Source of the DNA: Phyllobacterium sp. 628
GTDB lineage: Bacteria; Pseudomonadota; Alphaproteobacteria; Rhizobiales; Rhizobiaceae
NCBI RefSeq assembly: GCF_014189505.1
Contig: NZ_CP050301.1
Span: 379,501 to 443,500, forward strand
Direction of reading: 5' to 3'
DNA: 64,000 bases
The position numbers and the translations under genes are program-made. This document shows, piece by piece, positions 1 through 64,000 of the stretch. How positions within the stretch are numbered: position 1 is the first letter of the stretch; each line of letters begins with the position of its first letter. A model generated the notes under the pieces. It did no database searches and was not told the DNA's origin. It saw only the letters and a program-made list of their open reading frames with translations.

Positions 1-603
1 GAACTCGGATTGCTCGACGGTGTCACCACCAACCCATCGCTGATCCTGAAGTCCGGCCGCAGCATCCTGGAAGTCACCAAGGAAATCTGCAGCATCGTCG
101 ATGGCCCGGTTTCAGCCGAAGTTGCTGCGACCGAATACGACCAGATGATGAAGGAAGCCGCAGTTCTTTCCAAGATCGCCAAGAACATCTGCATCAAGGT
201 TCCACTGACTCTCGACGGCCTGAAGGCTTGTAAAGCTCTTTCCTCCGATGGCCACATGGTCAATGTGACATTGTGCTTCTCAGCCACGCAGGCTCTGCTT
301 GCTGCCAAGGCTGGTGCGACATTCATCTCGCCATTCATTGGCCGTATCGATGATATGGGCATCAATGGCATGGATCTGATCGCGGAAATCCGCACGATCT
401 ATGACAACTACGATTACAAGACGGAAATTCTCGCGGCTTCAATCCGCACCGTCAACCACGTCAAGGAAGCTGCATTGATCGGCGCCGACGTTGCCACCAT
501 CCCACCGGCAACGCTGAAGGCATTGGTCAAGCATCCGCTGACAGACAAGGGCCTTGAGACCTTCCTTGCCGATTGGGCAAAGACCGGCCAGAAGATCGCC
601 TGA
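1..603 (+). CDS. tal: transaldolase / fructose-6-phosphate aldolase family protein (5' end outside window)
   Basis: The reading frame is open from base 1, so the start codon lies upstream; 200 residues are visible. The protein is a small class I aldolase of the short transaldolase/fructose-6-phosphate aldolase family (usual length about 215-220), acting in the pentose phosphate pathway in the cytosol. Visible hallmarks are GVTTNPSLI near the N-terminus and the Schiff-base lysine in CIKVPLT. ASIRT and GADVATIPP form the later barrel strands. The TTG at 10 is an internal leucine codon, not a start. A strong hairpin terminator follows 21 bases after the stop. Family choice is secure; transaldolase versus F6P aldolase activity cannot be settled from this fragment. 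Confidence 0.9.
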
Positions 604-623
604 TCCAATAGATCGCATTTACA

Positions 624-658
624 AAATCGCCCGCTGGCTCAACACCAGCGGGCGATTT
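624..658. terminator. bidirectional intrinsic terminator
   Basis: A perfect 14-bp stem (624-637 with 645-658) encloses a 7-nt loop; the arms end in AAA/TTT. It lies between the converging transaldolase and oxygenase genes and can serve both. Confidence 0.8.
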
Positions 659-672
659 GCATTTGAGGCTGT

Positions 673-1680
673 TTACAGCAAATCGGCGTGGTGGCGTTGT
701 GCAACATCCGGATGCGAGCGCAGACGTCCCTTGAGATAGTTGCGGCCTACCTCCCGGAACAGCGGATTGTCCGGATCGGTATCGGTGCCGCCAGCTTCCT
801 GCGCCAGACCGGATGGCAGTTTCAGCAGCGGCACATCGGCATTGAGATCCGCACCGAAAAAGAAGGCCACGGACAAACGGTCCTTGCCCGATGGGGGCGT
901 CACCACGCGGTGTACGGTTGCCTTGAGATAACCGTCCGAAGCCAGTTCCAGAATTTCACCAATATTGATAACAAACGTGCCGGGAACCGGCGTCGCATCA
1001 ATCCAGCCACCATCCTTTTCCACCTGCAATCCGCCCTGTACATCCTGCAGCAGCAAGGTCAGAAAGCCGCTATCCTTATGTGCACCGACACCCTGATCGC
1101 TGCCGGTGGCATCGCGGCCCGGATAACGGATGATTTTCAGGTGCTGGTTCGGCGCATTCTCATAGATCGGTTTGAAGACGTCCTTGTCCTGTCCCAAAGC
1201 CGTCGCAAAGGCCTGCAACAGTTCGATGGCGACACGGGTCAATTCACTTTGCCAGTCCAGAACGACGGACTTGAGATCGGGTAAGGCATCCGGCCACTGG
1301 TTGGGACCCTGCAGCCGTGTCCACGGCGTCGCGGCATTCTGCACCACCGTTCGCCGTTCGGTACCCACATCAAACTGCTCGCGCCAGTCCGCCTGTCCTC
1401 TGGTTCGCTCCCCGCCTGCGCGGGTATAGCCGCGAAAATGCGGCGAATGCACCATTTCAACCGCAACCTTGTCCGCTTGCGGCAGGGCAAAGAAACGCTT
1501 GGAAATCGCAACGATGTCCTTTTGCAATTGGTCGGAAACGCCATGACCACTCAAATAGAAGAAGCCATACGTGCGGGCCGCATGCCGCAAATCCTCGAAG
1601 AAATCTTCCCGCTCTGCCGGGTTGCGGTAGCGCGCAAAATCGAGAGTGGGCAAGCTGTCGGTCTTCGGTAAGGCGCTCAT
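673..1680 (-). CDS. isopenicillin N synthase-family 2-oxoglutarate/Fe(II) oxygenase
   Basis: A 335-residue cytosolic oxygenase with the DIOX_N segment (PTLDFARYRNP, GFFYLSGHGV) and a C-terminal 2OG-Fe(II) domain. The iron ligands are visible as H and D in GAHKDSGFLTLL and H in KATVHRVV; the 2OG-binding R-S pair is in KDRLSVAFF. It is the last gene after ssuB on the same strand, 49 bases downstream, so it is probably co-transcribed with the sulfonate operon. The family includes IPNS, ethylene-forming enzyme and many unassigned oxygenases; it is not TauD-like in sequence. The ATG at 1680 was chosen over the in-frame ATG at 1683 because GGAG sits 8 nt upstream. The substrate is unknown; the sulfonate link is inferred from position only. 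Confidence 0.85.
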   Translation of the reverse strand: MSALPKTDSLPTLDFARYRNPAEREDFFEDLRHAARTYGFFYLSGHGVSDQLQKDIVAISKRFFALPQADKVAVEMVHSPHFRGYTRAGGERTRGQADWREQFDVGTERRTVVQNAATPWTRLQGPNQWPDALPDLKSVVLDWQSELTRVAIELLQAFATALGQDKDVFKPIYENAPNQHLKIIRYPGRDATGSDQGVGAHKDSGFLTLLLQDVQGGLQVEKDGGWIDATPVPGTFVINIGEILELASDGYLKATVHRVVTPPSGKDRLSVAFFFGADLNADVPLLKLPSGLAQEAGGTDTDPDNPLFREVGRNYLKGRLRSHPDVAQRHHADLL

Positions 1681-1729
1681 CATCCGTTCTCCATATGCCC
1701 CAGGATTGTCTACCGCAAACAACCCGGCT

Positions 1730-2536
1730 TCAAGGCGCTTTTTGCTTGTAGAGCTGATCCAGAATCTGGCGCTCGAAAAACGCAAGTTCCGGTGAGGCAT
1801 GACGGCGCGGACGCTCGACGGGAATAGCCAGATCAAGCGCGATCCGGCCGCTGTCGATCACAACCACCCGATCAGCCAAAGCAACCGCCTCCGCCACGTC
1901 GTGTGTGACGAGAACCGCCGTGAACTTCTTGCTCAGCCAGATACGCTCCAGCAGTTGCTGCATCTCGATGCGCGTCAGGGCATCAAGTGCACCCAGCGGT
2001 TCATCCAGCGCCAGAATGCGGGGGTGTCCAACCAATGCCCGTGCCAGCGCCACACGTTGACGCTGGCCGCCCGACAATACGCTGGGCCATTCTTCGCTCC
2101 GATCGGCGAGCCCGACTTCCGCAAGAATATCGAGGCTTTTCTGTCTAACCTCCGCGCCCTTGGCGATGCCTGTCAACCCGACATCAACATTGGCACCCAC
2201 CCGCGCCCAAGGCAGCAGCCGGGGTTCTTGAAACATGATGCGCGTGCGCTTCTGATCTTTGGTTTCAGCCCCGTGCACGAGTTCGCCGGATGTCGGTTTG
2301 TCGAGACCTGCCAACAGCCGCAGCAATGTACTCTTGCCACATCCACTCTTGCCGATGACCGCAACAAACTCGCCGTCATGAACATCAAGATCAATCCCGT
2401 GCAGTACGGTTTTGTCGCCAAACTGTTTGGTAACGTTACGAAACGAAAAGGCAATCTTGCGTTCCCGTGACGTAACGGCCACCCGGGCGGTGGTTTCGTC
2501 AAAGGAGCGGCGGGCTGTAACAGTGGCTGCGGTCAT
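1730..2536 (-). CDS. ssuB: aliphatic sulfonate ABC transporter, ATP-binding protein
   Basis: A 268-residue ABC ATPase with Walker [11 protein letters not shown]-loop [10 protein letters not shown], signature LSGGQRQR, Walker B ILALDEP and switch histidine VTHDV. It belongs to the nitrate/sulfonate/taurine importer ATPase family and should energise SsuC at the inner face of the membrane. It lies 9 bases after ssuC in an ssuA-ssuD-ssuC-ssuB operon. The N-terminal 30 residues, before FRNVTKQFG, are an extension of low conservation. Assignment as SsuB rests on the adjacent alkanesulfonate monooxygenase. Confidence 0.92.
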
Positions 2537-2545
2537 CGTCGTTCC

Positions 2546-3325
2546 TCACACGTTCTGAAAGGCGGGATGCCATTGCAGGGAAAGCCGTTCGAGATATCGC
2601 GCCAGCGAATCGGCAAGCTTCCCAAGCAGCGCATAGATCAGGATCGACAGGACCACGACGTCGATCAGCAAGAATTCCCGCGCCTGCATCGCCATGTAAC
2701 CAAGGCCTGAGGACGCCGAGATGGTTTCCGCAACGATCAGCGTCAGCCACATGATACCGAGGGCGTAACGCAATCCGACAAAGATTGAAGGCAAAGCACC
2801 GGGCAAGATTACCCGTATGAACAGCTGCGAACGCGACATGCCGTAAATGCGGCCCATTTCGACGAGCTGCGGATCAACGCCCTGAATGCCGAGAAGCGTG
2901 TTGATATAGATCGGAAAGAACACACCGAGCGCGACCAGAAACAGTTTGGCCTCCTCGTCGATACCAAACCACAGGATCACCAGTGGTATCAGCGCCAGAT
3001 GCGGAATGTTGCGGATCATCTGAATTGTTGTATCGGTCAATCCACGGCTGAGCGCCGAAAGGCCATTGGCCAGACCAAGGCCAAAACCGATGGCGCCGCC
3101 TACGACAAACCCGCTCAGGGCCCGCAGGGTCGAAATGCGGATATTTTCCAGCAACTCGCCTGAAAGCAGGAGCTTCCAGAATGCAGCCCCAACGGCTGAC
3201 GGCGCAGGCAGAACATTGGCCGAGATGACACCGGCTCGTGACGCTATTTCCCAGCCGGCCAGCAGCAGGGCTGGCAAAAGCCAGCCTATGGCGCTGCGCC
3301 CGATCGATTGCAGGGCACGGCTCAT
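2546..3325 (-). CDS. ssuC: aliphatic sulfonate ABC transporter, permease
   Basis: A 259-residue inner-membrane permease of the BPD_transp_1 family with about six hydrophobic segments. The EAA-type cytoplasmic loop is visible as [20 protein letters not shown] followed by [10 protein letters not shown]. It forms the pore of the sulfonate importer with SsuB and SsuA. Its ATG overlaps the ssuD stop by 4 bases, which implies translational coupling. Confidence 0.92.
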
Positions 3326-4491
3326 GAGGAGGCCTGCAACCGTTTTGCGCCGTGGAAGCCCACGGCGAACTCATTGGCGATCTCCTGCCGGAGCGTATTT
3401 TTCCGGCCACCCAACCCAAGTTTCGGGAACAGGAGTTCTGCAACCCGGTACGCCTCTTCCAGATGCGGATAACCGGAACCAATGATCGTATCGATACCAA
3501 CGGCCTGATACTCGCGGATACGGGCCGCAATGCTCTCGGGGCTGCCCACCAGCGCTGTACCCGCACCGCCCCGAACGAGGCCGACACCGGCCCACAGATT
3601 GGGACCAACAAGCAGCTTGTCACGGCGTCCGCCATGCAATTCCGCCATGCGGCGCTGGCCGACAGAGTCCATTTCCTTGAGGAAACGCTGCTGGGCAATT
3701 TCGATCTGCTCGTCAGTTACGCGGCTGATCAGCCTGTCGGCAGCAGCCCAAGCCTCGTCTTCCGTTTCGCGCACGATAAAGTGCAGGCGAATACCAAAGC
3801 GCAGCTTGCGTCCCCTGAGGGCCGCCTTTTTGCGCGCGCGCTCGATTTTCTCCGCTACCTGCGCCACCGGTTCACCCCATGTCAGGTACATATCCACCTG
3901 CTCTGCAGCCAGATCCTGTCCCGCATCGGACGAGCCGCCAAAATAGAGTGGAGGCGGTGTCTGAACCGGCAACAGATCCAGTCTGCCGCCTTTAACCCGG
4001 TAATGCTTGCCTTCGAAATCAACCGTCTGGCCGGTCACCAGACCCTGCCAGATTTTCAGAAATTCCGCTGCCTGCTCATAGCGCTGGTCATGCGGCAGGA
4101 ACACACCGTCCCCGGCAAGCTCGGTGGGATTGCCACCGACTACGACATTGAGCAGGAGACGGCCATTGCTCAAGCGGTCCAGTGCTGCCGTCTGTCGCGC
4201 GGCAAAGACCGGCGACACGATACCCGGACGCAATGCCACCAGAAACTTAAGCCGTTCCGTATGGGCAGCAAGACCCGTCGCTGTGATCCACGAATCTTCG
4301 CAGCTTTGGCCTGTCGGCAGCAGCACGCCGGGAAAACCCAGCCGGTCCACGGCTTGAGCTATTTCCTTGAAATAGGCAAACTCTGGCGGCCGCTGCTGGG
4401 TTTCAGAACCAAGATAGGTTCCGTCACCGTGGGTTGGAATGAACCAGAAGAAATCGAGTGGGGCTTGCGAACTGTTTGCTGGCTGCGTCAT
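3322..4491 (-). CDS. ssuD: FMNH2-dependent alkanesulfonate monooxygenase
   Basis: A 389-residue cytosolic monooxygenase of the bacterial luciferase-like family that releases sulfite from alkanesulfonates using reduced flavin. It opens with [13 protein letters not shown] and contains [12 protein letters not shown] and [10 protein letters not shown], typical of SsuD; the length matches (about 380). It follows ssuA by 30 bases and overlaps ssuC. The flavin reductase partner SsuE is not encoded in this window, so reduced FMN must come from an enzyme elsewhere. Confidence 0.95.
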
Positions 4492-4521
4492 GGGAATATT
4501 CCAGTTTCTTCGGGGAGTCTG

Positions 4522-5478
4522 TTAGTTTCCGGGTGCGGTCCAGACGGCATCGGAGATCTTGATGGCATTGGGGATCAGCTTCAGCTTGAAGAAGCGGTCT
4601 GCCGTCTCCTGCTGATGCGCGATAATTTCCGGCGTTATGGGGAATATGCCAAAGACTGTCCGGTTCGCCGCGATTGTCTGTGCGTCCAATGGAACACCTG
4701 TTACTTCATGCAGCGCCGCTGCGACCTTGTCCTTGTTGGCTTCGGCCCAAGCGGCGGCCTCTTTCAAAGCACCAATCGTCGTCGTCACCACATCCGGATG
4801 GGCAGTCGCAAAATCGCGATTGGCGAGGAAATAGGTATTGACGTTGAGCACATCGCTGGAGCGCGCCAGAATGCGCGGCTGGTAGCGTGTTTCGGCAATC
4901 GCAAAGAATGGATCCCAGACCGCCCAGGCATCAATCTTGTCGCTGGCAAAAGCAGCAGCCGCATCGGCCGGGCTGAGATAAACCGGCGTAATTTCGTCAT
5001 AGCCGATCTTGGCCTTCTCGAGGGCAGCCACGAGCAGATTATGCGCGCTGGTTCCCTTGCCGACACCCACCTTCTTGCCTTTCAGATCGGCCAGTGACTG
5101 GATTGAAGAATTGGGTTTGACGAAGATCGCCTCGCCTTTGCCGTTCGATGGCAGTGCAGCGACATAGACAATGGCCGAACCGGCGGACTGGCCGAAAATT
5201 GGCGGCGCATCACCCACCCATCCGACGTTGATACTGCCGACATTCAGCGCTTCGACCAAAGGCGGACCAGCGGAGAATTCGACCCATTTGACCTTGATGC
5301 CTTTCGGTTCAAGTGCCTTTTCAATGACTTTCTGCTGCTGGGCAATGACCGGCAGGCTCGTCTTCTGGAAGCCGATCTTATATTCCTGCAACGGTTTGGC
5401 GGCAAAAGAGGCGGTTGCTGCCATCGCCGCAACTGCGAATACAGCGGCACCAAATAATCTGCGTGTCAGTGTGGGCAT
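4522..5478 (-). CDS. ssuA: aliphatic sulfonate ABC transporter, periplasmic substrate-binding protein
   Basis: A 318-residue periplasmic binding protein with an N-terminal signal peptide (RRLFGAAVFAVAAMAATASFA, cleavage near residue 27). It continues with KIGFQKTSLPVIAQQQ, GSINVGWVGDAPPIFGQ and DAWAVWDPFFAIAE, characteristic of the SsuA/TauA family. It is the first gene of the ssu operon. The 206 bases upstream separate it from tauC and should hold its promoter; that stretch is AT-rich around 5560-5600, but I cannot name a specific sulfur-regulator site. Confidence 0.92.
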   Translation of the reverse strand: MPTLTRRLFGAAVFAVAAMAATASFAAKPLQEYKIGFQKTSLPVIAQQQKVIEKALEPKGIKVKWVEFSAGPPLVEALNVGSINVGWVGDAPPIFGQSAGSAIVYVAALPSNGKGEAIFVKPNSSIQSLADLKGKKVGVGKGTSAHNLLVAALEKAKIGYDEITPVYLSPADAAAAFASDKIDAWAVWDPFFAIAETRYQPRILARSSDVLNVNTYFLANRDFATAHPDVVTTTIGALKEAAAWAEANKDKVAAALHEVTGVPLDAQTIAANRTVFGIFPITPEIIAHQQETADRFFKLKLIPNAIKISDAVWTAPGN

Positions 5479-5684
5479 GGGTCTCTCGCAATTCTGCCGT
5501 TTGGGAACGCGTCATCACAAGCGATCGACGGTTCAGGAACTGCCTCAATGCTATTCAACCCGACTATTTCTATAGAGAAAATATATTTCATATAATGTTG
5601 GTTATGCGGATTGGTTTTCTGATCAACGCACACACTCAAGCAAACGCGCGCGATTTTACGCTGAGCCTCTCATCTGCGAGCAAT

Positions 5685-6545
5685 TTATTCCTTTCCGGAC
5701 CAAGGCACGAGCACCCGCTCCAGCCGTCGGATACCAATCTCCAGAATGAACGCCACGATAGCGATGACAAAAATGCCCATGATGACCACGTCGGTCACCA
5801 GAAACTGCGCGGCAGACTGAATCATGAAACCCAATCCGCGCGTGGCAGCGACCAATTCTGCCGCCACAAGCGTCGACCACCCTGCCCCGAGCGCAATACG
5901 CAAACCGGTCAGGATGGAAGGCAAAGCGCTCGGCAGGATCACATGCAAGATGACCTGAAACCGCGTGGCTCCCAGCGCCCGTGCCGCATTGATTCGATCC
6001 TGTGACGCACCTTTGACGCCCGATGCAGTCGAGATGGCAATGGGCGCGAGCATGGCAATGGCAATCACCAGAATCTTCGAGGGCTCACCAATACCAAACC
6101 AAATGATAATCAAGGGAAGGTAGGCAAGTGGCGGAATGGGCCGCAAGAACTCAATGACTGGATCGAAAATGCCTCGCCCCACCGCGCTGATGCCAATGGC
6201 AATGCCTGCCGGGATCGCCACGACAAGTGCGAACAGCAGCGCGGCAAATACCCTGAACAGACTGGCGGTCAGATGCTGCCACAACGTCGCATCGACAAAA
6301 CCCGTCGTTGCAACAGAGTAAAATTTCCACAGCACCGTCTGCGGAGATGGCAGGAAGACCGGCGATACCAACTTGAAATGCGCCGATACCAGCCATGCAA
6401 GCAAGAGTGCCAGGATCGTCAAGGCGCTGACAATGCGGGCTGTTGTTACCGGCGATGCCCTTCGTACTTTCGCACCTGTCTGTCGCGGCGAACCGGCTGC
6501 AGCAATGTCAGGAATATCCCGGTTGGAGTCAGCGGAGAGCGTCAT
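5685..6545 (-). CDS. tauC: taurine/sulfonate ABC transporter, permease
   Basis: A 286-residue BPD_transp_1 permease. After a polar N-terminal tail of about 35 residues it has roughly six membrane segments; the EAA loop is NAARALGATRFQVILHVILP. It overlaps tauB by 4 bases. It resembles TauC and SsuC about equally; the TauA-like binding protein of the same operon favours taurine. No tauD follows it: the next gene downstream is ssuA after a 206-base gap. Confidence 0.88.
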   Translation of the reverse strand: MTLSADSNRDIPDIAAAGSPRQTGAKVRRASPVTTARIVSALTILALLLAWLVSAHFKLVSPVFLPSPQTVLWKFYSVATTGFVDATLWQHLTASLFRVFAALLFALVVAIPAGIAIGISAVGRGIFDPVIEFLRPIPPLAYLPLIIIWFGIGEPSKILVIAIAMLAPIAISTASGVKGASQDRINAARALGATRFQVILHVILPSALPSILTGLRIALGAGWSTLVAAELVAATRGLGFMIQSAAQFLVTDVVIMGIFVIAIVAFILEIGIRRLERVLVPWSGKE

Positions 6546-7315
6546 GCCGCCTCCCCTTCAAATATCGAGTCTTCAAGTTCTGCCCGTGCCTGATTGAATG
6601 CAGGGTCAGCTTTGATTGAGCGCACGGTTTCGCCGGAGGCATAGCGGCGGCCGAACCCCGCATCAATCTGCCTGACAACCCGACCCGGTCCCGGTGCCAG
6701 AACCACGATGCGCGTTGCCAGCAGCAGCGCTTCGTCAATCCCGTGGGTTACCATGAGAACGCCGATATTGTTGGCCGCCCAGATATCCAGCAGCAGCGTC
6801 TGCATGCGTTCGCGCGTCAACGCATCAAGTGCCCCCAGAGGCTCATCCATCAGCAGAAAATCCGGTTCGGCAGCCAGGGCGCGGGCTAAACCAACCCTTT
6901 GGCGCATACCTCCGGACAGTTCCCAAATTGCCTTGCTGCCAAAGCCTTCCAGTTTTACCAGCGCCAGCAACCTATCTGCCGCCGCGTCGCGCTCCTTCGC
7001 GGCAACACCGCGCAGTTTCAAGGCGAACCCGATATTCTCGCGGGCATTGAGCCAGGGAAACAGCGCATCATTCTGAAACACCACGGCGCGGTCAGCACCG
7101 GGTGCTTTTATCTGTTTGCCATCCACAGTCACACTGCCACTGTTCGGAGCAATCAGTCCCGCTGCGGCATTGAGCAAGGTGGTTTTTCCGCAGCCGGACC
7201 GGCCGACCAAAACGACGAAATCGCCGGAATTGACGGAAAGCGATGCCTGCGTGACGGCAGGCTGCGCCTGGTTGCCATAATGAACAGAGATATGATCAAG
7301 AACGAGATGGGCCAT
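6542..7315 (-). CDS. tauB: taurine ABC transporter, ATP-binding protein
   Basis: A 257-residue ABC ATPase with Walker A GRSGCGKTT, Q-loop VFQNDALFPWLN, signature LSGGMRQR, Walker B LLMDEP and switch VTHGIDEA. It matches TauB of taurine importers in length and motif spelling. It overlaps tauC by 4 bases. It is separated from tauA by 265 bases that hold a hairpin and a palindromic repeat, so it may be expressed less strongly than the binding protein. Confidence 0.9.
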   Translation of the reverse strand: MAHLVLDHISVHYGNQAQPAVTQASLSVNSGDFVVLVGRSGCGKTTLLNAAAGLIAPNSGSVTVDGKQIKAPGADRAVVFQNDALFPWLNARENIGFALKLRGVAAKERDAAADRLLALVKLEGFGSKAIWELSGGMRQRVGLARALAAEPDFLLMDEPLGALDALTRERMQTLLLDIWAANNIGVLMVTHGIDEALLLATRIVVLAPGPGRVVRQIDAGFGRRYASGETVRSIKADPAFNQARAELEDSIFEGEAA

Positions 7316-7334
7316 GACTTTACCGCTCCATTAC

Positions 7335-7460
7335 TGTGCGTGGTTCGACAAGCTCACCATGAGGGAAGGCGAGGCTCTCCAAAGCAATCGCAGGCATTGC
7401 AGAACCTTGCTCCCTGCAATCCTCGATCTCCCTCATGGTGAACTTGTCGAACCACGCACC
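7335..7460. repeat. palindromic intergenic repeat, copy 1
   Basis: About 125 bp with long inverted ends (7336-7365 and 7430-7459, 30 nt, one mismatch) built on GTGCGTGGTTCGACAAGCTC and its complement. The same ends recur at 16727-16963 and 20552-20675. It sits inside the tauA-tauB gap. It looks like a dispersed non-coding palindromic element of the REP/RIME type; short reading frames through it are not genes. Confidence 0.85.
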
Positions 7461-7509
7461 CTGTTCCCGCTGCATATTTTGTTCTCACCAGAAACATTCA
7501 CGGCCTTTC

Positions 7510-7542
7510 CCGGCTTCTGGAAGGGAAAGACCAGAAAGCCGG
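7510..7542. other. intercistronic hairpin between tauA and tauB
   Basis: An 11-bp stem with one bulged base (7510-7520 with 7531-7542) and a 10-nt loop lies about 40 bases after the tauA stop. No run of T follows on the transcribed strand, so it is more likely an RNA-stabilising or attenuating hairpin than a full terminator. Confidence 0.5.
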
Positions 7543-7580
7543 AAAAGACGCGTGAACGCCCCCGCGCTGTACTTTCACTG

Positions 7581-8588
7581 TCAATTCGACGCGAGCGCCG
7601 CCTGCACATATTTCGCCGTTACATATTTGGAATAGTCCGGCAGAACCGCATCGATCTTTCCCTGCTCTTTCAGGAATTCAGACGTCGCTGCGACTGCCTT
7701 GACCGTATCGCCGCCGAGAAACTTGCTCGAGGCTTGCTCTGTGAGGGTCGGGAACACATAGCCCTTCAACAGCAGCGGCACATCATCCACCTTTGCACCG
7801 GTCAAACGGCTGATCTTCTCCGCCTGCGGCGAGGTTACCGACCAGGCATCCGGCTTGGCCAGATAGTCAGCGTAGGCCGCGCCCGTCACCTTGACGAAAT
7901 CACGCACCGCATCCGGATGCTTTTCGGCAAAGCCGGTGCGAACAATCCATGCGTCGAATGTCGGCGCACCCCATTGCGCCACTTTGGACGAATCGACGAT
8001 GATCTTGCCGCTGGTGCGAATCTGGCCAAGCGCCGGATCCCAGACATAGGCGGCGTCAATATCGCCGCGCTCCCAGGCGGCAGCGATTTCCGGTGGCCGC
8101 AGGTTGAGAATATTGACGGTCTTCGGATCGACACCATCATGCTTCAATGCAGCCAGCAGGCTGTAATGCGTGGTCGATACAAACGGCACTGCCACTTTCT
8201 TTCCGGCGAGATCAGCAACCTTGGTCACACTCGACCCGTTGCGCGCAACAAGCGCTTCCGATTCGCCGATCAGACCAACAACGAGAATGGTTTCGATGGG
8301 CAGTTCGCGGCTGGCCGCTGCAGCAAGCGGGCTCGATCCGACATAACCAATATCGACAGACCCGGAAGCCACCGCTGCAATCACATCGGCGCCGGAATCA
8401 AATTTGCGCCAGTCGATCTTGGCGGAGGCCGCCTTCTCATAGGCGCCATCCGCTTGCGGCACCTTTGATGGCTCGACAACGGTCTGATAGCCGATGGTGA
8501 TTTTCAGGTCCTCGGCTTTGGCAGAGGCAAGCGTGGCAAGACTGATAAGAGCAGTGCTAGCAATAAGCAGATGGCGGCGGGTTAACAT
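7581..8588 (-). CDS. tauA: taurine ABC transporter, periplasmic substrate-binding protein
   Basis: A 335-residue secreted binding protein with a signal peptide (RRHLLIASTALISLATLASA, cleavage before EDLKITIGY). GSVDIGYVGSSPLAAAASRELPIE and AAYVWDPALGQI are TauA-type motifs. It is the first gene of tauABC. A weak promoter candidate lies upstream (TTGGCA at 8663-8668 and TATCAG at 8641-8646, read on the minus strand). Confidence 0.92.
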   Translation of the reverse strand: MLTRRHLLIASTALISLATLASAKAEDLKITIGYQTVVEPSKVPQADGAYEKAASAKIDWRKFDSGADVIAAVASGSVDIGYVGSSPLAAAASRELPIETILVVGLIGESEALVARNGSSVTKVADLAGKKVAVPFVSTTHYSLLAALKHDGVDPKTVNILNLRPPEIAAAWERGDIDAAYVWDPALGQIRTSGKIIVDSSKVAQWGAPTFDAWIVRTGFAEKHPDAVRDFVKVTGAAYADYLAKPDAWSVTSPQAEKISRLTGAKVDDVPLLLKGYVFPTLTEQASSKFLGGDTVKAVAATSEFLKEQGKIDAVLPDYSKYVTAKYVQAALASN

Positions 8589-8735
8589 GGGTGATCCTGA
8601 CCTGATTGAAACTTTTCTGTTCCAACTCTGGTCATCTCCACTGATATTGTAGAGCTACGATCTGCCAAGTTTGCTTGAAGATGAGAAAATTATTTCCTCA
8701 GTAGAGGCGATTGCAAAGAATTGAGGCAATGATTT

Positions 8736-9884
8736 CTAAGCGTCATCATCCTCAACGCTGCCCGATATGCGCATTCCTTTGATGGTTGTCGCGCCATTAT
8801 CACGAATGACGGTCAAAGCCCGTGTTCCGGTCCGCGCAGTAATTTCATCGGCAAGAATACGCGAATGGGTCACAACCCAAACCTGCGTGCGCTCTGCAGC
8901 ATTGGCGATCATTTCCGCAAGCGCCGGAAGCATCGAAGGGTGCAGACTTGTCTCGGGTTCGTTCAACGCAATCAGGCGCGGCAGCCGGTAGGATAACAAA
9001 GCACCGGCCAGAGCGAGAAGCCGTATTTGACCATCCGAGAGTTCCTCCGGCCTGAACACACGCTGCGGGAATTCCGGCAACCGCAGGCCGAATGTTGCGG
9101 TTTCCTCAGGCACCGGAACATCAAGAACAGCGCCGCCGAGAGCTGCAGCAATGCAGTGATCCAGATCTTCGGTATCTTCGCGAATATGCACCAATGTCGC
9201 GAAAACCGCCGCAAGGTTCCGGCCATCCTCATCCAGCATCGGCGCTGTAATAGCCAATGCGGGCTGGCGGATCGGCGAATCCCGGTCCGTGCGGAAACCG
9301 TGATAAAATCGCCAGCCAAGAATGGTTGCGCGCAGATCGCCGATCTCAGGGTAACGGCCCGCATTGCCCAAGGCTGAAAACGCCGTCTCGGAATCCAGCA
9401 GCCGGACCGGGTGCTCTATCCGGCGGCCACTGTCATCACGCGCAAACACTGCCGGACCCTTGCGTCCCATCATCTCCAGCGGACGGCGGCCGGAATCGAT
9501 GGTGAGCGTTTCCTCTTTGATCTGTGGTTCAAAGGCAAACCCTGCCGCAGCGGGTGGCCGCAGACCAACCTCGATGCTGTAGCTGGGTGAAAGTCCGGAC
9601 TGCCGGATATCTTCGTCGTCGCCGCCAAACGAGGCACTGAAGATCATGCGCACCGGACCAGACTTGCGTTTGCCGGTCCAAAGCGCCGATTGCATACCGC
9701 CCTCACGCGCGATCTCATAGGACAGCGAACCATCCGCTGCCGCCTTGATCATCTGCATGGCGCGATAAAGATTGGATTTGCCGACACCATTCTCGCCGAT
9801 AAACAAAGCAAGTTGACGGATATCGAGCCGGATCGACTGCAGCGACCGGTAACCGGTCGCTGAAAGGGAGGTCAGGCGCATCAT
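8736..9884 (-). CDS. AAA family ATPase (RecF/OLD-like, AAA_15/AAA_21)
   Basis: A 382-residue SMC-like ATPase: Walker A GENGVGKSNL at about residue 31, ABC-type signature ELSDGQIRLLALAGAL, Walker B LIALNEPETSLHPS, and a histidine switch VVTHSRILADEI. It has no visible TOPRIM domain, so it is not a complete OLD nuclease. It follows lptE by 19 bases on the same strand and probably shares the leuS-lptE transcript, occupying the place where holA often lies in relatives. Its function is unknown; DNA-related ATPase roles are typical of the family. Confidence 0.8.
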   Translation of the reverse strand: MMRLTSLSATGYRSLQSIRLDIRQLALFIGENGVGKSNLYRAMQMIKAAADGSLSYEIAREGGMQSALWTGKRKSGPVRMIFSASFGGDDEDIRQSGLSPSYSIEVGLRPPAAAGFAFEPQIKEETLTIDSGRRPLEMMGRKGPAVFARDDSGRRIEHPVRLLDSETAFSALGNAGRYPEIGDLRATILGWRFYHGFRTDRDSPIRQPALAITAPMLDEDGRNLAAVFATLVHIREDTEDLDHCIAAALGGAVLDVPVPEETATFGLRLPEFPQRVFRPEELSDGQIRLLALAGALLSYRLPRLIALNEPETSLHPSMLPALAEMIANAAERTQVWVVTHSRILADEITARTGTRALTVIRDNGATTIKGMRISGSVEDDDA

Positions 9885-9903
9885 GACACCTGCTCGCTAT
9901 GCG

Positions 9904-10497
9904 TTAAATCTTGGAAAGATCCTGGGCAACACTGAGATTCAGTGCTTCGGCAATTTCACGCGCGGCACGATTGTTTGCATCCCGCTGGGCGCGCAGAACG
10001 GCATAACGCTGTCTCGGCGCATCGTAGTCAGCCGTGATCAGACGTGTGCCCTTACCAACCACCTTGCCATCGGAAATACGCGTCAGCGTATAATTGCCGG
10101 TCATCCGGATCGAACCAGCAGTTGGCTGACCTGACTTGTCGTTGGTCGCATTCTGCACCAGCGCAAGTGAGAGGTCCTGCACGCCAATGGACAACGTCAT
10201 TGTGTAGGCAGCACTTGCGGGCTGGCCTGCACCGCGATTGAACAGGAAAATCAGATTGTTGCGCACAACCTGCGCTTCACGGCCGCCAACCTCGGTAATG
10301 GCAACAGTTGCAAGCTTGGACTGTACGCTGCCGCTTACCCCCGCTCCCGCACCGGCCACGGGACCGGCATTGGAATAAAGCGGACGCACCTGGCAGCCGC
10401 CCGCGATCAGAGCCATGCCAAGAACGCACCCAAGAATACCCATTGGCAGCAAACGCTTGGAGCCGGAAAGCGGCTGGAAACGATCAGGCAACAACAT
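9904..10497 (-). CDS. lptE: LPS-assembly lipoprotein LptE
   Basis: A 197-residue lipoprotein with a lipobox (ALIAGGC) near residue 34, followed by QVRPLYS as in alphaproteobacterial LptE. It should plug the LptD barrel in the outer membrane and deliver LPS to the surface. It begins within the last 14 bases of leuS, a coupling conserved in related bacteria. Divergent in sequence, as is usual for LptE; the leuS neighbourhood strengthens the call. Confidence 0.85.
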
Positions 10498-13114
10498 TGA
10501 TGATCCTCTGCGGTACGATAATGACTTTCTTCGGCGAATTACCGTTCAACGCCGCTTTGACGAAATCAAGTTCGAGAACGGCTTTTTCGACCGTCAATTG
10601 ATCCGCATCGCGGGCAATTGTCAAATCACCACGCTTCTTGCCATTGATCTGAACCGGCATCGTCACGGAGTTCTCGACAATCAGCGCCTCATTGTAGGTT
10701 GGCCAGGCTGTATGAGCAACGAGATTGCCGCTGTTCAACACCTTCGCGCATTCTTCGGCCAGATGCGGCATCATCGGTGCGAACATCGAGATCAGCATAT
10801 CGGTCGCCTCACGGCTTGCGGAAATAGTTGCCGCATCCGCTTCGCCAGCCGCTATTTTCTGCAATGGCGCGGCCAACACATTGACCAGCTCATAGAGACG
10901 GGCGATGGCCTTGTTGAACGCCAGTTTCTCGATATCTTCGCCAACAGCCTTGACGGTTTTGTGCGCAGCCTTGGAAATCAACGCCGCATCGCCATCAAAA
11001 GCTGCTGCAGCCGTTGCTGTACTCAAGACAGGTCCGGCTTCGGAGATCAGGCGCCAGACGCGCTGGACAAAACGATGCGCGCCTTCGGCACCGGCTTCGG
11101 TCCAAATCACATCGCGTTCAGGCGGCGAGTCGGACAGCATGAACCAGCGGGCCGTATCAGCACCGTAGGAAGCAATGATGTCATCCGGATCGACGACGTT
11201 CTTCTTCGACTTCGACATTTTCTCGATCGAGCCGATCTCGATCTCTTCGCCTGTTGCGATCAGGAATGCCCGGCGCTTGCCACTGCTCTCGTCAAGCCGC
11301 ACTTCAGCCGGGGTAACCCAGCTGCCGTTTGCACCTGTGCCCAGCCGGTATGTCTCGTGCACAACCATGCCCTGCGTGAACAGACCCTTGAACGGCTCGC
11401 TGATATCGAGATGACCGGCAACCTTCATCGCCCGCGTGAAGAAGCGCGAGTACAGCAGATGCAGGATCGCATGCTCGATACCGCCGATATACTGATCCAC
11501 CGGCAGCCAATGATTGGCAGCCTTCGGGTCGGTCGGCTCGTTTTCCCACGGTGCCGTGAAGCGGGCGAAATACCAGGACGAGTCGACGAATGTGTCCATA
11601 GTATCGGTTTCACGCCGCGCAGCCTTGCCGCATTGCGGGCAATTGACATGCCGCCATGTCGGATGACGGTCAAGCGGATTGCCCGGACGGTCAAATTCGA
11701 CATCATCCGGCAGCTTTACTGGCAGATCCGCTTTGGGAACCGGCACGACACCGCAATCATCGCAATGGATCATCGGGATCGGGCAACCCCAATAGCGCTG
11801 CCGCGAAATACCCCAGTCGCGCAGCCGGAAATTCACCTTGCGCTCGCCCTGCGGACGGCCGCCAATGGTTTGCTTTTCCAAACGGCTGGCAACTTCGTCA
11901 AATGCAACAGCTGGTGTCAGCCCATCGAGGAAGCGCGAATTGATCACCACGCCGTCATCGACATAGGCTGTTTCTGTGATCTGGAATGTCGCGGCATTGC
12001 CATCGGCAGGCATGACAACCGCCACCACGGGCAGGCCATACTTGTTGGCAAAATCCAGATCGCGCTGATCGCCGGACGGACAACCGAAGATCGCGCCTGT
12101 GCCGTAATCCATCAGAACGAAATTGGCGACATAAACAGGCAGCGTCCAGCTGTCGTCAAACGGGTGCTTGACGCGTAGGCCCGTATCGAAACCTTTTTTC
12201 TCTGCCGTTTCCAATGCAGCCAAAGACGTACCCGCACGGCGGCATTCGTCGTTGAACTCGGCCAGCTCAGGATTGTTTTCCGCGGCCTTCTTTGCCAGCG
12301 GATGATCCGCAGCAATGGCAATGAACGATGCGCCGAACAGCGTGTCCGGACGGGTCGTATAGACCTCAACCTCGGTCTCACCGCCAATCTGCGATTGTGC
12401 ATCCAGCGCCCAGCGCACCAGCATGCCCTCGGACTTGCCAATCCAGTTGCGCTGCATCAGCCGCACTTTGTCAGGCCATTGATCCAGCCCGTCCAGTGCA
12501 CCCAGCAACTCCTCGTTGAAATCGGTGATCTTGAAGAACCACTGCGTCAGCTCGCGCTGTTCGACCAGCGCGCCGGAACGCCAGCCGCGCCCGTCAATGA
12601 CCTGCTCGTTGGCAAGTACCGTCATATCCTCCGGATCCCAGTTGACCTTGGAAGACTTGCGAGTCACCAGACCCTTCTCGACAAAATCGAGGAACAGCAT
12701 CTGCTGGCGGTGATAATATTCCACATCGCAGGTGGCGAATTCACGCGACCAGTCAAGCGACAGACCCATGGACTTCAGCTGGCTGCGCATGGTGGCGATG
12801 TTCTGATAGGTCCATTCCTTAGGATGAACCTTGTTCTGCATCGCCGCGTTTTCCGCAGGCATGCCGAAGGCATCCCAGCCCATCGGGTGCAGAACGTTAA
12901 AACCCTTGGCGCGCTTGTAGCGGGCAACCACATCGCCCATGGCATAGTTGCGCACGTGGCCCATATGGATACGTCCCGACGGATACGGGAACATCTCAAG
13001 CACATAATAGGGATCGCGCGGATCATCATTGTCAGTTTCGAAGAGCTTGGCTTCGTCCCAAACCTTCTGCCAATGCTTCTCGGCTACGCGGGGATTGTAT
13101 CGTTCGGTTGCCAT
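10484..13114 (-). CDS. leuS: leucine--tRNA ligase
   Basis: An 876-residue class I aminoacyl-tRNA synthetase that charges tRNA-Leu. The HIGH-type motif is [15 protein letters not shown] and the KMSKS motif is MSKSKKN; the zinc-finger CDDCGVVP, editing domain and C-terminal anticodon-binding region are present. The ATG at 13114 (MATERYNPR) is chosen because homologues start there; the longer in-frame extension up to 13180 lacks support. Confidence 0.98.
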
Positions 13115-13234
13115 GAACGGGATTCTCTTGCAAAGGATAGTGATTGGCGGACCTTCACCATGGATTGAACAGAGCGTCAACCATAGACAAGGAGGGAACC
13201 GCTCGAAACTGCATCAAAAAGGACCTGTCTGGCC

Positions 13235-13900
13235 ATGTCGACCTCTGTTGATCACCTTCTTGAAGTACGCCAAGCCATTGCGAGGGCCGAAGCAGAAGCC
13301 AATCGTCATGAAGGCTCTGTCACACTGGTTGCCGTGTCCAAAACCTTTGATGCAGATGAGATTCGGCCGGTTCTGGAGGCTGGTCAGCGCGTGTTTGGAG
13401 AAAATCGCGTGCAGGAAGCGCAGTCGAAATGGCCCTTGCTGCGTGCCGATTATCCGGGAATTGAGCTCCACCTCATCGGACCGCTGCAATCAAACAAGAA
13501 TGAAGACGCGGTTGCACTCTTCGACGTCATCGAAACCGTCGACCGCGAAAAAATCGCCGCCGCACTCGCTGGCGAAATGAAAAGGCAGAACCGGTTTCCC
13601 AAGCTCTACATTCAGGTCAACACCGGCTCAGAACCGCAAAAGGCGGGCATTGAACCGAAGGAAGCCGTGGCTTTCGTCAAACGTTGCCGCGACGTACACG
13701 GACTGACCATAGAGGGTTTGATGTGCATTCCGCCCGCAGGCGAAAATCCCGGACCGCATTTTGCCTTGCTGGAAAAGATCGCCCGTAAGGCCGAGGTGGA
13801 AAAACTGTCCATGGGCATGTCCGGCGACTACGAGATCGCCGTCGGCTTCGGTGCTACATCGGTGCGGGTCGGCTCGGCCATCTTTGGCAGCCGCAGCTGA
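13235..13900 (+). CDS. yggS: YggS family pyridoxal-phosphate homeostasis protein
   Basis: A 221-residue PLP-binding protein (PLPBP/ProSC family) thought to buffer pyridoxal phosphate in the cytosol rather than catalyse a reaction. The PLP lysine is in LVAVSKTF; GENRVQEA, HLIGPLQSNK and LSMGMSGDYEIA are family motifs. It is transcribed divergently from leuS, 120 bases away, and converges on the M15-like gene with 15 bases between stops. Confidence 0.94.
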   Translation: MSTSVDHLLEVRQAIARAEAEANRHEGSVTLVAVSKTFDADEIRPVLEAGQRVFGENRVQEAQSKWPLLRADYPGIELHLIGPLQSNKNEDAVALFDVIETVDREKIAAALAGEMKRQNRFPKLYIQVNTGSEPQKAGIEPKEAVAFVKRCRDVHGLTIEGLMCIPPAGENPGPHFALLEKIARKAEVEKLSMGMSGDYEIAVGFGATSVRVGSAIFGSRS

Positions 13901-13915
13901 AAAACCGCAGGCGCA

Positions 13916-14458
13916 TTACCAGCCGCGGCGCGGTCCGGTATCAATGTGGTAGTAGCCCGCGGGATAGCGCTTGAAGCCGCCGACTTCCTTGCTGCCCGAC
14001 AGGTGTTGCAACAGACCGGACGCACTGCCATGCACGCGGAAATCAACCGCCTGACAGCTCAGATGATAGGATTTGTCGCGGCCACCTGCCTTGCGATTGC
14101 CTGTGCGGGACCGGACCGTAGAATTCACCGTGATCGGGCCATAGGTCGATGAAACGCGGTTCAAGACGTTCTTCAGGCGCTCCGGCACGCAATTGGCCGG
14201 TGCCTTGTACTGGATATAAGCCTTGCCGCGCGGCATGGCCGCTAGCACCAGCGGATTGATCTTGTCAAAGATGGAGTCGCTGAGCAGGTGCGCATGCTCT
14301 TCATCAAACACATGTGCGCCGAGCCGCTTCCATGGATTGGCTGGTTCGGGCAGTGTTCCTGCAGTGGCAGGGATGGCAATGGTTAGTCCAAGAAGAGCCA
14401 GCGCCAGAGGGGCGGATTTTGCGCGGAACACAACGCTGCGCAAGGGTCGTTTCGTCAT
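13916..14458 (-). CDS. M15/YcbK-like (DUF882-type) peptidase, exported
   Basis: A 180-residue protein with a signal peptide (about residues 14-33, ending IPATAG). The C-terminal half has the zinc-site pattern of peptidase M15A/YcbK-like D,D- or L,D-carboxypeptidases: HLSCQAVDFR and YYHIDTG supply His, Asp and His. A role in periplasmic peptidoglycan trimming is inferred. It stands alone on the minus strand. Confidence 0.75.
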   Translation of the reverse strand: MTKRPLRSVVFRAKSAPLALALLGLTIAIPATAGTLPEPANPWKRLGAHVFDEEHAHLLSDSIFDKINPLVLAAMPRGKAYIQYKAPANCVPERLKNVLNRVSSTYGPITVNSTVRSRTGNRKAGGRDKSYHLSCQAVDFRVHGSASGLLQHLSGSKEVGGFKRYPAGYYHIDTGPRRGW

Positions 14459-14584
14459 TCATCAGTCCTTGATTGGGCGCACGCTTTTTAGGTTTTTACG
14501 GCGCGCCGAATTTGTCCTCCCAAGTCAAGGCAGTGACGGTCTAAGGCGAAATGTGTCCAAAATGGCTCATCTGCCATAACAAAA

Positions 14585-14625
14585 TGTAACGGAATATTAC
14601 ACGGCGTCGCAGATCGTGTGCGACG
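14585..14625. promoter_or_regulatory. two tandem dyads upstream of acs
   Basis: TGTAA-N7-TTACA (14585-14601) is followed after 3 bases by a perfect CGTCGCA-N7-TGCGACG dyad (14605-14625). They lie about 130 bases before the acs start in an otherwise empty 296-base gap. They look like operator sites for two dimeric regulators; their identity is unknown. Confidence 0.45.
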
Positions 14626-14754
14626 GAACGCCATTGCCTCAAGGTGATTTGCTGTATTTACGCATCGATTTGCTTGGTGATAATGAACGCATGCGCCTCT
14701 CTCCCCGGGAGGTATCCGGGTGGAGGCCCGTCAGCCCATGTTTGGAGGAAATTG

Positions 14755-16706
14755 ATGTCCGAGAAGGTCTATCCCGTGCTGCCAAGCGCGAAGAAAAACG
14801 CGCTTATCGACAACGAGACATATCTCAGCTGGTACAAGCAGAGCATCAAGGATCCGGAAAAATTCTGGGCCAAGCACGGCAAGCGCATTGACTGGTTCAA
14901 GCCCTATACCAAGGTCAAGAATACCTCCTTCGATGGCAAGGTCTCGATCAAATGGTTCGAGGACGGGCAGACCAATGTTTCTTACAACTGTATCGACCGC
15001 CACCTGAAGAAGCGCGGCGATCAGGTCGCCATCATCTGGGAAGGCGACAATCCCTATCTCGACAAGAAGGTGACCTACAACGAGCTATATGAGCAGGTTT
15101 GCCGTCTCGCCAATGTGCTGAAAAAGCAGGGTGTCAAGAAGGGCGACCGCGTCACCATCTATATGCCGATGATCGTCGAAGCGACCTATGCCATGCTGGC
15201 ATGTTCGCGCATCGGCGCTGTTCATTCCGTCGTCTTTGGCGGCTTTTCGCCGGACGCTCTCGCGGGACGTATCATCGACTGCGAATCGACCTTCGTCATC
15301 ACCGCCGATGAAGGCATGCGCGGCGGCAAGCCGATCCCGCTCAAGGACAACACCGACAAAGCCATCGATATCGCTGCCAAGCATCATGTGATGGTGAAGA
15401 ACGTGCTGGTCGTGCGCCGCACGGGGGCAAGACCACTTGGGCGCCCAACCGTGATCTCTGGTATCACGAAGAAATTCTCAGCGTTAAGCCCGACTGCAAA
15501 CCGGAAAAGATGAAAGCGGAAGATCCGCTGTTCATCCTGTACACTTCAGGCTCAACCGGCAAACCAAAGGGTGTGCTGCACACGACAGGCGGCTATCTCG
15601 TCTATGCCTCGATGACGCATCAATACGTCTTCGATTATCACGAGGGCGATATCTACTGGTGCACCGCAGATGTGGGCTGGGTTACAGGCCATTCCTACAT
15701 CGTCTATGGTCCGCTGGCGAACGGCGCCACGACCCTGATGTTCGAAGGCGTTCCCAATTACCCGACGAATTCACGTTTCTGGGAAGTCATCGACAAGCAC
15801 AAGGTCAATATCTTCTACACCGCCCCGACTGCCATCCGCGCCCTGATGAGTGCAGGCGATGAACCGGTGAAGAAGACATCGCGCAAGTCTCTGCGAGTCT
15901 TGGGTTCCGTTGGCGAGCCGATCAATCCGGAAGCCTGGGAATGGTATTATCAGGTTGTGGGCGACAAACGTTCGCCCATCGTCGATACGTGGTGGCAGAC
16001 GGAGACCGGCGGCATTTTGATTACACCATTGCCAGGCGCAACGGCATTGAAGCCCGGTTCGGCAACCCGCCCGTTCTTCGGCATCCAGCCGCAGCTTGTC
16101 GACAATGAAGGTGATGTGCTGGAAGGTGCGGCCGACGGCAATCTCTGTATCACCGATTCATGGCCGGGTCAGATGCGCACGCTTTATGGCGATCACAAGC
16201 GCTTCATCGAAGCGTATTTCTCCACCTATAAGGGCAAGTATTTTACCGGGGACGGCTGCCGCCGTGACAAGGACGGTTATTACTGGATTACGGGCCGGGT
16301 CGATGACGTGCTCAACGTCTCAGGTCATCGCATGGGCACTGCGGAAGTGGAATCGGCACTTGTGTCGCATGATACGGTGTCGGAAGCCGCCGTTGTCGGC
16401 TATCCGCATGACCTCAAGGGACAGGGCATTTACTGCTATGTCACCCTGATGGCCGGCCTTGAAGGCAGCGATGAGTTGCGCAAGGACCTGATTGCCCATG
16501 TGCGCAAGGAGATCGGCCCGATTGCCTCGCCGGACAAGATTCAATTCGCGCCTGGTCTGCCCAAAACCCGCTCCGGCAAGATCATGCGCCGCATCCTGCG
16601 CAAGATCGCCGAGGATGATTTCAGCGCACTCGGCGATACATCCACTCTTGCCGATCCGGCAGTGGTCGATGATCTGATCGCCAATCGCCAGAATAAGAAG
16701 GGCTGA
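14755..16706 (+). pseudogene. acs: acetyl-CoA synthetase with a single-base frameshift
   Basis: The gene would encode a 650-residue AMP-forming acetate--CoA ligase. The start ATG has GGAGG 6 nt upstream. Reading frame 1 (to 15513) carries the N-terminal domain through [14 protein letters not shown]; after ...VVRRTG it leaves the family sequence. The rest, with [20 protein letters not shown] and the acetylatable lysine region [10 protein letters not shown], continues in the next frame to 16706. Adding one G to the GGGGG run at 15423-15427 restores [18 protein letters not shown], the expected Acs sequence, at about residue 225. All other residues look intact, so this is either a very recent mutation, slippage, or a sequencing error. 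Confidence 0.9.
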
Positions 16707-16726
16707 TGATCCGCTGACAGAAACAC

Positions 16727-16963
16727 TGTGCGTGGTTCGACAAGCTCACCATGAGGGCGAGTGCTGCTGTAAGGCTAACCGGAAAGATTGCAATTCGAAC
16801 GATCTTGCAGAGCTTGGCTCCCTGAAGTCCTCACTCTCCCTCATGGTGAGGGCGAGTGCTGCTGTAAGGCTAACCGGAAAGATTGCAATTCGAACGATCT
16901 TCCAGAGCTTGGCTCCCTGAAGTCCTCACTCTCCCTCATGGTGAGCTTGTCGAACCACGCACA
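16727..16963. repeat. palindromic intergenic repeat, copy 2, with internal tandem duplication
   Basis: The 31-nt ends 16727-16757 and 16933-16963 are perfect inverted complements and match the other copies. The core is present twice in tandem with a period of 95 bases (16753-16847 and 16848-16942) and one mismatch, so this copy is about 237 bp instead of 125. It fills the gap between acs and cfa and could fold into a long stem, possibly ending both transcripts. Confidence 0.88.
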
Positions 16964-16972
16964 GACGAAGGA

Positions 16973-18250
16973 CTAGCGGTAGAGATCCGCTCTTGTCTGC
17001 GGCACCGCAGAAATCCCCCGTTTGCGTTTTGAAGCCAGCGTCTGGTTGATCTGCACGGTTCCACGCTCGAAGGCCAAGGCACAGCCTGTCAGATATAACA
17101 GCCACAGACGCGCTTTCGGCGCACCGACTTCGGCGATTGCCTCATCAAACCGCGCATGCAGGCGGTCCGCCCAGATACGGCAGGTCTTCCCGTAATGTTC
17201 ACGCAGATTTTCCGCGTCGTGTACCTCGAAGCCATAACCCTCGAGATTCTCGATGGTCATGCCGAGATGATCGAGCTCGCCGCCGGGGAAAATATACTTC
17301 ACCAGCGCCAGATGCTCGGCGCTCTTGCGGCCGAACGTTTTCTTGTTGCGCTTCATCCGCCGGGTAATCGCGTGATGGAGATAAAGCCCGCCCGGCCGCA
17401 ACAGCTTGTTCACACTGGAAAAGTAGGTGTCGTAATGGGCAATGCCAACTGCCTCGAACATGCCGATCGACGATATCTTGTCGAACTGCATATCCGGATC
17501 TTTTGCCAGCTCCTCATAGGATTTGACGTGGATGGTGATCTTGTCTTCCAGACCTTCTGCCTTGATGCGCTCACGCGCCAGAGCAGTCTGGGCTTCAGAC
17601 AATGAAACGCCAGTACCCGTGACACCATAATGCTTGGCCGCATAAATGAGCATGGCGCCCCAGCCACAGCCGATATCCAGAAGCCGGTCGCCGGGCTGCA
17701 GGCGCAGCTTGCGGCAGATCAATTCGAGCTTGTCCGCCTGCGCCTGATCGATGCTGTTGGCCCAATCGGTGAAATAAGCGCAGGTATAGACCATGCGATC
17801 ATCGAGAAAGAGCTGATAGAAAGCATTCGACACATCATAATGATGGGTAATGGCTTCCTTGTTGGACCCACTGACAAATGGATTTTTGCCATCAAGGCCG
17901 GAAAGGTTGCTTTTTCCGCCGCCCAGAAGCAGCGCAGGCACGTCTTTCAGCAATTGCCATTTTGGCAGGCTCTTGAGCTTTTGCTTGAACTTCCCCTTGG
18001 GACCACGCTCGACGAGATCAAACAGGGTTCCATTCTTGACGTCGATCTGGCTGGAAATCCACAATTCGACTATTGAACCGATATTCGGCTTGAGCGCCAG
18101 TTGACGCACCGCCATCGGACTGTTGATCACCAGGACAGGGCCGTCGGTCTCACCAATGCGCTCGCCGTTCCACAATTCGACAGCAAATTGCGGCTCCAGC
18201 AACTGTATGACGGTGCGGATGATCCGTGCCGCGCTTTCTTGTGCTGCCAT
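16973..18250 (-). CDS. cfa: cyclopropane-fatty-acyl-phospholipid synthase
   Basis: A 425-residue SAM-dependent methyltransferase that converts membrane unsaturated acyl chains to cyclopropane. SAM motif I is LLDIGCGWGAMLIYAA; upstream are HHYDVSNAFYQLFLD and YTCAYF, and later GMFEAVG and YIFPGGELDHLG, all CFA synthase signatures. The ATG at 18250 has GGAG 7 nt upstream. The gene is divergent from the small heat-shock-type transcript at 18.4 kb. Confidence 0.95.
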   Translation of the reverse strand: MAAQESAARIIRTVIQLLEPQFAVELWNGERIGETDGPVLVINSPMAVRQLALKPNIGSIVELWISSQIDVKNGTLFDLVERGPKGKFKQKLKSLPKWQLLKDVPALLLGGGKSNLSGLDGKNPFVSGSNKEAITHHYDVSNAFYQLFLDDRMVYTCAYFTDWANSIDQAQADKLELICRKLRLQPGDRLLDIGCGWGAMLIYAAKHYGVTGTGVSLSEAQTALARERIKAEGLEDKITIHVKSYEELAKDPDMQFDKISSIGMFEAVGIAHYDTYFSSVNKLLRPGGLYLHHAITRRMKRNKKTFGRKSAEHLALVKYIFPGGELDHLGMTIENLEGYGFEVHDAENLREHYGKTCRIWADRLHARFDEAIAEVGAPKARLWLLYLTGCALAFERGTVQINQTLASKRKRGISAVPQTRADLYR

Positions 18251-18373
18251 ATATAAACTCCAGACATCGCTCCAAAACACCAGTGCCGGAGGTCGGCAGA
18301 ACCTATGCGGTTCGGTGAAAACTGGCAACGGGCTTTCCTAAACCGTCAAAAAACAAAGTTTGAAACTTTTCTC

Positions 18374-18401
18374 TTGAAACCCGACGCAACACACCCCATT
18401 C
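18374..18401 (+). promoter_or_regulatory. sigma-32 (RpoH)-type promoter
   Basis: TTGAAA at 18374-18379, preceded by CTC, is followed after exactly 14 bases by CCCCATTC at 18394-18401. This equals the element and spacing of the E. coli groE promoter (TTGAAG-N14-CCCCAT). Transcription would start near 18408, about 30 bases before the 22-codon ORF. Confidence 0.6.
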
Positions 18402-18438
18402 TCAATTTGTGTTCAACGAATGAAAAGGAGGTGATCCG

Positions 18439-18507
18439 ATGTCTCGTGATTTCGAAAACTGCCACAAGGCGTCTGATGCTTTCCATCGGGGATCGTCTCT
18501 CCGTTGA
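18439..18507 (+). CDS. 22-residue small protein or leader peptide, unknown
   Basis: I do not recognise this product. The 22 codons start MSRDFENC and end GSSLR; the peptide is polar, without a membrane segment. The ribosome site is extreme: 18423-18437 reads AAAAGGAGGTGATCC, of which about 14 bases complement the 16S rRNA 3' end, with 7 nt from GGAGG to ATG. A heat-shock-type promoter lies upstream and a UUCG-loop terminator at 18573, so the gene forms a complete unit of about 190 nt. Between ORF and terminator is a short stem (CCTGGC-TGAT-GCCGGG). It may encode a microprotein, or be a small RNA carrying a translated leader. Confidence 0.55.
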   Translation: MSRDFENCHKASDAFHRGSSLR

Positions 18508-18572
18508 ATAAGCGCCCTGGCTGATGCCGGGTAAGAAGGCCAAACGACAGCTTTGTGCCAGACGGAATTGCG

Positions 18573-18597
18573 GGGCCACTCTTCGGAGTGGCCCTTT
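18573..18597 (+). terminator. intrinsic terminator with UUCG tetraloop
   Basis: A perfect 9-bp stem GGGCCACTC/GAGTGGCCC (18573-18581 with 18586-18594) is closed by TTCG and followed by TTT. It ends the small transcript starting near 18408, and lies just past the stop of the minus-strand antitoxin gene, so it may serve both. Confidence 0.8.
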
Positions 18598-18601
18598 CCG
18601 T

Positions 18602-18886
18602 TTATGCGGCACGTTTTCCTGTAATCTGAAACCCGATGGCCTTCATTACAGCAATGGTGGTTTCCAGTGTCGGATTACCGTTCTCACTGAATGAGCGATA
18701 AAGCTGCTCCCGCGCAAGACCAGTCTCCCGGGCGATTTTAGTCATGCCCTTCGCCCTTGCCACCACGCCCAGCGCCTTGGCTATGTAACCGGCATCGCCA
18801 GTTTCAAACGCATCAGCCAAAAATACTTCAATGGCGTCGTCGGATTTCAAAGCGTCGGCAGGATCGTAGTCATAGAGCTTTTTCAT
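18602..18886 (-). CDS. putative addiction-module antidote protein (HigA-like), unpaired
   Basis: A 94-residue protein with a C-terminal Cro/C1-type helix-turn-helix: MTKIARETGLAREQLYRSFSENGNPTLETTIAVMKAIGF. The N-terminal part (ALKSDDAIEVFLADAFETGDAGYIAKALGVVARAKG) is typical of the antidote family usually encoded after a RelE-like toxin. No toxin reading frame is seen upstream: only about 140 bases separate it from the MATE gene region. ATG at 18886 or 18889 are both possible; GGAAG fits 18886 better. It may be an orphan regulator. Confidence 0.78.
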   Translation of the reverse strand: MKKLYDYDPADALKSDDAIEVFLADAFETGDAGYIAKALGVVARAKGMTKIARETGLAREQLYRSFSENGNPTLETTIAVMKAIGFQITGKRAA

Positions 18887-19070
18887 CATGCATCTTCCAT
18901 TCCTGAATATGGCTAACTTGATGAGTAACGAATTAGATCGAAGAGCAACACAAACGTCCGATTGCATCCCAGAACACTTTGCTCTTTTCGAAATTGGTGA
19001 TACCAAGATTTCTGCCTGAAAATGGTGCATCTTGCCTCTCTCGGAGGCAATTTCCTCGGAAAGACCCACA

Positions 19071-20471
19071 ATGTCCGCCCTTCCAACCCCAAACGCCGCA
19101 CCAAAGCGTGCATGGCGTGATGAAATCATTGCGATGCTGGCCTTGAGCTGGCCGATGATTCTCACCAATCTTGCGCAGACCGCCATGACGGCGACTGATG
19201 TCATGATGATGGGCTGGATAGGTCCGCATACACTGGCGGCCGGTGCGCTTGGCACCAATCTCTATTATATGCCGATGATCTTCGGGCTTGGTCTCATGCT
19301 GGCGACATCGCCGATGATGGCACGCGAGCTCGGCCGCAACAGATTCGCTGTACGCGAAATCCGCCGCACAGTGCGTCAAGGCCTCTGGCTTGCTGTGACC
19401 ATTTCCATTCCGATCTGGTTTTTCCTCTGGAACACCCAGACAATCCTCACCGCCATGGGCCAGGATCCGGCGCTGGCGGCAGAAGCAGGCGCGTATGTCC
19501 GGGCATTGCAGTGGGCGGCTCTCCCGTTCTACTGCTACATCGTTGTCCGCTCCTTTATTGCAGCACTGGAGCGCCCGGGCTGGGCGCTGGTCATCGCAAT
19601 CCTAGCGGTTGCCTTCAACGCTTTGGCCAATTACTGCCTGATCTTCGGACATTTTGGTTTCCCCAAGCTTGGAATCGTCGGCTCCGGCATTGCAACAACG
19701 CTGTCGTCTTTTCTGATGTTTTTTGGCTTGGTGATTGTTGTTCTTCGCGACCCGCAGTTTCGCCGGTACCGGCTGTTCGGCCGGTTCTGGCGCGCCGACT
19801 GGCCCCGCTATGGCGAACTGCTGCGACTCGGCTTGCCGATTGCAGCGATCCTCAGTTTCGAAGTGACGATCTTCAACGCCGCTGCTTTCCTGATGGGGTT
19901 GATTGGTGCCGACTCGCTTGCCGCCCATGCCATTGCCATCCAGATCGCATCAATTAGCTTTATGGTTCCCCTTGGCTTTGGTCAGGCCGCCACGGTCCGC
20001 ATTGGCCGCGCTTACGGCGCTCAGGACAAGGATGGCATCAAGCGGGCAGGCTGGGTTGCCTTTGCCTCCGGAACGGGATTCATGGTTTTGACGGCGTCTC
20101 TGATGCTGCTCGTTCCATTGCAACTCATCCGTGCCTTTGTCGATATTCATGATCCAGCCAATGCACCGGTGATCTCGCTCGCCATATCATTTCTGGCCTT
20201 TGCCGCTCTGTTCCAGATTTTTGACGGCGCACAAGCGGTTGCCAGCGGTATGTTGCGCGGCCTGCACGATACAACCATACCAATGATCTATGCCGCCATT
20301 GCCTATTGGGGCATCGGTTTGCCGCTATCTATTGCGTTCGGTTTCTGGCTGAAATTGGAAGGCGCCGGTATCTGGCTTGGCCTGCTCTGCGGCCTTGCCG
20401 CCGCAGCAATATTGCTGATGAGCCGCTGGCTAAGTCGCGAGAAGCTGGGTATCGAAATTATCCACCGCTAG
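19071..20471 (+). CDS. MATE family multidrug efflux transporter
   Basis: A 466-residue inner-membrane Na+/H+-drug antiporter of the NorM branch, with 12 hydrophobic segments in two homologous halves. LSWPMILTNLAQTAMTATDVMMMGWIG opens the first half and LGLPIAAILSFEVTIFNAAAFLMGLIG the second. The ATG at 19071 has GGAAAG about 7 nt upstream; the TTG at 19032 is less likely. It is transcribed away from the antitoxin gene. Confidence 0.9.
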   Translation: MSALPTPNAAPKRAWRDEIIAMLALSWPMILTNLAQTAMTATDVMMMGWIGPHTLAAGALGTNLYYMPMIFGLGLMLATSPMMARELGRNRFAVREIRRTVRQGLWLAVTISIPIWFFLWNTQTILTAMGQDPALAAEAGAYVRALQWAALPFYCYIVVRSFIAALERPGWALVIAILAVAFNALANYCLIFGHFGFPKLGIVGSGIATTLSSFLMFFGLVIVVLRDPQFRRYRLFGRFWRADWPRYGELLRLGLPIAAILSFEVTIFNAAAFLMGLIGADSLAAHAIAIQIASISFMVPLGFGQAATVRIGRAYGAQDKDGIKRAGWVAFASGTGFMVLTASLMLLVPLQLIRAFVDIHDPANAPVISLAISFLAFAALFQIFDGAQAVASGMLRGLHDTTIPMIYAAIAYWGIGLPLSIAFGFWLKLEGAGIWLGLLCGLAAAAILLMSRWLSREKLGIEIIHR

Positions 20472-20551
20472 CCGCGTGGGTGGCTCGCGCTTAGCTAAGT
20501 TCAGAAAGCGCACCACGGAGAAGAGTGCTTTACGAGCTGCATTAATATCGT

Positions 20552-20675
20552 GCGTGGTTCGACAAGCTCACCGTGAGAGGGATGGATGGGCTGCACAGAG
20601 AATTTGGAAGATTGCAGAATACAGCTCCCTGCAACCCTTGCTCTCCCTCATGGTGAGCTTGTCGAACCACGCACG
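20552..20675. repeat. palindromic intergenic repeat, copy 3
   Basis: A 124-bp copy of the element seen at 7335 and 16727, with ends 20552-20575 and 20652-20675 complementary over 24 nt. The core resembles copy 1 (CTCCCTGCAA shared). It occupies most of the 216 bases between the MATE gene and the SDHAF4-like gene. Confidence 0.85.
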
Positions 20676-20687
20676 ATGCCCATGCAA

Positions 20688-20936
20688 TCAAAAATCGATC
20701 GTACGGCCCTTGATTTCCCAATCGCCAAACCGCACCGGATCTTTGCCGCCACGCCCGCCGATTTCGCGGGGCTGGTCATCCGGCTTGGCCTCCGCCTTGT
20801 GGCGTGCTTCCGCTTCCAGCAGAGCCCGCTGCGCTGCGGGCGGCAATTGGTCGAAAGGCTTGCTCGAAGATTGATCTTTTCCGTCAGTCTGCGGCGCCTC
20901 TGAGGTCTGATTGTTACTCATACTATTCAGGTCCAT
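20688..20936 (-). CDS. DUF1674 / SDHAF4-like succinate dehydrogenase assembly factor
   Basis: An 82-residue soluble protein, disordered and polar at the N-terminus, with the conserved DUF1674 C-terminus PREIGGRGGKDPVRFGDWEIKG ending in the typical Asp-Phe. Mitochondrial SDHAF4 helps flavinated SdhA assemble into complex II; a like role is inferred. No sdh genes lie in the window. Translation may begin at 20936 or at the inner ATG 20921; neither has a strong ribosome site. Confidence 0.82.
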   Translation of the reverse strand: MDLNSMSNNQTSEAPQTDGKDQSSSKPFDQLPPAAQRALLEAEARHKAEAKPDDQPREIGGRGGKDPVRFGDWEIKGRTIDF

Positions 20937-20938
20937 TA

Positions 20939-20967
20939 TTGAAGCTTGCTGTCAGAAACCCCATCAT
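20939..20967 (+). promoter_or_regulatory. sigma-32 (RpoH)-type promoter of htpX
   Basis: TTGAAG at 20939-20944, 14 bases, then CCCCAT at 20959-20964 reproduce the groE-type heat-shock promoter. The start would be near 20975, giving a leader of about 65 nt before htpX, a gene often under heat-shock control. Confidence 0.65.
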
Positions 20968-21038
20968 ATACCGGAAGACGTCAGATATAAAGGAATGGTC
21001 TTGATACTGGAAATGTTCACAATGCGGGGGATGAAACC

Positions 21039-22007
21039 ATGAATGTCATGCGCACGGGAATGCTGCTTGCCTTCATGACCGCCCTGTTCATGGGTGTTGG
21101 TTTTCTCATCGGCGGCACCGGCGGCATGTTGATTGCCCTTGTGGTTGCCACGGGCATGAATCTCTTCAGCTACTGGAATTCCGACAAGATGGTGCTGCGT
21201 ATGTACAACGCCGTCGACGTCGACCAGAAGAACGCGCCGGAATATTACGGCATCGTCAAAGACCTTGCTGCCCGTGCCGGTCTGCCGATGCCCCGCGTCT
21301 ATCTCATCGAAAATGATCAGCCGAATGCCTTTGCCACTGGCCGCAATCCGCAAAATGCTGCCGTGGCCGCCTCTACTGGTCTTTTGCGCGCGCTCACGCC
21401 GCAGGAAGTGGCCGCTGTCATGGCGCATGAACTAGCCCACGTTGAACACCGTGACACGCTGACCATGACCATTACTGCCACCCTTGCCGGTGCGATCTCC
21501 ATGCTTGGCAATTTTGCCATGTTCTTTGGCGGCAACCGCAACAACAACAATCCGCTCGGCTTTATCGGTATTCTCGTTGCCATGATCGTCGCGCCATTTG
21601 CTGCGATGCTCGTGCAGATGGCGATCAGCCGGACCCGTGAATATTCAGCCGACCGGCGCGGTGCCGAGATTTGCGGCAATCCGCTATGGCTGGCTTCCGC
21701 ACTCAACAAGATTGCCCGGGGCGCCAAGCAGATCGTCAATGAAGAGGCCGAGCGCAACCCGGCCTCCGCATCGCTGTTCATCATCAATCCGCTGAGCGGT
21801 AAGGGAACGGACAGTCTGTTCTCCACTCACCCGAGCACGGAAAACCGCATCGCGGCGCTGGAAGCCATGGTGGAAGAATTCCGCCAACAGCCAGCGGCGC
21901 AACAACAAGCCGCAACACCTGCAACTCCCGTTGAAGAAGACCCGCAGGATGAACCGCCATCCCCTTGGGGACGTGACGGCGCATCCCGCAAAGGTCCATG
22001 GTCATGA
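21039..22007 (+). CDS. htpX: membrane zinc metalloprotease HtpX
   Basis: A 322-residue M48 protease that degrades damaged inner-membrane proteins. Two N-terminal membrane segments precede the zinc site HELAH (in [13 protein letters not shown]), two more lie near 150-195, and the third ligand region is [11 protein letters not shown]. The last 40 residues are Gln/Ala/Pro-rich and variable. GGGGG lies about 8 nt before the ATG. It overlaps rsmB by 4 bases. Confidence 0.95.
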
Positions 22008-23377
22008 GTTCTGAGAGAAAACGTCCTTCAGGCAAAAAGCACAGCGCATCAAACTATATCGAAGCCGAAGACCGTCCAGGTCTGGCAGCGCGCCAATGCG
22101 CCACGCGGTTGCTGGGCGCTGTTATCGAAAAGCAGACATCGCTCGACGGGTTGACTGACAATGGCAATGGCCATCCGCAATATATGGCACTGGATGAGCG
22201 CGACCGTTCGCTCGTGCGTGCCATTTTGGGCGCAGCCCTGCGCAATCGCGGTACGATAGAGGCACTGATCGGCCAATTGATCGACCGGCCGCTGCCGGAA
22301 AATGCCGTGGCATTGCGCCATCTGCTGCATGTCGCGGCAGCACAGATTCTTTATTTGGACTTGCCTGACCGTGCCGCTGTCGATCTGGCCGTCACCGCCG
22401 CCAACAATGATCCGCGCAACCGTCGCTTTGCCTCTATGGTCAATGCTGTATTGCGCCGCCTGTCGCGGGAAAAAGACAGCATTGTTTCCGCTGCAAGCAA
22501 CGTCCCGGCCTGGTTTGAAGACAGTCTGATTGCCGCCTATGGCAAGGACAAGACCAAGGCCATTCTCGACATCCAGAGCAAGGAACCGCCGATTGACCTG
22601 ACCGTCAAAGGCGATCCGCAGGAATGGGCCGAGCGTCTTGGCGGCATAGCCCTGCCCACAGGTTCCGTTCGTATGGCGCAGGTTGATGGTGCACTGACCA
22701 GTCTTCCCGGCTTTGCCGAAGGCGACTGGTGGGTGCAGGATACGGCTGCAAGCCTGCCTGCCAAGCTCTTCGGTGACATCAAGGGTAAACGCGTTGCCGA
22801 TCTCTGCGCGGCGCCCGGCGGCAAGACAGCTCAGTTGGCGCAGGCCGGGGCGAAGGTTACGGCGCTTGATCTCTCGGCCAACCGCCTGAAGCGCCTGCGT
22901 TTAAATCTCGAACGCTTGCAACTGACGGCCGAAACTGTCGAAGCCAACCTTGCCGCCTACTCCCCCGATGAACTGTTCGATGCAGTCTTGCTCGATGCTC
23001 CTTGCTCTTCGACCGGTACAGTTCGGCGGCACCCTGATGTGCCATGGACAAAGTCACCTGCCGATATCCAGAAGCTGGCAACGCTACAGGCCAAACTGCT
23101 TGATCATGCGGTAGCTCTGGTTCGTCCCGGCGGTGTCGTGGTATTTTCCAATTGCTCACTTGATCCACTGGAAGGCGAAAAAGTTGCCAATGATCTGCTC
23201 GCCAAAAATCCGGCTATCGAATTGCTGCCCGTCACCAGGGATGAGGTCGGTGGCCTTGCCGAATTGATCAGTGATGAGGGCTATGTGCGCTCCACGCCAG
23301 CCGATCTTGCCAATGATGATCCGGCACTCTCCGGCATGGATGGATTCTTCGCGGCACGATTCCGCCGGAAACATTAA
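22004..23377 (+). CDS. rsmB: 16S rRNA (cytosine-967 C5) methyltransferase RsmB
   Basis: About 457 residues: an N-terminal NusB-like RNA-binding domain ([18 protein letters not shown] ... [19 protein letters not shown]) and a C-terminal Rossmann methyltransferase with [31 protein letters not shown] and the catalytic-region [12 protein letters not shown]. It shares ATGA with the end of htpX; the in-frame ATG at 21998 is an alternative. Co-transcription with htpX is likely. Confidence 0.92.
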
Positions 23378-23562
23378 AATTGAATACTAAAATTTTAACT
23401 GTTTTGACTGCATAGTCCCGGTTTGTCGTCGACGAATTGAAGCCAGAACAATGATTTCAGGGTGCTGGAGCAAAAGCCCGCCGGACGGGAAATGTTTCGC
23501 GGAGGCGTGCAGAGGCGCCCTGAAGTGCGCCGTAACGCGGCGGAACGAGGAAATGCCGCGAG

Positions 23563-25272
23563 ATGGTCGCGTTTAGCGAAACACCGCAACTGTGGGGACT
23601 TGCGACAGCGCAATTATGGCGCCGTTTTCGCAGGCGCTTGCGCATGGGGCCGTTGTTTCGCTGGCGCTTTACCGGCTTTACCCCGGAACGTGTGCTGATC
23701 GCCCCACAGGATTTGCGCCCCGCCGACCCGCAACTGGCGGAAGAGTTTTACCACGGACGGTTTGCACTGGCTGGCCGCGTGGTCGAGACCGGTGGCCGCT
23801 CGCCTTTCATCGTCGAACCACCCAATCCGGCATGGCAGGCAGCCCTGCATAATTTCGGCTGGCTGCGCCATATGCGCGCCTCGGGCACCGAGCTTGCCAC
23901 TGCAAACGCCCGCGCGTTGCTCAGCGACTGGATAACCACCCATGGCCGCTCAATCGGCGGGCCCGCATGGACGCCTGAGGTCACTGCGCAGCGCATCATT
24001 GCGTGGTTGCAGCATTCCAGCCTCATTCTGGCCGGATCGGAACTGCGCGCCTATCGCCAGTTCATGCGCTCACTCGCCATGCAGGTCCGCTATCTCCGGA
24101 CCATGGCCGCTGTCATGGATGATGGCGAAGAGAAACTGCGGGCGCGCATTGCACTGGCATTCGCTGCTCTGGCTTTGCCGGTTTCAACCAACACCGGACG
24201 TTCGGCCCGGCGCAATCTCGAATTTGAACTGGTTCGCCAGATTCTGCCCGACGGCGGTCATATCTCGCGCAATCCGCTGACAGTGCTTGAATTGCTGGCT
24301 GATCTATTGCCGCTGCGCCAGACCTATGCCAGCGGCACGGAAGCGCCGCCCAAAGCGCTGATGGAAGCGATCGAGCGCATGCTGCCCGCCTTGCGTTTCT
24401 TCCGTCATCACGATGGCAATCTGGCGCTGTTCAACGGCGTCGGCGCGACCATGCCGGAACGGGTCATTGCTGTGCTGCGCCACGATGATATTGGCGGCCT
24501 GCCGCTCACCCACGCGCCGCATTCCGGCTACGAGCGGTTGTCGATGGATTCGACAACCATCATCGCCGATACGGGCCTCGCACCGCCGGTGACCGCATCG
24601 CGTGATGCCCATGCCGGCTGTCTGTCATTCGAGATGTCGTCCGGCCGCAACCGTTATGTCGTCAATGCTGGTGTTGACCGCTATGGCCCGGCGGAGTTTC
24701 GCCCGCTTGCCCGTTCCACCGCAGCGCATTCGACGGCAACGATCAACGACACCTCGTCCTGCCGTTTCAGCGCGACATCAGGCCTTTCGACCATGATCGG
24801 TACGCCAATCATAGCGGGACCGACAAAGGTCAATATCGAGCGCATCGAACGGCCCGGCGCCGTCGGCTTTGTTGCCAACCACAATGGCTATGTCCGCCCG
24901 TTCGGTATCTATCACGAACGCCAGATTGTCCTCTCGCACAATGGCAGCGTCATCGAGGGCATCGACAGCTTCTTCGCTGCCGGGCGGAATCCGTTGCGCG
25001 GCACGGGCCGTGAGAATGCCGTCATTCGCTTCCATCTTCACCCTTCAGTGAATGTCAGTGTCGATGACAACGGCCTGATCATCCTGCAGGTCGACAATGA
25101 TGATATCTGGATGTTCTCGGCAACGGTTCAGCCTTTTATCGAAGACTCCCTGTTTTTTGCCGGGTTCCGCGGGCCGGTGAAAACCCGCCAGATCTCGCTT
25201 TCGGTCAACGCCTCGCAGTTGCCGGAAGTCGAATGGCAGTTCACCCGGACGTCCCTCGGCGCATACGGCTAA
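23563..25272 (+). CDS. heparinase II/III family protein
   Basis: A 569-residue protein with an N-terminal alpha-helical part (LWRRFRRRLRMGPLFRWRF ... GGPAWTPEVTAQRIIAWLQHS) and a C-terminal beta-sandwich of the Hepar_II_III family (SRDAHAGCLSFEMSSGRNRYVVNAG). The N-terminal basic region lacks a convincing cleavable signal. It lies between rsmB and purH, a placement I recall in relatives. The substrate is unknown; uronic-acid polysaccharide lyase activity is only a family-level guess. The 185 bases before it show no clear feature. Confidence 0.82.
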   Translation: MVAFSETPQLWGLATAQLWRRFRRRLRMGPLFRWRFTGFTPERVLIAPQDLRPADPQLAEEFYHGRFALAGRVVETGGRSPFIVEPPNPAWQAALHNFGWLRHMRASGTELATANARALLSDWITTHGRSIGGPAWTPEVTAQRIIAWLQHSSLILAGSELRAYRQFMRSLAMQVRYLRTMAAVMDDGEEKLRARIALAFAALALPVSTNTGRSARRNLEFELVRQILPDGGHISRNPLTVLELLADLLPLRQTYASGTEAPPKALMEAIERMLPALRFFRHHDGNLALFNGVGATMPERVIAVLRHDDIGGLPLTHAPHSGYERLSMDSTTIIADTGLAPPVTASRDAHAGCLSFEMSSGRNRYVVNAGVDRYGPAEFRPLARSTAAHSTATINDTSSCRFSATSGLSTMIGTPIIAGPTKVNIERIERPGAVGFVANHNGYVRPFGIYHERQIVLSHNGSVIEGIDSFFAAGRNPLRGTGRENAVIRFHLHPSVNVSVDDNGLIILQVDNDDIWMFSATVQPFIEDSLFFAGFRGPVKTRQISLSVNASQLPEVEWQFTRTSLGAYG

Positions 25273-25278
25273 GTCTAT

Positions 25279-25298
25279 GGGATGGGGAAAACCATCCC
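25279..25298 (+). terminator. weak hairpin after the heparinase-like gene
   Basis: GGGATGG/CCATCCC form a 7-bp stem with a 6-nt loop 6 bases after the stop. The following sequence AATTATCC has no T run, so termination would be inefficient. Confidence 0.3.
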
Positions 25299-25398
25299 AA
25301 TTATCCTCAATATGCGATCGGAAGTAGGATTCCTTGGCAGCCTGTGCTAACCGGCTGTCAAAATCTCCCAAACTTTTCCGCTGAGGACGAATTCTCCC

Positions 25399-27015
25399 AT
25401 GGCCGTCACTGCAAAATCCATTCCCGCTCCCAATCTTTATCCCGTCAAGCGTGCCCTCATTTCGGTGTCCGACAAGACAGGCCTCACAGCGCTGGCCCAT
25501 GCGCTGCATCGCCATGGCGTTGAAATCCTCTCGACCGGCGGCACATCCAAGACCATTGCAGCCGAAGGCATTCCGGTTCGTGACGTGTCAGATATCACCG
25601 GCTTTCCCGAGATCATGGATGGCCGCGTCAAGACCCTGCACCCCAAGGTACATGGCGGCCTGCTGGCAGTGCGCGATGATCCTGAACATACCGAAGCTAT
25701 GAAGGCCCACGATATCGGCGCAATTGATCTGGTTGTGGTCAATCTTTATCCGTTCGAAGAGGTTCGTTATTCCGGCGCCGACTACGCCAATATCGTCGAG
25801 AATATCGATATTGGCGGCCCGGCCATGATCCGCGCCGCCGCCAAGAACCATGCCTATGTCGGCATCGTCACCGATACCGGCGATTATGACATGGTCATCG
25901 CCATGCTGGAAAAGCACGAGGGTTCCCTGCCCTATTCATTCCGCCAGAACCTTGCTGCCAAAGCCTATGCCCGTACGGCAACCTATGACGCTGCCATTTC
26001 CAATTGGTTTACCGAAGCCCTGATGACAGAAACGCCGTCGCGCCGTGCTATTGGCGGCCATCTGCATTCCGTTATGCGTTACGGCGAAAATCCGCACCAG
26101 TCCGCAGGCTTCTACCTGACCGGCGAAAAACGCCCCGGCGTTGCCACCGCAACCCAGTTGCAGGGCAAACAGCTTTCCTACAACAACATCAACGACACGG
26201 ACGCCGCCTTCGAGCTTGTTGCCGAATTCGACCCGGCGCGGACATCCGCCGTTGCCATCATCAAACACGCCAATCCTTGCGGCGTTGCTGAAGGCAAGTC
26301 ACTGAAGGAAGCCTATCTCAAGGCACTTGCCTGCGATCCCGTTTCAGCTTTTGGTGGCATCGTTGCGCTGAACAAAACGCTCGAAGCCGACGCAGCCGAG
26401 GAAATCGTCAAGGTTTTCACGGAAGTCATCATTGCTCCTGACGCAACACCGGAAGCGCAAGCCATCATCGCAGCCAAGAAGAACCTGCGTTTGCTGATCA
26501 CCGGCAGCCTGCCCGATCCGCGCGCATCCGGCATCACGGCAAAGACCGTGGCCGGCGGCATTCTGGTTCAATCGCGTGACAGCGGCGTGGTCGACGATCT
26601 TGAGCTCAAGGTGGTGACCAAGCGTGCGCCGACTGAACAGGAAATGATCGATCTGAAACTTGCTTTCCGCATCGCCAAGCATGTCAAGTCGAACGCCATC
26701 GTTTACGTCAAGGATGGCGCCGCCGTCGGTATCGGTGCCGGACAGATGAGCCGTGTGGACTCGGCCCGCATCGCCGCCCGCAAAGCGGAAGATGCAGCAG
26801 AAGCAGCCGGACAGGCAACACCGCTCACCAAAGGTTCCGTTGTCGCTTCTGACGCATTCTTCCCGTTTGCCGATGGCTTGCTGTCAGCGGTTGCGGCGGG
26901 AGCCACCGCCGTTATCCAGCCGGGCGGCTCCATGCGCGATGAGGATGTGATTGCTGCTGCCGATGAGCATGGCATTGCCATGGTCTTCACCGGCATGCGC
27001 CATTTCAGGCACTAG
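25399..27015 (+). CDS. purH: bifunctional AICAR formyltransferase / IMP cyclohydrolase
   Basis: A 538-residue enzyme catalysing the last two steps of purine synthesis. The N-terminal MGS-like cyclohydrolase domain begins [13 protein letters not shown] with STGGTSKTI and [13 protein letters not shown]; the C-terminal transformylase domain contains [20 protein letters not shown] and [10 protein letters not shown]. The 3' end overlaps the convergent MFS gene by 11 bases. Confidence 0.98.
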
Positions 27016-28372
27016 GCTTGACAGGCACTGCAGCCGGATAGGGTGTTCGCAACAGAACGGCCAATCCGGCCAGCAGGAAGATAACAATCATCGCCATGCC
27101 GAGGCGTGGCGATCCGCTGACAGCCGTCACGGTAGCCACCACAAAGGGCGCGAGAAAACTCGTCGCACGGCCTGACAGCGCATAGATGCCGAAATATCGT
27201 CCTGCTTCATCAATCGATACGCTTCGCGCCATGTAGGAGCGCGAAGATGCTTGCACCGGTCCGAATGCCAGACCGATGAGCAGGCCAAACCCGATATAGG
27301 CCTTCTCGGCGGGCGTTCCGAACAGCCCGCCTGTATCCGCGCCTGGCAGCGGCCAATAACCAAACAGCGTATAGCCCGGTCCGGTCGAAACAATACCGAT
27401 AGTTGCGACGGTGAGCAGCACCAGCGAGATCACCACAACGACCTTAGAGCCAAGCATGGTGTCGAGACGGCTTGCGGCGACACAACCGAAAATCGCAACG
27501 ACGTTGAGGATAATCCCGTAAATACCGATTTCCGCCGTCGCCCAGCCGAACATGGTCGCCGCAAATGCACCACCGAGCGCGATCAGGGCATTGACGCCAT
27601 CCTGATAAATCATCCGCCCGACCAGAAACCGCAGAATGCCTGAACGCTGCCGCACCTCGCCAATGGTCGATTTCAGTTCAGCCAGCCCCATATGCACGGC
27701 CTTGCCAATAGGCTGACCCTTGCCGCTATCGGGTGTAAACAGGAACATCGGCAGGACGAAAACCAGATACCAGAGCGCCGACAGCGGGCCGGTAGCCCGA
27801 TCACCTTCGCTTGCAGCGGGATCAAGCCCAAGGATCGGGTTCAATCCCAGCATGGTCTTGCCGGTTTCGGGCGAACCCGCCATGAACGCAACCACGAAGA
27901 TCAGAACAATCATGCCGCCGAGATAGCCAAGTCCCCAAGCCATGTTGGAGATGCGGCCAATATCTTTTTCCGGCACCAGCCGCGGCATCATCGAGTCGTT
28001 GAAGACGATGGAAAATTCCGCCGCTATCGAGGCCAGCGAAAAGAAGATCAGCGGGATGATGAGGTTTGAACCGGGTGCCGCAAACCACAACATGGTCAGC
28101 GCGAAAATCTGGATGATGGCGAAGAAGCCGATCCAGGGTTTTCGTGCACCGGTTTGATCGGCGATCGATCCAAGGATCGGTGACAGCACCGCAATGATCA
28201 GCCCGGATATGGCAATGCCATAACCCCAGGCAGCTTGCCCGGTGGCAGGATCGCTCGCCATCCGCGCCACGAAATAGGGACCGAAAATGAAGGTCGTGAC
28301 AACCGTGAAGAACGGCTGTGCCGCCCAGTCGAAGAGCATCCATCCCCAGATGCCCCGTTTCGACACAGCCAT
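27005..28372 (-). CDS. MFS transporter, UMF1/Atg22-like family
   Basis: A 455-residue inner-membrane transporter with about 12 segments. The start [28 protein letters not shown] is the hallmark of the UMF1 (vacuole effluxer Atg22-like) family; [11 protein letters not shown] gives the loop 2-3 signature. Substrate unknown, with amino acid export suggested by the eukaryotic relatives only. The stop lies inside the end of purH on the other strand. It is 37 bases after gdh on the same strand and may be co-transcribed. Confidence 0.85.
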
Positions 28373-28409
28373 CGCGTTTCCTTCCCTGATCCAGCCCCCC
28401 TACTCTTGT

Positions 28410-31400
28410 CTAGGACAGGTCAGAAAGCAATCCGGCGGCCACCGCAAGCCGCGAGACCGTGAGATCCCCGCCTTCGACGATATTCACCATTCGCTGGCGC
28501 AATTCATCCACGCGCGCCCCACGATTGGCTATCCATTCCTTGGCCGGGTCCGGTTTCTTGCCATATTCGCTAAGCGCCGCTACGGCAATGCCGCGCCGTG
28601 CCTGCGAAATCAGGTCCGATGCACGCGCCAGCGCGATGCCGTCATAGTAATCGGCGACGGACACACCCCGCGCGGCCTCGACGATACGGCCGATGCGGAA
28701 TGCCTCGGAAATATCGAAATAGGCCTTGGCAGCACTGGCAATATCGGTGCCGGCTTGCTGTGCGACTGCAGCGATATCCGGGATGATCGGCGCAATTTCC
28801 AGCCGCGCCAGTTGCGCAGCCAGAGCAGCCGGCGCACCCTGTCCGGCATAATAAGCCGTATCATCACGCAACTGATTGCTCATGGAAAGCGGCAGCAGCT
28901 TCTCAAGTTTGGGCTGCAAGGTGCTGCGGGCAGTTTTGATTTCCCCGATTGCCGCCTCCAGTCCAATACCGCCGGTCCGGTTACGCAGGACCCACGCGGT
29001 TGTCCAGTTCAGCATCTGTGCCACTTTGGCGTAGAAGCCATTCTGCACATCGCCGGGCAATGTATTGTCCAGCGCATCAATATCGGCAAACAGTCCATCG
29101 ACCTCGAAACCATCACGCACGATCACATAGGCGCGGACAATATCCGGCGCCGATTGTCCCGTCAGATCAGCCAGACGGCTGACAAAGGTCGGACCGCCCC
29201 GGTTGATCGCGTCATTGGCAAGCTGCGTGGCAATGATTTCCCGGCGCAGGCGGTGCGTGCGGATTTCCTCGCCATAGCCTTCCTTCATCTGTCTGGGGAA
29301 ATAATCGAGCAGTCCCCGTTCCAGATAGGGATCGTCCGGCAGGTTGCTGGCCAGCAGCTGATCCGAAAGCACGATCTTGGCATAGGCCAGAAGAACGCCC
29401 AGCTCGGCGCGGCTAAGAGCAATGCCATCGGCCTGCCGTTCCGCCAGAGCCTTATCGTCAGGCAAGGTTTCCACCTTGCGGTTGAGCAGTTTCTTGGCTT
29501 CGAGTTCGCTCATGAAGCGCGACTGATAGGCAAGATCAGTCAATCCACGCCGCTGCGCCAGCGACAGAGCAAGAGTCTGCAGATAATTGTTGCGCAGGAC
29601 AAGATCACCAACTTCGTCGGTCATCGATTCCAGCAGCGTATCGCGCTTGTCACGCTGCAGCTTGCCGGCCCGCATGGCCTGAGCCAAGGCGATCTTGATA
29701 TTGACCTCAACGTCGGAGGTGTTCACACCAGCCGAATTGTCGATCGCATCGGAGTTGCAGCGTCCGCCAAGCAGACCGAACTCGATACGTGCCTTCTGCG
29801 TCACGCCAAGATTGGCACCCTCGCCGATGACCTTGGCCCGAACGTCGCTGCCGGTGATGCGAATCGCGTCATTGGCACGGTCGCCAACCTCTGCATCGCT
29901 TTCCAGCGTGGAGCGGATATAGGTGCCGATACCGCCGAACCAGAGGAGATCAACCGGCGCTTTCAGGATCGCCGTCATGATCTCGAACGGCGTCGCTGTC
30001 GTCTTGGCGAGGCCGATCACCTTGGCTGCCTCTTTGGACAGAGTGATCGATTTCTGCGAACGTGAGAACACACCGCCGCCCGCCGAAATCTTCGACTTGT
30101 CATAATCCTGCCAGCTCGAGCGCGGCAGATTGAACAGCCGCTGACGCTCTTTCATGCTCGCTTTCACATCCGGTTCCGGATCAATGAAAATATCGCGATG
30201 GTCAAACGCTGCCACGAGCTTGGTTTGCGGCGACAGCAGCATCCCGTTGCCGAAGACATCGCCGGACATATCACCCACACCCACAGCCACGAAGGGCACT
30301 TTCTGGATGTCGGTACCGATTTCGCGGAAGTGGCGCTTCACGGCTTCCCAGGCTCCGCGCGCGGTAATACCCATCTTCTTGTGGTCGTAACCGGCCGAAC
30401 CGCCTGAGGCGAACGCATCATCGAGCCAGAAGTCATGCGCCTGGCTGATTGCATTGGCGGTATCGGAGAAAGTTGCCGTGCCCTTGTCCGCTGCGACGAC
30501 GAAATAAGGATCATCACCATCGAGCCGCAGGATATTTGCCGGAGGCACCACGGTTTCGCCGTGCAGATTGTCAGTGACCGAAAGCAGGGTGGCAATGAAG
30601 GTAATATAGGCGGCGCGTCCCGCCTCGAAAATCGCATTGCGGTCGCCGCCCGTTGGCAGACGTTTCGGATAGAACCCGCCCTTGGCACCAACAGGCACGA
30701 TCACAGCATTCTTGACCTGCTGCGCCTTGACGAGACCCAGCACTTCCGTGCGGTAATCCTGTGCGCGGTCAGACCAGCGCAGACCACCTCGGGCGACCGG
30801 GCCGAAGCGCAGATGCACACCCTCGACTTCCGGTCCATAGACGAAGATTTCGCGATAAGGCCGTGGCTCCGGCAAGTCATCCAGTGCACGCGGATCGAGT
30901 TTGAAGGCCAGCGTCACACGCTCACTGCCATCTTCTTCCGGCGCGAAGGCATTGGTGCGCAATGTCGATTCGATCAGGTTGAGGAAGCGGCGCAGAATAC
31001 GGTCATCATCGAGGCTCGGCACGCCTTGCAGCGCCTCTTCGATGGCGCTGCGAATGGTTGACTGCTTGCGTTCGGACTGGGCGGCGGCGCCCTTTTGGGG
31101 ATTGAGCCGCTGTTCGAACAGACTGAATAATTGTTTGGCAATATCCGGGTAACGGTTGAGCGCGACCGCGATATAATCCTGCGAATAGGGAATACCAGCC
31201 TGTTGCAGATAGCGGCCATATGCACGCAGGATAATAATCTGCCGCGCGGTCAACTGGCCGGTCAGAGCGAGTGAATTGTAACCATCATTATCGGAAGCTC
31301 CGTTCCAGATACTGCGGAAAACCTCCTCGAAGAGATCGCCGTCATCGGCGAGATCGATGGCCAATCCCGACGTGCTGGTCAGCTCCATGTCGTGCACAAA

Positions 31401-33203
31401 CAGCGGGCTGCCGTCGGCGGCCGGCAATGCAAAGGTCTGTTCGCTGATGACACGGAAACCCATATTCTCCAGCAGAGGCACACGCTGCGACAGTGCAACC
31501 GCAGAGCCGTAATGATAGATTTTCAGGGAAGCGGCATTGGCGCCGTCCGTACGATGGCGGTAGAAATCTACGAACAGCGGATTGGTACGCGACAGACCGG
31601 CGATGCGGCTGGCGTCGACCAGCGCTTCATCCGGCGAAAAGTTCTCGCGATAGGAATCCGGGAATGCGGCAGCAAGTGATGAAAATTCGGCAAGGCCGCT
31701 GCGATCGCCAACTTCAGCCACAGCGTCTTCCCAGGTGCGAACGATAGCGCGCACGCTCTCTTCCAGTGTTTCACGCTTGACCTTGGGGAAGTCGTTATCC
31801 GCATGGCCGATTATGAAATGCACCCGCGCCAGATTGCCCTCCGGAAACGCCGGATAATAGGCGGAGACATGCCCTTCATAAACAGCGGCGAAATAGGATC
31901 CCATCTTCTCGCGTACAATGGAATCGTAGCGTTCGCGCGGAACATAGACGATGATCGAGGCAAACCGGCCGAACGGATCGATGCGCGGCAGCACCCGCAC
32001 ACGTGGGCGTTCTCCCAGAGCCAGAATGATTTCGGCATTGCGGGTCAATGTCTTGACGTCGATCTGGAATAGATCGTCACGCGGATAGCCTTCGAGCACC
32101 TTGATCAGCTGTTTGCCCGAATGATCCTCGCGGTTGAAACCAAGACGGCTGATGACACTTTCCGTCTTCGAACGCAGGTAGGGGATTTTCAGCACAGAGC
32201 GCGTATAGGCCCCTGATGTAAACAGACCGACGAACCGCAACTCGCCGCTCACCTTGCCTGCTGCGTCATAGGTCTTGACGCCGATATAATCCATATAGCC
32301 GCGGCGATGCACCAGCGACTTGGTATTTGCCTTGGTAACGATCAGGGGCTCCGGACCCGTGAGGAACGCGATGATTTGCGGCGTGGTCGTTACGCCCTGA
32401 TTGCCACGCTTGAGCACGCGGACATCGGGATCACGCAAAATGCCGAGGCCGGTTTTGCCTGAACGTTCCAGTTCGCCCTGGCTCCCATCGCCCTGATAGT
32501 CGTATTCGCGCACGCCGAGGAAAGTGAAATTATTGTCGCGCAGCCATTCCAGAAATTCGACCGCTTCTTCAGCCGCCGCCTTCTTCATGGGCGTCTTGCC
32601 GGTGCGGTAGGACTCAATTGCATCGCTGAGGCGGCTGACCATGGCAGCGCGGTCATTGACCGCTTCACGCACCTGTTTGAGTACAATGGTAAGCACTTCA
32701 ACCATGATTTCGCGTGCCGGTGCATCCAACGCCGGGACATGAATCTGCATGACCGAAACACGAGCCTCGTCCTTGCCGGGCTTGTCGGGTCCCGCAGCGC
32801 CGATGACTGCACCACTTTTCTTGTCGACATCCATGACCGGATGCAGGACCAGATAAACCGAACTGACACGCTCACTGATCTCGCCCAGCACCGAGTCGAG
32901 CAGGAAGGGCATATTGTCATTGATCAGCGTAACGACAGTAACCGGGCGGCCATCGCGATAGATCGCGCTGCCATCTGAAAGTTCGATCTGCGGCGCGCCT
33001 GATTTGAACTGGCTCAATGCATCCTGTGCAAGCTTTGCAGATGCGGTCAGGGCGCCGGCATCATAATCGGCAAGATCTTCCGCCGGAGCGCGGGCAAACA
33101 GCAATTCCTCAAATAGACCCGCCGAATGCTTTTTCTCCTTCGTGGCTTTTACTGTTTTTGACTTCGGAGCAACTTTTGCGCCCGATTTTTTCGTTGAAGC
33201 CAT
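28410..33203 (-). CDS. gdh: NAD-specific glutamate dehydrogenase (large, bacterial type)
   Basis: A 1597-residue member of the 180-kDa NAD-GDH class that deaminates glutamate to 2-oxoglutarate. The N-terminal two thirds hold ACT-like regulatory regions (VTLINDNMPFLLDSVLGEI); the catalytic domain includes GGLRWSDRAQDYRTEVLGLVKAQQVKNAVIVPVGAKGGF and the Rossmann-type VGVGDMSGDVFGNGM. The ATG at 33203 has GGGGAG 6 nt upstream and opens with a Lys/Ser/Thr-rich tail. The long antisense open frames across it are codon-bias artefacts. Confidence 0.96.
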   Translation of the reverse strand: MASTKKSGAKVAPKSKTVKATKEKKHSAGLFEELLFARAPAEDLADYDAGALTASAKLAQDALSQFKSGAPQIELSDGSAIYRDGRPVTVVTLINDNMPFLLDSVLGEISERVSSVYLVLHPVMDVDKKSGAVIGAAGPDKPGKDEARVSVMQIHVPALDAPAREIMVEVLTIVLKQVREAVNDRAAMVSRLSDAIESYRTGKTPMKKAAAEEAVEFLEWLRDNNFTFLGVREYDYQGDGSQGELERSGKTGLGILRDPDVRVLKRGNQGVTTTPQIIAFLTGPEPLIVTKANTKSLVHRRGYMDYIGVKTYDAAGKVSGELRFVGLFTSGAYTRSVLKIPYLRSKTESVISRLGFNREDHSGKQLIKVLEGYPRDDLFQIDVKTLTRNAEIILALGERPRVRVLPRIDPFGRFASIIVYVPRERYDSIVREKMGSYFAAVYEGHVSAYYPAFPEGNLARVHFIIGHADNDFPKVKRETLEESVRAIVRTWEDAVAEVGDRSGLAEFSSLAAAFPDSYRENFSPDEALVDASRIAGLSRTNPLFVDFYRHRTDGANAASLKIYHYGSAVALSQRVPLLENMGFRVISEQTFALPAADGSPLFVHDMELTSTSGLAIDLADDGDLFEEVFRSIWNGASDNDGYNSLALTGQLTARQIIILRAYGRYLQQAGIPYSQDYIAVALNRYPDIAKQLFSLFEQRLNPQKGAAAQSERKQSTIRSAIEEALQGVPSLDDDRILRRFLNLIESTLRTNAFAPEEDGSERVTLAFKLDPRALDDLPEPRPYREIFVYGPEVEGVHLRFGPVARGGLRWSDRAQDYRTEVLGLVKAQQVKNAVIVPVGAKGGFYPKRLPTGGDRNAIFEAGRAAYITFIATLLSVTDNLHGETVVPPANILRLDGDDPYFVVAADKGTATFSDTANAISQAHDFWLDDAFASGGSAGYDHKKMGITARGAWEAVKRHFREIGTDIQKVPFVAVGVGDMSGDVFGNGMLLSPQTKLVAAFDHRDIFIDPEPDVKASMKERQRLFNLPRSSWQDYDKSKISAGGGVFSRSQKSITLSKEAAKVIGLAKTTATPFEIMTAILKAPVDLLWFGGIGTYIRSTLESDAEVGDRANDAIRITGSDVRAKVIGEGANLGVTQKARIEFGLLGGRCNSDAIDNSAGVNTSDVEVNIKIALAQAMRAGKLQRDKRDTLLESMTDEVGDLVLRNNYLQTLALSLAQRRGLTDLAYQSRFMSELEAKKLLNRKVETLPDDKALAERQADGIALSRAELGVLLAYAKIVLSDQLLASNLPDDPYLERGLLDYFPRQMKEGYGEEIRTHRLRREIIATQLANDAINRGGPTFVSRLADLTGQSAPDIVRAYVIVRDGFEVDGLFADIDALDNTLPGDVQNGFYAKVAQMLNWTTAWVLRNRTGGIGLEAAIGEIKTARSTLQPKLEKLLPLSMSNQLRDDTAYYAGQGAPAALAAQLARLEIAPIIPDIAAVAQQAGTDIASAAKAYFDISEAFRIGRIVEAARGVSVADYYDGIALARASDLISQARRGIAVAALSEYGKKPDPAKEWIANRGARVDELRQRMVNIVEGGDLTVSRLAVAAGLLSDLS

Positions 33204-33308
33204 CAGAATCTCCCCCTGAACAGGCATTTCGGCTCATCATAGCCGTTGAAACTGCATTTTCGACTGCAAACTGCACGCTGGACGTAAAATTCACATGACA
33301 TGGTCCGG

Positions 33309-33941
33309 CTACAATTCAACCAAATGATCATCAAGTTCGTTGACATTGTCGGGACCAGCCGGAAAGTGGGTTTCCAGCAGCCGCCCCGCTTGCTCAATGG
33401 CTTTGAGAAAGCCCGAAGCGTGATCATCCTGCGCCGCATGGTTTGTCAGGATTGTGACGATTCCGTTCCACTCGTCCTGCGGCACTTTTGCATTGATACC
33501 GGCGTCAGCAACAACTTCCGCATAACGCTCTGCAAGCGAAACAAACAGCAGGATTCCGGTGCGTTTTTCCGTCAGATGCACATTGCGTGTCAGAAACTGC
33601 TGAACCGCATTCAGATGTGCCCGCTGATACAGGATACGCCTTGGAACAAAGCGCAGACTAAGCCCCGGAATGAACCGGAGCAGCAAGACTGCCGTCAGGA
33701 AAGCTGCCAGAATTGCCAGCCCGAACAGCGGCAAAGATATGCTGAACCAATACCAATGGGCAGCCAACGCCACAATGACAGCCGAAATCAGGATGCCGCA
33801 GGTCACCGCAAAACCGGCAACAAAAAAATAACTGTCGCTGCTGCGGGCGAGCACCGCATAGATTTCACCGCTGGTCCGGCTTTCAGCTTGGCGGATCGCT
33901 GCGGCAATGCGGGCGTGTTCGTCCTCATTCATCACTGACAT
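33309..33941 (-). CDS. TPM-domain membrane protein (second copy)
   Basis: A 210-residue protein with a short cytosolic N-terminus (MNEDEHARIAAAIRQAESRTSGEIYAVLA), two adjacent membrane segments at about 40-90 and a C-terminal TPM domain (RTGILLFVSLAERYAEVVADAGIN). It is the third gene of a lemA-TPM-TPM operon, 8 bases after the previous stop, with GGAG 5 nt before ATG 33941. Function unknown; TPM proteins have been tied to photosystem repair in plants and to membrane stress. Confidence 0.78.
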   Translation of the reverse strand: MSVMNEDEHARIAAAIRQAESRTSGEIYAVLARSSDSYFFVAGFAVTCGILISAVIVALAAHWYWFSISLPLFGLAILAAFLTAVLLLRFIPGLSLRFVPRRILYQRAHLNAVQQFLTRNVHLTEKRTGILLFVSLAERYAEVVADAGINAKVPQDEWNGIVTILTNHAAQDDHASGFLKAIEQAGRLLETHFPAGPDNVNELDDHLVEL

Positions 33942-33949
33942 ACTCTCTC

Positions 33950-34813
33950 CTACCAGCCTCCCGATGCGCCGCCGCCGCCGGACGATCCACCACCACCGGA
34001 AAAGCCGCCCCCGCCTCCGCCTGACCAGCCGCCACCCCCGCCAGAAGACCAGCCTCCGCCGGAACCATTGTCCCGGGAGGACTGCGTACTGATTACCATG
34101 CCGAGCCATTTGTAACGGCCCGGTCCAAGTTTCTGGCCAAAGATTGGCGCCATGATCGCCATGCCAAATCCGCCAAAGAAGATAAGGACCCAGATGGAAA
34201 TGAAGATGACGCCGAACCAATCGATATTGGAGAATTCCTCCTTGATATTACGCTTGGCCCGCGCTTCAAGTTCGGCTGAATCGCCCGACAAAACCTTCAG
34301 AATATCGTCGACCCCGCGGGAAATACCGCCGGAATAATCGCCTGAGCGAAAACCGGGAATGATGGCATTCTCGATGATCAGTTTTGAGAGAAGATCAGTC
34401 AGCGTGCCTTCCAGTCCATAGCCGACCTCGATCCGCACCTTGCGGTCATTCGGCGCGACGACGAGAAGAACGCCGTTGTTCTCCTGCTTCTGGCCAAGCG
34501 CCCAAGCCCGGTAAAGCCGGTTGGAATAGGGTTCTATCGCCTCGCCATCAAGGCTTGGAATGGTCACAACAACCACCTGATCCGATGATTTTGCCTCGAA
34601 CGCGGCCAGCTTCTGCGTGATCGCCTCGCGCGATGCCGCGTCAATAACGTTGGCGCCATCCACCACTCGTCCGGTAAGAGCGGGCAACTCCGCCGCAAAG
34701 GCATTGCCGAGATAAAAACTGAAAACAACCAATGCCAGTAGCAGGCTATACGCAACCCGTTGCAATAATGAATCGCGTACGGCGATAACCGCGCTTTGGC
34801 GCATGGTGCGCAT
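33950..34813 (-). CDS. TPM-domain protein, YgcG-like, with Gly/Ser-rich tail
   Basis: A 287-residue exported membrane protein: signal or anchor segment at about 18-40 (YSLLLALVVFSFYLGNAFA), TPM domain LTGRVVDGANVIDAASREAI ... DRKVRIEVGYGLEGTLTD, a membrane segment near 205-225, then a Gly/Ser/Trp-rich tail of about 40 residues. This order is that of YgcG/YeeC-like proteins, which commonly accompany LemA. It lies 9 bases after lemA. Confidence 0.85.
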   Translation of the reverse strand: MRTMRQSAVIAVRDSLLQRVAYSLLLALVVFSFYLGNAFAAELPALTGRVVDGANVIDAASREAITQKLAAFEAKSSDQVVVVTIPSLDGEAIEPYSNRLYRAWALGQKQENNGVLLVVAPNDRKVRIEVGYGLEGTLTDLLSKLIIENAIIPGFRSGDYSGGISRGVDDILKVLSGDSAELEARAKRNIKEEFSNIDWFGVIFISIWVLIFFGGFGMAIMAPIFGQKLGPGRYKWLGMVISTQSSRDNGSGGGWSSGGGGGWSGGGGGGFSGGGGSSGGGGASGGW

Positions 34814-34822
34814 GATGAAAGC

Positions 34823-35443
34823 CTAGAACTTGACTTGAGGTGTCTGCTTGGCCGAGTCGTCGATGGTAAAGGTCTGGAATGGCTCGCTGTTGGTATACCA
34901 GATCCATGTCCAGATAATCGTTGGCATGGTTCTCAGCGAGGTATTGTAGACACGCACCGCCTCGATGTAGTCACGGCGGGCAACCGCGATGCGGTTTTCA
35001 GTGCCTTCAAGCTGCGACTGCAACGCCAGAAAGTTCTGGTTGGACTTCAGGTCCGGATAATTTTCGACCACGGCCAGCAAGCGCGACAGTGCACCGGTCA
35101 GATTGGCCTGATTGTCCTGAAATGCCTTAAATGCATTGGGATCCTTCAGCGTGTCAGGCGTTACCTGTACCGATGTCGCCTTGGCACGGGCTTCGACCAC
35201 AGAGGTCAGCACGTCTTTTTCCTGAGCCGCATAACCTTTGACGGTTTCGACAAGATTGGGGATCAGATCGGCGCGTCGCTGATACTGATTCAGCACTTCA
35301 CTCCAGGCCGCCTTGGCCTGTTCTTCATTGGTCGGAATTGTGTTGAAACCGCATGCGGACAGCAGCGGCACGAGGACAACGAGAGCAAAAACCGAAAATA
35401 CATTCCGTGGCAAAATGCCGGTCGTAGACGCCATTTTTTGCAT
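34823..35443 (-). CDS. lemA: LemA family lipoprotein
   Basis: A 206-residue protein with a lipoprotein-type signal ending LLSACGFN, followed by the LemA domain: WSEVLNQYQRRADLIPNLVETVKGYAAQEKDVL, NQANLTGALSRLLAVVENYPDLKSNQNF and RRDYIEAVRVYNTSLRTMP. The long helices predict a coiled four-helix bundle. First gene of lemA-TPM-TPM, with GGAG 8 nt before ATG. Role undefined; probably a membrane-associated partner of the TPM proteins. Confidence 0.9.
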   Translation of the reverse strand: MQKMASTTGILPRNVFSVFALVVLVPLLSACGFNTIPTNEEQAKAAWSEVLNQYQRRADLIPNLVETVKGYAAQEKDVLTSVVEARAKATSVQVTPDTLKDPNAFKAFQDNQANLTGALSRLLAVVENYPDLKSNQNFLALQSQLEGTENRIAVARRDYIEAVRVYNTSLRTMPTIIWTWIWYTNSEPFQTFTIDDSAKQTPQVKF

Positions 35444-35582
35444 GAAACCCTCTCCTCAACTCTCATTTTCCCGACCGGATGGTCAGTTTGGAACGAAGCA
35501 GCGCAAGCCTAGCCATTTTTTGCTGCAAAAGGAACTGGCAAAGCGCTATGCTGCTCTGCAACAGGGATCAAGCGAAATCGCC

Positions 35583-35843
35583 ATGACTGCAAATGACAAA
35601 GATCAACAGGATGTAACAGAGTCGAAACGGATACTGGATCGCGTCAACCGCGAATCTGCTGCCGCTGGTAATTCGGTCATTGATCGCAACGTTGCCAGAG
35701 CCAAGAACCACTTCAATGCCGATGATGCCGATGCCGAAGACCCCATTGAGATATGGGGAACCCGTATCGGCCGGGTTCTGGGATTGCTAGTGCTCGTTGC
35801 AATGATTATCTGGGTGATCAGTTACACCACCGGAAAAAGCTGA
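35583..35843 (+). CDS. small single-pass membrane protein, unknown
   Basis: An 86-residue protein not assigned to a family. It is acidic and polar over the first 60 residues (DKDQQDVTESKRILDRVNRES; NADDADAEDP) and ends in one hydrophobic segment (IGRVLGLLVLVAMIIWVISY), so it is probably tail-anchored in the inner membrane. It precedes pdxY by 45 bases on the same strand. The ATG is chosen because coding character begins there. Confidence 0.65.
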   Translation: MTANDKDQQDVTESKRILDRVNRESAAAGNSVIDRNVARAKNHFNADDADAEDPIEIWGTRIGRVLGLLVLVAMIIWVISYTTGKS

Positions 35844-35888
35844 GCTGCCCCTTCCCCGCTTCGCCTGAACTCTTTCACGAGTATGCCT

Positions 35889-36773
35889 ATGACCGCTTCC
35901 GTTGCTCCCTCGTCCAATGCCGTCATCGTTATTTCCAGCCACGTGGTACGCGGTTCCGTCGGTAACCGCGCGGCTGTGTTCGCGCTTGAGACGCTGGGGC
36001 ATCCGGTTTGGGCGGTTCCAACTGTTATTTTGCCCTGGCATCCTGGACATGGCGCAGCCAAGCGCATCGTCCCGGAACCGCAGCAATTCGATGATCTGAT
36101 TGCCGACCTTGAGCGTGCGCCGTGGCTTGGCGAAGTGCGCGCCATCATGACTGGCTATCTCGGCAATGCTGCGCAGGCCACATCGGTCGCCCGCCTCGTC
36201 AAAAAGATCAAAGCTCAAAACAAGGACGTACTTTATCTCTGCGATCCGGTGATCGGCGATACCAAGGGTCTTTATGTCCCGGAAGCGACAGCCATCGGCA
36301 TCCGCGATGAGCTCATGCCGCTGGCGGACATTTCGACACCTAACCGCTTCGAGCTGGCATGGCTTGCCGGAGCAGATTTGCCCGATAACAAGGCGATCAT
36401 GCAGGCCGCTCTGCATGCGGGTCCGGGCACGATGCTGGTCACCTCAGCGCATCCCATGCTGGCAGGCGGAACGGGCAATCTTCTGGTCACACATTCCTTC
36501 GCCATGCTGGCCGAGCATCGCCTCGTTACGGGGCCGGCCAATGGGCTGGGCGACCTCACATCGGCGCTGTTTCTGGCGCGCATGCTTGCGGGTCTCGATC
36601 ACGAACAGATCCTGCAGCGAACCACTGCCTCCGTCTTCGAAATCATGGCCCGTTCGGCCAAACGTGGCGCGGACGAACTGATGCTGGAAGCCGATGCATC
36701 CAGCCTCTCAACGCCCATGGCGATGATCCAGATGCGCAGGCTCACCCATCCCAGCAAAGGCATCCGGGCCTGA
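35889..36773 (+). CDS. pdxY: pyridoxal kinase
   Basis: A 294-residue ribokinase-fold kinase phosphorylating pyridoxal in B6 salvage. N-terminal VISSHVVRGSVGNRAAVFALE, central YLCDPVIGDTKGLYVPE and the catalytic GPANGLGDLTSALFLARML are diagnostic. ATG 35889 (MTASVAP) fits the weak GAG site better than 35883. It leads a run with the GNAT gene 8 bases downstream. Confidence 0.92.
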   Translation: MTASVAPSSNAVIVISSHVVRGSVGNRAAVFALETLGHPVWAVPTVILPWHPGHGAAKRIVPEPQQFDDLIADLERAPWLGEVRAIMTGYLGNAAQATSVARLVKKIKAQNKDVLYLCDPVIGDTKGLYVPEATAIGIRDELMPLADISTPNRFELAWLAGADLPDNKAIMQAALHAGPGTMLVTSAHPMLAGGTGNLLVTHSFAMLAEHRLVTGPANGLGDLTSALFLARMLAGLDHEQILQRTTASVFEIMARSAKRGADELMLEADASSLSTPMAMIQMRRLTHPSKGIRA

Positions 36774-36781
36774 GCAACGCA

Positions 36782-37318
36782 ATGACAGTGCTCATCAGAC
36801 CATTGGAAGCTGCTGATATTGAGCGGGCCCGCACGATCGACAGTTCCTTTCAGGTGGAATCGCGGCTCGTCTTATCCGCTGCGGACGGTGTTATCGTGTA
36901 TCAAGCCATTCCTGTTGAACCTTACATCAAGCGTTACGATGAGGAAGACGAGCTGGCTGACTATATCGGCGCCAGCGACAAGGCAGCATTTCTTGCGCTG
37001 ATCGACCAGACACCTGCGGGTCTGCTGCAATTGTCGGAAAACTGGAACAATTACGCCCTCATCGACAACATCGCCGTCGATTCACAGTTCCGCAGAACGG
37101 GCATGGGGCGGATCCTGATCGATCAGGCCATCCAGTGGGCAAGATCGCGCGGCCTTGCCGGTGTCATGCTGGAAACGCAGGACAACAATGTTGCAGCCTG
37201 TACCTTCTACAGGCGTTGCGGTTTCACCCTGCGCGGTTTCGACACGGGTCTTTACGCAGCAATCCCGATGACACGCCCGGAAACTGCCCTATTCTGGTAT
37301 CTGACATTTGAGCCCTGA
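36782..37318 (+). CDS. GNAT family N-acetyltransferase
   Basis: A 178-residue acetyltransferase with the acetyl-CoA loop QFRRTGMGRILIDQAIQWA preceded by LIDNIAVD, and NNVAACTFYRRCGFTLRGFD. The pattern resembles streptothricin acetyltransferase-type GNATs (YALIDNIAVD), but the substrate here is unknown. Probably co-transcribed with pdxY. Confidence 0.82.
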   Translation: MTVLIRPLEAADIERARTIDSSFQVESRLVLSAADGVIVYQAIPVEPYIKRYDEEDELADYIGASDKAAFLALIDQTPAGLLQLSENWNNYALIDNIAVDSQFRRTGMGRILIDQAIQWARSRGLAGVMLETQDNNVAACTFYRRCGFTLRGFDTGLYAAIPMTRPETALFWYLTFEP

Positions 37319-37387
37319 GCCTCGCGCTTATATCTTGCGTACGAAAGACCAATTGATCTTCCCTCTGATCGGGATTAATGCACCATC

Positions 37388-38056
37388 ATGACCATGCTTC
37401 CTGAGAAACTGCTCACCGGTTATCGTAACTTCATGGCCCAGCGCTATGCCAACGAGACCTTGCGCTACAAGCAATTGGCCGAACAGGGCCAGACACCGGA
37501 AACACTCGTCATTGCCTGTTGCGACTCGCGCGCTGCGCCGGAAATCATCTTCGATACCAGTCCGGGCGAGATTTTCGTCATTCGCAATGTTGCCAATCTG
37601 GTGCCTCCCTATGCGCCGGATGGCGAGTACCACTCCACCTCGGCAGCGCTCGAATTTGCCGTGCAAAGCCTGAAGGTCAAGAACATCGTCGTTCTCGGCC
37701 ATGGTCGTTGCGGCGGTATCAAGGCAGCGCTCGATACGGAGAGCAAGCCGCTTTCCCCCGGTGATTTCATCGGCAAATGGATGAGCCTTGTCGCTCCTGC
37801 CGCCGAGGCCGTGGCTGCCAACAAATTGATGACACCGTTCGAACGCCAGACAGCGCTGGAGCGTATCTCGATCCGCTATTCACTGAAAAATCTGCGCAGT
37901 TTTCCCTGTGTCGATATTCTGGAAAAGAAGGGCCGGATCAGCCTGCATGGAGCCTGGTTCGATATTTCGACGGGCGAGCTCTGGGTCATGGATCCGGAAA
38001 CCGGCGATTTCCGCCGTCCCGAGCCGGAACTGGCCGAAGCTCAAACCGAAGAATAA
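37388..38056 (+). CDS. beta-class carbonic anhydrase
   Basis: A 222-residue zinc enzyme interconverting CO2 and bicarbonate. Zinc ligands are visible in CCDSRAAPE (Cys with the Asp-Arg dyad) and HGRCGGIKA (His and Cys). The length and RNVANLVPPY match bacterial beta-CAs. The small NTF2-like gene follows after 3 bases and is probably in the same operon. Confidence 0.94.
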   Translation: MTMLPEKLLTGYRNFMAQRYANETLRYKQLAEQGQTPETLVIACCDSRAAPEIIFDTSPGEIFVIRNVANLVPPYAPDGEYHSTSAALEFAVQSLKVKNIVVLGHGRCGGIKAALDTESKPLSPGDFIGKWMSLVAPAAEAVAANKLMTPFERQTALERISIRYSLKNLRSFPCVDILEKKGRISLHGAWFDISTGELWVMDPETGDFRRPEPELAEAQTEE

Positions 38057-38059
38057 TCC

Positions 38060-38470
38060 ATGCTGCGGTTGTTTCTGACGATTGCCATGCTTCTCGCGCT
38101 GGCTATGCCATCAATGGCTGATGACACGGCTGAAGCACTGGTCGAGCGCTGGTATGCGGCACTCATTGCAGCTGACAGGGCGCAATTCAATGACCTGCTG
38201 ACGAATGATGCGACCATTGTGCTTGAAGACATTGAACTCGAGCAGAACAAGCAGGAATTTCTCAATTCGCTTGGCGAGTGGGAGAATGCAGCAAAAGGCG
38301 CCACCATACGGCACCGTTTCGGTGCAATGGAGAATGGCAAGCTGACGGCTTTCGTCTGTTACCAGTTTCCCGAGAGCACCACCTATACCCGTGAGCTTTT
38401 CACCTTTCGCGATGGCAAAGTCAGCGGCAGCACCCAGGGCTCTCTCGGTGAAACCTGCGAAGGTTTTTGA
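38060..38470 (+). CDS. exported SnoaL/NTF2-like protein
   Basis: A 136-residue protein with a signal peptide (LFLTIAMLLALAMPSMA, cleaved near residue 20) and a mature domain with the NTF2/SnoaL pattern EALVERWYAALIAADRAQFNDLLTNDATI. Such folds bind small molecules or form accessory subunits; function unknown. The gene ends before a strong terminator. Confidence 0.7.
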   Translation: MLRLFLTIAMLLALAMPSMADDTAEALVERWYAALIAADRAQFNDLLTNDATIVLEDIELEQNKQEFLNSLGEWENAAKGATIRHRFGAMENGKLTAFVCYQFPESTTYTRELFTFRDGKVSGSTQGSLGETCEGF

Positions 38471-38503
38471 GGCATTGTTTCTAAAACGGTATGCTTTCAA
38501 GCA

Positions 38504-38530
38504 AAAGGCCGATGCACAGCATCGGCCTTT
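38504..38530. terminator. intrinsic terminator
   Basis: A perfect 12-bp stem AAAGGCCGATGC/GCATCGGCCTTT with a 3-nt loop, between the converging NTF2-like and transglycosylase genes; works in both directions. Confidence 0.85.
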
Positions 38531-38559
38531 GCTATTCCATCACGCGATCAAGGCGAACA

Positions 38560-39381
38560 TTATTGACCGTCGATCTGTGCACCAATGATGGCAATCGCCT
38601 GCTGGTAGACGCCGGCAGCATTCCAACCCTGAATTGCCGCGAAGTTTGGCTGTCCGGGCTGGTATCCGGCACCACGCTGCCAGCCATGGCCGACGAGGAA
38701 GTTGGCGGTTGAAGCCAATGCATCGGCTTTGGAGTGAACCATGTCGATATGGCCACTGCCATCGCCGTCCGCGCCATATTTCAGGACGTTTGCAGGCATG
38801 AACTGTGTCTGGCCGATTTCGCCATGCAGGGCGCCCCGTGCATCAGCGGCGAGGTCTCCCTTGTCGATCAGCCGCAGAGCAGCATAAAGCTGTTCGGTGA
38901 AATAACCGCTGCGGCGGCAATCATAGGCGAGTGTCGAAACAGCCGACAATGTGTGCTGGTTACCCAAAAACGCGCCAAATCCGGTTTCCATTCCCCAGAT
39001 AGCAAGGATTGGACCCGCAGGCACGCCATAACGCTTTTCAATGCTGGCAAAGAGGGCTGCATTCTGCGCCTTTTGCGATTTGCCGCGCGAGACGATGGCC
39101 TGTCCGCCACGAACCTGCATGAATTTGTCGAGCGAATACTTGAAGCTCTTCTGATTACGATCGAGAGCAATCGTTTTGGTCGAGTACGTCACATTATTAA
39201 GAGCATTCAGGCCTTTGCTGCCGATGCCTTGCGATTTTGCTTCCTGCTTGAATTGTTCGACCCAAGCTGGAAATCCACCGGAATTGTTGCCACACTGAGG
39301 AGCAGCATGAGCCGCGCCTGCGGTGATGATTAGCGCGGCGGCTACACCCGCCAAAAGTCTGCCTTTGGCAACAAATGCCAT
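38560..39381 (-). CDS. lytic murein transglycosylase, MltB-like
   Basis: A 273-residue periplasmic enzyme with a signal peptide (LLAGVAAALIITAGAAHA) and the SLT_2/MltB domain. The catalytic glutamate lies in AIWGMETGFGAFLG; GEIGQTQFMPANVLKYGADGDG is the family's substrate-groove motif. AAGGAG sits 6 nt before ATG 39381. It should cleave peptidoglycan to 1,6-anhydro-muropeptides. Confidence 0.9.
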   Translation of the reverse strand: MAFVAKGRLLAGVAAALIITAGAAHAAPQCGNNSGGFPAWVEQFKQEAKSQGIGSKGLNALNNVTYSTKTIALDRNQKSFKYSLDKFMQVRGGQAIVSRGKSQKAQNAALFASIEKRYGVPAGPILAIWGMETGFGAFLGNQHTLSAVSTLAYDCRRSGYFTEQLYAALRLIDKGDLAADARGALHGEIGQTQFMPANVLKYGADGDGSGHIDMVHSKADALASTANFLVGHGWQRGAGYQPGQPNFAAIQGWNAAGVYQQAIAIIGAQIDGQ

Positions 39382-39776
39382 GGAAATCTCCTTAAAAGTT
39401 AAATCTACTTTGAACCTATCTGCCATTTTTCTTCAGTTCTGTCATCTGGCAGAATTGGGCGTTATCTGGCGAAACGGTACCTGTTTCGTTTATTTCGGTC
39501 CGGTTTTGACAATTCAACGCTGTTCGAATGCCTTTTTCTGCCCATCCGCGAGCCTGCAGGTAAAGCTCTCAGCACAACTTGGAATTGCTGAATACAACCT
39601 GATTCGGTGCCAAGTGTTAGACTTATTGACAAGCAGCTTGGTCCAATTTCATCGAAACATGGCTGCAATTTCTAACTATATTTGTTTGCATTGCTATTGT
39701 GGCAGATTTGATCGTCTGGATTAAAAGATATGCAAACGCAAGCAGGGCTGAAAAAGCGCGCCTAGCACCGGCCAGC

Positions 39777-39805
39777 TTGACTCTGCACTGCATTTCCTGT
39801 TTAAG
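39777..39805 (+). promoter_or_regulatory. candidate sigma-70 promoter upstream of the ffh-leader RNA
   Basis: TTGACT (39777-39782), 17 bases, TTTAAG (39800-39805). The spacing is ideal; the -10 matches TATAAT at four of six bases. A start near 39812 would give the RNA below. Confidence 0.4.
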
Positions 39806-39811
39806 CCGCGC

Positions 39812-39922
39812 ATCAATCCGCGACGAGTTCTTACTCCGAGCAGCCGACCGGGACCCCGCAAGGGTCTGAACGATCCCGGAGGTCAACACCCGACAGCGCG
39901 ATGCGCCCTCGGGTGCATTTTT
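39812..39922 (+). ncRNA. structured small RNA upstream of ffh (ffh-type alphaproteobacterial RNA)
   Basis: Bases 39846-39884 fold as nested helices (GACC/GGTC, GGGA/TCCC, CCC/GGG), followed by a terminator (CACCCGA 39887-39893 with TCGGGTG 39909-39915, then TTTTT 39918-39922). The element lies about 90 bases before ffh. A conserved RNA upstream of ffh is known in alphaproteobacteria; I assign this by position and structure only. It lacks the GGAAGGAAGCAGCC-type core, so it is not 4.5S RNA. The rest of the 39382-39776 gap shows nothing I can name. Confidence 0.5.
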
Positions 39923-40011
39923 GCTTTGAGCCGCATTTTGGCTATGGGCTTTGGCGCGGAGGATGCTTACCTCTCGGGGAAACGGTTCCCCGGAAGGATA
40001 AAGGAAAACGC

Positions 40012-41595
40012 ATGTTTGAGAGCTTACAGGAACGACTAGGTTCGATTTTGAATGGCCTGACCGGCCGTGGCGCGTTGTCGGATGCCGACGTCGCGGCAGC
40101 TCTGCGCGAAGTGCGCCGGGCTTTGATCGAAGCTGACGTTGCTCTGGATGTTGTTCGCTCATTCACCGACAAGGTGCGGGCCAAGGCTGTCGGCGCCGAA
40201 GTTTTGAAGAGCATCAAACCTGGCCAGATGGTCGTCAAGATCGTCCATGACGAACTCGTCGATATGCTCGGCGCTGAAGGCGTCACCATTGACCTGAATG
40301 CCCCGGCGCCAGTCGTTATCATGATGGTTGGTCTGCAGGGCTCCGGTAAAACCACCACCACCGGCAAGATCGGTAAGCGCCTGACCGAACGGTCGAAGAA
40401 AAAAGTGCTGCTTGCCTCGCTCGACACACGCCGCCCGGCTGCGCAGGAACAGTTGCGGCAGCTTGGTGTACAGACCGGCGTCGATACACTTCCCATCATT
40501 GCCGGCCAGACGCCGGTTGAGATCGCCGCGCGCGCCGTACAGGCTGCCAAGCTCGGCGGTCATGACGTTGTTATTCTCGATACGGCAGGCCGCACCCACA
40601 TTGACGAGCCCTTGATGGTCGAAATGGCCGACATCAAGAAGAAGGCCAATCCCCATGAAATCCTGCTGGTCGCTGACGCGCTGACCGGTCAGGATGCCGT
40701 CAACCTCGCCCGTTCTTTCGATGAACGTGTTGGCATCACCGGCCTTGTGCTCACCCGTATGGATGGCGACGGCCGCGGCGGTGCAGCCCTCTCGATGCGT
40801 GCCGTCACCGGCAAGCCGATTAAGCTGATCGCCACCGGCGAAAAGATGGACGCGCTGGAGGAATTCTATCCCCGGCGTATCGCTGACCGCATTCTCGGCA
40901 TGGGCGATATCGTTTCGCTGGTCGAGAAAGCTGCTGAAAACATCGATGCGGAAAAAGCCGCCGCGATGGCCAAGAAGATGCAGTCGGGCAAGTTCGATCT
41001 CAACGATCTGGCGGACCAGATCGGCCAGATGCAGAAGCTTGGCGGCATGGGTGGTATCATGGGGATGATGCCCGGCATGGGTAAGATGAAGGATCAGATG
41101 GCCGCTGCTGGTCTCGATGATTCCATCTTCAAGCGCCAGCTTGCCATTATCTCCTCGATGACAGCAGCCGAGCGCACCAATCCGGACGTGCTGAAACATT
41201 CGCGCAAGCAGCGCATCGCCAAGGGCTCCGGCACCAATGCCGCCGACATCAACAAGCTTCTCAAAATGCACCGCCAGATGGCGGACATGATGAAGGCGAT
41301 GGGTGGCAAGGGCAAAGGCGGCATCATGAAACAGATGATGGGCGGCATCGGTGCAAAGATGGGCCTCGGTGGTTTGGGCGGCATGGGTGGTATGGGCGGA
41401 ATGCCCGACCTGTCCAAAATGGACCCCAAACAGCTTGAAGCTTTGCAGAAACAGGCGGAAGCCGCTGGCTTCGGCAAGAGTGGTGGATTGCCCGGTCTTC
41501 CCGGCGGTCTCGGTGGTGGCGGTTTGGGTGGCGGACTCCCGCGCTTGCCCGGCCTTGGTGGCGGCCTTCCGGGCTTGCCGAAGAAGAAGGGATAA
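40012..41595 (+). CDS. ffh: signal recognition particle protein Ffh
   Basis: A 527-residue SRP GTPase that binds signal sequences and 4.5S RNA. N domain MFESLQERLGSILNGLTGRG; G domain with GLQGSGKTTTTGKIGKRL, DTRRPAAQEQL, DTAGRTHID and TRMDGDGRGGAAL; M domain from about residue 325. The tail from about 435 is rich in Met and Gly with GLGGLGGMGG-type repeats, longer than in E. coli but usual in relatives. AAAGGA precedes ATG 40012. Confidence 0.97.
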   Translation: MFESLQERLGSILNGLTGRGALSDADVAAALREVRRALIEADVALDVVRSFTDKVRAKAVGAEVLKSIKPGQMVVKIVHDELVDMLGAEGVTIDLNAPAPVVIMMVGLQGSGKTTTTGKIGKRLTERSKKKVLLASLDTRRPAAQEQLRQLGVQTGVDTLPIIAGQTPVEIAARAVQAAKLGGHDVVILDTAGRTHIDEPLMVEMADIKKKANPHEILLVADALTGQDAVNLARSFDERVGITGLVLTRMDGDGRGGAALSMRAVTGKPIKLIATGEKMDALEEFYPRRIADRILGMGDIVSLVEKAAENIDAEKAAAMAKKMQSGKFDLNDLADQIGQMQKLGGMGGIMGMMPGMGKMKDQMAAAGLDDSIFKRQLAIISSMTAAERTNPDVLKHSRKQRIAKGSGTNAADINKLLKMHRQMADMMKAMGGKGKGGIMKQMMGGIGAKMGLGGLGGMGGMGGMPDLSKMDPKQLEALQKQAEAAGFGKSGGLPGLPGGLGGGGLGGGLPRLPGLGGGLPGLPKKKG

Positions 41596-41597
41596 TC

Positions 41598-41906
41598 ATG
41601 ACGTCTTCCTCTCTGCCAAAAGAATTGCTCGAACTGCGCGCCTCCATCGACAATATCGATGCGGCGTTGATCCACATGCTGGCGGAACGTTTCCGCTGCA
41701 CCAAAGCGGTGGGCGTGCTGAAGGCCAGGAATGGTCTCGCAGCTGCCGATCCAGCCCGCGAAAAACTACAGGTTGAACGTCTGCGCTCGTTAGCCCAGTC
41801 GGCCGACCTAGACCCCGATTTTGCCGAGAAGTTTTTGAATTTCATCGTCAAGGAAGTGATCAGACATCACGAAACAACTGCGGCAAAAGAAAACGCCGCG
41901 AACTAA
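41598..41906 (+). CDS. chorismate mutase (AroQ class)
   Basis: A 102-residue all-helical chorismate mutase making prephenate for Phe/Tyr synthesis. LRASIDNIDAALIHMLAERFRCTKAVGVLKA holds the catalytic Arg and Lys of helix 1; a later helix carries the FLNFIVKEVIRHH pattern. It starts 2 bases after the ffh stop and is followed by rpsP after 17 bases, a conserved rhizobial order. Confidence 0.9.
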   Translation: MTSSSLPKELLELRASIDNIDAALIHMLAERFRCTKAVGVLKARNGLAAADPAREKLQVERLRSLAQSADLDPDFAEKFLNFIVKEVIRHHETTAAKENAAN

Positions 41907-41923
41907 CCTAAGGAGAATACCCC

Positions 41924-42385
41924 ATGTCCATCAAGATCCGCCTGGCACGCGCCGGCTCCAAGAAGCGCCCTTATTACCACGTCGTTATCGCTGACGTTCG
42001 CGCACCACGCGACGGCCGTTTCATCGAAAACGTCGGTTCCTGGAACCCAATGCTTCCCAAGGACGGCGACCGCGTAACACTCAATGCCGAGCGCATCAAC
42101 TACTGGATCGGTCACGGCGCACAGCCAACAGACCGCGTCCTGCGCTTCCTCGATCAGGCTGGCATTGCCAAGCGCGACGTGCGCAGCAACCCGGAAAAGG
42201 CGCTTCCAGGCAAGAAGGCCCAGGAACGCGTTGCTATGGCCAAGCAGGCTGAAGAAGATGCAAAGGCAAAGGTTATTGCTGATGCGGAAGCTGCAAAGGC
42301 TGCTGCTGAAGCCGAAAAGGCCGCTGCCGCTGAAGCTGCTGCTGCCCCTGCAGAAGAAGCTGCGACTGAAGAAGCCGCCAGCTAA
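41924..42385 (+). CDS. rpsP: 30S ribosomal protein S16
   Basis: A 153-residue S16: [42 protein letters not shown] is canonical. The last 50 residues form a Lys/Ala/Glu-rich helical tail, common in alphaproteobacteria. AAGGAG lies 9 nt before ATG. In most relatives rimM, trmD and rplS follow; here a terminator and an unrelated TetR gene follow instead. Confidence 0.97.
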
Positions 42386-42410
42386 TAAGCGATTTTATGA
42401 ACTGACTGCA

Positions 42411-42438
42411 AAACGGGTGGCTCTGCCGCCCGTTTTTG
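42411..42438. terminator. intrinsic terminator after rpsP
   Basis: An 11-bp stem with one G-T pair (42411-42421 with 42425-42435), loop TCT, ending in a T run. It ends the ffh-rpsP unit. Confidence 0.8.
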
Positions 42439-42440
42439 TT

Positions 42441-43052
42441 TCACAGGGCATTTGCCGTTAAACCATCCCATGCAGCCATGGCCGCTTTGGCGGTCTTCGC
42501 CAACTGATCCAGCGTTGATCCATCACGCGCGGTGATCGACATGCCGTGCTGCACCGTGACGTAAAACTCTGCGACCAGCTGCAAATCGACGCTCTGCGAA
42601 ATCTCACCCTCGCGCACGCCGCGCTCCAGACGCTCACGCAGCATGGCTACATTGTCCAGCCGCCGTTCACGCAACAACCCGCACGGCGTATCAGCGCCGC
42701 CATCACCGTGCAGCGCTCCAAGCACAACCATACATCCGTGCGGCTGGTTGGGATCAGTATGCGTAATAGCTGTCTGCATCAGAAATTCTGCAATGCCTTC
42801 TCGAGCGGTTGCCGCTGTCGGCAAAGCGCTCTTGATGCGCTGGCCCACCTGATTGCTGTAAAGCTCGACTGCCGCCTTGAACAAGCCAGCCTTGCTGCCG
42901 AACGCCGCATAAAGACTGGGTGAATTGATTTGCATGGCTTCGGTCAGATCGGCCATGGATGCCGTATCATAGCCCTTTTGCCAAAAGACAAGCATGGCAC
43001 GTTCGAGCGCAGCATCACGGTCGAATGCACGCGGGCGTCCCTTTGGCGACAT
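42441..43052 (-). CDS. TetR family transcriptional regulator
   Basis: A 203-residue repressor with an N-terminal helix-turn-helix (ALERAMLVFWQKGYDTASMADLTEAMQINSPSLYAAFGSKAGLFKAAVE) and a TetR_C-type ligand domain. AAGGAG is 6 nt before ATG 43052. It is divergent from the SDR gene, and two TGTA-N8-TACA sites lie between them, so it probably represses both genes in response to a small molecule. Confidence 0.9.
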   Translation of the reverse strand: MSPKGRPRAFDRDAALERAMLVFWQKGYDTASMADLTEAMQINSPSLYAAFGSKAGLFKAAVELYSNQVGQRIKSALPTAATAREGIAEFLMQTAITHTDPNQPHGCMVVLGALHGDGGADTPCGLLRERRLDNVAMLRERLERGVREGEISQSVDLQLVAEFYVTVQHGMSITARDGSTLDQLAKTAKAAMAAWDGLTANAL

Positions 43053-43065
43053 GGCAAACTCCTTC

Positions 43066-43138
43066 TGTAACAATCAATACATAAATCACTTGACGCGGAG
43101 ATTCAAGAGTGGCAAGGCTTTCTGTATCAATCATTACA
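43066..43138. promoter_or_regulatory. paired operator-like palindromes between TetR and SDR genes
   Basis: Two 16-bp sites of the form TGTA-N8-TACA lie at 43066-43081 and 43123-43138, 57 bases centre to centre. One abuts the TetR start region and the other the SDR ribosome site. The two sites share TGTAnCAATC. They fit a dimeric TetR repressor acting on both promoters. Confidence 0.6.
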
Positions 43139-43151
43139 AAAAGGAAACCTT

Positions 43152-43892
43152 ATGTCTCGCCTTGAAAACAAAGTCGCCTTCGTTACCGGCGGCAGCCGGG
43201 GTATTGGTGCAGCCATTGCCCTGAAACTGGCCGAAGATGGTGCTGATATTGCCCTCACCTATACCAGCGCTCCGGCAAAGGCCGATGAAACTGTTAGAGC
43301 GATCGAAAAGCTCGGACGCCGCGCCATTGCCATCAAGGCCGACAATCTCGATGCGGAAGCTGTCGAAAGCGCCGTTAAGGAAGCCCATGTCAAACTGGGG
43401 CGTTTGGATATTCTCGTGAACAGTGCCGGGGTCTATTCCATGGACACCGTCGATGCGCTGGAACTCAAAGAGTTCGACCGCGTCATGTCGATCCACGTCC
43501 GGGCCAGCTTTGTTGCCGCAAAGGCTGCGGCAACTGTCATGACCAATGGCGGCCGTATCATCAGCATTGGCAGTAATCTGGCAGAAATCGTGCCGTTCCC
43601 GGGTCTTATCGCCTACTCAACCAGCAAGGCCGCACTGATCGGACTGACGAAGGCGCTGGCACGCGATCTCGGCCCCCGCGAGATCACCGCCAATATCGTC
43701 CATCCCGGCTCCACCGACACTGACATGAACCCTGCCAATGGCGATCACGCAGAAGGTCAGCGCGCGCGCATGGCCATTCCAAAGTTTGGTCAGGCTAAGG
43801 ACATTGCAGGTCTTGTGGCGTTCCTTGCAGGCGAAGAGGGCCGCTTCGTCAACGGTGCATCACTGACTATTGATGGTGGCGCCAACGCCTGA
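43152..43892 (+). CDS. SDR family oxidoreductase
   Basis: A 246-residue classical short-chain dehydrogenase. NAD(P) motif TGGSRGIGAAIA, NSAG, catalytic Ser in ISIGSN and YSTSKAA with Tyr and Lys are present; C-terminal FVNGASLTIDGG. Substrate unknown. AAGGAAACC precedes the ATG. Regulation by the divergent TetR is inferred from the shared operators. Confidence 0.9.
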   Translation: MSRLENKVAFVTGGSRGIGAAIALKLAEDGADIALTYTSAPAKADETVRAIEKLGRRAIAIKADNLDAEAVESAVKEAHVKLGRLDILVNSAGVYSMDTVDALELKEFDRVMSIHVRASFVAAKAAATVMTNGGRIISIGSNLAEIVPFPGLIAYSTSKAALIGLTKALARDLGPREITANIVHPGSTDTDMNPANGDHAEGQRARMAIPKFGQAKDIAGLVAFLAGEEGRFVNGASLTIDGGANA

Positions 43893-43902
43893 TGCATATA
43901 AC

Positions 43903-43932
43903 AGTCCGGGCGGTTTGACCGCCCGGGCTTTT
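43903..43932. terminator. bidirectional intrinsic terminator
   Basis: A 12-bp stem with one G-T pair (43903-43914 with 43918-43929), loop TTG, then TTTT, between the converging SDR and DUF983 genes. Confidence 0.8.
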
Positions 43933-44320
43933 ACTCACCCTTGCGTACCAGACGGCCTTCCTCGGCCTTGTGGAAATATTGTGAACAGACGAGCCAGCCC
44001 TTGAGCGGGCGCAAGAGGATCAGACTCCCAAGCACCGTGAGCGGCAGAGTTGTAACCAGATGCACCCAAATTGAAACTTCGTAGGTTGTTTGCAACCAAA
44101 GTGCGAATAACATAGCCGGAACCGCCACGATGGTCATGGCAAAGAATGCCGGGCCATCCGCTGGATCAGCGAAGGAATAATCCAGCCCACAAACTTCGCA
44201 GGATGGCGCGAGCTTGAGAAAGCCATGAAACAGCCGCCCCTGCTGGCACTGCGGACAGCGCCCGGCGATACCGGTTTTCATCGGGTTTTCTGTCGCATGG
44301 TAATGGCTTGTCACTGACAT
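43931..44320 (-). CDS. DUF983 family membrane protein
   Basis: A 129-residue protein with a zinc-ribbon-like start (GRCPQCQQGRLFHGFLKLAPSCEVCGLDYSFADPADGPAFF) and two membrane segments (MTIVAVPAMLFALWLQT; HLVTTLPLTVLGSLILL). DUF983 proteins are often found near cytochrome oxidase genes, which are absent here; function unknown. It is divergent from the MocR gene across 196 bases that carry TTGTATG repeats. Confidence 0.85.
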   Translation of the reverse strand: MSVTSHYHATENPMKTGIAGRCPQCQQGRLFHGFLKLAPSCEVCGLDYSFADPADGPAFFAMTIVAVPAMLFALWLQTTYEVSIWVHLVTTLPLTVLGSLILLRPLKGWLVCSQYFHKAEEGRLVRKGE

Positions 44321-44346
44321 GGCTAATGCCTTTCGGTTGCGGTTTA

Positions 44347-44507
44347 TTGTATGGATTTATTTTTAAAACAACATACAATTAGCATACTTTCTGATGAGAA
44401 TATATGGATTGTATGCAAAAGTGCAAGCACGTCCGTTTGTCGCATGAGAAATTTGTCCTTGTTTTGGCTTTCTCATACCGCTAATTGTATGGATACAACC
44501 CATACAA
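44347..44507. promoter_or_regulatory. cluster of TTGTATGG half-sites (probable MocR operators)
   Basis: A perfect TTGTATGG-N7-CCATACAA dyad lies at 44485-44507, 9 bases before the MocR start. Further half-sites are TTGTATGG at 44347-44354, CATACAA at 44372-44378 and TTGTATGC at 44409-44416. The cluster spans the intergenic region shared with DUF983 and fits a self-regulating MocR protein. Confidence 0.6.
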
Positions 44508-44516
44508 AGAGCGAAA

Positions 44517-45902
44517 ATGACACTTTGGAAGCCGCGCCTCGCCACCAGTTCACGTTTTAAACATCAGGGTATCGTCGATGCGCTGGTCGCCGATATAGGT
44601 ACAGGCGTGCTGAAGCCCGGCGACGGACTGCCGCCGCAGCGTGATATTGCCCGGCAATTGGGCATCGATCTGACCACCGTAACCCGCGCCATGAACGAGG
44701 CTCATCGTCTTGATCTTATCGAGGCAAAGATCGGCTCCGGCACATTTATCAAGGGATCGCTGATCCAGCCGCTATCGGGCGCAGCGTCGCTTCTGACTGA
44801 TCTCGATCTGACGATGATCATTCCGCCCATGCCGCCCGAAGCAGACCTCTATAACAAACTGACCGAAGGTGTGGGACAGGTCCTGAGCGGTGCATCCAGC
44901 CATTTCCTCAGCTATCAGGAAAGTACGGGCACCGAAGCAGCCCGTGCAGCGGGTATTCGCTGGCTCGCCCCTCGTTTCGGAGAACCGCCTTCTGCGGACA
45001 ACTTGCTGGTGGCGGGCGGTGCCCAAAGCGCACTCTTCGCAATTTGCAGCCTGCTTGCCAGTCGCGGTGCGCTGTGTGCCGGCGCACTGACCTATCCCGG
45101 CGTAAAATCAGTGGCCTCGGTTCTGGGTATTCCGATCCATCCGCTCGCCATGGACAAGCACGGTATCATTCCGGAGGCGTTCGAAACCTGCTGCAAAACA
45201 CTGGGGCCGAAGGCGATCTATCTGACGCCTACCATCGACAATCCCACCACGGCCACCATGCCGTTAACCCGGCGGCAGGCTATTGCCAGCATCGCCCAGC
45301 GCTATGACGTGACGATTATCGAGGATGATCCCTATGCGGAGCTACTCGATACGCCCTTGCCTGCCATTGCTTCGCTGGCGCCGGATATTACCTGGCATAT
45401 TGCCACGCTTTCCAAATGCGCGACGCCCGCCCTGCGTGTCGCCTATGTGGTATGTCCGTCGTCCCTCGATGTTTTGAAGCTCGCATCCAGCCTTCGCGCC
45501 AGCAATCCCACCGCCTCGCCGCTGCTGATGGCCGTGGCAACCGCTTGGATCAACGATGGCAGCCTGTACAAGATTGTTGCTGCAATCCGCGAGGAAAGCC
45601 GTGCCCGGCAGACCGTCGCAAGGAAAGTCCTGAAGGGCTGGCATTTTGCCGCCCATCCGGCGGGCCATCATCTCTGGCTGGATATCCCGGTTCAATGGAG
45701 CGCATCGGAATTCTCAGCGCTTGCGCGGCGCTCCGGCATCGGCATTGTCCCGGCTTCAGCTTTCAGCGTGGCTCCTGCCCATCCGGAAGCGGTGCGGCTT
45801 TCCCTGGGAGCTGCGCCCAACCGTGCCAGACTGGAGCAGGCGCTTGTCCTGCTCGACAGACTGCTGCACGAGCCGCGCTTCGCAACGGGTCTGATTGTTT
45901 AG
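44517..45902 (+). CDS. MocR-type regulator (GntR helix-turn-helix fused to aminotransferase fold)
   Basis: A 461-residue fusion: winged helix at residues about 12-80 (GDGLPPQRDIARQLGIDLTTVTRAMNEAHRLDLIEAKIGSGTFI) and a fold-type I aminotransferase-like domain with PTIDNPTTATM, IIEDDPYAEL and the PLP-lysine site TLSKCATPALRVAYVV. Such proteins are PLP-dependent transcription factors. Its target may be itself and the divergent DUF983 gene, given the TTGTATGG sites. It converges on ogt with a 4-base overlap. Confidence 0.88.
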   Translation: MTLWKPRLATSSRFKHQGIVDALVADIGTGVLKPGDGLPPQRDIARQLGIDLTTVTRAMNEAHRLDLIEAKIGSGTFIKGSLIQPLSGAASLLTDLDLTMIIPPMPPEADLYNKLTEGVGQVLSGASSHFLSYQESTGTEAARAAGIRWLAPRFGEPPSADNLLVAGGAQSALFAICSLLASRGALCAGALTYPGVKSVASVLGIPIHPLAMDKHGIIPEAFETCCKTLGPKAIYLTPTIDNPTTATMPLTRRQAIASIAQRYDVTIIEDDPYAELLDTPLPAIASLAPDITWHIATLSKCATPALRVAYVVCPSSLDVLKLASSLRASNPTASPLLMAVATAWINDGSLYKIVAAIREESRARQTVARKVLKGWHFAAHPAGHHLWLDIPVQWSASEFSALARRSGIGIVPASAFSVAPAHPEAVRLSLGAAPNRARLEQALVLLDRLLHEPRFATGLIV

Positions 45903-46468
45903 AGAAAGCTGCCTTGCGCAGTGATGGGATGGAACACCGGCCGGTCGGACATCCCCGCCAGAATCCTGTGTTCGAGATCAAGCAGAAAGCGCTTGCGCGG
46001 TTGGCCCCCGCCATAACCCGTCAACGATCCATCCGCGCCGATAATGCGATGGCACGGCACAACAATGGCAATGCGGTTCTGTCCGTTTGCTCCGCCCACG
46101 GCGCGGCTCGAATTCGGCTTGCCCAGCGCCCGCGCCATGTCTCCATAGGTGCGGGTTTTGCCATAGGGGAGCTTTAGCAGCATCGACCAGATGGTATTTT
46201 GAAACGGCGTTCCGGGCAAAAACAATGGTGTCTCGAAACATGTGAGTTGACCGGCAAAATAGGCTGCGATTTCCGCATCGATCTGATCCAGATATGCATG
46301 CTCGCCTGATAGGATGGTATAGCCGTAGCGCTGTTCCAATTCGCGCGTCTCTACCGGCAGGGCTGGCCGGTCGGCGAATTCCAGCAAGGACAAACCATCA
46401 TCATTGGCCATGCCGATCATCGGACCAAGCGGCGTTTGAATGTTTCTGCAGCGCAATATCTTTGTCAC
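45899..46468 (-). CDS. ogt: methylated-DNA--protein-cysteine methyltransferase
   Basis: A 189-residue suicide enzyme that removes O6-alkyl groups from guanine. The acceptor Cys is in IAIVVPCHRIIGADGSLTGYGGG; PFQNTIWSMLLKLPYGKTRTYGDMA is the DNA-binding helix region. I choose the GTG at 46468 because GGGAGG lies 5 nt upstream; the ATG at 46486 has no ribosome site. The family usually begins close to this point. Confidence 0.9.
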   Translation of the reverse strand: MTKILRCRNIQTPLGPMIGMANDDGLSLLEFADRPALPVETRELEQRYGYTILSGEHAYLDQIDAEIAAYFAGQLTCFETPLFLPGTPFQNTIWSMLLKLPYGKTRTYGDMARALGKPNSSRAVGGANGQNRIAIVVPCHRIIGADGSLTGYGGGQPRKRFLLDLEHRILAGMSDRPVFHPITAQGSFL

Positions 46469-46532
46469 GGTGACCTCCCGACTCATGCGCGTGATTCTAG
46501 CCGCCCTCCGTTGGCTTGCCACCCGATTCTTG

Positions 46533-47300
46533 TCAGGGATGATCTGCGGCTATACTCACCTGTATTCCGGCATGGTGCAGTGATGCGGAAATATCGCCGG
46601 AAGGCGCCATATCGGTCACCAGTTCATCAAAACCAGTGAAATCGCAGACTTGAACGAGCCCCTGCCGGCCGAACTTCGACGCATCGGTCACCACAATCGA
46701 GCGCTCACCCCGCGACAGGACCATGCGGGCAAACTCTGCCTCTTCCAGATTGTAATCCATCAATCCGTGTGTCGCATCGATGGCCCCGATCGATATAACC
46801 GAATGCGCCACGTTGAACCGGCTGATAAAATCCACGGCAAGAGCGCCGAATGCAGCGCCGTTATCGCTGCGCAATTCGCCGCCCGCCATGAAAACCTTGT
46901 TACCGTTCACCGTCGCCAGTGTCCGGGCAATATCGGACGAGTTCGTCACAACTGTCAGGCTGCGGTATTGCAACAATTCACGCGCCAGAAAACTTGTCGT
47001 CGTGCCCGTATCGAGCATGATCGAATCACCATTGCGGATGGTAGAAGCGACATGTCTGGCGATTGCCCGTTTTGCGCCGGCATTTTCCCGCATGCGCCGC
47101 TCGAACGGCGCTTCGCCCATATGCTGCGGCAATCCGACAGCACCATGGGTGCGGACGATAACTCCCTCATCCGTCAATGGCTTTACGTCGCGCCGGACCG
47201 TTTCCAAGGAAACGCCGAGCCTTTGCGCCAGATCCGAGATCGAAATCGTGCCTTCGTCCTGCAGAACCTTCGTGATCTCGCCACGCCGTTTGGAACTCAT
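46533..47300 (-). CDS. DeoR family transcriptional regulator
   Basis: A 255-residue repressor: DeoR helix-turn-helix KRRGEITKVLQDEGTISISDLAQRLGVSLETVRRDVKPL and the DeoRC sugar-phosphate sensor domain (DSIMLDTGTTTSFLARELL, TNSSDIARTL, KVFMAGGELR, TDASKFGR). Such proteins usually sense a phosphorylated intermediate. It is divergent from a kinase gene, with ACCACAAA repeats between, so it probably controls that operon. Confidence 0.9.
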   Translation of the reverse strand: MSSKRRGEITKVLQDEGTISISDLAQRLGVSLETVRRDVKPLTDEGVIVRTHGAVGLPQHMGEAPFERRMRENAGAKRAIARHVASTIRNGDSIMLDTGTTTSFLARELLQYRSLTVVTNSSDIARTLATVNGNKVFMAGGELRSDNGAAFGALAVDFISRFNVAHSVISIGAIDATHGLMDYNLEEAEFARMVLSRGERSIVVTDASKFGRQGLVQVCDFTGFDELVTDMAPSGDISASLHHAGIQVSIAADHP

Positions 47301-47348
47301 AAATCACCTCATCAATCCTGCATGACCGGTGCAGATACAAACAGCATT

Positions 47349-47397
47349 ACCACAAATATTTTATAAAACAGTCATAAAAACCACAAATAACCACAAA
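47349..47397. promoter_or_regulatory. three direct ACCACAAA repeats (probable DeoR operator)
   Basis: ACCACAAA occurs at 47349-47356, 47380-47387 and 47390-47397, that is spaced by 31 and 10 bases, close to whole helical turns. The region between the DeoR and kinase genes is strongly AT-rich. DeoR-family regulators often bind direct repeats. Confidence 0.5.
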
Positions 47398-47484
47398 ATT
47401 GATTGACACCATGCCCGTTTCAGATTGAACTCCAGCCATGCCGTGTCCAACCGGACGCGATGGGTCACCCCTTGGATTGTTCTG

Positions 47485-48381
47485 ATGAAGCAAAACCTGA
47501 CCAGTGAAGCCCGCATTGCTGCCTTGCCGCTCTGGCAGGGCGCCATACGCATTGCTTTGCTCAAGGGCGGGATCAGCAACGAGAGCTATGTCGTTGAAGA
47601 CAACAATCGCAAATACGTGGTGCGTTTCGGTACGGATTACCCTTTTCACCATGTCTTTCGCGACCGCGAAGCCATGACTGCCAAGGCAGCTTTCGACGCC
47701 GGATTTGCGCCCGAACTTTTCCACGCGGCAGACGGCGTCATGGTATCGGCATTTCTGGGCGCCAAGACCTATGACGCCGAGGATGTGCGCGGCAATATTC
47801 CGCGCATCGCCAACATGGTTCAGCGGTTCCACACGCAGATGCCCAAACATATCAGTGGTCCCGGCTTCATGTTCTGGGTGTTCCATGTCATCCGCGACTA
47901 TGCCCGCATCCTGAAGAGGGGCAAAAGCCGGATGGCTCAACATTTGCAGGATTACCTCGCGATATCAGCCGAGATGGAAGCCGCGCAAAAGCCATTACCG
48001 ATCATCTTCAGTCACAATGATCTCCTGCCGGCCAATATTCTCGACGATGGCGAACGGTTATGGCTGATCGATTTTGAATATGCGGGTTTTTCAACCGCCA
48101 TGTTCGACCTTGCCGGTATCGCGTCCAATGCAGGGCTTGAAGAGGATGAATCCGAAGCTCTGCTCGCCGCCTATTTCGGCGTAGCGCCCGACCACGAAAT
48201 GAAGCGTGCTCACGCCGCCATGCAATGCGCCTCGCTGCTGCGTGAAGCCATGTGGGGCATGGTTTCGGAGCTTTATCTCAATGCCCCCGGGGTCGATTAC
48301 GTCGCCTATACAACAGAAAATCTGGAGCGGCTGGAACAGGCGCTTGACCGGTTTCGAACCACATACGGAAGCAAATCATGA
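47485..48381 (+). CDS. choline/ethanolamine kinase-family phosphotransferase
   Basis: A 298-residue APH/choline-kinase-fold protein: ALLKGGISNESYVVEDNNRKYVVRFG (nucleotide loop), Brenner-type catalytic loop FSHNDLLPANIL, and metal-binding LIDFEYAGFSTAMFDLAGIASN. These fit bacterial choline kinase-like (LicA/thiamine kinase) proteins. ATG 47485 is chosen at the start of conserved sequence; its ribosome site is weak. It overlaps the oxidoreductase gene by 4 bases, so the two act together, perhaps on an N-methylated amino alcohol; that is inference. Confidence 0.8.
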   Translation: MKQNLTSEARIAALPLWQGAIRIALLKGGISNESYVVEDNNRKYVVRFGTDYPFHHVFRDREAMTAKAAFDAGFAPELFHAADGVMVSAFLGAKTYDAEDVRGNIPRIANMVQRFHTQMPKHISGPGFMFWVFHVIRDYARILKRGKSRMAQHLQDYLAISAEMEAAQKPLPIIFSHNDLLPANILDDGERLWLIDFEYAGFSTAMFDLAGIASNAGLEEDESEALLAAYFGVAPDHEMKRAHAAMQCASLLREAMWGMVSELYLNAPGVDYVAYTTENLERLEQALDRFRTTYGSKS

Positions 48382-50819
48382 CCCTGCCCAGTCACGCCCA
48401 GATCGTCGTCATCGGCGGCGGCATCATCGGTTGTTCAACGGCATACCATCTCGCCAAGGATCACAAGGCGGACGTGGTTCTGCTCGAACAGGGGCAGCTT
48501 ACATCAGGGTCGACATGGCACGCCGCTGGTCTGGTCGGGCAGTTGCGCTCATCAGCCTCCATCACCCGCGTCCTCAAATATTCCGTTGATCTCTACAAAC
48601 GTCTTGATGCGGAAACCGGACTTGCCACAGGCTGGAAAATGACCGGGTGTCTGCGCCTGGCAACCAATCAGGATCGCTGGACCGAGTTTCGGCGTCTGGC
48701 AACCACCGCAGGCAGCTTTGGCATGGAAATGCATTTGCTTTCCCCGCAGGAGGTCAAGGCCATGTGGCCGTTGATGCGGGTCGATGATCTGGTTGGCGCC
48801 AGCTGGCTGCCGACAGATGGACAAGCCAGTCCTTCGGATATCACCCAGTCGCTGGCGCGCGGTGCCCGCATGAACGGTGCCAAACTGATTGAGAATATCC
48901 GCGTAACCGGTTTCGAGATGGATGGTGACCGGATTATCAAAGTGAAGACCGATAAGGGCAATATTGCCTGCGAGAAGGTCGTCAATTGCGCCGGACAGTG
49001 GGCCCGGCAGGTCGGCGATATGGCAGGAATCAATGTCCCGTTACAGCCGGTCAAGCATCAATATATCATTACCGAAAAGATCGACGGCCTGTCCTCCGAT
49101 GCCCCCACTATCCGCGACCCGGACCGGCGTACCTATTTCAAGGAGGAAGTCGGCGGGCTGGTTATGGGCGGATATGAACCCAACCCGCAGGGCTGGGTCA
49201 CCGGTGATGTCCCCGAGAATTGGCAGTTCCGCCTGTTCGATGATGATTTTGATCATTTCGAGCAGCACATGGTCCAGGCTATCGAGCGTATTCCCGCGCT
49301 TGAAACCGTGGGCGTCAAGCAGATGATCAATGGCCCGGAAAGCTTCACGCCCGATGGCAATTTCATCCTCGGTCTGGCGCCGGAATGCTCCAACATGTTT
49401 GTCGGCGCCGGGTTCAATGCCTTTGGCATCGCATCCGGCGGCGGCGCCGGCTGGGTGCTGGCGCAGTGGGTCATCGATGGCGAGGCACCGCTTGATCTCT
49501 GGTCGGTCGATATCCGCCGTTTCTCCAATCTGCACCGCGACCGAAACTGGGTGAACGAGCGCACGCTTGAAGCCTATGGCAAGCATTACACCATCGGCTT
49601 CCCCCATGAGGAATATACATCCGGCCGCCCGGCCATCGTTTCACCGCTCTATGACAGGTTGAAGCAACACCGCGCCGTCTTTGGCTCGAAACTTGGCTGG
49701 GAACGCCCCAACTGGTTTGCACCTGAAGGGACGGAGCCGGTCGATATCTATTCCATGGGCCGTCAAAACTGGTTTGATCAGGTCGGCAAGGAACATGCAT
49801 TGGTGCGCGAAAAGGTCGGAATTTTCGACCAGTCGTCCTTTGCCAAATACGAGCTGACGGGCAAGGATGCACAGCAGGTGCTCGACTATATCTGCGCCAA
49901 CGATGTGTCGAAACCCGTGGGGCGGCTGACTTATACCCAGCTTCTCAATACCCGCGGCGGAATTGAATGCGATTTGACCGTTGCTCGGCTTGCTGAAGAC
50001 AGATTCTATATCGTCACCGGCACCGGCTTCCGCACCCACGATTTCAGCTGGATCAAAGATCATATAGGTGCAGGTCTCGACGCGACGCTGACTGATATTA
50101 CCGAGGACTATGGAACCCTGTCACTTATGGGGCCGAAAGCGCGCGATGTGCTTGCCAAGGTTACAGATACGGACGTCAGCAACGGTGCATTTCCGTTCGG
50201 CCATATCAGGGAGCTTACAATTGCCGGGACGACCGTACGTGCCCTGCGCATCACCTATGTCGGTGAGCTTGGCTGGGAACTGCACATCCCGATTGCTGCG
50301 ACCGGCGCTGTATTCGATGCCCTGATGCTGGCGGGCGAACCCTTGGGAATTCAGCCCGTCGGCTACCGGGCGCTGGAATCACTGCGGCTGGAGAAAGGCT
50401 ATCGTGCCTGGGGTTCGGATATCACGCCGAACGACTCGCCCTTTGAAGCCGGACTGGGCTGGGCAGTTAAATTGCGCAGGAAAACAGCCTTTCTCGGACG
50501 CAAAGCCAGTGAGGCCATTCACGCCGCCTCGCTGAAGAAACGCTTTGCCGGGTTCACGGTCACCGACAAAGATGTTGTGCTGCTCGGCCGCGAAACGATC
50601 CTGCGCAATGGCAAGCCTGTCGGCTATCTCACCAGTGGTGGGTTTGGCTATACGGTTGGCCAGCCCATCGGCTACGGTTATGTGCGCAACTCCGAAGGGG
50701 TTACGGATGATTTTCTTGCCGGCGGAACCTATGAATTGATCGTCGCCAATGACCGTTTCACGGCCGAGATTCACCTTGATCCGCTTTATGATCCCCAGAA
50801 TGCCAAAGTGAAAGCCTAG
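48378..50819 (+). CDS. FAD-dependent dimethylglycine/sarcosine dehydrogenase-like protein with GcvT domain
   Basis: An 813-residue two-domain enzyme. Residues about 8-370 are a DAO-type flavoprotein (VVIGGGIIGCSTAYHLAKDH; STWHAAGLVGQLR with the His that often carries covalent FAD; GAGFNAFGIASGGGAGW). The C-terminal half (from about 430) is a GcvT-like folate-binding aminomethyltransferase domain (GIFDQSSFAKYELTGKDAQ, YVGELGWELHIP, LRLEKGYRAWGSDI). The family demethylates dimethylglycine or sarcosine and passes the one-carbon unit to tetrahydrofolate. Exact substrate unknown. Co-transcribed with the kinase. Confidence 0.88.
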   Translation: MTLPSHAQIVVIGGGIIGCSTAYHLAKDHKADVVLLEQGQLTSGSTWHAAGLVGQLRSSASITRVLKYSVDLYKRLDAETGLATGWKMTGCLRLATNQDRWTEFRRLATTAGSFGMEMHLLSPQEVKAMWPLMRVDDLVGASWLPTDGQASPSDITQSLARGARMNGAKLIENIRVTGFEMDGDRIIKVKTDKGNIACEKVVNCAGQWARQVGDMAGINVPLQPVKHQYIITEKIDGLSSDAPTIRDPDRRTYFKEEVGGLVMGGYEPNPQGWVTGDVPENWQFRLFDDDFDHFEQHMVQAIERIPALETVGVKQMINGPESFTPDGNFILGLAPECSNMFVGAGFNAFGIASGGGAGWVLAQWVIDGEAPLDLWSVDIRRFSNLHRDRNWVNERTLEAYGKHYTIGFPHEEYTSGRPAIVSPLYDRLKQHRAVFGSKLGWERPNWFAPEGTEPVDIYSMGRQNWFDQVGKEHALVREKVGIFDQSSFAKYELTGKDAQQVLDYICANDVSKPVGRLTYTQLLNTRGGIECDLTVARLAEDRFYIVTGTGFRTHDFSWIKDHIGAGLDATLTDITEDYGTLSLMGPKARDVLAKVTDTDVSNGAFPFGHIRELTIAGTTVRALRITYVGELGWELHIPIAATGAVFDALMLAGEPLGIQPVGYRALESLRLEKGYRAWGSDITPNDSPFEAGLGWAVKLRRKTAFLGRKASEAIHAASLKKRFAGFTVTDKDVVLLGRETILRNGKPVGYLTSGGFGYTVGQPIGYGYVRNSEGVTDDFLAGGTYELIVANDRFTAEIHLDPLYDPQNAKVKA

Positions 50820-50919
50820 CAACTTGGTTCCCGCTTCAGGTGCAGTACCAAAACGCCAGCAATTCTGGCCCCTGCGGCATAATTTCCGGGGGGTTGACTT
50901 TCCCTCTGGAGGGGACCAA

Positions 50920-51039
50920 ATGGCGGCACGTGACCGGCCAAACCCCGGCCCCGTATCACCAAACCGGAGTCTATCTCTTATGCCCAACGACGACAGTAGT
51001 AGTCGATTGTTTGCGCCGTCATTGGCGATCGTGGCCTGA
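50920..51039 (+). CDS. proline-rich leader peptide upstream of mgtE (candidate)
   Basis: A 39-codon ORF with a strong ribosome site, GGAGG 7 nt before ATG. It encodes prolines at positions 7, 9, 11 and 14 (DRPNPGPVSP), then an acidic-serine patch (NDDSSS), and ends 63 bases before mgtE. Proline-rich or acidic leader peptides (MgtL and relatives) sense low Mg2+ by ribosome destabilisation upstream of Mg2+ transporter genes in enterobacteria. An internal ATG at 50980 gives a 19-codon alternative. No independent homology can be claimed. Confidence 0.5.
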   Translation: MAARDRPNPGPVSPNRSLSLMPNDDSSSRLFAPSLAIVA

Positions 51040-51052
51040 TTCTTAAGAGATC

Positions 51053-51099
51053 AGCTCGCCCCGATCAGCCATGACGGCGGATCGACGGAAAGGCGAGCT
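51053..51099 (+). promoter_or_regulatory. hairpin sequestering the mgtE ribosome-binding site
   Basis: AGCTCGCC (51053-51060) pairs perfectly with GGCGAGCT (51092-51099), and CGATC (51062-51066) with GATCG (51080-51084). The right arm and adjoining GGAAA form the mgtE ribosome site just before the ATG at 51103. Translation of mgtE should therefore depend on opening of this stem. Confidence 0.55.
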
Positions 51100-51102
51100 A
51101 AA

Positions 51103-52488
51103 ATGAACGACCTTCGCTTGAACCAGGATGCAGATGTTGCCGAACTGGCATCGGCATCCAACGTGGCAGAACAGCTTGCAGCCATGCAGGCTGCGGACGC
51201 TGTTGAACTGCTCAATGAACTTGATATCGAGGATGCTGTCGGCATTCTCGCTGAAATGCCGCGCGATCACGCGGTTTTGATCCTCGATCAGCCGGAATTG
51301 CACTCGTCGGCAGATATCATTGCCGAGCTTCCCGCCGCTGTTGCGCGCGAGTTGCTTGACGGCATGTCCGCCGACCGCGTCACTGACATTTTCCAGCAGT
51401 TCGACGATCCCACACGCATTCGCCTTGCCTCGAGCCTTGGCCAGGAAACCAAGGCGGCACTGCGTAAACTTCTGCACTACCCGCCCCATACGGCAGGCAG
51501 TCTGATGACGACCGAATTTGTCAGCGTCCCTGCCGACTGGAATGTGGCAGCCACGCTGCAATATATTCGTGAGGTCGAGCGCTCCCGCGAAACCATCTAC
51601 GCAATCTATGTCACCGACCCACAGACAAAAAGCCTGCTCAGGGCTGTCGCACTGCGCCGCCTGATCACCAGCGAGCCTGACGATTCCATCATGAGTGTCG
51701 GCCGCGATGTGGCACCGGTAACGGTCAGACCATTGACCGACCAGGAGGATGTGGCCCGGCTCTTCCGCAAGCATGACCTGCTGGCCGTTCCCGTGGTCAA
51801 TGACGACAATCACATTATCGGTATTGTTACCGTCGATGATGTGATCGACGCCATGACGCAGGAAATGACCGAAGACACGCTGAAGTTCGGCGGCATGGAG
51901 GCGCTCAACAAGCCCTATATGCAAATCGGCTTCGTGCAGATGTTGCGCAAGCGGGCAGGCTGGCTCGGTGTGCTCTTTCTGAGCGAAATGCTGACGGCCA
52001 GCGCCATGCAATATTTCGAGGGCGAGCTGGAAAAGGCCGTCGTCCTCACCCTGTTCATTCCTTTGATCATGAGCTCCGGCGGCAATTCCGGTTCGCAGGC
52101 CACATCGCTCCTCATCCGCGCGCTGGCGCTGCAGGAATTGCGGCTGAAGGATTGGTGGCGGGTTGCCCTGCGCGAACTGCCGACTGGCATGGTGCTCGGC
52201 TCTTTCCTCGGTCTGATCGGCGTCATCCGTATCAGCACCTGGCAGATGGTCGGTCTGTATGATTACGGCCCGCACTGGATGCTGATTGCCGCAACCGTAG
52301 GTGCTGCGCTGGTCGGTATTGTGACCTTCGGCTCCCTTGTCGGGTCCATGCTGCCATTTCTTCTGCAAAAGATCGGCTTCGATCCGGCCAGTGCATCAGC
52401 GCCTTTTGTGGCCACGCTGGTCGATGTGACCGGGCTGGTGATCTATTTCTCGATTGCCCTGGTTTTCCTCTCAGGCACGCTTCTTTAG
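51103..52488 (+). CDS. mgtE: magnesium transporter MgtE
   Basis: A 461-residue Mg2+ channel. The N domain has repeats such as AVELLNELDIEDAVGILAEMPRDHA; two CBS domains follow (MTTEFVSVPADWNVAATLQYIR; VGRDVAPVTVRPLTDQEDVARLF), then the connecting helix and five membrane segments with SSGGNSGSQATSLLIRALA lining the pore. The soluble domains gate the pore by Mg2+. A leader ORF and a hairpin over the ribosome site lie upstream. Confidence 0.95.
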   Translation: MNDLRLNQDADVAELASASNVAEQLAAMQAADAVELLNELDIEDAVGILAEMPRDHAVLILDQPELHSSADIIAELPAAVARELLDGMSADRVTDIFQQFDDPTRIRLASSLGQETKAALRKLLHYPPHTAGSLMTTEFVSVPADWNVAATLQYIREVERSRETIYAIYVTDPQTKSLLRAVALRRLITSEPDDSIMSVGRDVAPVTVRPLTDQEDVARLFRKHDLLAVPVVNDDNHIIGIVTVDDVIDAMTQEMTEDTLKFGGMEALNKPYMQIGFVQMLRKRAGWLGVLFLSEMLTASAMQYFEGELEKAVVLTLFIPLIMSSGGNSGSQATSLLIRALALQELRLKDWWRVALRELPTGMVLGSFLGLIGVIRISTWQMVGLYDYGPHWMLIAATVGAALVGIVTFGSLVGSMLPFLLQKIGFDPASASAPFVATLVDVTGLVIYFSIALVFLSGTLL

Positions 52489-52494
52489 CAACAA

Positions 52495-52522
52495 GCGCGG
52501 CATTTCAGCTGATTTGCCGCGC
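52495..52522 (+). terminator. hairpin after mgtE
   Basis: An 8-bp GC-rich stem GCGCGGCA/TGCCGCGC begins 6 bases after the stop, with a 12-nt loop. It lacks a T run, so it may only partly terminate. The remaining 160 bases up to typA show no further named element. Confidence 0.4.
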
Positions 52523-52685
52523 CATCAGATCCTGAGAGTCTATATAGAAGCATAGCTGGAATGCAGACAACGGCCAGCCAAAAGCGCATGCCCCCTTTCG
52601 CATTTGCGAAAAAACATGTAAGGAGCGCGCAAATGCAAAGCGGCGCCAGCATGTGTGCGTCCACAATCCTCCAAAAGAGAAACTC

Positions 52686-54515
52686 ATGAAACTGCGCAAC
52701 ATCGCGATCATCGCACACGTTGACCATGGCAAAACCACGCTCGTTGACGAACTTTTGAAACAGTCCGGCAATTTCCGTGACAACCAGCGCGTTGCCGAAC
52801 GCATGATGGATTCGAACGACATCGAAAAGGAACGCGGGATCACGATTCTCGCCAAAGCCACTTCGGTTGTTTGGAAAGATGCCCGCATCAACATCGTTGA
52901 TACACCCGGCCACGCGGATTTTGGTGGTGAAGTCGAACGTATTCTCAGCATGGTGGACGGCGCTATCGTTCTCGTCGATGCTGCGGAAGGCCCGATGCCG
53001 CAGACGAAGTTTGTTGTTGGCAAGGCGCTGAAGGTTGGCCTGCGTCCAATCGTTGCCATCAACAAGATCGATCGTCCCGACGCACGCCACGAAGAAGTTG
53101 TGAATGAGGTTTTCGATCTCTTCGCCGCTCTGGATGCAACCGACGAACAGCTCGACTTCCCGATCCTCTATGGTTCAGGCCGCAATGGCTGGATGGCGCG
53201 CAACCCGGAAGGTCCACAGGATCAGGGTCTGTCTGCCCTGTTCGATATGGTTCTTGAGCATGTACCAGCGCCGACCGTTGGCGAAGGCGCTTTCAAGATG
53301 ATCGGCACAATCCTTGAAGCCGACCCGTTCCTCGGCCGTATCATCACCGGCCGCATCCATTCCGGCACAGTCAAGTCGAACCAGCAGGTCAAGGTTCTGC
53401 ATGGCGACGGCACCCAGCTGGAAACCGGCCGTATCTCCAAGATCCTTGCATTCCGCGGTCTCGAGCGTCAGCCGATCGATGAAGCCCATGCGGGCGACAT
53501 TGTTGCCATCGCCGGTCTGCAGAAGGGCACAGTTGCTGACACGTTCTGCGCAACCGAAGTGACCGAGCCGTTGCATGCCCAGCCAATTGATCCGCCAACA
53601 GTCACCATGTCCTTCATCGTCAACGATTCTCCGCTTGCCGGCACCGAAGGCGACAAGGTAACCAGCCGCGTCATTCGTGATCGTCTGCTTAAGGAAGCCG
53701 AAGGCAACGTTGCACTGAAGGTCGAAGAATCCGGCGACAAGGATTCGTTCTTCGTGTCCGGCCGCGGCGAATTGCAACTGGCCGTTCTCATCGAGAACAT
53801 GCGCCGTGAAGGCTTTGAACTTGGCGTATCGCGTCCGCGCGTCGTCATGGAAAAAGATGAAGACGGCAACCTGCTTGAGCCAATCGAAGAAGTCCTCATC
53901 GACGTTGATGAAGAATATTCAGGCACGGTCGTGCAGAAGATGTCCGAGCGCAAGGCCGAAATGGTCGAACTGCGCCCATCCGGCGGCAATCGCGTCCGCA
54001 TGGTATTTTACGCGCCAACACGCGGTCTTATCGGCTATCAGTCGGAACTTCTGACAGACACACGCGGCACGGCCATCATGAACCGTCTGTTCCGTGCTTA
54101 CGAGCCCTTCAAGGGTGAAATCGCTGGCCGCAACAACGGCGTTCTGATCTCCAACGATCAGGGCGAGTCGGTTGCCTTCGCCATGTGGAACCTTGAAGAT
54201 CGCGGCCCAATGGTCATCGAAGCTGGCACCAAGGTTTATGCCGGTATGATCATCGGCATCCACTCGCGTGATAACGATCTGGAAGTGAACGTGCTCAAGG
54301 GCAAGAAGCTGACCAACATCCGCGCCGCCGGCAAGGATGAAGCCGTCAAGCTGACACCGCCGATCCGTATGACGCTGGAACGCGCCCTATCCTGGATTCA
54401 GGACGACGAACTGGTTGAAGTGACACCGAAGTCCATTCGTCTGCGCAAGCTTTATCTTGATCCGAACGAACGCAAGCGTTTCGAGAAGAGCAGCAAGACA
54501 GCGGGCGCTGCGTAA
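52686..54515 (+). CDS. typA: translational GTPase TypA/BipA
   Basis: A 609-residue ribosome-binding GTPase of stress and cold adaptation. G motifs AHVDHGKTTLVDELL, ERGITILAKATS, DTPGHADFGGEVER and NKIDRPDAR; then EF-G-like domains (GRGELQLAVLIENMRREGFELGVSRP) and the BipA-specific C-terminus. ATG 52686 starts the conserved MKLRNIAIIAHVDHG. Confidence 0.97.
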   Translation: MKLRNIAIIAHVDHGKTTLVDELLKQSGNFRDNQRVAERMMDSNDIEKERGITILAKATSVVWKDARINIVDTPGHADFGGEVERILSMVDGAIVLVDAAEGPMPQTKFVVGKALKVGLRPIVAINKIDRPDARHEEVVNEVFDLFAALDATDEQLDFPILYGSGRNGWMARNPEGPQDQGLSALFDMVLEHVPAPTVGEGAFKMIGTILEADPFLGRIITGRIHSGTVKSNQQVKVLHGDGTQLETGRISKILAFRGLERQPIDEAHAGDIVAIAGLQKGTVADTFCATEVTEPLHAQPIDPPTVTMSFIVNDSPLAGTEGDKVTSRVIRDRLLKEAEGNVALKVEESGDKDSFFVSGRGELQLAVLIENMRREGFELGVSRPRVVMEKDEDGNLLEPIEEVLIDVDEEYSGTVVQKMSERKAEMVELRPSGGNRVRMVFYAPTRGLIGYQSELLTDTRGTAIMNRLFRAYEPFKGEIAGRNNGVLISNDQGESVAFAMWNLEDRGPMVIEAGTKVYAGMIIGIHSRDNDLEVNVLKGKKLTNIRAAGKDEAVKLTPPIRMTLERALSWIQDDELVEVTPKSIRLRKLYLDPNERKRFEKSSKTAGAA

Positions 54516-54540
54516 CGTACCCATTGAAATCATGAATAGA

Positions 54541-54566
54541 AAAGCGGCGAATTTCGCCGCTTTTTT
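54541..54566 (+). terminator. intrinsic terminator after typA
   Basis: AAAGCGGCGA/TCGCCGCTTT (54541-54550 with 54554-54563), loop ATT, then more T: a strong terminator 25 bases after the stop. Confidence 0.88.
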
Positions 54567-54663
54567 GTTTTTAACGCTGTTTTGTTTTTCCGTGCAAGAC
54601 ACGAAAAATCGTTTTCAAACCCAGTTGCGAAATCCCGACTCCCGGGTCTATGGTTAAGGAACC

Positions 54664-55170
54664 ATGAACACCCATGTGACCGAGATCAGACGAGCAGAAC
54701 TGGCCGATGCAGGCGCGATATCCGCTGTGCATCTGGCTGCCTGGCAGGGTGCCTATACGGGCATCATTCCGCATCGCTCCCTCAACACCATGCTGCATCG
54801 CCGTGGTGCGGATTGGTGGGCGCGGGCCATTCGCCGCTCCACGCAAATTCTCGTCGCCGATATTGGCGGCGTCGTTGCAGGCTATGCCACGCTCGGACCG
54901 AACCGGGCGCGGCAACTGCCGCAAAAGGGTGAAGTCTACGAGCTTTATATCCGTCCGGAATATCAGGGCTTTGGCCTCGGTACCCGGTTGCTTGGTGCCT
55001 CGCGCCGCAGCCTGATTGATCAGGGTCTGAAAGGCATGGTCATCTGGGCGCTTGAAGACAACGATCTGGCAACCAGTTTCTACCATAGCGCAGGCGGTAA
55101 GGATGTCGCTGAAGGTGTCGAATGTTTCGAAGGCAAGACGTTGAAGAAAATCGCCTTCGTCTGGAATTGA
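54664..55170 (+). CDS. GNAT family N-acetyltransferase
   Basis: A 168-residue acetyltransferase with YELYIRPEYQGFGLGTRLLGASRR as the acetyl-CoA motif and NDLATSFYHSAGGKDV as motif B. The N-terminus (IRRAELADAGAISAVHLAAWQGAYTGIIP) is typical of RimI-like GNATs of unknown substrate. Stands alone after the typA terminator. The 219 bases from here to ppa hold no element I can name firmly. Confidence 0.85.
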   Translation: MNTHVTEIRRAELADAGAISAVHLAAWQGAYTGIIPHRSLNTMLHRRGADWWARAIRRSTQILVADIGGVVAGYATLGPNRARQLPQKGEVYELYIRPEYQGFGLGTRLLGASRRSLIDQGLKGMVIWALEDNDLATSFYHSAGGKDVAEGVECFEGKTLKKIAFVWN

Positions 55171-55389
55171 CCGGCAGCAATGCAACTCCTGATACGCATA
55201 ACCCCTTGGTCTTCGCGTAACCGAGCGAAGCAACTGACCTTGTTTGACCTGCCGATATCAGGCTTTTTCAGCACTTATTTCCCCTAAATAGGTCTAATCG
55301 CCCTCTTAAGGGCTTCGCAGGCGACGCAATTCTTGCACCACGCCGTAAAGTTCTTTACAGCACTCCCAAACCAACAAGGACACTATAAT

Positions 55390-55926
55390 ATGCGCATTGA
55401 TGCCATTCCGGTCGGCAATAATCCCCCTGAAGATGTCAACGTAATCATCGAGGTACCCGTCGGCGGCCAGCCGATCAAATACGAACTCGACAAGGATTCC
55501 GGCGCATTGTTTGTCGACCGGTTTCTGCACACCCCGATGACCTATCCGGGCAATTACGGTTTTGTACCGCACACCCTGTCGGATGACGGTGATCCGATTG
55601 ACGTTCTGATCTGCAACACCCGCGCCCTGATGCCGACCAGCGTCATCAACGTGCGCCCGATTGGTGTTCTCGTCATGGAAGATAACAAGGGCCAGGATGA
55701 GAAGATCATCGCTGTTCCTTCGCCGCATCTCACGCTGCGTTACGAAAAGGTCCACAACTATACGGACCTGCCGGAAATCACGCTGAAGCAGATCCAGCAT
55801 TTCTTCGAGCATTACAAGGATCTGGAACCTGGCAAGTGGGTGAAAATTGGTGATTGGGGCGACGAAGATGCGGCCCGCAAGCTGATCACCGAGGCGATGG
55901 AACGTCATAACGCCAAGAAGGCCTGA
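55390..55926 (+). CDS. ppa: inorganic pyrophosphatase
   Basis: A 178-residue family I soluble pyrophosphatase. The metal-binding signature is [40 protein letters not shown] is canonical. AAGGA lies about 9 nt before ATG 55390. Its last 22 bases overlap the end of the convergent yggU. Confidence 0.97.
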
Positions 55927-56255
55927 TATTGTTCGGGCGATCCCAGAGAGACAAGCTTTAAAGCCAACGCTTCCGGGTTGCCCGAAATTCTTATCTGCTT
56001 CAGCCGTGATGTGGCGCCAGCACTAATGGACACATCACGCGTTGCAAGACCAAGCCATTTCGCCAGAAGCTTTTCCAGCGCCGCATTGGCCTTGCCGTCT
56101 TCCGGGACAGCCCGCACCCGGACTTTCAGATGTGCCCGCCCGTCGCCCGTCTCTTCAACACCTTCAATCGTGTCCTTGGCCGCTTTCGGCGTCAGACGCA
56201 CGAAGAGCGTGACACCGAAATCCGCTATTTTGAAGAAAGCGCTCGGGGCGGTCAC
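55905..56255 (-). CDS. yggU: DUF167/YggU family protein
   Basis: A 116-residue small alpha/beta protein. [37 protein letters not shown] and [18 protein letters not shown] are the YggU pattern. Function unknown; it commonly follows yggT, as here (12 bases). The 3' end overlaps ppa by 22 bases tail to tail. Confidence 0.9.
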
Positions 56256-56267
56256 GGTGAAACAGGG

Positions 56268-56567
56268 TCAGTAGTACACCCCGAAGAGCGGTGCCACGCT
56301 GGTGCGCAAAAACGTGCGCAGAAAAATGATGATCAGGAAGATGATTATCGGCGATATATCGATGCCACCGAGGTTCGGCAGCAGATTACGGATGGGCCGG
56401 AGTATCGGTTCAGTAACGCGGAACAGGAAATCGCCAATGGAAGCCACCAGCTGATTTCTGTTGTTGATGACATTAAAGGCATACAGCCACGAGAAGATCG
56501 CGGATGCGATAATAAGCCACCACAGAATGTTAAGTGCGACATCGAGGGTTATGAACAACGCGAGCAT
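56268..56567 (-). CDS. yggT: YggT family membrane protein
   Basis: A 99-residue protein with two membrane segments ([21 protein letters not shown] and [16 protein letters not shown]) flanking the YggT motif [29 protein letters not shown] lies 6 nt before ATG 56567. First gene of yggT-yggU. The family has been linked to osmotic stress and cell division. Confidence 0.92.
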
Positions 56568-56750
56568 AGGTTTCTCCTGATAATCACGCGACATGTAGCG
56601 ATTGACAGGCTTGCGGGCAAGAGGCGGGCGCGATGATGGCCTGCAATACCGACTCGGATTTGCTGCGTCTTGCACCAAGTATTTTCAAGTCGGTGCAATA
56701 CGCCTGCATGTAAAAGCAAGCCTACATCCTGGCACAATCACACGTTGTTG

Positions 56751-56781
56751 TTGAAATTTAAAAACAGGAATAACTTATAGT
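56751..56781 (+). promoter_or_regulatory. weak candidate promoter for aqpZ
   Basis: TTGAAA (56751-56756), 19 bases, TATAGT (56776-56781), about 45 bases before the aqpZ start. The spacing is long, so this is tentative. The rest of the 258-base gap shows nothing else I can name. Confidence 0.3.
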
Positions 56782-56825
56782 TGTGAGTCGGGCAGTTCCG
56801 GCAAGCATTTATCTAGGGGGTTTCC

Positions 56826-57515
56826 ATGCTCAATAAACTGTCAGCCGAATTCTTCGGTACATTCTGGCTCGTCCTTGGCGGTTGCGGCAGTGCCGTTCTG
56901 GCCGCTGCGTTTCCGGGCGTCGGTATCGGTTTGCTTGGTGTTTCCTTTGCGTTTGGTCTTACGGTTCTAACCATGGCTTATGCGGTCGGCGGAATTTCCG
57001 GCGGCCACTTCAATCCCGCTGTCTCGCTTGGCCTTGCCGTAGCGGGACGGTTCGACTTCAAGGATCTTATCCCTTACTGGATTGCACAGGTCATCGGCGC
57101 TATTGCCGCTGCTGCTGTGCTTTATCTGATAGCCTCGGGCAAGGCGGATTTCGCCGGTGCCAAAAACTTCGCTTCCAACGGTTATGCTGATCTTTCGCCT
57201 GGCGGCTATGGACTGACAGCGGCGCTGATTGCGGAAGTTGTGTTTACTGCTTTCTTCATCATCATCATTCTTGGTGCAACATCCTCTTCCGTTCCGGCTG
57301 GCTTTGCGCCAATCGCAATCGGTCTTGGCCTCACCTTGATTCATCTGGTGTCGATCCCGGTAACCAACACCTCCGTCAACCCGGCCCGTTCCACTGGCGT
57401 TGCCTTGTTTGCCCAGACAGCAGCCCTCAGCCAACTCTGGTTGTTCTGGGTGGCCCCGCTTGTTGGAGCGGTGATCGGTGCCATCATCTGGAAGGCGCTG
57501 CTCGGTAAGGATTGA
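56826..57515 (+). CDS. aqpZ: aquaporin Z
   Basis: A 229-residue water channel with six membrane segments and two NPA half-helices ([11 protein letters not shown] and [12 protein letters not shown]). The arginine after the second NPA and the short loops match the water-selective AqpZ group rather than glycerol facilitators. AGGGGG precedes the ATG. Confidence 0.96.
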
Positions 57516-57539
57516 GTTCCAATCGTTTCATGATCACTT

Positions 57540-57565
57540 TGGGCCGGTTATTCCGGCCCATTTTT
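57540..57565 (+). terminator. intrinsic terminator after aqpZ
   Basis: TGGGCCGG/CCGGCCCA (57540-57547 with 57553-57560), 5-nt loop, followed by TTTTT. Confidence 0.88.
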
Positions 57566-57650
57566 GTTTCGCGTAATATTTCACATGTCCTATCCCTTTT
57601 GATGGCAAATTGTTCTAGAAAGAGTCTCCAAGTCTGGAGCCTTTCATTCA

Positions 57651-58892
57651 ATGACCCTGCCTGAAACAACTGCGGCGCATGATCGATATGCCGCTTTTCG
57701 CCATTCGTCTTTCACCCGTTACTGGCTTTCCCGCTTCTTCGGTTCCTTTGCGATCCAGATCATCAGCGTTTCTGTCGGCTGGCAGATCTATGACCTGACG
57801 CGCGATCCGTTCGATCTTGGTCTTGTGGGGCTGGTTCAGTTTGCGCCGTCGCTGCTGCTGGTTCTCATCACCGGTGCCGCTGCAGACCGGTTTGGCCGCC
57901 GTTTCATCATGGGGTTGGCACTGGCCGCAGAAGTGCTCTGCGCAGCCCTCCTGTTGATCCTGACCATTACCCATAGTTTCACGCCGCTGGCCGTCTTTGC
58001 CATTCTGGCGGGTTTCGGTGTCGGCCGCGCATTCCTCGGGCCAGCCTCGGCATCCTTGGTCGTCAATCTCGTACCGACCGAAGTGTTTTCCAATGCCGTA
58101 TCGTGGAATTCCTCCGCATGGCAGATTGCGACCATTGTCGGGCCCGTTGCTGGCGGCTTGCTTTATGGACTTTCGCCCACCATTGCCTACACCGTCGCCA
58201 CGATCTTGCTGGCAACAGCCACGATCTGCATTTTCTCGATTCCAAAACCAACCCAGCACACATTGACCGAGAAGAAATCCTTCCAGACCCTGATGGCCGG
58301 TTTTCATTACATCTGGAAAGAAAAGGTCGTTTTGGGAGCAATCTCGCTCGATCTGTTTGCCGTTCTGCTTGGCGGTGCGGTTGCTCTTCTCCCGGTCTAC
58401 GCCCGTGATATTCTCGAGCTTGGACCCTGGGGGCTTGGCATGCTGCGCGCCGCGCCGGGGATTGGTGCCATCCTCACTGCCCTCTGGCTGGCGGGTCACC
58501 CGATCCGTGACCATGCTGGCATGATCATGTTCCTGTTTGTCGCCCTCTTCGGTCTGCTGACGGTCATGTTTGGCGTCTCGAACCTTGCATGGCTGTCGAT
58601 CGCCCTGCTCGCTTTGATGGGCGCTGCCGATATGATCAGTGTCTATATCCGGGAAACGCTGTTGCAGCTATGGACGCCGGACCACGTACGGGGCCGCGTC
58701 AATGCGGTCAACATGGTGTTTGTCGGGGCGTCCAATGAACTCGGCGAATTCCGTGCCGGGATCATGGCCTCACTGATTGGCACTGTTCCGGCCGTGGTCT
58801 TTGGCGGCATCGGCACGATTGCCGTGGCAGGTCTGTGGGCATACTGGTTTCCGCAATTGCGCAAGGCACGCAATCTGCAAGGCCGAACATAG
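57651..58892 (+). CDS. MFS transporter, EntS-like (MFS_3) exporter
   Basis: A 413-residue transporter with about 11-12 segments. FRHSSFTRYWLSRFFGSFAIQIISVSVGWQIYDLT and AAADRFGRRFIMG are typical of the EntS/MFS_3 group that exports siderophores and other compounds; the substrate is unknown here. It converges on the amidotransferase gene with 5 bases between stops. Confidence 0.87.
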   Translation: MTLPETTAAHDRYAAFRHSSFTRYWLSRFFGSFAIQIISVSVGWQIYDLTRDPFDLGLVGLVQFAPSLLLVLITGAAADRFGRRFIMGLALAAEVLCAALLLILTITHSFTPLAVFAILAGFGVGRAFLGPASASLVVNLVPTEVFSNAVSWNSSAWQIATIVGPVAGGLLYGLSPTIAYTVATILLATATICIFSIPKPTQHTLTEKKSFQTLMAGFHYIWKEKVVLGAISLDLFAVLLGGAVALLPVYARDILELGPWGLGMLRAAPGIGAILTALWLAGHPIRDHAGMIMFLFVALFGLLTVMFGVSNLAWLSIALLALMGAADMISVYIRETLLQLWTPDHVRGRVNAVNMVFVGASNELGEFRAGIMASLIGTVPAVVFGGIGTIAVAGLWAYWFPQLRKARNLQGRT

Positions 58893-58897
58893 AGCGC

Positions 58898-59599
58898 TCA
58901 GGCCAATACCGGTACGCCGAAAATCGTATCCAGAAACCGGTGCAGCCAAGCCTTCAGCATGGCGTCGTAAACCAGACGGCCTTCCAGATGTTCACGTCCC
59001 TGCTGGGCCCCGGACATCGAAAAGCGCTCTGAACCGCGTACGACCCAGCGCTGCATCATGGCGCGGGTCAATTCCGCATGGAACTGCACGCCCCAGGCGT
59101 TTTCGCCATAACGAAAAGCCTGATTGTGATAGGACTTCGCGGTCGCCAGCAGCGTTGCGCTTTTCGGCAGATCGAACCCTTCACGGTGGAAGTGGTAGAC
59201 CATCGACGGCCAGTCCATCAAAGCCTTACCCTCTTCCGTTGCTTCCAGCTGGTACCAGCCGATTTCGACCAGCCCTTCCGGATGCGGGCCGACCATGCCG
59301 CCAAGATGCTTGGCCAGCATCTGCGCGCCAAGGCAAATGCCAAGAAACGGTTTGTTTTCCGCAAGGGGAACGGAGAGCCAGTCGGTTTCCCGCTTAACAA
59401 ATTCATCGGGGTCATTGGCGCTCATCGGACCGCCGAAAATCACGGCTCCGGCATGGTTTTCGAGGGTTTCAGGCAGTTCATCACCCAGAGGTGGGCGGCG
59501 GATATCCAGATCAAAACCTGACTGCAACAGCAATTGGCCAACGCGGCCGGGACTTGAGCGTTCCTGATGCAGTACCGTCAGGATTTTCGGGCGTTTCAT
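58898..59599 (-). CDS. class I glutamine amidotransferase-like protein
   Basis: A 233-residue GATase1 domain standing alone. The nucleophile is in FLGICLGAQMLAKHLGG; the His-Glu pair is in WGVQFHAELT. Stand-alone relatives (GMP-synthase-like) hydrolyse glutamine or gamma-glutamyl compounds; the partner is unknown. GGAGCAGG precedes ATG 59599. Confidence 0.88.
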   Translation of the reverse strand: MKRPKILTVLHQERSSPGRVGQLLLQSGFDLDIRRPPLGDELPETLENHAGAVIFGGPMSANDPDEFVKRETDWLSVPLAENKPFLGICLGAQMLAKHLGGMVGPHPEGLVEIGWYQLEATEEGKALMDWPSMVYHFHREGFDLPKSATLLATAKSYHNQAFRYGENAWGVQFHAELTRAMMQRWVVRGSERFSMSGAQQGREHLEGRLVYDAMLKAWLHRFLDTIFGVPVLA

Positions 59600-59644
59600 T
59601 TGCCTGCTCCCCGTCCAGTCTGTTTGGAACATCCGTCCAGATCC

Positions 59645-60121
59645 CTATTCCTCTTGCACCGGCTGTTTGGCGCGAAGGGCCGCCTTTTGCTTCATGGTAA
59701 CGCGGTCACGCGACGATACGCCGATCAGTTCGGCCACGCGCCACACCACATTTTCTTCCAGCTCGTGGGCATTGCCATCCGCATAGACGACATCCCACAT
59801 CAGCTCAATGAAATGTACCCGCGCCTCTTCGTCAAGGTTGCGCTTGAGCACACTGGTGAAACTGTAGAGATCGACGGCCTCCTGATCAGCCTGCTCGCTG
59901 TCTTCCAGCAGCCGCTTCAAGGCTTCGCCCTTCAGGCCATAGGCTTCCGAAATCAATTGCGACAACCGCTTGCGCTCTACCTTGCGCCGCTCGCCATCCG
60001 CATCCATGACATGAAACATCAATGCCGCCGCTGCAAGGCGCGGATCGTTTTTCGAGAAATGCTCCTTGCCGCTTTCGCCTGATGGCAAAGCCTTGAAGAA
60101 GGTTACGAGACGGTCGAGCAT
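59645..60121 (-). CDS. TerB-like family protein
   Basis: A 158-residue all-helical protein of the TerB/COG4103 family: RLAAAALMFHVMDADGERRKVERKRLSQLISEAYGL and the second repeat FIELMWDVVYADGNAHELEENVVWRVAELIGV carry paired acidic residues that bind metal in TerB. Function unknown; the name does not imply tellurite resistance. It lies 115 bases after hemY. Confidence 0.82.
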   Translation of the reverse strand: MLDRLVTFFKALPSGESGKEHFSKNDPRLAAAALMFHVMDADGERRKVERKRLSQLISEAYGLKGEALKRLLEDSEQADQEAVDLYSFTSVLKRNLDEEARVHFIELMWDVVYADGNAHELEENVVWRVAELIGVSSRDRVTMKQKAALRAKQPVQEE

Positions 60122-60236
60122 AAATGCAGATCTTTCAACTTGTTACCCATGGCCCCCGAATCAACTGATAGCTTGGCTGACCCGGTACCGCCATTGTGCA
60201 TCTTGCCGCAAAGACCGCTATTGAATTTATGTTGAA

Positions 60237-61946
60237 CTAGAAAAGACGGAACTTTTTGTTCGGTCGATCTTTCTCGTCATCTGGTTGCACACCCGGATCA
60301 TCCGGAACCGGAATGACCAGCGCTTCTTCTTCACGCTCAGCCACCACAACCTTTTCCGGCAATGGCGGCAGCACGGACGCGACACGCTCGTGGGCATGCA
60401 CTTCTTCCGGCTTCGCTGTCTCGGCTGGTTTTGGCTCGGCCTTCACAGGCGCAGGTTTCGATATTGGCTCGGCCGTTACAATTTCCGCATCTGCGATATC
60501 GGCCTCAGGCTCAATCACGCGTATTACGGGCTTTTCCGCCGCAACAATCACGGATTTGGCAGGAATGAGCGGTTCGGTATCATGTTGCGGGACAGGCTTC
60601 ACCGGCTTGGCCGCCAGCGCGCTGTCGAAATCATCACCCGCATCAATCACAGCGCCGATCTGTTCAACCGGCACTTTCCACTCGAACGCATCGAGTTTGC
60701 CCGTCACCGGCGAAGCGGGCGCCCAGCGTTCCGACACATATCCGTCGGCAGTCCAGGCCGGATCGCGCGGCGCCTTGACCGCACGCGACAGCCACTGGCG
60801 CACACGGCCCTGATCACCCGTCTGCGCTTCTTCGATATCAGCCAGCAGCAAATAGGCGCTCTCACGCGGCGCAGTACGCAGCACGGCTTCTGCCGCTTCG
60901 CGCGCCTCTTTCAGTTCACCGGCAGCAAGCGCCGCATGGGCGACGGCAAGGCTGGATTCCGCATGGTGCGGGTAGAGCGATGCGAGATGCCGTGCCCGTT
61001 TCAACCGATCCAGTATGGAATCGCCGAGCCGCGCATGGACATAAGTCTCAGCGACTTCCGGATGCGGCTCTTTCTTCCAGACATGTTCGAGAATTTTTGA
61101 GCCCTTGCGCAGATCACCCTGCTGGAACAAGGTTTTGGCAGCGATGATCGCGGCAGGCACCAGATCGGGTGCAAGCTTGTTGGCTTCAATCGCTATCGGC
61201 TTCGATCCCACCGGATCACTCTCGAATGTATCAATGGCCTTGGCTGTCAACAGCACGGCGCGTTCGCGCTTGGCCGTTTCCTTATCGATCTGTTTGCCGG
61301 ATTTCTGCTTTTCCAGCAGCAGCAAGGCACCATCCCAGTCACCATGCGCCGTCTTCTGCCCCAGCGCTGCCGAGGCGGCCCATTCAACATTCGGAGCCAG
61401 CAGCGCAGCCTGTTCGGCATATTGCCGCGATGCCTCACGGGCGCCAAGCCGCTGCGCTTCCAGATAAAGCCCGCGCAGACCAAGCAGCTTTGTTTCCGGA
61501 TCATCCAGCATTTCCTGGAATTTGGCCCGTGCATCGTCCGTGCGGCCTTCCAGCATGGCCGCCTGTGCATCCAGCAGCTTGATCAGCGGTTCCTGATCGA
61601 CATTCAGCAGTTTTTCCGCCTGCTTGATCATGCGCCGGGCGGTTTGCCCATCGCCAGCCCCGGCGGCAATCAGGCCGGTGGAAAGCGATTGATAACCCCG
61701 GTCGCGCTTGCGGGCACGGAAATGCCGACGCAGCGCATAGGGCGAGGCGATGACGCTCTTGATGATCCACCAGATGAGCATCACGCCAGCAACCAGCGCC
61801 ACAATGGCTGAAGCAGCAACCATCAGGCTGACCTTGTGCTGCATACCAGCAAAAGTGACGACAAGATCACCCGGACGGTCCGCCAGCCAGGCAAAGCCAA
61901 ATCCGAGAACCAGAACGACAACGAGGAAGACGAGAACCCTGATCAT
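60237..61946 (-). CDS. hemY: HemY-type inner-membrane TPR protein
   Basis: A 569-residue protein: two N-terminal membrane segments (VLVFLVVVLVLGFGFAWLA; MVAASAIVALVAGVMLIWWII), then tetratricopeptide helices (HAALAAGELKEAREAAEAVL and others) to about residue 420, and a Pro/Glu/Val-rich tail. It is the HemY_N/COG3898 protein encoded beside hem genes, not protoporphyrinogen oxidase. ATG 61946 fits AAGGGAAG better than 61952. It follows the Mic60-like gene by 12 bases. Confidence 0.92.
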   Translation of the reverse strand: MIRVLVFLVVVLVLGFGFAWLADRPGDLVVTFAGMQHKVSLMVAASAIVALVAGVMLIWWIIKSVIASPYALRRHFRARKRDRGYQSLSTGLIAAGAGDGQTARRMIKQAEKLLNVDQEPLIKLLDAQAAMLEGRTDDARAKFQEMLDDPETKLLGLRGLYLEAQRLGAREASRQYAEQAALLAPNVEWAASAALGQKTAHGDWDGALLLLEKQKSGKQIDKETAKRERAVLLTAKAIDTFESDPVGSKPIAIEANKLAPDLVPAAIIAAKTLFQQGDLRKGSKILEHVWKKEPHPEVAETYVHARLGDSILDRLKRARHLASLYPHHAESSLAVAHAALAAGELKEAREAAEAVLRTAPRESAYLLLADIEEAQTGDQGRVRQWLSRAVKAPRDPAWTADGYVSERWAPASPVTGKLDAFEWKVPVEQIGAVIDAGDDFDSALAAKPVKPVPQHDTEPLIPAKSVIVAAEKPVIRVIEPEADIADAEIVTAEPISKPAPVKAEPKPAETAKPEEVHAHERVASVLPPLPEKVVVAEREEEALVIPVPDDPGVQPDDEKDRPNKKFRLF

Positions 61947-61958
61947 GATCATCTTCCC

Positions 61959-63290
61959 TTATTGCGCCGCAGCCGGTGTTTTGACACCGGTCAACGCGCT
62001 GGACAATGCTTTGGCGACCACATCACCTGCCTTCTGACGGGCGCGCATAGCATCGGCAAAATCCGTCGAAACCACTTTGGCGTTCTCCGGGAGTTTGTCC
62101 CACTCGGCAATCGCAGCTCCGAGTTCGCCCGCATTGAGATGCGCTTCGATGCGTGCAGTGATTGCATCAACACCTTCGCCTTCCACCAGCCCGACGGGCC
62201 GCGATTCCACGAGACCTTCGGCACTGGACCACAACCGGTCGAGAATACCGGCATTGGGATCAACCGTCCGCGTTGTGGCAATGATCTTTGTGGCGACACC
62301 GGTAAACTGGCTCGCCAGCATACTTACAGTTGGAATGCCAGCCGAGGCAGCAACACGCAGCGCCTCCGCATCGGCTGAGGCAGGCGCCACGGCCAGATAG
62401 GTGTCAAGCTCAGCACCAAAGGGACCGCCCCGATCAATCGCAGCCTTGAGGCCCGTGGCGGCAATGGCGAGCGCCATGTTATTTTGGCCCGCATTGTCCT
62501 GAACCTTGGTTTCGAGCGCATCAAGACGCGTCTGCAAGGCAGCAGAAGCCTGTGTTTCACTGGCCAAGGCGCCCGCGGCCTGCTCGACCTTCTGCTGGCT
62601 GGTGTTCAGCTGTGTTTCAAGCGCCGCGATCCGCGCATCTATCGCGCTGGTGTCGATTGACCCGCCCGTCGTCGCGGCTTTGGCTTGCGCATCCGCAACA
62701 GACTGCTTCAATCCGTTCAATTCATTGGCAAGACTTGAGACTTGCCCAAGTGCTTGCTCGGCATTTTCAACCGCACCATTGAGAGCCACCTGTGCGCCTT
62801 CATCCAGCGCAGCTTTTGCAGGCGCGGCCTTGCGCAAATCTGCAATCTGCTGCTCAAGGCCCGAAAGGTCGGTTTTGGGCGAGGGCAAGATACCGGCCCA
62901 TTGCAGTGCCGCAGCCCCCAGCAGTGCGACGATGCCGCCAATCACGCCGGATGTCAGGCGCCCCAGCGGATCAGCCACTTTTGGAGCCGCCGTTGCATTT
63001 GCTGATGATTTGGGTTGTTCGCTCGAGGGGGAAGACCGGCCAAACGACGTGGTCTGTTCAGGTACACTTTCCGATACGGGCTTTGCCGAACCACCAGCGG
63101 ACGCTACTTTTGCGGGCTCACTTTTGGGCGCTTCTTGTTTGGCCTCCGCCGCAGGCTCAAATCCGACCGGTTCGGGCTGCGGAACAGGTTTGTTTGCCGG
63201 TGCGTCTTTGACAATATCCGTTGGCTCCAGTTCGATCGTCACAGGCTTGCGGGCTGGTTTGGAATGACGGGGAACGGATGATTTGGCCAT
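61959..63290 (-). CDS. mitofilin/Mic60-like inner-membrane protein (COG4223)
   Basis: A 443-residue protein: a Pro/Ser/Lys-rich cytosolic N-terminus of about 115 residues, one membrane segment (GGIVALLGAAALQWAGIL), a coiled coil (about 140-270, many Ala/Gln/Leu heptads) and a C-terminal mitofilin domain ending AHLNAGELGAAIAEWDKLPENAKVVSTDFADAMRARQKA. Alphaproteobacterial homologues of Mic60 are encoded here, between hemD and hemY, and shape inner membranes. ATG 63290. Confidence 0.88.
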   Translation of the reverse strand: MAKSSVPRHSKPARKPVTIELEPTDIVKDAPANKPVPQPEPVGFEPAAEAKQEAPKSEPAKVASAGGSAKPVSESVPEQTTSFGRSSPSSEQPKSSANATAAPKVADPLGRLTSGVIGGIVALLGAAALQWAGILPSPKTDLSGLEQQIADLRKAAPAKAALDEGAQVALNGAVENAEQALGQVSSLANELNGLKQSVADAQAKAATTGGSIDTSAIDARIAALETQLNTSQQKVEQAAGALASETQASAALQTRLDALETKVQDNAGQNNMALAIAATGLKAAIDRGGPFGAELDTYLAVAPASADAEALRVAASAGIPTVSMLASQFTGVATKIIATTRTVDPNAGILDRLWSSAEGLVESRPVGLVEGEGVDAITARIEAHLNAGELGAAIAEWDKLPENAKVVSTDFADAMRARQKAGDVVAKALSSALTGVKTPAAAQ

Positions 63291-63382
63291 GAACACTCTC
63301 TTCAGAACAATTTGGTTTGACTGAAACCTAAAGGTAGCAGGGAAGTTCCATCAGGCAAACGCTGCAATGCGACGAATCTGCA

Positions 63383-64000
63383 TCAGCGCCGACCCGGCAT
63401 TCTGTCCAGTAGATCAAACAGCGCATCTTCATCCGGTCTGGCGGCAATGTGAATGACGGGATTCTTCGATCGAGAAAGGCTTTCGGCGATGCGCGGTGAT
63501 AGACATAAAAATTCTGTTTTATCAAAGTGATGCGTCAAATCGGCAGACTTGAGTAGGGTAGAAAAAACCTCGGCGCTAAGGCGCGAATACAACAGACACA
63601 CATCAACAGGCCTTGAGCCAAGCAATTTCATCAAATGGTCAGTTGTATAACTGACTGAAATTGTATCGTAGATCATCAATGGCGAAACTGCGAAGCCGGC
63701 TTGTCCCAGAGCGCGCTCAAATCCCGGCGACCTGACGCGGCCAGTCAGATAAAGCAGCGATGCTCCGGCACAGAGTTCTTCAACAATTGTATCTCCGAGA
63801 GCAGTGCCATCGCCATCACCGGTTGTCACTGTATCAAAACCGCAGGCGCGCGCGGCGTCCGCCGTGGCATCACCCACGGTAAAACACGGCAAGCCAAGAA
63901 ATGGCGCCAGCAAATCTTTCGGCGCGTGCCGCAAGGCATTGGCGCTCGTAGCTGCCACTGCGGTAAAAGCAGTCTCGGGTGCTACAGGATTTAACGGAAC
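63383..64000 (-). CDS. hemD: uroporphyrinogen-III synthase (5' end outside window)
   Basis: At least 205 residues, open to the right edge of the window; the GTG at 63958 is internal, because the frame continues with FTAVAATSANALRHA. The HemD pattern is weak as usual, but FTVGDATADAARACGFDTV, LLYLTGRVRSPGFERAL and VCLLYSRLSAEVFSTLL match. It closes the hydroxymethylbilane ring to uroporphyrinogen III. It is followed by the Mic60-like gene and hemY, the standard alphaproteobacterial order. Confidence 0.9.
   Translation of the reverse strand, partial: VPLNPVAPETAFTAVAATSANALRHAPKDLLAPFLGLPCFTVGDATADAARACGFDTVTTGDGDGTALGDTIVEELCAGASLLYLTGRVRSPGFERALGQAGFAVSPLMIYDTISVSYTTDHLMKLLGSRPVDVCLLYSRLSAEVFSTLLKSADLTHHFDKTEFLCLSPRIAESLSRSKNPVIHIAARPDEDALFDLLDRMPGRR

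Follow-up and report, generated by a model that had tools for sequence, protein, structure and literature searches.

In the Salmonella mgtQ–mgtB system, the Asp2 and Glu5 codons of the short upstream ORF (uORF) mgtQ hinder its translation, and the ribosome site of mgtB is released by an alternative stem; the same source places an mgtQ-like ORF in Brucella melitensis before mgtB, a gene other than mgtE (PMC8092293). For mgtL, the leader of mgtA, excerpts describe complete translation at high Mg2+ as the OFF state, Rho-dependent termination and a peptide motif EPDP (PMC11282234). The M-box precedes mgtE in some other bacteria (PMC9276622, in part), and SRC-65-1, an mgtE motif of Thioalkalivibrio, is a published riboswitch candidate reported only from that gammaproteobacterial genus (PMC11109978). 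Control of Mg2+ uptake in Alphaproteobacteria is little known, and Mg2+ transport in rhizobia is likewise described as little known (PMC5010178, excerpt).

Here we examine the region ahead of mgtE in a 64,000-nucleotide stretch of Phyllobacterium sp. 628 DNA (the window, numbered from its first letter). The original prediction saw a candidate Mg2+ sensor in an upstream ORF and a masked ribosome site distinct from the M-box; these elements stand, but the proline-rich half of the ORF and the ribosome site assigned to it do not, and a competing helix had been missed. An mgtE leader that is probably Mg2+-responsive is supported by its conservation, by covariation and by its recurrence before CorA in addition to MgtE. 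We regard the existence of a widespread cis-regulatory leader as virtually certain, and the best reading of the analysis is a new leader class that would work much like Salmonella mgtQ. The probability that mgtE translation is tied, through the leader, to what becomes of the ribosome on a 19-codon ORF, in answer to Mg2+, is put at roughly 0.6.

Like mgtQ–mgtB, the locus has a short uORF with early acidic codons, a Mg2+ transporter gene downstream and a stem masking the ribosome site of that gene (PMC8092293, extracts); in the window the uORF carries a Shine-Dalgarno-like CCGGAG, and its translation is predicted. The competing stem that frees the ribosome site in the translational control of mgtB may also have a counterpart here. 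According to the same extracts, mgtQ has 8 codons and lies between mgtC and mgtB within an operon, whereas the present ORF lies in the 5′ leader of mgtE and encodes a peptide of the type MPSDSxSR. Unlike mgtQ, the leader has a longer antisequestor, formed between the ORF itself and the interior of the hairpin; it also stands before several kinds of target gene and occurs in other lineages. An untranslated mgtQ means OFF, whereas the free RNA is predicted to be open here, and no sequence relation between the two was noticed. With mgtL, as excerpted, the leader shares an acidic, proline-containing peptide ahead of a Mg2+ importer, and we propose the same logic of complete translation as the OFF state, although mgtL has the different motif EPDP and acts through Rho-dependent termination (PMC11282234). 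The leader described here would act through a masked ribosome site, which might favour Rho as well. Its acidic content is lower than that of MgtL EPDP or of mgtQ Asp2/Glu5 in most members, 81 of 105 leaders having a single acidic residue. SRC-65-1 likewise belongs to an mgtE leader and forms a large imperfect stem whose base holds both the ribosome site and the start codon; going by its published description it may be related to the present leader (PMC11109978, in part), raising the question of whether the Thioalkalivibrio riboswitch candidate is a uORF leader.

The earlier remark that no M-box is recognisable was borne out, as no Rfam M-box match was found in the window, and the M-box and other Rfam families were rejected as the identity of the leader for want of a matching hit. 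At gathering thresholds the whole window matched only the ffh small RNA family (39872-39923, plus strand, 70.7 bits), and 50800-51250 searched at E≤10, gave four matches, each on the minus strand and far below gathering, none of them to the M-box. No report of this leader was found in the literature searched, in which most subscription papers and preprints were not covered.

Table 1 Features of the mgtE locus in the window.
Feature	Position	Strand	Details
Inferred promoter	50894-50922	+	−35 TTGACT 50894-50899; 17-nt spacer; −10 CAAATG 50917-50922
Shine-Dalgarno-like CCGGAG of conserved leader ORF	50964-50969	+	sequence, alignment
Conserved leader ORF, 19 codons, MPNDDSSSRLFAPSLAIVA, stop TGA	50980-51039	+	N-terminus in 20/20 genus genomes
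GTCGATT in leader ORF, partner of 51080-51086 in antisequestor	51002-51008	+	minimum-energy fold
GCCGTCATTGGC in leader ORF, antisequestor 5′ strand	51015-51026	+	10/10 pairs compensatory, 56 representatives, 0/300 shuffles
AGCTCGCC, anti-Shine-Dalgarno arm of sequestor	51053-51060	+	8/8 pairs with compensatory changes, 0/300 shuffles
GCCATGACGGC, sequestor interior and antisequestor 3′ strand	51068-51078	+	covariation
GATCGAC, sequestor inner-stem arm (its GATCG) or partner of 51002-51008	51080-51086	+	folds
GGCGAGCT, ribosome-site arm masked by 51053-51060	51092-51099	+	fold, covariation
mgtE, 461 aa, Mg2+ transporter/channel	51103-52488	+	Pfam MgtE_N, CBS, MgtE domains

The conserved upstream ORF and its putative promoter

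The 39-codon in-frame ORF first proposed as the leader is present at 50920-51039, ending 63 bases ahead of the mgtE ATG at 51103, and the ORF list of the window also gives it with an earlier TTG start. It is not a conserved leader in that form: of the 20 genomes of the genus, only 7 have its first ATG in the reading frame of the conserved leader, and one genome runs into a stop after 5 codons. The four prolines claimed at residues 7-14 do occur in the window, but in the window alone among the 20 genomes, the other six in-frame genomes having none. The motif CCAAATG around the ATG is nonetheless kept in 20/20 genomes (the window's included), and the supposedly excellent ribosome site, GGAGGGG, turned out to be the spacer of an inferred promoter (Table 1) from which RNA would start at about 50929.

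The promoter-like pattern TTGAC-N17-CAnnnn recurs across families. In 141 of 147 elements, a set that includes related sequences, the leader ATG is preceded by TTGAC at a distance of at most 110 nt, in most cases −80 to −90, compared with 12.3 expected from shuffled letters; TTGAC lies within the set range in 39 of 51 cluster representatives, and among these 39 the first two −10 positions are C in 31 and A in 35. Given this conservation, the first ATG of the 39-codon ORF is placed inside the inferred −10 and upstream of the inferred RNA start. The overlap with the promoter, together with the in-frame count of 7/20, led us to reject the 39-codon proline-rich ORF as the functional leader, its proline-rich half being, in the genomes aligned, peculiar to one species and overlapping the putative promoter. 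A MerR-type operator in the promoter spacer, suggested by a dyad, was also considered and dropped because conservation of the spacer does not extend from one family to another. Congeners have a small hairpin corresponding to about 50928-50960 of the window, just past the inferred RNA start and upstream of the ribosome site of the leader, whose arms vary yet stay complementary (ACGCAG/CTGCGT and variants, by eye). The gene following mgtE (52653-54515, plus strand) we take to encode a TypA/BipA-like ribosome-associated GTPase.

What is conserved is the last 19 codons of the longer ORF, from the ATG at 50980. The peptide begins MP(N/S)DDS or MPSDS..SR, with MPNDDS in the window, where D4 and D5 are acidic, and mostly M-P-S-D-S-x-S-R followed by variable residues in relatives. 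A set of 105 unique leaders was parsed from loci that the MgtE search and the model searches had returned. Pro2 is present in 92 of them and is written with four synonymous codons (CCC 44, CCA 37, CCT 10, CCG 1). Acidic residues precede the Arg in 105/105 leaders (one in 81, two in 23 and three in 1), a count to be read knowing that the parsing favoured acidic residues, and Glu replaces Asp in one leader. The conserved peptide, whose one proline is Pro2 and whose acidic residue falls at positions 4-5, resembles the acidic mgtQ type more than it does a proline-rich leader. In 31/105 leaders, as parsed in frame, the distance between start and Arg departs from the commonest by whole codons, and the only strong match left unparsed (L071, 77.8 bits) belongs to a genus with two other, TTG-start elements. 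Beyond the Arg some congeners, L007 and L008 among them, do not hold the frame, suggesting that the end of the peptide is unimportant.

The core AGTNNNAGTCGA is also kept at the nucleotide level, with Arg as CGA in 103/105 and Ser as AGT in 99/105 leaders, and this near-invariance indicates an additional constraint on nucleotides or codons; the shape of the RNA or the identity of the codons may even outweigh the peptide. Alternatively, the slow run AGT-NNN-AGT-CGA could be a pause site, making the leader a translation-speed sensor of another signal, such as tRNA supply, antibiotics or translation stress, with Mg2+ genes regulated because faltering translation can mean Mg2+ shortage. The codons in question make up 7.9% of Ser (AGT) and 4.2% of Arg (CGA) codons in the window's ORFs, AGT falls to 2.8% of Ser in GC-rich loci, and there is a precedent in the S. 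meliloti uORF that responds to tetracycline (PMC12218461, in part). However, CGA is no rare codon in those loci, where it makes up 12.3% of Arg (mechanical ORFs), Pro2 and the acidic residue are kept beside the AGT and CGA codons, and MgtE dominates the targets, and we consider a translation-speed sensor unlikely.

Two probably competing helices at the mgtE ribosome site

The hairpin claimed to pair with the mgtE ribosome site is real and covaries, with AGCTCGCC as one arm of this sequestor and GGCGAGCT as the other. By itself, 51044-51114 folds at −24.4 kcal/mol (z −3.06; 3/200 shuffles as good). Alignment scoring used 56 cluster representatives chosen without regard to the hairpin, with columns set by the pairing in the window. 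Across them the sequestor was 85.1% paired (shuffles 76.7) with 45 compensatory cells (shuffles 8.8) and 0/300 shuffles as good, and the proposed check for compensatory stem changes was answered by such changes in 8/8 pairs.

A second helix, absent from the original prediction, is formed by the 3′ half of the leader ORF and the interior of the hairpin. The leader RNA from 50980 to 51114 folds into a rod of −51.1 kcal/mol (z −3.77; 1/200 shuffles as good), in which GTCGATT and GCCGTCATTGGC pair with GCCATGACGGC and GATCGAC, leaving the ribosome-site arm partly free. The compensatory pairs of this antisequestor were first spotted by eye in two lineages; in the 56 representatives it was 77.9% paired (shuffles 68.6) with 65 compensatory cells (shuffles 26.9) and 0/300 shuffles as good. 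Since the shuffling ignores relatedness, the shuffle counts for both helices are not probabilities, and the test of the antisequestor is not independent, this helix having come to light in the very sequences scored and its columns being set by the window. Sliding the partners by 1-3 columns produced a sharp drop for both helices. Compensatory changes were also found in 6/7 sequestor and 9/11 antisequestor pairs in 31 hand-picked rows, taken from 52 references of which 21 were dropped by eye, some for mis-detected stems and some without firm reason. RNAalifold, run on two alignments, reported the sequestor and not the antisequestor, which is as expected for conflicting helices yet lends the latter no independent support.

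The antisequestor pairs with the hairpin interior rather than mainly with the anti-ribosome-site arm, and the two helices cannot nest together; as both covary, this suggests a switch. Cognate leader:hairpin duplexes were more stable than non-cognate ones (−32.9 versus −26.3 kcal/mol; 51 representatives, p 1.3e-6; 13 of 163 elements without a detected stem left out), and the cognate duplex beat 95% of shuffles in 34/51 representatives but not in 17/51. Nested folds of 47 of the 51 representatives, those with a stem of at least 6 pairs, gave a mean predicted openness of the ribosome-site arm of 0.42 for the free RNA, 0.43 with an early ribosome and 0.08 with a ribosome at the stop codon; the corresponding values for the window were 0.39, 0.38 and 0.02. 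Opening exceeded 0.2 in 34/47, the other 13/47 did not open to this extent and two representatives (L082 and L094) went the opposite way. We hold a two-state fold coupled to the ORF to be rather probable.

Because the folding program ignores pseudoknots, both helices might coexist. The leader:hairpin pairing would then be a pseudoknot that strengthens the mask, and translation of the leader would open mgtE, reversing the sign of the response. Read from the sequence, the segment that pairs with the leader falls within the loop of the masking hairpin or close to it, and the linker lengths do not clearly forbid the two helices together, but nested folding favours the open rod (50980-51114) over the mask alone (51044-51114) by the energies given above, and in many members the pairing, by reading, takes both inner-stem arms, making a pseudoknot of this kind very improbable.

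The structure could also be a direct Mg2+-binding RNA switch, in which Mg2+ itself tips the equilibrium between the two helices, with the ORF a bystander or relevant only to the path of folding. Such a switch would be consistent with the extensive covarying structure, the nucleotide-level conservation of AGTNNNAGTCGA and the publication of the Thioalkalivibrio mgtE leader as a riboswitch candidate (PMC11109978, in part). It sits poorly with the retention of a start codon, of Pro2 through four synonymous codons and of indels of codon length, and the alignments, read by eye, showed no conserved unpaired aptamer-like core and the Rfam search no match; we judge it improbable.

Coupling to the ribosome on the 19-codon ORF remains the preferred reading, for which we infer translation of the ORF, Mg2+ as the signal, the sign of the response and sensing through destabilisation of the ribosome. 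The mgtE mRNA would start at the conserved promoter and carry the leader with its ORF, of which codons from about 12 onward, aided by GTCGATT (codons 8-10), would pair with the interior of the masking hairpin; in relatives with a shorter peptide the pairing stretch would begin one codon earlier. With ample Mg2+ the ORF would be completed, the ribosome would cover the pairing stretch, the masking hairpin would form and mgtE would be off. At low Mg2+ a destabilised ribosome would be lost or halted at the acidic, proline-containing N-terminus MPNDDS, and the stretch would be free, the long antisequestor rod would form, the mgtE ribosome site would open and the transporter would be made. That the leader answers to Mg2+ is likely; that it does so through ribosome loss at the acidic, proline-bearing start is an even bet.

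Occurrence across genomes and target genes

The element recurs across Hyphomicrobiales and beyond. The genome draws overlap and include the window's own genome. Model R1 matched in 69/394 family genomes and 42/297 order genomes; 7 of the 69 (L131, L133, L135-L139) and 2 of the 42 (L140, L141) had no leader on reading and were dropped, while L132 (24.1 bits) and L134 (22.8 bits) were kept because a leader ORF precedes MgtE and CorA there. Model R2 matched in 75/397 genomes of the order at E≤1e-4 (matches read in part), in 8/385 of the class and in 17/200 of the phylum; among the order and phylum matches read, L340-L342 and L346 (phylum search) had no clear element. The 8 class genomes were the window's own, one of the order and six weak matches outside it, all below 39 bits, of which L268-L272 look like chance and L267, with a readable TTG-start ORF, may be real. 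In the phylum search, leaders reading MSSDSRSR or MPSDSKSR precede MgtE in two genomes that lie outside the class. Scanning named genomes for the pattern gave at least 119 stretches, and among the 80 matches listed were Rhizobium, Brucella, Methylobacterium, Ancylobacter, Bosea, Microvirga, Devosia, Sphingomonas, Phenylobacterium and others, as well as one titled as a Lysobacteraceae MAG.

With a one-sequence DNA query the order yielded two short matches besides the window, a true relative in G059 and probably a chance match in G079; weak matches in the window's own genome (up to 20.5 bits) are probably chance, one of them (L274) having an ORF that begins MPSDN and no masking stem seen. The plasmid collection gave no match.

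The leader is closely tied to one MgtE clade, found in symbionts, plant-associated and other soil bacteria. In 115 phylum genomes (own included), MgtE was found at E≤1e-90 in 11, with the leader directly upstream in 10 of these, and 21/23 close MgtE relatives have it (absent from L021 and L022). A second, distant mgtE of the genus (paralog at G000:C1:2370420-2371556), whose product is about 30% identical, had no leader in the 4 loci tested (L142-L145). In G256, a 1.5 Mb genome, no leader ORF or hairpin was found on reading L352:1250-1520; MgtE and a promoter-like TTGACTTTA are retained there, as if the leader had been lost by reduction.

Across all loci examined, 212 unique elements with the AGTCGA core were collected, 161 of them before MgtE. 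Smaller numbers precede a small, apparently one-transmembrane (TM, by eye) protein (17), DUF1003 (6), an ABC permease (2), an OprB-like porin (2) or a small protein with the motif PVTGRL.CRW (2); 2 are linked to CorA, one directly and one behind the small protein; a further 17 stay unclassified, of which at least one is spurious, and 3 are truncated. These are counts of sequences and not of independent events. CorA also lies behind the leader, by similarity, in L339, and in L337 and L338 the leader precedes a PF04120 low-affinity iron permease. A link to Mg2+ is at most conjectural for the OprB porin, the ABC permease, the PF04120 permease and the small proteins.

We tentatively propose, at slightly under even odds, a portable leader module in which ribosome loss on an acidic, proline-containing nascent peptide opens a masked site and controls a Mg2+ regulon (mgtE, corA, DUF1003, small membrane protein, ABC permease and porin) in Alphaproteobacteria and at least one lineage outside the class. 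If so, sensing Mg2+ through the nascent chain would be a strategy of bacteria in general, and proteins of unknown function could be assigned to Mg2+ physiology by the leader in front of them. Confirmation of Mg2+ as the signal would extend the Mg2+ sensing by ribosome stability of enterobacteria to an unrelated peptide and other genes, and would give DUF1003 and the small membrane proteins a likely role.

DUF1003 lies directly behind the leader in L075, L116, L178, L191, L302 and L307, which suggests a role in Mg2+ physiology. The one-TM small protein follows the leader in several families (L079, L087, L121, L170, L181 and others); neither of the two examples searched matched Pfam, and in a Microvirga locus (L181) the protein lies ahead of CorA. 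It is possibly a partner or regulator of Mg2+ transport. In one genome (G166; L129 and L336) the leader stands before two OprB-like porins.
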